IMG/VR virus record: IMGVR_UViG_3300021519_000067
Location: 1-25,292 of that record
DNA length: 25,292 nucleotides
Reading direction: 5' to 3' (one strand)
Origin: a virus
Positions within the stretch are counted from its first letter, which is position 1. Each line of letters opens with the position of its first letter. Position numbers and translations under genes: made by a program. Below the pieces are notes generated by a model, which saw only the letters and a program-made list of their open reading frames with translations, had not been told where the DNA came from and did not search any database. Shown here in pieces: positions 1-25,292 of the stretch.

Positions 1-159
1 GTTACCCTCCTGTGCGCCGCCCGGCATCGTACCAGACGGCAGGCCGCCCGTCACTACCGGCCCGACCTCTACTTGTCCGCTCGCCAGCCACGCCGCCGCC
101 CGCTCAGGGCCGAGTGCCCGCTTGATGATCTCCCACTTCTCCGGTGAGTATCGGTCCAT
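1..159 (-). CDS. N-terminal part of next virion gene (cut by window)
   Basis: ATG at 159 is preceded by a strong AAGGAGG ribosome site about 8 bases upstream and lies 18 bases after the previous stop. The visible 53 residues read MDRYSPEKWEIIKRALGPER, then AAAWLASGQVEVGPVVTGG and a Gly/Pro-rich stretch that is still open at position 1. The start looks like a short helix followed by a flexible linker. This is probably another internal or ejection protein, given the order. The family cannot be named from this part. Confidence 0.72.
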   Translation of the reverse strand, partial: MDRYSPEKWEIIKRALGPERAAAWLASGQVEVGPVVTGGLPSGTMPGGAQEGN

Positions 160-177
160 AGTCCGCGCCTCCTTGCG

Positions 178-1326
178 CTAGGGCTTCTTGCCGAAGAGGT
201 CGGCGGCGCCGAGTACGAGGCCGCCGATGGTGGAGGCCGTGCTCGGCTTGTACTGCTGCGCGCTGTTGATCGGCTCGATGCCGTACTCGGAGGAGCCCGT
301 GGGGACGGCGCTGCTGACGCCCTTGAACGTGGCGAGGGCCCTGTCGATCTGCTCCTGAGTGTAGCCCTGCTCCCGAAGGAAGTCCTGATAGCCCACGTCG
401 ATATTCTGCTGCGCCAGACCACGCTGCTGCTCGCCGACGGCAGTGAGGGCGCCCGCTCCGCGCAGGCCGTACGTCTGGGCGTCTCCGGCCAGCGTGCCGA
501 GCTGCCCCGCCGTGGCGAGCTGCCGCGTGATGTCGGCTCCGGCCAGCGAGCCCGCATTCGTTCCGAGGTTGGTCAGGGCGTTCATCTGGTCGATGGTCAG
601 GGCGCCGTACGTCTTGCCGATGTCGGCCTGCCGGGACAGGTCAGTGTTGGCTAGGCCTGCGGCCTGCGTGTAGCCGCTTTGCAGCGCGGCGTTCTGCTCC
701 GCCAGCGTGGCCTCCTGCGTGCCGCGAATGGCGCGTGCCGTGTCGGTCATCATGCCGGACGGCGTGCCACCGCCCGGCTGGCGGCCGCCGTAGCCGAGTT
801 GCCCGGCGGCGATGTAGCGCCCCTCCACGCCCGGCAGGATGTTCTCCGTCAGGTTGCGCGCGCCAAGCTCGCCGATGCGGCTGACGACGGCGTTTTGGTA
901 CGGGTTCATGTACTGGCCGATATTGGCCACGCTGGGCTGCCCGGCCGCGTCAAGGTAGGGCCTTGCGGCGCCAGTGGCGCTCAGGCCGCCGGCCTGCGAA
1001 AAGTACGGGCTTGCACTGCTGAGGCCGTTGCTGCCGAGGAGGCCACGGGTGGCCTCCGTGGCGGCGGTCAGGCCCGGCTGGTACGCCCCGGCGGCCGCGC
1101 CCGTCTGCGCGAACCCCTGCTGCTGCGCGGGCGAGAAGCCCGCCACGCGCGGCCCGGCGTACGTCTCGTACGGCCTCTGGGACACGGCGTTCTGGGCGTT
1201 GACGAGGTCCATGCCGTAGTTCGTGTACCACTCAGGTATCACCGTCTCGCTCGTGGTGGCCCGCAAGGCGGAGCCCTCTGGGATCTTCGCGCCCTCGGCA
1301 AGGAAGGAACTGAAATCGGTAGCCAT
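178..1326 (-). CDS. internal virion or ejection protein (382 aa)
   Basis: This 382-residue protein is Ala/Gly/Gln-rich and mostly helical. It holds PEWYTNYGMDLVNAQNAVSQ, then GPRVAGFSPAQQQGFAQTGA, then YMNPYQNAVVSRIGELGARN (about 140-160). RYIAAGQLGYGGRQPGGGTP precedes long helices full of Gln and Ala with regular spacing (200-320). A short hydrophobic end is STIGGLVLGAADLFGKKP. The MNPYQxxVV start and PAQxxxF pattern are ones I recall from podovirus internal proteins ejected with DNA. Its start overlaps the stop of the large protein (TAATG). The two may form one ejection complex, which is inference. Confidence 0.78.
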   Translation of the reverse strand: MATDFSSFLAEGAKIPEGSALRATTSETVIPEWYTNYGMDLVNAQNAVSQRPYETYAGPRVAGFSPAQQQGFAQTGAAAGAYQPGLTAATEATRGLLGSNGLSSASPYFSQAGGLSATGAARPYLDAAGQPSVANIGQYMNPYQNAVVSRIGELGARNLTENILPGVEGRYIAAGQLGYGGRQPGGGTPSGMMTDTARAIRGTQEATLAEQNAALQSGYTQAAGLANTDLSRQADIGKTYGALTIDQMNALTNLGTNAGSLAGADITRQLATAGQLGTLAGDAQTYGLRGAGALTAVGEQQRGLAQQNIDVGYQDFLREQGYTQEQIDRALATFKGVSSAVPTGSSEYGIEPINSAQQYKPSTASTIGGLVLGAADLFGKKP

Positions 1327-4300
1327 TACTTGCGACCCCTCTTGAGATACTGCTCAGGCTTCTTGGCCTTGACGCTGAAGCTGCCCTTGGCAAGCTCACG
1401 CCCCTTGTGCTTGCGAACGCTCACGCGGAAGCGGTCAAGGGCGTCCGCCCCGGCCTTGCTCGACCCGTTGCCGAGCAGGGCGACCGTCTCGGCGTCCACG
1501 ACGTACTCCCCGTCGGACAGCATGGCCGGTATCTTGTCATCGCGGCCGTCGCCCGAACCGCCAACCGCGTACCCACCCCCCTCAAAAGGCACGCGCATGC
1601 GTAGCCGCGCCTTATCGGCAAAGCCTTGCCGCCGATGACCGCCGGTAGCTGCATCGAGCGTGGCGTCGCCGATGGGCAGGCGGACGCCGAAAGAGGGCGC
1701 GCCGAGCATGTCCTCGGCGTAAAGCATGGCGTCCCCGACGGGGTACTCAGCCCCGAGAAAGAAGTCTTCAGGCGCTAGGCCCCGCCCCTCGGCAACCATC
1801 GACAGCGACCCGCGCCCGATCGGCACGTCGGCACTGTAACGGGCGTGCTTTTCGTCCGCGTCGATGCGCCCGCGCGGCCCTCGTTCCTCTGAGACCCGGT
1901 AGCCGGGCAGCGGGCCCAGCCGGTACTCTTTTGCGTCAACGGAGGGCGCCTTGATCGGGCCGCCCTCAGCGTAGTCCAAGGGCTCCGGCACGGACGTGGG
2001 CGCCGCCACGCGCAGGTCGCTGCTGCCGGTGGTGTTCGGGATCATCGGGCGGTCGACCGTCATGGGCGCCGGATGGGCCGCCATGTAGGCCTCCATGTCG
2101 GGCTCCATGATGTCGTCGTGCATGCGCCTCTCGCGCGCCAGCCCGACCTCAAAGGTGGGGTATGAGGGGAAGTCGATGCCGGAGCGGATGGCCCGCGATC
2201 TGGCGCCGAGAACTTTGCGACCGTCCACCTCGGTGTCGTCCAGCGGAAGCTCCCGCCCGCTCCAGAAGGTTGGGAAGTAGGTCTCGCGCCCGTTGAGTTC
2301 GTTGACGCCGCCCTTGAAGGAGGTGCCTGTGCCGTCCGGGTTGCGCTGCACGATCCCGGCCTCAAGGTTACGGCGGTGGTAGTCGACGGCGTTCTTCTCC
2401 TGCGGCGTCAGATCTTCATACCGCAGCTTCCTCTGCGCCCGCCCGCCGACGGCGAAGTCCACGGTCTCCGGCCTGTCAGTCGCCGCCACGCGCAGGTCGC
2501 TGAGACCGGTGGTGTTGGTGACCATCGGTCGCTCGGCCACCCGCACGGGTACAGCCGCCTCGCGATTTTCAGCCGTCATGGTGATGGGTAGCGGATTGCG
2601 CCACGCTTCTTCCTCGGCACGGGCCCAGTTCAGACCCGCGCTGCTGGGCGCCGCCACGCGCAGGTCGCTGAGACCGGTGGTGTTGACCACCATCGGGCGG
2701 TCGATGGTGGGCCTCCATCCGGGGACGGCGCTCATCAGGCTGCTATGGGACTCGTCGGGTGCCGCCCCTATGATGTCACCGCTTTGCGGTACGTATGACG
2801 GTAGTGTTGACGGTGTTCCGATGCCTGTGGGCGCCGCCACGCGCAGGTCGCTGAGACCGGTGGTGTTCGGGATCATCGGCCTGCCAGTCGCCACGCGCAG
2901 GTCGCTGCTGCCGGCGTAGCCCGTGAAGGGCCTATTGCTGTTCATGGCGCCCGGCTGCACGCCAGTGTGGAAGGACTGCGCCGGGCCGGAGGCGTAGCGG
3001 TAGTAGTCCTCTGGCGTGGACAGGCCGCGCGCCGCGAGGTCGGAGGCAGTGCGAGCGGCGCCCGTGTCGGCCGGTTTGAAGCGCGGGCCGGCCGCGCTGA
3101 ACAGCGGGCTGAACCCACCAGTGCCGAGGCCGCCGGGGATGGTGCCAGTGCCCCCGCTGCCGCCCCCGCCGCCGCCCAGCAGACCGGCCGCCGTGAGGCC
3201 CAGACCGGCCGCCTTGAGGGCAGTGGTTATGGCGGCCTCTTGCGCCGCCGTGAGGCCCAGCGTGCTGCCGAGGATGCCGGTGGCGGGAGCGACGGGTAGC
3301 GTGGCCGTGCCGGTCGTCGTCGCCAAGTTGGCGGCGGTCTCTGCGCCCGTCGGGGTGCCCAGCGGCCCGACCTGCGCGGGCTGGACAGTCGGCGGCGCGG
3401 TGGGCGTGCCGGGCGGTACGGAGGACGTGGCCGCCCCGCCGGCCGTGCCGCCAGTGGCTGCGGTGAGCGCGCCTGCCGTCAGTGCGCCCCCTCCGAGGAG
3501 CAGCAGCGGGTCGATGGTAGGGGTAGGCGGGATAGCGGGACGCGCCGTCACGACGATATTGCCTTCGTCGGGTGGCGGTGCCTCACCGGCGTTGCTGCCG
3601 CCGAACGAAGCCGAGGCCACCGTGCCGCCAGCGGGGCCGAACCCGCCGCCGGTCGGCGGGGCGCGTCCACTGATCGTGATGCTGCCGTCGTCGAAGCCGC
3701 CACCGATCCCGCCACCGATGCCCGGCACTGTCGCGAAGCCGGGTATGCTGGTGGTGTAGTTGCTCAGCGCGCCTGCCGTCTCGGCAAAGGTAGGCGTGCC
3801 GAGGGGGCCGCTGCCGCCTGACGTGGTTGCGCCTGTGGTTGCGCCCGTAAGCTCGTTTTGCAACTGCCCCATCGCATATACGCTGAATCCAGCCTTGGCT
3901 GCCGCTAGGAGGATGTCCCCAACGCTCTTGCCCTGCAAACCACCACCCACTGCCGCCACCAAAGCCGCACCGAAAGGACCGCCAAGCGCCGCGCCCACTC
4001 CCGGGCCCACCGTGCTGACAATCTTGCCGATACCCTCCAGCGCGCCCATCTGCGGCTCGTTCTGGGCGGCGCGATTGCCCACCCCGGGCGGACCGCCCGT
4101 GTAGATCGACCATGCGTGACCGGCACCAAGGTCCTTGGCCTGCTGTGCGATCTGCTCGGCGCTGGCGAAGCCGATACCCGAGTTGACCACCTTCCCGGTC
4201 TTGTCGTCGACCAGATAGATGGGCGTCTTGTTGCCGACACTCACCTGCCCGGTGCTACCCCACTTGCCATCGAGCGCAAACTGATAGCCCAGATTGTCGT

Positions 4301-4562
4301 CGACGGGCAGGCCCAGATAGGGCTTGAACGCATCCTCGGTATTGTAGACCGGCAGCGTGACGTCGCTGTTGACCATCTCGCCGCTGCTCTGGAGACCGCT
4401 GTAATAGTTGCCGATGCCCGGATTACGCCCGGCAGCAGCGTCAGCGATTGCTTTCAGATAGGCCTGTGTTTCCGGGCTATATTCGACGGGCGCAAACGAA
4501 GCGGTGCCGAGACCGATGTCCCCGGTGACCTTTGACATCCCAGTGACCGGATACTGTGCCAT
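1326..4562 (-). CDS. large internal virion or ejection protein with dispersed repeats (1078 aa)
   Basis: I start at ATG 4562 (an in-frame TTG precedes it). The 1078 residues begin AQYPVTGMSKVTGDIGLGTA. A hydrophobic Gly/Ala region GIGKIVSTVGPGVGAALGGP to VGGGLQGKSVGDILLAAAKA (about 175-225) could insert into membranes. An IVVTA motif lies at 336-340 and SITISG at 294-299. A long Gly/Ala/Thr/Pro region follows. Then come four copies plus one partial of RPMxxNTTGLSDLRVAAP, interrupted by a YHRRNLEAGIVQRNPDG domain. The end has tandem strand pairs with PIGDA-type turns and a GRDDKIPAMLSDGEYVVDAE tail common to phage internal proteins. Low complexity plus position indicate a protein packed in the head and ejected with the DNA. 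Function by sequence alone is not provable. Confidence 0.75.
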   Translation of the reverse strand: MAQYPVTGMSKVTGDIGLGTASFAPVEYSPETQAYLKAIADAAAGRNPGIGNYYSGLQSSGEMVNSDVTLPVYNTEDAFKPYLGLPVDDNLGYQFALDGKWGSTGQVSVGNKTPIYLVDDKTGKVVNSGIGFASAEQIAQQAKDLGAGHAWSIYTGGPPGVGNRAAQNEPQMGALEGIGKIVSTVGPGVGAALGGPFGAALVAAVGGGLQGKSVGDILLAAAKAGFSVYAMGQLQNELTGATTGATTSGGSGPLGTPTFAETAGALSNYTTSIPGFATVPGIGGGIGGGFDDGSITISGRAPPTGGGFGPAGGTVASASFGGSNAGEAPPPDEGNIVVTARPAIPPTPTIDPLLLLGGGALTAGALTAATGGTAGGAATSSVPPGTPTAPPTVQPAQVGPLGTPTGAETAANLATTTGTATLPVAPATGILGSTLGLTAAQEAAITTALKAAGLGLTAAGLLGGGGGGSGGTGTIPGGLGTGGFSPLFSAAGPRFKPADTGAARTASDLAARGLSTPEDYYRYASGPAQSFHTGVQPGAMNSNRPFTGYAGSSDLRVATGRPMIPNTTGLSDLRVAAPTGIGTPSTLPSYVPQSGDIIGAAPDESHSSLMSAVPGWRPTIDRPMVVNTTGLSDLRVAAPSSAGLNWARAEEEAWRNPLPITMTAENREAAVPVRVAERPMVTNTTGLSDLRVAATDRPETVDFAVGGRAQRKLRYEDLTPQEKNAVDYHRRNLEAGIVQRNPDGTGTSFKGGVNELNGRETYFPTFWSGRELPLDDTEVDGRKVLGARSRAIRSGIDFPSYPTFEVGLARERRMHDDIMEPDMEAYMAAHPAPMTVDRPMIPNTTGSSDLRVAAPTSVPEPLDYAEGGPIKAPSVDAKEYRLGPLPGYRVSEERGPRGRIDADEKHARYSADVPIGRGSLSMVAEGRGLAPEDFFLGAEYPVGDAMLYAEDMLGAPSFGVRLPIGDATLDAATGGHRRQGFADKARLRMRVPFEGGGYAVGGSGDGRDDKIPAMLSDGEYVVDAETVALLGNGSSKAGADALDRFRVSVRKHKGRELAKGSFSVKAKKPEQYLKRGRK
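2001..2916 (-). repeat. dispersed in-frame repeat (RPMxxNTTGLSDLRVAAP)
   Basis: Four copies of about 50 bases lie near 2001-2053, 2481-2534, 2649-2700 and 2832-2880, plus a shortened one at 2889-2914. All five share GCCACGCGCAGGTCGCTG on the plus strand. The copies are spaced by unrelated coding DNA of 110 to 430 bases. Third-codon identity suggests exchange or recent duplication. The full copies keep the frame and the protein pattern PNTTGLSDLRVAAP. Confidence 0.85.
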
Positions 4563-4632
4563 CAACTACCACCCATCCGCCCGAGGGGCGCCTTGCTCTC
4601 GCCGACAGCGGCGGCAGTATTACGGTATGCCA

Positions 4633-4878
4633 TCAGTGGTCACCTTCAAGCATCGGGAAGATGCGAGTGGCCCACTCGCGCCAATCCGAGAACTGATAAG
4701 GATCGGGGAGGACGCGCTGCGCAAAGTTCGGCGCGCGTACAAGTCCTACCGCCCAGTCTTGCCACTCGGCCTCTGAGCCCGCACGGCCGAAAGCCCAAGT
4801 GTCGTTGAGGTTGAGTATAGCAGCATCGGCCCACTGCTGCCAAGTCATTGAGAGGGGGTTGACGGCGCCGTGTGCCAT
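4633..4878 (-). CDS. small Trp-rich phage protein (81 aa)
   Basis: This 81-residue protein has six Trp. The order is MTWQQWADAAILNLNDTWAF, then SEAEWQDWAVGLVRAPNFAQ, then DFSDW-like and an ending WATRIFPMLEGDH. The WQQWA...NLND pattern with DWAxGLVRxPxF comes from a small family, as I recall, next to nozzle genes. It starts in the stop of the nozzle gene (TAATG). Its close link suggests a joint role in the tail tip or tail closure, which is inference. No membrane or enzyme motif is present. Confidence 0.72.
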   Translation of the reverse strand: MAHGAVNPLSMTWQQWADAAILNLNDTWAFGRAGSEAEWQDWAVGLVRAPNFAQRVLPDPYQFSDWREWATRIFPMLEGDH

Positions 4879-6503
4879 TAGCCGAGCGTCGTGCCGTCGC
4901 CGGGCTGCACGTGCGCCAGCACGAGGCCCATCTGGTAGTCGCCGCCGATGCAGTTACTGGCGAAGAGGAAGCGCAGTTCGCGCCTCTGCGTCTTCAGGAA
5001 CACGACCTGCTCGCCCGGCACGGAGGCGCTCTCGCTGATCGTCATGATGATGCCGTCGACTTCCGGCGCGCGGGCATTGGCGCGGCCGCGCACTTGCACG
5101 GTCATCGGCCCGGCCTGCACGAAGTCCGGCTCAAGCATGAGCACCTGCATCGCCCGGTTCTGGCCGCTCTGGGCCGGGAGCGAGATGTCTGCCGTCTCGA
5201 AGTAGCTCTCGATCGGGTTGATGTTGATGCCGTCGATCTCGTCCGTTCCGACCTCGTGGACCCAGAAGCGGTACTGCAGGGTGCCGCTCTCCTCCGTCAC
5301 GCGGTACGATATGCCGTCCTCCGTGACGCGGTACAGGCCGCCGCTCTCAGTCAAGCGCTCCTCGTCCACGACGCTGTACGGCAGGCTGCCGGCCATGAGG
5401 GGGCGGCGGAAGACGGCCGGGAACAGGCCCGCACTGCGCCCCTCGTTAGGCAGCTCCGTATCGTACCAGATGTTGTCGCGCACATTGAGGATGAGGGCAT
5501 GGTTCGGCTCGGTGCTGTCGCCGGAGGGGTAGCACCACCAGATTTCGCCGAAGCGCGGCACCTTCATGGCGAACATCTTCTGCCGGTAGGCCATGTTGAT
5601 GTTGTCGAAGAAGAAGTTGGAATTGAGGTTGTTCTCGATCTCGCGGACGACGCCGTTGAACATCAGGAAGCGATCAGTCCCGACCCAGTAGAAGATGCCG
5701 TCATACTCAATGACCGAGGCGGCGGACATGATGGAGCTTTGCGAGCTGATCGTGTCGAATTGGAAGATCTGCGTGCTGCCGACGTACGAGGCGCGGATGA
5801 GGGCGTCGGCCGTCCAGAAGAGGCCCGAGGGGCTATTGCCGGGGCCACCGCGCAGCGGCATGCCGCGCACGACCTTCTGCCCGCTGATGTACGCATTGCC
5901 GGCGCCCGAGCCGGTAAAGTCGTTCGGGGTGTTCGGCACGGACCACGCCACGTAGCCGTCATTGCCGAAGGCGAAGGTGTATGGCGGGAGGGTGACGACG
6001 CCGCCAGTGCAGTTGAAGTTGGCCGGGACCGTCGTGACCTGCGTCAGGGCCGTCGTGGCGAGGAGGTCGCCCGTGAAGAGGGCGCCCCCCTCGCTGTTGC
6101 AGACGCACAGCAGATTGGGCGCCACTTGCGCCACGATCTGGCTCCCGTCGGTGGTGTCGTAGGCCACGTCGAACTGCCACAGATTGCTGTCATTCGCGGT
6201 GAAGCCGGCGCCCGGCGTGCGGTCGATGATGCTGCTCGTGTTGAACGTGCCGCTGATGAAGAAGCGCTCGATCAGGTTGGCCGATCCGGCGTGGATGTAG
6301 GTGAGATTGTCCTGCGTGTACTCATGCAGCGTGCGCACGCAGCCATTCAGGTACTTGTTGATCGAGCGGTAGCCACCGATCTTGCGCGGCAGGCCGCGCT
6401 GAAAGCGGCACCACTGCCCGTCGACGTATGCGTCGCCCTCAAACTTGGTGCCGTCGCGCTTGATGCCGGGCTGGGATGCGATGCGGATGATGCTCTCAGG
6501 CAT
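4878..6503 (-). CDS. tail nozzle or DNA-stabilisation-like protein (541 aa)
   Basis: This protein is probably the tail hub or nozzle that closes the channel, like P22 gp10 in role. It opens IIRIASQPGIKRDGTKFEGD, then YVDGQWCRFQRGLPRKIGGY, a signature I recall from short-tailed phage nozzle proteins. The rest is beta-rich with a propeller pattern: FAFGNDGYVAWSVPNTP, then VIEYDGIFYWVGTDRFLMFN, and FGEIWWCYPSGDSTEPN. These repeated Trp/Tyr strand pairs, with NIWYDTELPN, fit a beta-propeller. Start and stop overlap both neighbours (TGATG, TAATG). The family is usually annotated only as structural. I am sure it is a virion protein, less sure of its exact part. Confidence 0.8.
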   Translation of the reverse strand: MPESIIRIASQPGIKRDGTKFEGDAYVDGQWCRFQRGLPRKIGGYRSINKYLNGCVRTLHEYTQDNLTYIHAGSANLIERFFISGTFNTSSIIDRTPGAGFTANDSNLWQFDVAYDTTDGSQIVAQVAPNLLCVCNSEGGALFTGDLLATTALTQVTTVPANFNCTGGVVTLPPYTFAFGNDGYVAWSVPNTPNDFTGSGAGNAYISGQKVVRGMPLRGGPGNSPSGLFWTADALIRASYVGSTQIFQFDTISSQSSIMSAASVIEYDGIFYWVGTDRFLMFNGVVREIENNLNSNFFFDNINMAYRQKMFAMKVPRFGEIWWCYPSGDSTEPNHALILNVRDNIWYDTELPNEGRSAGLFPAVFRRPLMAGSLPYSVVDEERLTESGGLYRVTEDGISYRVTEESGTLQYRFWVHEVGTDEIDGININPIESYFETADISLPAQSGQNRAMQVLMLEPDFVQAGPMTVQVRGRANARAPEVDGIIMTISESASVPGEQVVFLKTQRRELRFLFASNCIGGDYQMGLVLAHVQPGDGTTLG

Positions 6504-7330
6504 CAGGCCGTCCTCGTGAAGGTGCCGGAGGACGTGAAGGTGTGGATGGTATTTCCCCCACTGGTGGTGATCGTGCCGCCCGTCGCGGTGATCGCGCCGG
6601 TTGCATATCTGATAATGACCCGACCGTTCTGGCCGGCAGCACCCGCGCCGGTGACGCCACTACCCGGCCCACCGCCCTGACCCCCGCTGCCCGGGCTGCC
6701 GTACCCGGTGCCGTTGGTCCCGGGCGTGCCGTTGAAAGCACCGCCTCTGCCGCCCGCGCCGTAGGTGACGCTCGCGCCGCTGATGCTGTTGGCGGTACCC
6801 GCACCGCCATTGCCGCCGTTGATGGTCGCATTGGTCGCCGCCGAGCCCGCGCCGCCACCACCGCCCGCGCCGTAGTTCTGGGTGGCACTGCCGGTGCCGC
6901 CACTATTGCCCACCCCGGTGACCGCGCCGGGCTGCGAAACACCCACCACATTCTGGTTCGACCCACCGCCGCCACTGCTGCCGCCGTCGCCGCCCTGTCG
7001 ATTGGCGAGCACCAGATCGTAATATCCGCCCCGACCGCCGCCGACCGCCGTAGCGCCGTTGAAGCTGCTGTTGCCGCCGTCCGTGGCCGCACCACCCGAA
7101 CCGGCGACATCGGGGCCTGCCGTGCCGCCCGTGCCCACCACCACGGCATAGGCAGCCACTGCGACCGTCCGACCGAGGAACGGCAGCACATCGCCGCCAC
7201 CGCCGCCGCCGCCGATATACCCGGCCCCACCGCCACCGCCCGCGACGACCAGATAGTCGATGACGCCGGTACTGCTCCCAAAGCCATAGGCGCGCAGGCT
7301 CGCGGCCCCGCAGGAGGCGATCGTCGGCAT
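6503..7330 (-). CDS. Gly-rich tip adhesin (275 aa)
   Basis: I take ATG 7330 as the start, because it overlaps the fibre stop as TGATG; a longer frame would run into the fibre gene. The 275 residues open PTIASCGAASLRAYGFGSST, then VIDYLVVAGGGGGAGYIGGG, and then a long Gly-rich domain. It ends AAGQNGRVIIRYATG, followed by GGNTIHTFTSSGTFT. The VIDYLVVAGGGGG opening and NGRVIIRY ending mark the Gly-rich phage adhesin family, related in style to the S16 tip adhesin. As the gene after the fibre, it probably sits on the fibre tip and chooses the receptor. The 12876-15041 protein carries a second copy of this type of domain. Confidence 0.82.
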   Translation of the reverse strand: MPTIASCGAASLRAYGFGSSTGVIDYLVVAGGGGGAGYIGGGGGGGDVLPFLGRTVAVAAYAVVVGTGGTAGPDVAGSGGAATDGGNSSFNGATAVGGGRGGYYDLVLANRQGGDGGSSGGGGSNQNVVGVSQPGAVTGVGNSGGTGSATQNYGAGGGGGAGSAATNATINGGNGGAGTANSISGASVTYGAGGRGGAFNGTPGTNGTGYGSPGSGGQGGGPGSGVTGAGAAGQNGRVIIRYATGAITATGGTITTSGGNTIHTFTSSGTFTRTA

Positions 7331-8991
7331 CAGATGAAGGCCGTCCGGGTGGCGAGGATCGTATAGGTCGACGCCGCCGTTTTGGTGATCGAGAAGGTGT
7401 AGGCGTCGATAGCGGACGTGCCGCCCACCGTCGGCGCGCCACCCTGCCACTTGATGGTGACGCCCACGGCCGTGCCGTCGACTTGGATGCTGGAGGCGTA
7501 ATAGCCGGTCGCGCCCTGCGTCGACTTGAAGGCGCAGGAGATCGTCTGCCCGGTCGAAAGCATCGTATTCATCGGCGTCCCCGCCGAGGCGCGGAAATTG
7601 AGCGTCCAGTTGGCGCTCGATGCCGTCGTGTACCAAAGGACGCTCTGGGTCGTAAGGTCGTAGTTGATCGTGCCGGTCGCAGGCGACGCGACGATGGTCT
7701 CGGTCTCGACGATGTTGGGCGTCACCACTGCCGGCGTGCTCGTGCCGCCACCCAGCGTCTGCGTCGCCGTGAACGTATTGGCCGTGCTGGGCGTCACGAC
7801 GGCGCCCCACACCGGGGCGACGCCGACGCCTTGCGACAGCAGGGCGTTGCCGCTCGCGACCGCAGCCCGGCGGCTGAGCGTCCCCACGGCGGAGGCGTAG
7901 ATCAGGTCGCCGACGGCGTAGGTCGTGAGGCCCGTGCCTCCCTGCGATGCGCTGATCGGCACCGCAAGGGCCGCCGTGGCGGCGTTCACGACCTCCGCGC
8001 CGTTGCAGTAGTAGATGCCCCGCGCGCCCTGCGTGACGGGCAGGGGCGTGCCGCCGCTGGTCTGCAAGTAGAAGGTGTAGGCGCCTGTCGTGGCGTTATC
8101 GACCCAGTATTGCTGCACCGTCGACGGCACGACGATGTACTGATCGCTGCCCAGCGCGCCCACGAAGTTGTACGCGATGCGGTTCAGCTCGGCGCCGGAG
8201 AGCGTGTACGTGCCGCCAGTGACTGCAATGGACGTGTAGTCGAAGGCGAAGACGGCCTCCTGACCGAGGCCCAGCGTGAACCACGTCAGCCCGTCCGTCA
8301 TGAGGTTGGCGCTGTCGCCGGGACGCAGGACGAGGGTCGTGTCGCCGTCGATCGTCTCGCTGCCTGCCGGGTCGATGGTGAAGTCGCCCCCGCCGCTGTT
8401 GCGGACGGCGAGGAAGAAGTTGTTCCCGAGGGTCGCCGCGCCGAGGAGGTTAAGCGTGCCGGTGCCCGTGCCGGACCACACGAGGGCGCTGGCGCGGTCG
8501 GTCACCAGCAGCGTGCGCGGGCTGACCGTGAAGGTCGTGACCGGCAGGGACTGCGAGAGCGTGCTGCTCGTGACGGTCAGGCCGTAGCCTGCAAGGGCCG
8601 AGGCCTGCACGGTCGCCGTCGAGGCGCCGTAGCGGAAGACGCGCCACGTGCCTGCCGTGGTGCTGACGCTCGCCAGATACACCTGCCACTGCTCACCGAC
8701 GGCCACGGTGGCGATCGTATTGCCGTCGTAGTCCTTGACGGTGAAGCTGCTGCTGCTGCCCGAGAGGTTGTTGAAGAGCATCGTCTGCCCCGCGCCGGTC
8801 AGCGTCGCGTCCGGCAGGAGGACGCTGTACGCGCCCGATGCCGTCACGTCGATGATACGCGCCGCAGGGTTGGTGGGGTCGTTGCTCTCAAGGGGCCATT
8901 GCAGCGTTGCGTTCGCGCTGAGTGTGAGCGCCAGATAGGAGACGTCCGACGGGTATATCGTCGTGCCACCAAAAACCTGCGTGTAGCTCAT
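7330..8991 (-). CDS. tail fibre protein (553 aa)
   Basis: This protein is a probable receptor-binding or fibre-stalk protein. The N-terminal 100 residues begin YTQVFGGTTIYPSDVSYLAL and carry TLQWPLESNDPTNPAARIID, a common phage fibre attachment domain. Two further repeats of this kind (STLSQSLPVTTFTVSPRTLL; GNNFFLAVRNSGGGDFTIDP) follow. The segment ISASQGGTGLTTYAVGDLIY (about 350-370) is a known fibre motif that occurs before the distal part. The last 150 residues are Thr/Ser-rich strands. No C-terminal chaperone domain is visible. Its stop is TGATG with the next start, so it is coupled to the Gly-rich adhesin. Confidence 0.85.
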   Translation of the reverse strand: MSYTQVFGGTTIYPSDVSYLALTLSANATLQWPLESNDPTNPAARIIDVTASGAYSVLLPDATLTGAGQTMLFNNLSGSSSSFTVKDYDGNTIATVAVGEQWQVYLASVSTTAGTWRVFRYGASTATVQASALAGYGLTVTSSTLSQSLPVTTFTVSPRTLLVTDRASALVWSGTGTGTLNLLGAATLGNNFFLAVRNSGGGDFTIDPAGSETIDGDTTLVLRPGDSANLMTDGLTWFTLGLGQEAVFAFDYTSIAVTGGTYTLSGAELNRIAYNFVGALGSDQYIVVPSTVQQYWVDNATTGAYTFYLQTSGGTPLPVTQGARGIYYCNGAEVVNAATAALAVPISASQGGTGLTTYAVGDLIYASAVGTLSRRAAVASGNALLSQGVGVAPVWGAVVTPSTANTFTATQTLGGGTSTPAVVTPNIVETETIVASPATGTINYDLTTQSVLWYTTASSANWTLNFRASAGTPMNTMLSTGQTISCAFKSTQGATGYYASSIQVDGTAVGVTIKWQGGAPTVGGTSAIDAYTFSITKTAASTYTILATRTAFI

Positions 8992-9641
8992 GCTTCTTTC
9001 CTCGTGGCCGAGCGGTCAAGTATCTTGGCAAGGTCTTCGCCGTTCAGCATGGCCGCCGAGCGATCGTACATCTGCTGCCAGACCGGGATGCGGTCGTCGT
9101 TCTTGAGGAACGGCGTGGCCTCCAGCAGCGTGCCGTACAGCAAGAGCTGCGGCGCGTACTCGCTGAGCCAGTTGGTCTGGGTCGTGTCGTCAAGCAGTGG
9201 CGGCAGCTCGTAGTACAGGATTTCGATGGGGTAGTCGTCGTCAGGCGTCGGTACGATCAGCCAGTTGTCGTAGTTGTAGTCGGCGTAGAAGATCGGCTCG
9301 CTGGTCTGGCTCTCGTCCGGCCAGTACGTGCGGACGTACTCGTACGAGCGCGTGAACAGGCTCTTGCGCGTCGTGTTGGTGGTGCCCGTCCCGATGTTGA
9401 TCGAGATGGTGTCCCGCCAGCGGTCGGGCTTGGCGTACACCGACTGGCTGATCACCAGCGTCGTGGTCACGACGTTGATGAAGCCCTGTATCTTCAGCTC
9501 GCGGGCGATGCGCCGCTCGGCGAGATTGATGAGGCGCGGTATTTGCTCGTACACGACGGGGTCGGACGCCAGCGTCGAGCCGCGCTCAAGATAGCGCTGC
9601 ACGTCCTCTTTCAACGTCTCGAAGGTCATGGTGGTGGCCAT
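8988..9641 (-). CDS. SU10-type head-tail adaptor protein
   Basis: This 217-residue protein probably binds beneath the portal and joins it to the tail. It starts MTFETLKEDVQRYLERGSTL, followed by a helix LINLAERRIARELKIQGF, then a beta part (VVTTTLVISQSVYAKPDRWR, SINIG) and a helical end LLLYGTLLEATPFLKNDDR. As I recall it, this order is that of the adaptor family known from phage SU10. The acidic-aromatic segment FYADYNYDNWLIVPTPDDDY and the motif IEILYYELPP fit it. It starts after the holin candidate and ends with a stop overlapping the fibre start (ATGA). So the lysis cassette is inserted between two structural blocks. Confidence 0.8.
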   Translation of the reverse strand: MATTMTFETLKEDVQRYLERGSTLASDPVVYEQIPRLINLAERRIARELKIQGFINVVTTTLVISQSVYAKPDRWRDTISINIGTGTTNTTRKSLFTRSYEYVRTYWPDESQTSEPIFYADYNYDNWLIVPTPDDDYPIEILYYELPPLLDDTTQTNWLSEYAPQLLLYGTLLEATPFLKNDDRIPVWQQMYDRSAAMLNGEDLAKILDRSATRKEA

Positions 9642-9662
9642 AGCCCGACCCCTATATCACGA

Positions 9663-9674
9663 AGGCCGAGGCCT
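9663..9674. promoter_or_regulatory. short GGCC palindrome after the holin gene
   Basis: The sequence AGGCC-GA-GGCCT forms a five-pair stem with a two-base loop at the 3' end of the holin gene, overlapping the last base of its stop codon. It shares the GGCC-(TC)-GGCC centre with the hairpins at 17935 and 17173. It is short, so it may be chance. Confidence 0.3.
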
Positions 9675-9823
9675 CAGATAGCCTTGCGAAGAAAGATCAG
9701 CGCGGCGGCCGTGGCGGCTTGGTTGACGGCCTCGCTGACGCTGGCGTCTCCGACAAGGTAATTGGCCACGGCGGCAATGACGCCGATGCTGGCGAGGATG
9801 TAGGTGCGGTATCCACTGAGCAT
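9674..9823 (-). CDS. probable holin, two membrane helices (49 aa)
   Basis: ATG at 9823 with GAGGAAG about 6 bases upstream. The 49 residues start MLSGYRTYILASIGVIAAVA. One membrane helix spans about residues 7-24 and a second about 32-45 (AVNQAATAAALIFL), with a short basic end LRKAI. Two helices, small size and direct neighbourhood to the amidase fit a class II type holin, which makes holes for the endolysin. Some phages carry similar 45-60 residue proteins annotated as holins. No lysis timing element (dual start) is visible. It is too short for a usual gene scan. Confidence 0.7.
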   Translation of the reverse strand: MLSGYRTYILASIGVIAAVANYLVGDASVSEAVNQAATAAALIFLRKAI

Positions 9824-9844
9824 GTTATCTTCCTCTTCGGTCTA

Positions 9845-9856
9845 CCCCGCGCGGGG
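9845..9856. promoter_or_regulatory. GC palindrome directly after the endolysin stop
   Basis: A perfect 12-base palindrome CCCCGCGCGGGG lies two bases past the endolysin stop in the 35-base gap before the holin candidate. It can form a four-pair stem with a four-base loop. No U-tract follows. It may protect or slow the transcript between lysis genes. Confidence 0.4.
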
Positions 9857-9858
9857 CT

Positions 9859-10302
9859 TCACAATTCCGTCCGTACGTCAAAGCATGGGCAACTCTTGAC
9901 CCACTCGTTCGGCTCGATCACACCGTCGCCGTCGAGATCCGGGCTCCAGTCGCGATGGCCCTTGACCTCGATGCCCGGATATTTGCGCCTGTAGGCCGCG
10001 ACGATCTCGCGCAGGCTCTTGCGCTGCGCCTCCGTGCGCGTATCCTTGGCCTTCATGTTGCGGTCGAGGCCACCCACGTAGCACAGGCCGATGTTGCCGG
10101 TATTATGTCCCCGCACATGCGCGCCGATGTGCTGATCATCGAGGGACCGCTCGGCCTTGCCGTCGAGGTCCACGACCCAGTGGTAGCTGATGCAGCCGAA
10201 GCGGGCGATGTCCCACTTGTTGACCTCGCCCGCCGTGTGGTGACGGCCTTCCGGCGTGGCCGTGCAGTGTACGGTCAGGAACTTCATGGCGGCGGGGCTC
10301 AT
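9859..10302 (-). CDS. endolysin: zinc N-acetylmuramoyl-L-alanine amidase
   Basis: This enzyme would cut the amide bond between muramic acid and the peptide stem to release progeny. It has 147 residues and no signal peptide. The T7-lysozyme type site is complete: His12 (TVHCTAT), Tyr40 (ISYHWVV), His116 (KGHRDWSP), Lys136 and Cys138 (VKSCPCFDV), matching T7 H17, Y46, H122, K128 and C130. Between His116 and Cys138 lies DLDGDGVIEPNE (122-133), a perfect EF-hand type loop, D-x-D-x-D-G-x-I-x3-E. The gene follows the XhlA-like gene and precedes a two-TM holin candidate, so it is the centre of the lysis cassette. Confidence 0.92.
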   Translation of the reverse strand: MSPAAMKFLTVHCTATPEGRHHTAGEVNKWDIARFGCISYHWVVDLDGKAERSLDDQHIGAHVRGHNTGNIGLCYVGGLDRNMKAKDTRTEAQRKSLREIVAAYRRKYPGIEVKGHRDWSPDLDGDGVIEPNEWVKSCPCFDVRTEL

Positions 10303-10478
10303 GGAATGCTACCACCCTTGAACAGGATCGTGATCAGTAGTCCGATCAGAGAGGCGACAGCCGCAACGAACCAGCCCTCGATGCGCCTCAGACGCGCATT
10401 GATACCGGAGTAGCGCTCAGCGCACACCGCCTCATGCGTATTCAAGCGCGCCTCCACTGGATCAATATTTGGCGCCAC
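10299..10478 (-). CDS. XhlA-like small membrane protein, lysis-associated (59 aa)
   Basis: This gene has a GTG start at 10478, with AGGGGG just upstream. The 59 residues divide into a polar helix (6-35, EARLNTHEAVCAERYSGINA, with heptad-like spacing) and one membrane helix (about 37-53, FVAAVASLIGLLITILF), then a short Lys-Gly tail. This order, a soluble coiled helix followed by a C-terminal membrane anchor, is that of XhlA-type holin partners. Its stop overlaps the endolysin start as ATGA. It likely helps move or time the endolysin at the inner membrane. It is missed by simple gene calls because of its size and GTG start. Confidence 0.72.
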   Translation of the reverse strand: MAPNIDPVEARLNTHEAVCAERYSGINARLRRIEGWFVAAVASLIGLLITILFKGGSIP

Positions 10479-10486
10479 AGTACCCC

Positions 10487-10849
10487 CTACTTCAGATTGC
10501 GTAGCTTGTAGATCGTGGACAGGTACGTGCCCGTGACGCCATCAAGCAGATTGGCCACGGCCCGGTTGCCCCGGCAGATGTCCTCGTGGTGCGCCTCGAT
10601 CCACGCCGCGTCTGCCTCAAAGGCCTTGAGGCAGTCGGCCATCGTGCTCTCCGGCGCGGGGATGGCGCTGATGAGGTCGAAGGCGCCCTGATAGCCCTCC
10701 ACCAGCGCGTCAATCGCCTCGATGACGTCGTCGTAGAAGGAGCCCAGCGCCATGTGCTTGGCGAAGCTACCCGTGCCGCTCGCGCGCCAGTGCTCGAAGT
10801 GCGCGAGGTTCCGCGCGTAAAACACCCGGCTGATGAGCTGCTCGATCAC
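10487..10849 (-). CDS. DUF5856-like helical phage protein
   Basis: I choose the GTG at 10849 (120 residues) because it overlaps the previous stop as GTGA; a longer in-frame start would enter that gene by 100 bases. The protein is almost all helical: MIEQLISRVFYARNLAHFEH, then SGTGSFAKHMALGSFYDDVI, EAIDALVEGYQGAFDLIS, a charged middle and a YLSTIYKLRNL end. I recall a SFAxHxALGxFYxxxxDxxDxLxExYQG pattern from DUF5856, a phage family of unknown function. It also resembles a Dps or ferritin helical bundle, with His32, Asp40, Glu44 and Asp47 at plausible spacing. No metal site can be claimed. Confidence 0.72.
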   Translation of the reverse strand: MIEQLISRVFYARNLAHFEHWRASGTGSFAKHMALGSFYDDVIEAIDALVEGYQGAFDLISAIPAPESTMADCLKAFEADAAWIEAHHEDICRGNRAVANLLDGVTGTYLSTIYKLRNLK

Positions 10850-11433
10850 AGGTTGATCCTCTGGGCTATGACGAGGGCCGAGGGCGAGCTTGGCGCGATG
10901 GACCCGGCGGCGGTGAAGTCCAACGTCACGCCTACGTGCGCCGGGAGCCACTTGATCTCAACATACTGCCCGGCCGTGACGGTCACGAGGGCCGCGTCTT
11001 GGAAGTGCGTGCTGCCGCCATCGGAGGCCTTGGGCACGTTGGCGATCGAGGACGAGGCGGCGATATTCGTGCCGCTCTTGGCAAGCCAGACGGTGACGTT
11101 GCGGTTTGACGTGTCGGAGTTGGCAAGCTGCAGGCTGTAGGCGATCTGGTACACGCCCGCCTCGGCGAAGGTGATGCGGGTGTTGGAGACGACGGTGACA
11201 CCCTTGTTGTTGATGTCATTCGTGGCGAGTAGCACGCCAGTGGCGGCGCTGGTGCTGCCCGTCTGGTCCGTCACGTCGTAGAACGAGCCGTAGGCCGCCC
11301 CGGCGTACGACACGGCCTGCGTGGTTGACTGCACGCTGCCGAGCACGCTCGCGGCCAACTGCGACAGCTCCACAAGCTCGTCGCCAGTGAGGGTCGTGGC
11401 TGCCGATAGTTCGCTGATCTTCGCTGTCGTCAT
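10846..11433 (-). CDS. C1q/TNF-like or fibre-type beta protein (195 aa)
   Basis: This 195-residue protein opens with TTAKISELSAATTLTGDELV, a pattern found at the N-terminus of many phage fibre and neck proteins (SELPAAxxLTGxE). After a linker, residues about 67-195 form a jelly-roll-like beta domain: ITFAEAGVYQIAYSLQLANS, then NRNVTVWLAKSGTNIAASS, then VTAGQYVEIKWLPAHVGVTL. This order is like a C1q/TNF head, which in fibres forms trimers that bind a receptor. A GAGGAA ribosome site is present. Its stop TGA overlaps the GTG start of the next gene. It is probably a short accessory fibre or decoration protein. Confidence 0.72.
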   Translation of the reverse strand: MTTAKISELSAATTLTGDELVELSQLAASVLGSVQSTTQAVSYAGAAYGSFYDVTDQTGSTSAATGVLLATNDINNKGVTVVSNTRITFAEAGVYQIAYSLQLANSDTSNRNVTVWLAKSGTNIAASSSIANVPKASDGGSTHFQDAALVTVTAGQYVEIKWLPAHVGVTLDFTAAGSIAPSSPSALVIAQRINL

Positions 11434-11436
11434 TCG

Positions 11437-11562
11437 TCAGTTCCTCTGTCTAACGACGCCGGCGCCTAGCGGGGAGAGCATCGTTGGCGCCGGCGTCGCC
11501 ACGCCGCAAGGGGAGCGAGCCTCGCTCGGCAGTGGCGCGGGGTGGGGTTGGCCGCGCGTCAT
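11437..11562 (-). CDS. possible 41-residue frame made of REP-like DNA
   Basis: ATG at 11562 overlaps the previous stop as ATGA. The frame runs MTRGQPHPAPLPSEARSPCG and continues with VATPAPTMLSPLGAG to a TGA at 11437, three bases before the next ATG. This exact filling of the gap argues for translation. Against it, the sequence is Pro/Ala/Gly-rich and resembles what one reads from REP-type repeats of alphaproteobacteria (PHPxPLPSE... LSPLG). The DNA also folds into strong hairpins. It may be a host-type repeat that became an in-frame fill. I hold it as possible only. Confidence 0.35.
   Translation of the reverse strand: MTRGQPHPAPLPSEARSPCGVATPAPTMLSPLGAGVVRQRN
11454..11498. repeat. 13-bp inverted repeat (REP-like) in the gene gap
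   Basis: The arms CGACGCCGGCGCC (11454-11466) and GGCGCCGGCGTCG (11486-11498) are perfect over 13 bases with a 19-base loop. A second stem, GAGCGAG with CTCGCTC around one base, lies at 11513-11527. The gap (11434-11558) is 125 bases, the longest in the window. Its style (CCGCAAGGGGAGCGAG with CCCCACCCC) resembles repeated intergenic elements of GC-rich alphaproteobacteria. No U-tract follows either stem. Confidence 0.6.
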
Positions 11563-11786
11563 GGGTTGAGCGGCGTATCTGGGCGCGGGAAGCGCAGGCT
11601 GATGTTCTCCGTCTGCCGGGCAGGCAGGCGGTACGGGTCGTACTGGTCGAGGTCGTCACGGCAGACGCGCAGGCCCGGATAGTTCGGGTCCGGGTACAGG
11701 TCGCCGTACGGGAACTTGCGGCTGCAGCGCCCGCATATTGCGATGGCGAGGGTTGAGTTGCCGGTTGTGTCAAGGAAGACGGACAT
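11559..11786 (-). CDS. small Cys-rich phage protein with C-x2-C...C-x2-D site
   Basis: This 75-residue protein carries CGRC (C18, C21) and, 20 residues later, CRDDLDQYDPYRLP (C42 with D45). This is the spacing of a zinc ribbon in which the fourth ligand would be Asp instead of Cys. The ending GLRVCRDDLDxxDPYRLPxR is one I recall from small podovirus proteins. It lies between the connector and a beta-rich fibre-like gene. A GAGGTAAG ribosome site is present. Metal binding is inferred from spacing only. The role may be as a virion part or a folding partner. Confidence 0.72.
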   Translation of the reverse strand: MSVFLDTTGNSTLAIAICGRCSRKFPYGDLYPDPNYPGLRVCRDDLDQYDPYRLPARQTENISLRFPRPDTPLNP

Positions 11787-11792
11787 CCGCGC

Positions 11793-12779
11793 TTACCTCG
11801 TGTAGGCCATGATGTTGGGGGCGATGTTGAGGGGCGAGTTGTCGCTCTCCTCCTGCTGCGCGATGTACAGTGCCTGCGCCGCCTTGGCGTCAAGGGGCGC
11901 CATGAGGCCCGCGTCGACCTCTATATACTCCATGGCCATCTTGGCCGCCAGCAGGGACACGATGGCCTCGTACCAGCGCTGCGGCACCTCGACTTCCTGC
12001 GTCATGGTGCCCACGTCCATGATCTGGCGCGCGGCCCAGACGACGATCTGCATGACGGTGGCGGCATCGTTCGGCACGGGCCACATGTTCATGACTGGCG
12101 ACAGCGTCTGGCGGTCGAGCCAGTACTGCAGGGGCCTGTTGCTCTGGAAGACCTTGTTCGGCAGGTTGACGTAGTCGTCCCTGTTCAGACGCGAGAGGGG
12201 TATCTCTGTCGGCGTGTTGCCGAGGTAGATCTGGCTGAAGCCGAGGGTGCCGCTGGTGGCCCGCAGGCGGAAGAAGTCGGCCGCGATGCTGCTGTCAAGG
12301 TCGTACCACGTCCACTCCCCGGCGGCGGCGGTGGGCACCTCGGCTTGGATGACTGTCCACGTCACACCGTCGTCCGAGCGCGAGAACTCGACAGGCACGG
12401 CCGTCTGCGACCACAGGACGCCAGCAGTGCTGACGGCCGTCGGGCTGTCGAACTCGACTACGCGCTCCGTCGACGTGTCGGTGTTCGTGCCGGACACTTC
12501 TTGCAGTGAGCGCAGGTTGGAGTTGAGGATGTCGACGGTGCCCAGCAGCGTCGTGATGTAGCCCACGCCCTCATACAGAGGGTAGATCGTCTTCTGGATG
12601 CACCACAGCGGCGTGCCTTGGTTGGCCAGATCCGACAGCAGCAGAAACAGCAGATCGTTGGCGATGTCCACGTGCTCGGACGTCAGCGACTGCGCAGGGA
12701 GCCTACACCGCCGGGCTGCGTGCTCGATCACGCGGCGCGTGTCGAACGTCGTCTGCGATACCGTGCCGGAGTAGGCCAT
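11793..12779 (-). CDS. head-tail connector or neck protein (328 aa)
   Basis: This is a probable connector between portal and tail. Residues 1-70 are helical and begin SQTTFDTRRVIEHAARRCRL, then LTSEHVDIANDLLFLLLSDLANQG, an adaptor-like helix bundle. Residues about 75-200 form a beta domain, with an RSDDGVTWTVIQAE strand pair like a carbohydrate-binding or discoidin fold. The C-terminal third has YWLDRQTLSPVMNMWPVPND and a helix QRWYEAIVSLLAAKMAMEYI. That last region with MWPVPN is typical, as I recall, of podovirus neck proteins. The discoidin-like insertion between the two halves is unusual. It ends with a TAA 6 bases before the next start. Confidence 0.7.
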   Translation of the reverse strand: MAYSGTVSQTTFDTRRVIEHAARRCRLPAQSLTSEHVDIANDLLFLLLSDLANQGTPLWCIQKTIYPLYEGVGYITTLLGTVDILNSNLRSLQEVSGTNTDTSTERVVEFDSPTAVSTAGVLWSQTAVPVEFSRSDDGVTWTVIQAEVPTAAAGEWTWYDLDSSIAADFFRLRATSGTLGFSQIYLGNTPTEIPLSRLNRDDYVNLPNKVFQSNRPLQYWLDRQTLSPVMNMWPVPNDAATVMQIVVWAARQIMDVGTMTQEVEVPQRWYEAIVSLLAAKMAMEYIEVDAGLMAPLDAKAAQALYIAQQEESDNSPLNIAPNIMAYTR

Positions 12780-12784
12780 ATGTG

Positions 12785-12833
12785 GATGCTCGCTTGCTTG
12801 TGGCAGCAGCTCGCCACGACAAGGGCAAGCATC
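12785..12833 (-). promoter_or_regulatory. imperfect hairpin upstream of the connector gene
   Basis: The 96-base gap between the adhesin stop and the next start holds two nested stems in the minus-strand RNA. The outer is GAUGCUUG with CGAGCAUC (eight pairs, one U-G). The inner is CUUG-UCG-UGGC with GCCACAAG (eight pairs around a 3-base bulge). The U-G pair would be a mismatch in plus-strand RNA. The next ATG (12779) follows within 6 bases and has no strong Shine-Dalgarno site, so this structure could limit its translation. No U-tract is seen. Confidence 0.45.
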
Positions 12834-12875
12834 TCTGGGCGACGCCCTTGTAGCAAAGAGGACGGCGGCTGTAAA

Positions 12876-15041
12876 CTAGCAGCCCGGCTGCATGGGTGTC
12901 CGAGGCAGTTGGGTGATGACCATGGCCTGCCGAGGCAGTTCGGTGATGACCATGTCCTGCCGAGGCAGTTCGGTCACTAGCATGGCCTGCCGAGGCAGTT
13001 CGGTGATGACCATGTCCTGCCGGGGCATCTCGGCAACAATCATGTCCTGTCGGGCGCACCACGGGTGGTACGGGATCGGCACGGGGCTGCCGCCGGTAAT
13101 CGTCGGTGTGTAGAAGACCGTGACGTTGTCAAGGCGATCCGGCAGCAGGCTGTACGTGGCTGAGATCGTCGGTGTGTAGAACGTGTTCGTATTGCTGAAG
13201 AGCGCAGGCAGCAGGCTGTACGTGGCTGAGATCGTCGGCGTGTAGAACGTGTTCGTGTTGCTGAAGAGGTCCGGCAGCAGAGTGACCGCGCCCGGCGTTA
13301 TCGTCGGTGTGTAGAATGTGTTGGCGTTGCTGAAGAGGTCCGGCAGCAGGGCGTATGTGGCCGAGATCGTCGGTGTGTAGAACGTGTTCGTATTGCTGAA
13401 GAGCGCAGGCAGCAGGCTGTACGTGGCTGAGATCGTCGGTGTGTAGAACGTGTTCGTGTTGCTGAAGAGCGCAGGCAGCAGGGCGTATGTGGCCGAGATC
13501 GTCGGTGTGTAGAACGTGTTCGTATTGCTGAAGAGGTCCGGCAGCAGAGTGACCGCGCCCGCAGTTATCGTCGGTGTGTAGAACGTGTTCGTATTGCTGA
13601 AGAGGTTCGGCAGCAGGCTGTACGTGGCCGAGATCGTCGGTGTGTAAAAGGTGTTCGTGTTGCTGAAGAGGGCAGGCAGCAGCGCGACTGCCCCTGTGGT
13701 TATCGTCGGCGTGTAGAACGTGTTCGTATTGCTGAAGAGCGCAGGCAGCAGAGTGACCGCGCCCGCAGTTATCGTCGGTGTGTAGAACGTGTTGGCGTTG
13801 CTGAAGAGGTCCGGCAGCAGCGGGGTGGTGTTCGCAATATACGCGGTATAGAACGTGTTCGTGTTGCTGAAGAGCGAAGGCAACAGAGTGACCGCGCCCG
13901 GCGTTATCGTCGGTGTGTAGAACGTGTTGGTGTTGCTGAAGAGCGCAGGCAGCAGAGTTACCGCGCCCGGCGTTATCGTCGGCGTGTAGAACGTGTTGGT
14001 GTTGCTGAAGAGCGCAGGCAGCAGCGTTACCACAACAGGCGTATAAGTGAGGATGATGATGCCCGCCCGGCCAGCACCGCCGTTGCCATTTACAAAACCC
14101 GTACCCGCGCCTGCGCCACCGCCGCCACCGCCGCCTCCGTAGAGACCCCCAGCACCACCAGCGGAGCCGTCGTTACCAGTCGGGCCTGCTGGGTCGTAAT
14201 AATCATTTTTGCCGCCGCCCCCGCCGCCCCCGGAACCTGCGGTGGCGCTGTCGCTGGTCTGCGTCCAGAAAGCGCCGGGGCCGCCCGCACCACCAACACC
14301 GCCAGCACCACCGGTATCGCGACCGCCACCGCCGCCTCCACCACCAACCGTGCCAGCAGTGCCTCCGTTAGTGCCGCCAGCCCCCGAACCCACACCGGCT
14401 GCATTGTTTCCGCCCGCGCCGCCAGTCGTCGCAGTGCCTACTGATCCTACGGCACCTACCGTACCGCTCGCGCCTGTGCCTGCACCGCCGCCTCCGGCAC
14501 CACCCGTTTGGCTGGCAACGACACCGCCTGCGCCCCCGGCGCCGCGATTTCCGCCCGCACCGCCGCCGCCGCTGCCGCCGCCGCTGCCGCCGATGCCAGC
14601 GCCCCCGCTGCCGCCCGAGTTTTTAGTAGAGCCGACGCCGCTGGCCGACGCGCCGCCGACGCCAGCGGTGTTTGCAGTGCCAGAACTGCCTGTGCCGCCT
14701 TTTGCGAGAGCGCCTGCGGCTGCTGAAGCCGGTGCGCTATTAACTGACACGTTAAACCAGCTATCCCCGCCAGCACCGCCATTCGTTGCCGTGGTCGTTG
14801 CTCCGGTGCCACCGGCTCCAATCGAGGTGTAAACAGTCGCGGACGCAGCTAGGGAGGCGTCAGCGTCGGTGATCTTGGAGTATGCGCCAGCACCGCCGCC
14901 CCCAGAGGAGTTAGCAGCGTTATTCGCACGTCGCCCTGCACCACCCCCGGCACCGATGACCTCAATCGACCACGGTGCACCCCAATCAGAGGGTAGCACA
15001 TAGGACGTTCCTGTCGTCCGAAAGATGGTTTTAGTCGCCAC
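12876..15041 (-). CDS. large repeat adhesin: Gly-rich domain plus 14 tandem repeats
   Basis: This 721-residue protein is probably a tail appendage for host contact. It starts with GTG at 15041 and has GAGGTGAG upstream. Residues about 28-335 are a Gly/Ala/Asn-rich domain with many GGAGG and GGGGG runs, ending GGAGRAGIIILTYTP. This style is like the Gly-rich tip adhesins of phages such as S16, where strands pack as polyglycine helices. Residues 340-653 are 14 tandem repeats of 22 or 23 residues with the core LLPALFSNTNTFYTPTI. Two linker types alternate, GAVT-type and SATYS-type. Residues 664-713 are five decapeptides of the RQDMVITELP type. There is no signal peptide and no enzyme motif. A similar Gly-rich protein is at 6503-7330. 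Confidence 0.78.
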   Translation of the reverse strand: MATKTIFRTTGTSYVLPSDWGAPWSIEVIGAGGGAGRRANNAANSSGGGGAGAYSKITDADASLAASATVYTSIGAGGTGATTTATNGGAGGDSWFNVSVNSAPASAAAGALAKGGTGSSGTANTAGVGGASASGVGSTKNSGGSGGAGIGGSGGGSGGGGAGGNRGAGGAGGVVASQTGGAGGGGAGTGASGTVGAVGSVGTATTGGAGGNNAAGVGSGAGGTNGGTAGTVGGGGGGGGRDTGGAGGVGGAGGPGAFWTQTSDSATAGSGGGGGGGKNDYYDPAGPTGNDGSAGGAGGLYGGGGGGGGAGAGTGFVNGNGGAGRAGIIILTYTPVVVTLLPALFSNTNTFYTPTITPGAVTLLPALFSNTNTFYTPTITPGAVTLLPSLFSNTNTFYTAYIANTTPLLPDLFSNANTFYTPTITAGAVTLLPALFSNTNTFYTPTITTGAVALLPALFSNTNTFYTPTISATYSLLPNLFSNTNTFYTPTITAGAVTLLPDLFSNTNTFYTPTISATYALLPALFSNTNTFYTPTISATYSLLPALFSNTNTFYTPTISATYALLPDLFSNANTFYTPTITPGAVTLLPDLFSNTNTFYTPTISATYSLLPALFSNTNTFYTPTISATYSLLPDRLDNVTVFYTPTITGGSPVPIPYHPWCARQDMIVAEMPRQDMVITELPRQAMLVTELPRQDMVITELPRQAMVITQLPRTPMQPGC
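12903..13052 (-). repeat. five 30-bp repeats at the 3' end of the adhesin gene
   Basis: These are five in-frame copies of a 30-base unit coding decapeptides RQDMIVAEMP, RQDMVITELP, RQAMLVTELP, RQDMVITELP and RQAMVITQLP. The units alternate between QDM and QAM forms, suggesting duplication of a two-unit block. On the plus strand the core is CCGAGGCAGTTCGGTGATGA. The repeat is directly followed by RTPMQPGC and the stop. Confidence 0.9.
13085..14024 (-). repeat. 14 tandem 66/69-bp repeats inside the adhesin gene
   Basis: These are in-frame DNA repeats coding the LLPALFSNTNTFYTPTI units. Counted from the Leu-Leu-Pro codons, the unit lengths are 69,69,66,69,69,66,69,66,66,66,69,66,66, plus the last degenerate unit (LLPDRLDN...). 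The DNA core reads ATCGTCGGTGTGTAGAACGT on the plus strand in many copies. Near-identity at the DNA level between copies suggests recent expansion or exchange. No spacers are present, so this is not a CRISPR array. Confidence 0.92.
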
Positions 15042-15241
15042 TACTCTGGGCTCACCTCAAGCGGCGCGATAAAAGCGACGCCATCCCATGCCCAGCCAAT
15101 GTCACAGCCCTGCTCGTTCATGACCTCGACAAGCTGGCAGTCGATCTGCGGCGGGTCACTGGGCGCAGCCATGATGATGTTAATAACGAGGCCGTCCGAA
15201 AGCTGGCAGACGGCGCAACGGGTCGGGATAAACTCGTCCAC
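15041..15241 (-). CDS. small fibre-associated protein (66 aa), GTG start
   Basis: This 66-residue protein starts with GTG at 15241 and has GAGGTAGG upstream. It contains a CAVC pair near the start, then a strand pattern LVINIIMAAPSDPPQIDCQL, and an end CDIGWAWDGVAFIAP. The DIGWxWDGxxF ending is common, as I recall, in short proteins encoded just before fibre or adhesin genes. Its TAG stop shares one base with the GTG start of the large adhesin gene, so the two are translationally coupled. It may help fold or attach that adhesin, which is inference from position. Confidence 0.68.
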   Translation of the reverse strand: MDEFIPTRCAVCQLSDGLVINIIMAAPSDPPQIDCQLVEVMNEQGCDIGWAWDGVAFIAPLEVSPE

Positions 15242-15266
15242 GGCAGCCTACCTCACACTGTACGGC

Positions 15267-15668
15267 CTACAGAGCGAAGATGCCCGAGGCATTCCAAGTT
15301 ATCGTGATGTCGCCGCCGTTTGGCGTCACGGGCAGGTTAGTCACGCTGGTGTTGATGAAGGCCACCAGAGGCGATGTGGCGCTCGAGCCCGTGTCGATGT
15401 ACAGCACGAGCGACACGGCCTGCGACCCGGTAACGGCTGTGAACGTCACGTCCGCGCCGTCGAAGACGCCGAGCGTAAAGGTCTTGCTGCCGATCGTCTG
15501 CGGGGTGCCCACGGCAGACGCGCTGACGCTGCTGTAGAACTGGTCCGAGGACGAGTAGGTGTAGCCCGAGGTGACCAGCGCGACCTTCACGGTTCCGCTC
15601 GACAGGTTATTGTTAGTCGTGAACTGAAGCAGGGCTTCCTTCCACTTTGGGTATAGGGCGTTGGCCAT
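15267..15668 (-). CDS. small virion protein of a common phage family (133 aa)
   Basis: This 133-residue protein begins MANALYPKWKEALLQF, a start typical of a small phage protein that often lies near tail-fibre genes. It continues with KVALVTSGYTYSSSDQFYSSV, then SKTFTLGVFDGADVTFTAVTG, and a final VTPNGGDITITWNASGIFAL. The pattern of strands separated by polar turns points to a compact beta-sandwich. Proteins like this are usually annotated as hypothetical or structural. A TAGGAGTTTAGACG ribosome region precedes the ATG. It is likely part of the particle, but nothing proves where. Confidence 0.72.
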   Translation of the reverse strand: MANALYPKWKEALLQFTTNNNLSSGTVKVALVTSGYTYSSSDQFYSSVSASAVGTPQTIGSKTFTLGVFDGADVTFTAVTGSQAVSLVLYIDTGSSATSPLVAFINTSVTNLPVTPNGGDITITWNASGIFAL

Positions 15669-15682
15669 CGTCTAAACTCCTA

Positions 15683-16000
15683 TCAGCACTTCTTGCTGCG
15701 CGGCATGACGGCAAGGCCGCCCATGGCCTTCTTCTGCATGCCAGTCTTGGTCTGCACGCTCTGCCCCTCCGTGCGCTGCGCGCTCTCAAGCACGGTGCGC
15801 TCCTTCGGCGAGACGGTGACGCGACGCAGGCTCTCGTCCTGCGCCTTGGAGCGCTTGACTTCCTCGGCCGTGGGCGTGCCCGCCATGCGGCCGCCCTCGG
15901 CCTTCCTCTGCGGGCTCCTGACGGCCCCGCCCTTGGCGTACCCGTCGACGGGTCCGCCCATCATGTAGCGCATCTTGCTGGTGTTCTTGAAGCCGTCCAT
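15683..16000 (-). CDS. small Gly/Lys-rich virion-associated protein (105 aa)
   Basis: I choose the ATG at 16000 (105 residues) rather than an in-frame upstream start, because AGGAAAGG lies before it and the previous stop is only 1 base away. The protein reads MDGFKNTSKMRYMMGGPVDG, then YAKGGAV, then a basic middle and an AMGGLAVMPRSKKC end. The GG-x-V-x-GYAKGG pattern appears, as I recall, in several phage internal and scaffold-like small proteins. No catalytic or membrane motif is seen. A role as a minor ejected or head-internal protein is a guess from its basic, flexible composition. Confidence 0.66.
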   Translation of the reverse strand: MDGFKNTSKMRYMMGGPVDGYAKGGAVRSPQRKAEGGRMAGTPTAEEVKRSKAQDESLRRVTVSPKERTVLESAQRTEGQSVQTKTGMQKKAMGGLAVMPRSKKC

Positions 16001-16001
16001 G

Positions 16002-16466
16002 TTACTTGCCTTTCCTGCGCGCCGCAGCGATGTTGTCAACGAGGTTGGGGTACGGCCGCCCGGCGACTTTGGCCCGACGCTTTGCGAATGCCTTCTTCTT
16101 GACCGACAGATCCCTCGGCTTGCCTATGTCATCAGGCCGAGCCTTCGACCATATGGCACCGCCCTGCGCCCGGCAGTCCCACTTGCGGAGGGACAGCGCC
16201 TTGCGCGTCGGCCGGCCAGCGTCGTCCTCCATCGCCCCCGGCATGCCGCTCATGCGGGCGCAGAAGCTCTTGCGCCGCGCGGCCGCCTTGGGCGACCTGC
16301 CGGCCTGCCTTGCGCTCACTGGAGGCTTGATGTCGTGCCCCTGAGCGCGCAGCGAGGCGCGGCCCTTGGCATTGAGGCCGCCCTCGGGGTTCTTGCCCTC
16401 CTTGCGCGTCCACGCGCCGCCGCCGCTGGCGTAACGCCTGATGGCCAGATCGAAGGCCGCAGGCAT
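16002..16466 (-). CDS. DUF6321-like small basic phage protein
   Basis: This 154-residue basic protein contains GGLNAKGRASLRAQGHDIKP, then ARRKSFCARMSGMPGAM, then a PTRKALSLRKWDC-type ending. I recall this order from the DUF6321 family found in many phages; the name is from memory and is not checked by a search. The family function is unknown to me. The high Lys/Arg content and single-chain style would suit nucleic-acid contact or an ejected protein, but that is inference. An AAGGG site lies about 12 bases before the ATG. It is followed after 1 base by the next gene, so they are likely co-translated. Confidence 0.72.
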   Translation of the reverse strand: MPAAFDLAIRRYASGGGAWTRKEGKNPEGGLNAKGRASLRAQGHDIKPPVSARQAGRSPKAAARRKSFCARMSGMPGAMEDDAGRPTRKALSLRKWDCRAQGGAIWSKARPDDIGKPRDLSVKKKAFAKRRAKVAGRPYPNLVDNIAAARRKGK

Positions 16467-16505
16467 CAGAGCTTTACACCCTTGGAGAGGCCAGAGGACA
16501 TCTAC

Positions 16506-17150
16506 CTAAGCCCGGTTGTCGCCGGCTTGGACGATCGTCAGCGTGGCCGCGCCGGGGTCAGCGGTGAGCTTCAGGCGCACGGCCGCCTGAACGTAGGCGT
16601 AGTTGCCCTGACGATTAACGGTCTCCGAGACCATGCTGGCGTCCGGGTGATCAAACCACGTCGGGTACTGCGTATCCCACGGATTATCGAGCGTCTGCTG
16701 CACCGTCCACGTTGGCGTGCCGAGGGTGGTGTCTACGACCACCTGCAACGACACGTCCGGCCAGCCGTGGATGTCGAGTGGGAGGGGCGCCGTGACGGCG
16801 AAGCTGCCGAAGCCGACGGTGAGCGCCGTGCCTACCGAGGCCGCGCTGATCGTGACCGACGTGACCGTCAGAAAGGCGCGCGAGCTGAAGACCGTCGTGG
16901 CGTTCGGCCCCGTGACCGTCTGGCTGATAGTGTTGCCGGCCGCGTTGGTGCCGGTGATGATGAACGTCCGCGAGCTGTCGTTGCCGTTGGACGTGATCGA
17001 GATGGCGTAGGCGGCCGGCAGAGTTGCCACGCCGGCCGTGGCCAGTGTGCCGTTAATAGTGAGCGCGCCGGCCGCGAGGGGCTGCTGCGCGAGGCATACG
17101 GCGTTGGCGACTGGCGCCGCCGCCGTGAGGGTCTTGGTGATCTGGCGCAT
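16506..17150 (-). CDS. beta-rich virion protein (214 aa)
   Basis: This 214-residue protein has an N-terminal half (about 1-115) with many Thr, Ala, Val and Gly in alternating strands. One stretch, TFIITGTNAAGNTISQTVTG, looks like an Ig-like or pre-albumin-like sandwich. The C-terminal half has LPLDIHGWPDVSLQVVVDTT and LDNPWDTQYPTWFDHPDASM, a Trp/Asp-rich segment, then strands to the end. Proteins of this type beside podovirus head genes are usually annotated as structural. It may be a head decoration or a neck protein. An AGAGGACAGG ribosome site is present. The exact role is unknown. Confidence 0.66.
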   Translation of the reverse strand: MRQITKTLTAAAPVANAVCLAQQPLAAGALTINGTLATAGVATLPAAYAISITSNGNDSSRTFIITGTNAAGNTISQTVTGPNATTVFSSRAFLTVTSVTISAASVGTALTVGFGSFAVTAPLPLDIHGWPDVSLQVVVDTTLGTPTWTVQQTLDNPWDTQYPTWFDHPDASMVSETVNRQGNYAYVQAAVRLKLTADPGAATLTIVQAGDNRA

Positions 17151-17172
17151 GAGCCTGTCCTCTAAGCAGTCA

Positions 17173-17194
17173 GGGGCGAGCCGAGGCCCGCCCC
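17173..17194 (-). promoter_or_regulatory. 10-bp GC hairpin with G-U pair, between virion genes
   Basis: The gap between the two virion genes holds GGGGCGGGCC-TC-GGCTCGCCCC in the minus-strand sense. This is a ten-pair stem with a two-base loop. One pair is G-U in the minus-strand RNA but would be an A-C mismatch in plus-strand RNA, so the structure is better in the direction the genes are read. The loop region GGCCTCGGC is shared with the hairpin after the capsid gene. No U-tract follows. Confidence 0.6.
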
Positions 17195-17207
17195 CTCATA
17201 CCGCACG

Positions 17208-17909
17208 TCACCGCTCTTTGGCAACGTACACGTAGTCGACCGTCATGGTCTTGGCAGCCGCCGCGCCATTCTGGATGGCGAAGCTGACGGTGCAAGTCGT
17301 GTCCGGCAGGAACGTCGACGAGGCGTCGAGCGATCCCAGCACCACGCCATTGACCTCGTACTGCACCGTGCTCTGGCCGTCGTAGTAGAAGCCGAGAACG
17401 ATGAAGGTGTCGCTCACGAGGGTTGCGATCGCCAGCGCCGAGGTCGAGCCGGTGGTGGCATTCTTGCGGCAGATGAAGTTAATCGTCGCCGCGTCATCGG
17501 GCTTGAGGAAGTAGATGCCGTCCGTCACGTCCAGAGGGGTCACGTCGATGACTTGCAGGCCAAAGACAAGATCCGACTGGGTCGCGTCCGAGACCTTGAA
17601 GCGGCAGCGGAAGAACGTCTTCTTGCCGGCCGTGAAGGTCCAAGCAGCGGGCGTCTTCTGTAGCGCAACGAGGTCATTGTCGGCGGCCGTGTTGGTGACG
17701 AGCAGGAGGCCCCCGTCGCCGGCCGTCAGGGCCTGCGTGGCCGCCGCGTCGGTTTCGGTGACGACCCAGTCGGCCGCAACGTACGTGTCGAAGTCGTTCA
17801 TGTACTCGTGGAACAGCGTCGGGTCGGGCTGAACCAAGTCCGCAAACAGGTTCGCCTCGCTGACGTTGGTCACGCCGTACTGAAGGCGCGTATTCGAGAT
17901 GTTTCCCAT
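17208..17909 (-). CDS. beta-rich virion protein, possible head fibre or decoration
   Basis: This 233-residue protein follows the capsid gene. The first 35 residues look like an anchor (NTRLQYGVTNVSEANLFADL). Residues about 36-230 form a jelly-roll or lectin-like beta sandwich by pattern: a WVVTETDAAATQALTAGDGG start, then alternating strands rich in Thr, Val, Phe and Asp, and a final AAKTMTVDYVYVAKER strand. This late strand with a polar turn is typical of concanavalin-like domains. Such domains in head-adjacent genes often bind sugars or decorate the capsid. An AGGAGGAC ribosome site lies before the ATG. The fold is inferred from pattern only; a tail appendage is the alternative. Confidence 0.66.
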   Translation of the reverse strand: MGNISNTRLQYGVTNVSEANLFADLVQPDPTLFHEYMNDFDTYVAADWVVTETDAAATQALTAGDGGLLLVTNTAADNDLVALQKTPAAWTFTAGKKTFFRCRFKVSDATQSDLVFGLQVIDVTPLDVTDGIYFLKPDDAATINFICRKNATTGSTSALAIATLVSDTFIVLGFYYDGQSTVQYEVNGVVLGSLDASSTFLPDTTCTVSFAIQNGAAAAKTMTVDYVYVAKER

Positions 17910-17934
17910 GGTGTCCTCCTAAGACAGGAGAGCC

Positions 17935-17950
17935 GGGGGCCGAGGCCCCC
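17935..17950 (-). promoter_or_regulatory. GC hairpin after the capsid gene
   Basis: In the 48-base gap after the capsid stop there is a perfect palindrome GGGGGCC-GA-GGCCCCC, a 7-base-pair stem with a 2-base loop (or 6 pairs with a 4-base loop). CAGG and CCTG flank it and could extend the structure. No U-tract follows in the minus-strand RNA, so it is not a textbook intrinsic terminator. It may act as an RNA stabiliser or a partial terminator that keeps capsid mRNA levels above those of downstream genes. A strong AGGAGG ribosome site for the next gene follows it. Confidence 0.6.
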
Positions 17951-17957
17951 AGCCCTG

Positions 17958-18872
17958 TTAGATACCCGGGGTGCCGAACACGCCGCGCGGATCGGTCCAG
18001 CCGAACGCATAGCGCTCGGTGGCCTTGTAGCGCATGCTGTCCGTCTCGAAGTCGCCCTCCATGGACTTCTCAAGCCCACGGCGCATGGCCAACTTCAGGC
18101 CTTCCGGCGTGTCGGTCTCGACCCACCATGCGGTGGTCGAGGTGACGCGCGAGAGATTGGCCTGACCGCCGTCCAGAAGGCCCATCGAGCGAACTGGATT
18201 GATGTCGTTGTTGGCGGTGCCGGCACGAAGGGCCGACTTCAGGAGCACCTCGGCTTGGAAGACATTCGACGGGCCCGAGACGATCTTTCTCGGCGTCAGA
18301 CGAATGCGCTTGCCGTTGTTGTCCACGGCATTCCTGATCTGGATCAGGAGCTGCTCCAGCGAGGTCTGCGACAGATTGGCGGCCGTCGAGAGCTTGTTGG
18401 AGAAGGTGCCGCCGGAGATCGGGTGATTGGTTGCCACCAACTCAACGCCATCGCCGCCAGCATAGCTGGAGTTGAAGGAGCGGTTGAGGATGTTGGCGCC
18501 AAGGGTCTCCTTGGTTTCAATCAGCGACTGGGCGAGGTGACGGGCGTACGTCTGACCGATGCGGATGTGGTCACCGTCCTCGACCAGCACCTTCGTGAGG
18601 GCGAAGGCGAGGCCGTACACGCGGTAGACGTAGCGCTGGATGAACAGCACGCCACCGGACTGGTACGTGACCGGCATGCCGTCAGGCAGCTCGGGCGCGG
18701 CGCCGAAGCCGTACAGGACCGGCTCTTCGTGGTAGTTCCGGGGGATGCCCTTGAACTCCTTGAAGACCTGCGACCATTCGTCTGCACGCTGGTCATAGAT
18801 GCCGTTGAACTCTTCGTTCAGGATCGGCTCGACGATTGAGCGGAAGTCTGTACTCCGCATGGGGGTAGCCAT
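17958..18872 (-). CDS. major capsid protein, HK97 fold likely
   Basis: This protein is the likely shell subunit of the head. It has 304 residues. The start (TDFRSIVEPILNEEFNGIYDQ) and the segment LVEDGDHIRIGQTYARHLAQSLIETKETLGANILNRSF (about 95-132) resemble the spine-helix region of HK97-fold capsids. Next comes VELVATNHPISGG, typical of Mu-type and podovirus capsid subunits. The middle KIVSGPSNVFQAEVLLKS and the late WWVETDTPEGLKLAMRRG fit the P-domain and A-domain strands. An AAGGAGGG ribosome site, one of the strongest in the window, lies 9 bases before the ATG, as expected for the most abundant protein. A GC hairpin follows the stop. No pro-peptide is obvious, in keeping with a separate scaffold gene. 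Confidence 0.9.
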   Translation of the reverse strand: MATPMRSTDFRSIVEPILNEEFNGIYDQRADEWSQVFKEFKGIPRNYHEEPVLYGFGAAPELPDGMPVTYQSGGVLFIQRYVYRVYGLAFALTKVLVEDGDHIRIGQTYARHLAQSLIETKETLGANILNRSFNSSYAGGDGVELVATNHPISGGTFSNKLSTAANLSQTSLEQLLIQIRNAVDNNGKRIRLTPRKIVSGPSNVFQAEVLLKSALRAGTANNDINPVRSMGLLDGGQANLSRVTSTTAWWVETDTPEGLKLAMRRGLEKSMEGDFETDSMRYKATERYAFGWTDPRGVFGTPGI

Positions 18873-18886
18873 TGCTCAAGCCCTCC

Positions 18887-19435
18887 TTAATAATCGGCCA
18901 CATCAGCGACATTCTGATGTTCGCTGATCTGGACCTGAACGATGACGTAGGTGTCGCCCCAAGCGTTGTTCGGACCCGGCGTGAGGCCGATGACACGGAA
19001 CGAGGCGTTGTTGGCGACGGAGGCCACGTCGAGCATCTGCGCCGACAGGCCGGTCGTGGTGTTGCCCGAGGCCGTGGTGAAATCATACTGAGCGCCGATG
19101 TCTGCCACGGTCATGGCTGCGTTGCTCTGGATCTCATACACGATGCTTGGATCCAGCGTGGCGTAGGCGACGATGTCGGTGCCGACGGTGCTGATCGTCC
19201 ACTTGTTGCTGATGCGGCGGCGGCCGTCCGTGTCGGTGAACTCGACACCTTGGAAGGTGCCGATGAAGCGATCGCCCACGGCGGCAGCCTCAAGCTGGCC
19301 GTCGACGAGTTTCACGGGCTGGTTCTGGTAGATGTAGGCGGCGTACGTCGACAGGATCGAGTAGGCGGTCGGACGGACCACGCCACTCGGCGAGTAAGAC
19401 GGACGGGCGCCGAAGGGAGCCGAAGTCGAAGACAT
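18887..19435 (-). CDS. probable head decoration or capsid-stabilising protein
   Basis: This 182-residue protein lies immediately before the major capsid gene. It opens with SSTSAPFGARPSYSPSGVVRP, an FGxRPxYxPSG start common in virion proteins beside podovirus capsid genes. The rest is beta-rich with many Thr, Ser and Val. It has a conserved-looking QNQPVKLVDGQLEAAAVGDRF and an ending NNAWGDTYVIVQVQI. No signal peptide or membrane segment is visible. Position, size and beta content suggest a capsid decoration protein that caps the shell, but a minor head role is also possible. A CGGAG ribosome site precedes the ATG. Confidence 0.66.
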   Translation of the reverse strand: MSSTSAPFGARPSYSPSGVVRPTAYSILSTYAAYIYQNQPVKLVDGQLEAAAVGDRFIGTFQGVEFTDTDGRRRISNKWTISTVGTDIVAYATLDPSIVYEIQSNAAMTVADIGAQYDFTTASGNTTTGLSAQMLDVASVANNASFRVIGLTPGPNNAWGDTYVIVQVQISEHQNVADVADY

Positions 19436-19470
19436 GGCTGTTACTCCGAAGGGGTTGCGTTCTCCCCCGC

Positions 19471-20022
19471 TTAGGTGAATGCACCTCGGCGGGGAGCGGT
19501 ATCACGCATCTCAGACATGCCGTCGCCCTCGTAGAACACACTACCAGCTCGCTCGGCCTGATCGCGGACCATGTCCGCAACTTCGGCGAGTTTTTCTTCC
19601 TCGCGCAACGGGGCGTCGTGGTGAGCTTCCTGCATGAACTTCTGATACAAGCTCATGGGCAGCTTAAACGCGAGCATCTCGTTGACACCGACCATCCCGG
19701 CATACTCGCCGGTCTTGACGGTGGCGCTGATCATCCCGGGGACTTCCTCCGGCCTGAGCGCCTCGTAACCGAGTTGCATTCGCCGGTAGATTGGGTCGCG
19801 CGGGTTGGTCGTGGTGAGCCAGCACATGTGATAGCCCGGGAGGTCCGGCAAATCAGGTAATGCGTCGTTAAATAGCTGATTTCGAAACATCTCCAGCCGG
19901 TCGTCTTCGCTCAGCTCGCGCTGCTCAGTTACCTGCCGGTCCTGAGCGCGTCGCGTGTCCTCGCGGCGTCCAACAACATCGAGTTCCTTCTTCAGGCGGG
20001 GGTCTTCAGTTCCTGTGGTCAT
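19471..20022 (-). CDS. head-region protein of unknown function (183 aa)
   Basis: This 183-residue protein has a charged helical N-terminus (about 1-50). A compact centre begins GYHMCWLTTTNPRDPIYRRM (about 63-82), followed by LGYEALRPEEVPGM and a helical, acidic end. A WLTTTNxxDPIxxRMxLGYE pattern is typical, as I recall it, of a podovirus protein encoded between scaffold and capsid genes. It is often annotated simply as structural or hypothetical. A TAGGAG ribosome site lies just before ATG 20022, and only 15 bases separate it from the scaffold stop. It may be a minor head or assembly protein; its function is not shown by the sequence. Confidence 0.74.
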   Translation of the reverse strand: MTTGTEDPRLKKELDVVGRREDTRRAQDRQVTEQRELSEDDRLEMFRNQLFNDALPDLPDLPGYHMCWLTTTNPRDPIYRRMQLGYEALRPEEVPGMISATVKTGEYAGMVGVNEMLAFKLPMSLYQKFMQEAHHDAPLREEEKLAEVADMVRDQAERAGSVFYEGDGMSEMRDTAPRRGAFT

Positions 20023-20037
20023 CTGTCACACTCCTAT

Positions 20038-20967
20038 TTAGCGTGCCGAGTTTTCGCGATCGTAGTTCTGATAAGACTTCAGGTAACGATTGCGAGCCAC
20101 AGGGTCTTCCCACACCCCTGCGTCGATCATAGCCTGTTTTCTATCAGGTGTCACATATATTTCTCTGCGCGTGCTCACGGGGGCGTGCTCACGCGAATTG
20201 CCCGTGGGTGGCGCCCTGCGGCGCGGCGACGATGCGCCCCCGCCGTCGGCGTCGCCGAAGGCGGCCGCGACGCGATCCGTCAGCTCCTCCCAGTAGCGAC
20301 GGGTCGTGGGGCTGAAGCCCTCCCGCACCAGCTCGCTGTCGATCGCCTTGGTCATCGCACTGTCGCGATCGGCGCCATTCGGCTTGTACCATGGGTTGGC
20401 GCCCATCCACTCCTCCGCGAGGGCAGTGACGGCCGGATCGACGCGCGGCTGGGCCGCCTGCTGACGCATGTTCTCCAGTTGCGTCTGCGCCCCACGTAGC
20501 TGCTGCGCCTCGTCCCGCGCCTCGTCGCGGATGCGCATGGCGGCCACGACGTCCTGACCGTTGCCGGCCTCCGTCGCGGCGGCGATGATCCGCTCCGCCT
20601 GCTCCACGTCGTACAGCGCCTTGGCGAGGCGCTGCTCCACGTTGGCGCCGGCACTGGCCACGGAGGCCGTGACCGTCTGCGTCTCCGTCTGGGCCACGCG
20701 CTGGGACAGCATGGCCACGGTCTGCCGCAGGTCCGCCAGCTCGCGCTGGGCGTTGTCCTTGGCGCGCTTCTGCACCTCCCGGCGCTTGCGCCTGCGGTCG
20801 CGATTGCTGGATGACGAGATGTCCTCCTCGCTCTCGTCCTCGCTCTCGGCAAGGCGCTCGTCCTCGCCGTCCTCGGAGGTCTCTGCGGCCGCGTCTTGCT
20901 CGTCGCCCTCAAGGGGCGTCTCAACGGGGACCAGCTCGTCTTCGTCATTCTCAGTGATTGTGGCCAT
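20038..20967 (-). CDS. capsid scaffolding protein
   Basis: This is probably the internal scaffold that guides procapsid assembly and is then removed. It has 309 residues. The first 55 are strongly acidic, then comes a basic patch (SNRDRRRKRREVQKRAK, about 55-71), then long charged helices with heptad-like spacing (about 72-170), including AERIIAAATEAGNGQDVVAAMRIRDEA. The C-terminal part holds ANPWYKPNGADRDSAMTKAIDSEL and a basic tail, as expected for the coat-binding end of a scaffold. It sits upstream of the capsid gene with an AAAGGAG ribosome site. No protease motif is visible, so any processing would need another factor. The call rests on composition, helix pattern and position. Confidence 0.8.
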   Translation of the reverse strand: MATITENDEDELVPVETPLEGDEQDAAAETSEDGEDERLAESEDESEEDISSSSNRDRRRKRREVQKRAKDNAQRELADLRQTVAMLSQRVAQTETQTVTASVASAGANVEQRLAKALYDVEQAERIIAAATEAGNGQDVVAAMRIRDEARDEAQQLRGAQTQLENMRQQAAQPRVDPAVTALAEEWMGANPWYKPNGADRDSAMTKAIDSELVREGFSPTTRRYWEELTDRVAAAFGDADGGGASSPRRRAPPTGNSREHAPVSTRREIYVTPDRKQAMIDAGVWEDPVARNRYLKSYQNYDRENSAR

Positions 20968-20998
20968 GGTGACCGGCTCCTTTCTCAGCCTTATCGAA

Positions 20999-21427
20999 CT
21001 ACAGGAAGGCCTTCATCGCGAGCGGATCGCCCGTGATTTCGCCCAGCAGGTCGAGATCGTTAAACAGTACAAAGATGACTTCGTCGCCGCCCTCCATGAG
21101 GACAGACCAGCGGTCGCCGCCGTACTTCGGCGCGCGCACGTGGCTGCCGACACCGGCCCAAGTCCCCTCCGGCCACGGCTCCATGGTGTTGCGGTTGTGG
21201 TACGCCAGCGGGCCCACGGCCCGGACCTTGGCGACTTGCGTGTTCCACATCTCCGTGTCTCGGCTTTCGCCCGACAGGATGATGCCGCCCTTCGTCTTGG
21301 TCTTGGCTCGCCGGATTTGCAGCAGCACGCGGCTGCCGAACGGCCGGACGCCCGGGTCAATTTCAGGGAAGGCGTCTGCCTCCCCGTCGTACGCAAATTG
21401 CACCTTGTTCATTTCATAGGCCTGCAT
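20999..21427 (-). CDS. GroES-like (cpn10 fold) phage co-chaperonin
   Basis: This protein is probably a co-chaperonin-like cap that works with host GroEL to fold a head protein, as T4 gp31 does. Residues 29-70 follow the GroES core: PFGSRVLLQIRR, then KTKGGIILSG (44-53), then a conserved-type QVAKVRAVGPLAY. GroES has GGIVLTG at the mobile loop, so the hydrophobic tripeptide that grips GroEL is present here as IIL (49-51). The C-terminal strand VIFVLFNDLDLLGEI resembles the GroES ending LLLRESDILAVVE. I start at ATG 21427 (142 residues) because GGAAGGGAG lies just upstream and the longer frame would overlap the previous gene. Its place between portal and scaffold fits a role in capsid folding. 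The fold call is by eye. Confidence 0.78.
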   Translation of the reverse strand: MQAYEMNKVQFAYDGEADAFPEIDPGVRPFGSRVLLQIRRAKTKTKGGIILSGESRDTEMWNTQVAKVRAVGPLAYHNRNTMEPWPEGTWAGVGSHVRAPKYGGDRWSVLMEGGDEVIFVLFNDLDLLGEITGDPLAMKAFL

Positions 21428-21446
21428 ATTCGCTCCCTTCCGCAGG

Positions 21447-21638
21447 TTAGAGTGTAAAGTCGCGCCGTTCCTTCTCGTCCACAAGGTCGAGCAGGACGCG
21501 CTTGGCCATCTCGAGGCCGGCGTACATTCCCACGGCTTTGCCGTAGTTAAAGTCCCCCAGTGCGGGCTGCTGCATCACCTCGTGCGCGAAGCGTGTCTGC
21601 TCCTCGCTGAGGCGATGTAGCATGCTCTCCAGTATCAT
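21447..21638 (-). CDS. small conserved-type phage protein (63 aa), helical
   Basis: This 63-residue protein is mostly helical, with a central FNYGKAVGMYAGLEMAKRVLLDLVDE stretch and a charged end ERRDFTL. Small proteins with a YGxxxGxxxGLxxAxxxLLxLLxE pattern commonly sit between portal and scaffold genes in podoviruses; that statement is from general memory of such genomes. No function is known to me. It begins inside the stop of the 46-residue gene (ATGA) and ends 19 bases before the co-chaperonin-like gene. Translation is therefore likely coupled to its neighbours. Confidence 0.72.
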   Translation of the reverse strand: MILESMLHRLSEEQTRFAHEVMQQPALGDFNYGKAVGMYAGLEMAKRVLLDLVDEKERRDFTL

Positions 21639-21775
21639 GCGGGCGTCTTCTTGCCGCCGCTGACCTGAACCTTGGGGTCCATGCCCATCTTGAGCATCTT
21701 GTGCATGTTGGTGTTCTCGGCCGTCAGGCTGCCGCTCGCCTTGCCCTTGCTCAGGGCCGCGTCGTTCTTGGCCAT
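21635..21775 (-). CDS. tiny basic protein (46 aa)
   Basis: This is a 46-residue frame with ATG at 21775 and TGA at 21635. It reads MAKNDAALSKGKASGSLTAE and continues with a Met/Lys-rich middle (NMHKMLKMGMDPK) and a basic Gly-Lys end. A strong AAGGAGG ribosome site lies about 9 bases upstream of the ATG. The stop overlaps the next start as ATGA, so the two genes are translationally coupled. That signal and overlap are the case for it being real, despite its size. I recognise no family. The lack of hydrophobic segments suggests a soluble, possibly disordered protein. Confidence 0.68.
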   Translation of the reverse strand: MAKNDAALSKGKASGSLTAENTNMHKMLKMGMDPKVQVSGGKKTPA

Positions 21776-21780
21776 GGTAC

Positions 21781-21969
21781 TCAGTCCTCCTTGCTGTGGG
21801 TCGCGGCCAGCACGGCCTCGCCCAGTGTCAGTACGCTCCCCAGCCCGATCGGGCCGGAGGCGATCGTCAGCGCCGCCCGCCCGAAGGCCAGCAGACGCGC
21901 CCGGTCACTCGTGTCCGGCTTGCCGTGCGGCGGTCTTACGGGGCTGCTTGTCTTGGGCGCCTTGGCCAT
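21781..21969 (-). CDS. small phage protein of unknown function (62 aa)
   Basis: I do not recognise this protein. It has 62 residues. The first 25 are basic and Pro/Ser-rich (MAKAPKTSSPVRPPHGKPD). They are followed by a hydrophobic Ala/Gly/Leu stretch (about residues 28-55), which could be one amphipathic or membrane-associated helix, and an acidic end. It starts 10 bases after the portal stop and has a GAGGAGA ribosome site, so it is very likely translated. It lies in a run of three tiny genes between portal and co-chaperonin, suggesting a head-related accessory role, but nothing in the sequence proves one. Confidence 0.62.
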   Translation of the reverse strand: MAKAPKTSSPVRPPHGKPDTSDRARLLAFGRAALTIASGPIGLGSVLTLGEAVLAATHSKED

Positions 21970-21979
21970 ACGCTTCTCC

Positions 21980-24625
21980 TCACGGGTTGGGGTTGATGCC
22001 GGTGCCGGTGCTCACGGAAAAGCGCTCGCCGCTGTCGATCTCGGCCGCAGCCAGCTCCATGGCCGTGCTGTTGTCGCTCGTGTTCATGGCGATGCGCGCC
22101 TGCAACTCGGCCGCCCTGCGGGCGTCCTCGGCCTGCTGCCGCTGCTGCTCGATGGTCAGGCGCGTCTGCATCTCGGCCGCATCCTGCTGCGCCGACTGCT
22201 GCAACCTGAATGCCTCAAGTTGCAGGCGCTGCGCGTCAAGCTGCTGCCCCCGCTGCATGTCCTGCGCCCGGAGCTGCATGTCCTGCGCATTGAGCTGAAG
22301 CTCCTGCGCATCGCTCTGCTGCCGCTGCTGCATGTCCTGCGCATTGAGCTGCGCCTTCTGCGCCTCCTGCTGCGCCTTCATCTGCAACTGCTGCGTCTGG
22401 AGCTGCACCTTCTGCCCCTCAAGGGCAAGGAGCGGATCCTGCTGCGGCTGCGGCTGGAACTGCTGCATGAGGGCCTGCGCCTGCTGCACGATGGCGGGCA
22501 TGCTGGCGAATAGCTGGGCGCTCTGGGCCACGGCCGCCCCGCCCGCCTCGACCAGCAGGCGGTCAAGCTCGCGGTGCGTGTCGGCATCCGGGCCGAGTTT
22601 CTTCATGAGGGCCCCGACGCCCTCCCCGAGGGCCTCGCTGGCGATCTGCACGGCCGCGCTGGCGTACCACAGGACCATGTGATCCCGCAGGTGGTTGAGG
22701 ATGACGGGGATGAACGTCGGCGCAATGAGGGGGCTGGAGCCGAGCATCGGGCTGCTCAGGAACTCCACGTGCGTCTCAAGGTGCGCTAGGTGGTCCTGCT
22801 CAGGGAAGGCCATGATGGGGCGCCCGAGGGAGGCCGCCACGTTCTCATTGATGGCGTTCTGCTCCTTGGGCTCCACGGGCGGGTTGAGCAACTCCTTAGA
22901 GTTGGGCACCTTGAGCGTCTCAAGCAGGCGCTCCTCCACCTTGCGCTGGTTGTAGAGCTGCGGCATGGCCGAGGCGCGCTGCACCACGGCCTGCACCTGC
23001 GCATAGCGCTGCGCCTCGCTGAAGATGTTCGGGTCACTGACGGGCACGACGTCCAGCGGCCCCTCGAAGTCCTTGCGCGTCGCCAGCTCCTCGCCGGCCT
23101 CGCGCTCAAGGCGCTCGTCATCGAGATACAGGCCGTTGAGGCGGTGCAGGACGCGCAGCATGCGCGCCATGGCGTCATGCAGGCGGACGTGGATGGCCGA
23201 GTAGACGACCATGCCCTGCTCGATCTTGGCCAGCGTGGTGCCGACCGGCGCGTTGGGGTTGCCGTCGGCCACGTCATCGAGGGCCGTGCGGACGACGCCC
23301 TTGCCGGCGTCCACGAGGAAGCCCAGCAGGCTGAAGAGCACCTGCGATGGCGGGTTGTAGGGCATCGGCATGAACAGCTTGCGCACGTCGTCGACGTTGA
23401 TGCCGCCCTCGATCTGCACGATCTCGCCCGGCACGGGGGCCTCGCTCTGGCCGCCGATCTTGGCGCCCTTGAGCTTCAGGCCGCTGGGCGTGTTCTGGAT
23501 GTGAGCGCTGTCAAGCAGGGCACGCAGGGCGCCAGTGGCGGCGCCCGACAGGCCGCCAATCATGTGCGGCAGGCCGATCGGGTAGGCCCCGCGCCATGGG
23601 ATGAAGGGCCACTCCACGAACCACGTCAGGGCCTCTCGCGTGTCGTCCTCTTGGTCCCAGTTGCGGTAGATGGCGAGCACCTTGCCCGTCGCCTTGTCGA
23701 TGCTGACGATGTACGGCGAGGCCTCCTCGTCGTCGCCGATCTCGGCCGTCATGAGGACCTCGTAGATGGTCCGCAGGCCGTCCTCATTGTACGACGTGGC
23801 GTCCCGCCCTTCGATCTTGTCGTTCGCCCGGGCGGCGCCGGACATCTCCGGCTCCAAGCCCACGGGGGCGAGGTCCACGTCGCGGTACATGCCGCTCTTG
23901 ATGCGCTGCTCGTACTCCAGTTGCGTGACGTACTGCACGTGCGTCTTGCGCTCCGCGCTGTAGAAGTTGGTGGCCGCGAACGGCAGCAGCATGTCGTCGA
24001 TCGGCACGAACAGGAAGGTCGGGCGGTTGCGCCTCTCCTCCCAGCCGATCTTCATGTACTGCACGCCGCCGAGCGGCACCTGCGTCATGAGCTGCTCCAG
24101 CTCGGCCCGCACTTCCGGGCACTGGACGGTCATCTGCCAGTTCAGGAGCGTGGTCTTGCGCTTCGCCTTGGCCATCTTCTCTTCCGTGGCCTTGCCGGGC
24201 ACGTAGTCCTTGGCTGGGCCCATCGGCGGGAAGATCTCCTTCATGGCCCGCGAGGCGAAGTCGATGCAGGCCTCCGTCATGAGGGGATGCACGACCTTCG
24301 AGGCGCCCGCGAACTGGGCGCCGCCGGGCGCCTCGTCACCAAGGCCGGTGCGCTTGAGGCCCTCCTCGTACTGCTCGTCGCGCTTCTTGCGCGCCTCCTT
24401 GTCCTTGCCGATCAGGTCCGTCAGGCGTGACGACAGGGCGCTCAGGTCGCCCTCGGGGATGTCCTCCGCTAGGTTGGCGTAAAACTCGTCGTCCTCCGGG
24501 CGCGGACCTTCGTCCTCCATGCGCACGATGGCGCCGCCGTCGGGCGTGTCCTCAACGTCCTCATCCTCGTCCTCGTCAGGGAGGGGCATGAACTCGCCTT
24601 CGTCCATCTCGTCGTCGTCGACCAT
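21980..24625 (-). CDS. portal protein with long Gln-rich C-terminal tail
   Basis: This is probably the dodecameric portal at the head vertex through which DNA enters and leaves. It has 881 residues, long for a portal. The N-terminus is very acidic (about residues 1-60). The middle has the mixed alpha/beta pattern expected of a podovirus portal, including a VEWPFIPWRGAYPIGLPHMI stretch and a helical DVADGNPNAPVGTTLAKIEQG region. From about residue 705 to 845 the chain becomes a Gln/Ala/Met-rich helix with repeats such as LNAQDMQ and LRAQDMQ, which suggests a long coiled coil like the portal barrel of other short-tailed phages. It sits directly downstream of the terminase. A CAGGAC-type ribosome site lies before the ATG. 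The call rests on position, size and sequence style. Confidence 0.87.
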   Translation of the reverse strand: MVDDDEMDEGEFMPLPDEDEDEDVEDTPDGGAIVRMEDEGPRPEDDEFYANLAEDIPEGDLSALSSRLTDLIGKDKEARKKRDEQYEEGLKRTGLGDEAPGGAQFAGASKVVHPLMTEACIDFASRAMKEIFPPMGPAKDYVPGKATEEKMAKAKRKTTLLNWQMTVQCPEVRAELEQLMTQVPLGGVQYMKIGWEERRNRPTFLFVPIDDMLLPFAATNFYSAERKTHVQYVTQLEYEQRIKSGMYRDVDLAPVGLEPEMSGAARANDKIEGRDATSYNEDGLRTIYEVLMTAEIGDDEEASPYIVSIDKATGKVLAIYRNWDQEDDTREALTWFVEWPFIPWRGAYPIGLPHMIGGLSGAATGALRALLDSAHIQNTPSGLKLKGAKIGGQSEAPVPGEIVQIEGGINVDDVRKLFMPMPYNPPSQVLFSLLGFLVDAGKGVVRTALDDVADGNPNAPVGTTLAKIEQGMVVYSAIHVRLHDAMARMLRVLHRLNGLYLDDERLEREAGEELATRKDFEGPLDVVPVSDPNIFSEAQRYAQVQAVVQRASAMPQLYNQRKVEERLLETLKVPNSKELLNPPVEPKEQNAINENVAASLGRPIMAFPEQDHLAHLETHVEFLSSPMLGSSPLIAPTFIPVILNHLRDHMVLWYASAAVQIASEALGEGVGALMKKLGPDADTHRELDRLLVEAGGAAVAQSAQLFASMPAIVQQAQALMQQFQPQPQQDPLLALEGQKVQLQTQQLQMKAQQEAQKAQLNAQDMQQRQQSDAQELQLNAQDMQLRAQDMQRGQQLDAQRLQLEAFRLQQSAQQDAAEMQTRLTIEQQRQQAEDARRAAELQARIAMNTSDNSTAMELAAAEIDSGERFSVSTGTGINPNP

Positions 24626-24638
24626 TGGGGCGTCCTGA

Positions 24639-25292
24639 TTACTGGGCGTAGGGGTTTATGTAACGCCTCGGCGGCTTGCTGTCTATCTTCGGCGGCGGCA
24701 GCATGCCGATGAGGCCCTTGTCAAGGCACAGGCGGATGGCCTGCGTCGTGCTGTCAACGTGGTCGTCGTGCTTCGTCGAGCCCTCGCCCGTGAACGTGCA
24801 GAGCTGCGCCACGAGGGGCTCGCACCACGTGCGCGGCTTGCCGGCGTGGCGGTCGCTCTCGGGCAGCCAGACGCGCCGCTGGGCGAACACGGGGCTGACG
24901 ATGTGCAGGCGGCTGACCTTGTCGGCCCGGCCCGGGTTGTAGGCGTAGGCCTCGATGCCGCTCTCGGCCAGCATCTGCCGCAGGCTGATGCCGGAGCCCT
25001 TGTCCTCGATCAGGATGATGTCCGGCTTGCGCCCGGACGTGCGCGGCTTGGCGCTGCCGAACAGCGGCTTGATCAGGGCCGTGTCCTCGTCGTCGCCGTA
25101 GGCCACATTCTTCTCGCGCTTCACCCGCCGGATCAAGTCCGGCATGCCGAGGTGATCCTCCCAGCAGTCGAGGAGGATCAGGTTGGCGCGCTTCTCGTGT
25201 TGGAACACGCCCCACACGGAGCAGGCCGTCGGGTCGGCACCGTTGCGCTTGTCGAGGGTGCGCTCCGTGAAGGCCGTGTCGAGGGACATGAT
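24639..25292 (-). CDS. terL: terminase large subunit, C-terminal nuclease part (5' end cut by window)
   Basis: This is the nuclease half of the packaging motor that pumps and cuts phage DNA into the procapsid. Numbered from the first Met seen (25289), an acidic site LDTAF is at residues 3-7, a second acidic site LIEDKGSG at 93-100 (E95), and the late acidic motif HDDHVDS at 174-180. This three-acid layout is that of the RNase H-like terminase nuclease. The codon before that Met is Ile and the frame stays open at the window edge. The ATPase domain (Walker A and B) must lie outside, so the true start is not visible. The protein ends 13 bases before the portal start, the usual terminase-portal order. 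The nuclease assignment is strong; the exact terminase family cannot be given from this part. Confidence 0.9.
   Translation of the reverse strand: MMSLDTAFTERTLDKRNGADPTACSVWGVFQHEKRANLILLDCWEDHLGMPDLIRRVKREKNVAYGDDEDTALIKPLFGSAKPRTSGRKPDIILIEDKGSGISLRQMLAESGIEAYAYNPGRADKVSRLHIVSPVFAQRRVWLPESDRHAGKPRTWCEPLVAQLCTFTGEGSTKHDDHVDSTTQAIRLCLDKGLIGMLPPPKIDSKPPRRYINPYAQ

Follow-up and report, generated by a model that had tools for sequence, protein, structure and literature searches.

A widespread 22/23-residue repeat family in phage genomes and its genetic linkage to a homologue of the mycobacteriophage tail wing arm

Introduction

The tail wing of mycobacteriophage Bxb1 is an appendage with a solved structure (PDB 9D93), in which gp30 is the base, gp31 the arm and gp33 the brush; these part names are taken from the PDB molecule names and from citing papers. 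PMC13243192 likens gp33, a bundle of polyproline-II type, to the tail adhesin of phage S16. Another phage protein, gp61 of Dylan (Corndog cluster), belongs to phrog_8501, a family named "minor tail protein"; the baseplate structure of Corndog (PMC13252515) lists no component matching Dylan gp60 or gp61. The BACON tandem repeats of crAssphage likewise form an array in a phage tail-associated protein and evolved through sequential duplications (PMC6949934), but BACON is a named carbohydrate-binding-associated domain, whereas the unit discussed here consists of 22 or 23 residues without a known fold.

The protein described here is encoded in a stretch of viral DNA of 25,292 nucleotides (IMG/VR record IMGVR_UViG_3300021519_000067), which is termed the window; related loci carry L numbers. 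The window and Bxb1 share the gene order arm, small ORF, Gly-rich protein, and in both the arm homologue (phrog_644) lies near a gene for a Gly-rich domain, which is of the Gly_rich_2 type in Bxb1 and Gly_rich_2-like, with a score below the cut-off, in the window. In contrast to the window protein, Bxb1 gp33 does not possess the 22/23-residue repeats, and the window genome is podovirus-like in appearance (SU10-type adaptor), unlike that of Bxb1. We consider it reasonably probable that the 721-aa protein of the window contributes the adhesin and the rod to a receptor-binding appendage that is modular in build and related to the tail wing of mycobacteriophages.

Organization of the repeat gene

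The 721-aa ORF begins with a GTG codon that overlaps the stop of the upstream 66-aa ORF, and the features of the locus are summarized in Table 1. The first-pass annotation had described a Gly-rich head, 14 repeats and five decapeptides, and this three-part build is reproduced here, with the decapeptides at exactly the same residues. The Pro-rich joint that precedes them is common to L039, L053, L062, L085 and others. The number of decapeptides (RxxMxVxELP) also varies among relatives, as seen in the C-terminal tails of L039, L062, L174, L085 and others, and further relatives carry alternative tails with IRSFTERRRF ends or Trp-rich repeats.

Table 1. Features of the repeat gene and its neighbours in the window.
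Feature	Position	Strand	Basis
133-aa arm protein (phrog_644), homologous to the "tail wing arm" gp31 of Bxb1 in PDB 9D93	15267..15668	minus	profile/PDB sequence match
Small ORF of 66 aa (phrog_14370), located between the arm gene and the repeat gene	15041..15241	minus	homologues in L004, L063, L066
721-aa Gly-rich adhesin/repeat-rod protein	12876..15041	minus	ORF; GTG start
N-terminal Gly-rich domain, residues 1-335, Gly_rich_2-like	14037..15041	minus	profile score
14 repeats of 22/23 residues, residues 340-653	13083..14024	minus	unit lengths, Tandem Repeats Finder, DNA identity of copies
Pro-rich joint VPIPYHPWCA, residues 654-663	13053..13082	minus	
Five decapeptides RQxMxVxELP, residues 664-713, then RTPMQPGC	12903..13052	minus	
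328-aa downstream neighbour, phrog_12985, weak SU10_adaptor match	11793..12779	minus	

From residue 340 onward the unit lengths are 23, 23, 22, 23, 23, 22, 23, 22, 22, 22, 23, 22 and 22, followed by a divergent last unit of the Arg-Asp type that begins LLPDRLDNVTVFYTPTI. The linker order A A variant A A B A B B B A B B last agrees with the first-pass annotation. For positions 13165-14031, Tandem Repeats Finder returns a score of 1041 at a period of 135 bp with 6.4 copies and one of 920 at 69 bp, and the 30-bp array at 12900-13027 scores 200; all three values are far above the cut-off of 50. The near identity of the DNA copies noted earlier is confirmed: the 51-base cores of most copy pairs are 84-100% identical, those of copies 10 and 13 fully so, and the exceptions are unit 3, which is divergent, and the final unit. 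Ile is encoded by ATA ahead of GAVT-type linkers and by ATC ahead of SATY-type linkers; since the codon tracks the linker type, types A and B are two DNA sub-lineages of the unit.

The repeat family and its second branch

The window array belongs to a family, defined here, of tandem LxPxLFxNxNxFYxxTV cores joined by linkers of 3, 5, 6 or 8 residues. A search of other proteomes with the unit had been proposed in the first-pass annotation, and it uncovers a large family: the unit profile search of IMG/VR gave 283 pattern matches, and tblastn confirmed 173 relatives, 80 of which were kept. Two among 84,980 prokaryote species genomes contain the repeat, prophages carry it too, and the one annotated phage recovered by the profile is the cyanophage Pam2 of Pseudanabaena. 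The product of Pam2_68 has the same LFTNTNSFY-type repeat in 12 detected copies, and the arm homologue Pam2_64 lies upstream as in the window; the Pam2 protein differs in its N and C termini and in its spacings, which are nearly all 23. No family covering the repeat was found in Pfam, NCBIfam or the PDB, and a plasmid collection gave no match. A full-text literature search for the motif NTNTFY returned no paper, and the literature on tail-fibre repeats holds precedent for other repeats only. The earlier statement that no structure is described for the repeat agrees with the sequence search of the PDB. The gene is of an ordinary kind, coding for a probable adhesin or fibre component of a phage. 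The repeat from which it is built is widespread and undescribed, and its family is large and uncurated as judged by these searches.

Profile searches connect the array with phrog_8501, which is matched by the window (E 6.8e-6), Pam2_68 (3.7e-9) and Dylan gp61 (8e-78), and also by L040. Dylan gp61 shares with the window protein the 23-residue period and the adjacency to the arm gene. Its mean BLOSUM62 score is 1.39 at lag 23 and at most 0.02 at all other lags from 15 to 31, and the units can be aligned as xxPxxIxSTxxVxxPTVxxGAVx (phrog_8501) and LxPxLFTNTNTFYxxTVxxGAVT. Unlike the window protein, it has 133 aa, few and diverged units, another consensus, and neither the Gly-rich head nor the decapeptides; an HMM of the 22-residue unit did not score it above shuffled sequences. 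Rhizobial prophage arrays in L253 and L254, whose genomes are of the same family as the Mesorhizobium host of L087, retain the 23-residue period behind diverged arms and match phrog_8501 at 2e-20 and 4e-23, respectively. L254 also matches Pam2 (E 1e-14), and the L253 unit ASTNTFYASTI, situated among IxS-type units, provides a bridge between the branches. On these comparisons phrog_8501 is a second branch of the repeat, likewise located behind an arm gene in Corndog-cluster phages and rhizobial prophages.

Linker classes and coupled residues

Two linker types had been recognized in the window. Both are present there, and they represent only two of four classes of fixed length in the family as a whole. 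The distance from one core to the next was taken 745 times in 92 distinct arrays. The values 20 (16), 22 (271), 23 (377) and 25 (63) dominate and 21 (2), 24 (7) and 26 (2) are rare; the values 11 (4) and 1 (3) come from motif matches that overlap or are stray. The corresponding linkers are RYT (3 residues), SATYS or ASNT (5), xPGAVT (6) and TQxGGAQT (8). The 22 and 23 types are mixed in 68 of the 92 arrays, and like types adjoin each other 293 times against 264 ± 9 after shuffling; this slight excess, reached in 1 of 1000 shuffles, is expected from tandem duplication.

Core positions 5 and 7 co-vary. Among 666 distinct cores, a Leu-type residue occurs with Thr/Ser in 326 and Arg with Asp in 152, the two mixed pairs occur in 9 and 5 (14 in all), and the remainder mostly have other residues at position 7; related cores are not independent, and these counts are therefore not to be read as probabilities. 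The excess mutual information of this pair, 0.524 nats, is by far the largest, the next pair reaching 0.154. A strand in which the two residues, two positions from each other, point to one face would give such a coupling and a disordered linker would not, so that the switch argues for a folded unit.

Variation in array length

It had been proposed that near-identical copies would permit length change by recombination and that the shaft might vary fast, with copy number in relatives as the measure. Whole-unit differences are indeed observed in some metagenomic phages. L022 and L023, with 9 and 8 repeats, are exactly 23 aa apart with flanks 99.8% and 100% identical; L174 and L182, with 9 and 7 units, are 48 aa apart with flanks 99.2% and 93.1% identical. 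The architecture of the window protein recurs in L181, where it has about 10 units, and in L227, where it has 6; for the window phage itself no near-identical relative was available. The term "fast-varying" is not supported in general, as many equally close pairs have equal repeat numbers and the phrog_8501 array is of constant length in 38 mycobacteriophage records. Gain and loss of units happens in homogeneous arrays, and metagenomic assembly, which can collapse repeats, may contribute to the length differences.

Predicted fold

A coil of 22-23 residues is of the usual size for parallel beta-helices. AlphaFold2 models both the homogeneous window array (pLDDT 65.8) and the strongly diverged L086 array (pLDDT 60.0) as a beta-solenoid. 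The L086 model resembles the beta-helices of the HK620, Sf6 and P22 tailspikes with Z of 16-19 over about 300 residues. Foldseek gave no match at E 0.001 or better for the window model. In a VIA comparison this model aligns with a variety of beta-helices at Z values of up to 13, which any repeat protein would be expected to reach, and these alignments were set aside. AlphaFold2 is known to favour beta-solenoids for tandem repeats, even for meaningless ones (PMC11795689). With their low pLDDT, the models offer a low-confidence lead that the rod is probably a parallel beta-helix in which each coil corresponds to a single repeat.

A flexible, unordered linker whose repeats are kept by slippage alone could also produce near-identical DNA copies, whole-unit length changes and low pLDDT. 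We judge this highly improbable in view of the strong positional conservation across the distinct cores, the coupled Arg-Asp/Leu-Thr switch, the near absence of spacings of 21 and 24, and the 23-residue period kept in highly diverged branches. In another reading, the repeats constitute a beta-helical binding surface, a ladder as in tailspike adhesins, whose unit number sets avidity, instead of a mere spacer. The likeness of the diverged-array model to tailspikes is consistent with this, and Asn 8 (present in every sampled core, yet fixed by the search pattern), Phe 12 (97% of the distinct cores) and Tyr 13 (86%) could form surface ladders. However, near-identical units occur in unrelated phage backgrounds with variable heads and tails, which suggests that they act as a scaffold under conservation. 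Neither a catalytic nor a ligand site was identified, and the confidence in the fold is low. We regard the binding surface as unlikely and prefer the rod.

The arm gene and its linkage to the repeat gene

The first-pass annotation missed that the repeat gene belongs to a conserved cassette with a tail-wing-arm homologue, as gene order and homology indicate. The window arm protein matches "Tail wing arm, gp31" of Bxb1 in PDB 9D93 with E 3e-6. Dylan gp60, which is likewise phrog_644, matches the same chain with E 2e-24 and is 43% identical to the window arm protein. By eye, Bxb1 gp32 and the 66-aa ORF of the window are not similar. A phrog_12985-type gene comes after the repeat gene in many relatives.

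Of the loci found with the repeat alone, 54 extend more than 3 kb upstream, and 46 of these carry the arm gene ahead of the repeat gene and in the same orientation; in none of the 56 loci that carry an arm is it downstream or on the opposite strand. In the reverse direction, a repeat gene follows in 52 of 57 arm-queried loci with at least 2.5 kb, and L243, one of the five without a detected repeat gene, has degenerate repeats. Many of these contigs are from related phages, and the counts are not independent. The arm and repeat genes may be as close as 4 bp or as far as 5.2 kb apart, the long gaps being filled by varied large proteins. In L193 (4971-7960) and L200, the intervening proteins are composed of units such as FANPATLPTGxGxGVAFSPSGNAIAVAHxTSPFVxAYPWSGSGFGTK, possibly forming a beta-propeller; they have no Pfam or PHROG match.

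The pairing recurs with the capsid background of the window itself, in Pam2, in rhizobial prophages, in Corndog-cluster mycobacteriophages (arm gp60, then repeat gp61), beside P22-type portal, scaffold and coat genes (L087, L188, L192), and in Brujita-type mycobacteriophages, the arm of Brujita being a putative one. Arm genes without detectable repeats are present in L190, L206, Bxb1, Cosmo and F116-like phages. The cassette appears to move as a block, and the genetic tie between repeat gene and wing arm, as read from gene order, is new and strong.

The tight linkage and strong joint conservation of arm and repeat core would also be expected if the array were an extended scaffold that carries several arms like beads on a string. 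Each repeat would then bind one arm, the number of repeats would determine that of the arms, and discrete linker classes would hold the docking sites in register. Arms occur, however, in the absence of repeat genes, as in Bxb1, and direct contact between arm and repeat is a prediction; such a scaffold seems quite improbable. A joined alignment of arm and repeat protein for structure prediction was poor and was dropped.

In L087, L188 and L192 the cassette is situated between the P22-type portal gene and the scaffold and coat genes, and in the window just after the capsid genes. This location would suit a head-attached or neck fibre, i.e., a whisker or decoration fibre, in place of a tail appendage. 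Against such a fibre, the arm homologue is named as a tail wing part in PDB 9D93, and in mycobacteriophages and Pam2 its gene is grouped with those for minor tail proteins, so that we consider this fibre an unlikely alternative to the wing-related appendage. The frequent placement among head and portal genes nevertheless speaks against the wing reading, in which the assignment to the tail is putative.

The Gly-rich head

The profile Gly_rich_2 (PF21722) scores 45.4 bits with Bxb1 gp33, 27.3 with L181 and 18.3 with the window protein, the cut-off of 24.3 bits lying between the latter two. The window Gly-rich part is 50-53% identical to those of L181, L227 and L221. The earlier view of an adhesin-type, multi-part virion protein is supported; the PF21722 score of its head falls below the cut-off in the window copy taken alone and above it in the approximately 50% identical L181. 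BLASTP of the window domain against gp33, in low-complexity sequence, gave no signal, and direct profile comparison gave a weak one, also in low-complexity sequence. The gp33-type N-terminal anchor (phrog_20812), present in gp33 and Dylan gp64, has no match in the window protein, which begins directly with the Gly-rich domain and for this reason is not classed as a gp33 member. No D-Ala-D-Ala carboxypeptidase wing base was matched among the scanned ORFs of this 25-kb fragment.

A polyglycine-II bundle is expected for the window domain, as for the gp38-type polyglycine adhesin of phage S16 and Gly_rich_2 domains; in the window protein it is joined to an extended repeat rod. Dylan encodes its repeat protein (gp61) apart from the brush-like gp64, whereas head and repeats are on one chain in the window, L181, L221 and L227. 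Fusion here and separation elsewhere would support a joint function.

Proposed organization of the appendage

In the wing-related appendage that we favour, the arm protein, encoded two genes upstream, would be the structural partner of the repeat protein. Weighing against this reading are the missing matches to a wing base and a gp33-type anchor in the window, the Corndog baseplate list without counterparts of gp60 and gp61, the low pLDDT of both models, the Foldseek result for the window model, and the arm genes found without repeats. The Gly-rich N-terminal domain would serve as a "brush"-like adhesin head, probably a polyglycine-II bundle, and the decapeptides as a C-terminal tail. The 14 repeats would stack, one to each coil, into a stiff rod that is most likely a beta-helical shaft; of the turns in a coil, only that formed by the linker would tolerate four fixed lengths. 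Head and tail would be exchanged between phages while arm and rod are retained, and unequal recombination between near-identical repeats may add or remove whole units.

A broader generalization is put forward tentatively, as possible and somewhat doubtful: the rod may be a transferable phage fibre part, beta-helical with a 22/23-residue repeat per coil, which has four interchangeable turn lengths, docks to the wing arm, sets its length by repeat number and has its head and tail swapped between unrelated phages.

The linkage connects a repeat family that is uncurated but widely distributed with the tail wing, whose structure has been solved, and phrog_644 and phrog_8501 gain a probable role. 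The clear sequence rules and whole-unit differences make the effect of fibre length on adsorption testable in laboratory phages.

Other features of the window

A second Gly-rich coding stretch is located at 6503-7810 (PF21722, E 1e-14), in another frame, and shares an overlap with the end of the ORF at 7330-8991. Up to residue 178, the 6503-7810 ORF resembles an out-of-frame reading, and the two ORFs may derive from a single gene interrupted by a frameshift, either programmed or due to a sequence error. A GroES-like co-chaperonin (PF00166, E 2e-7) is encoded at 20999-21484, close to the portal gene at 21980-24625, which itself contains short tandem repeats of 21 and 54 bp at 22229-22420, towards its 3' end.
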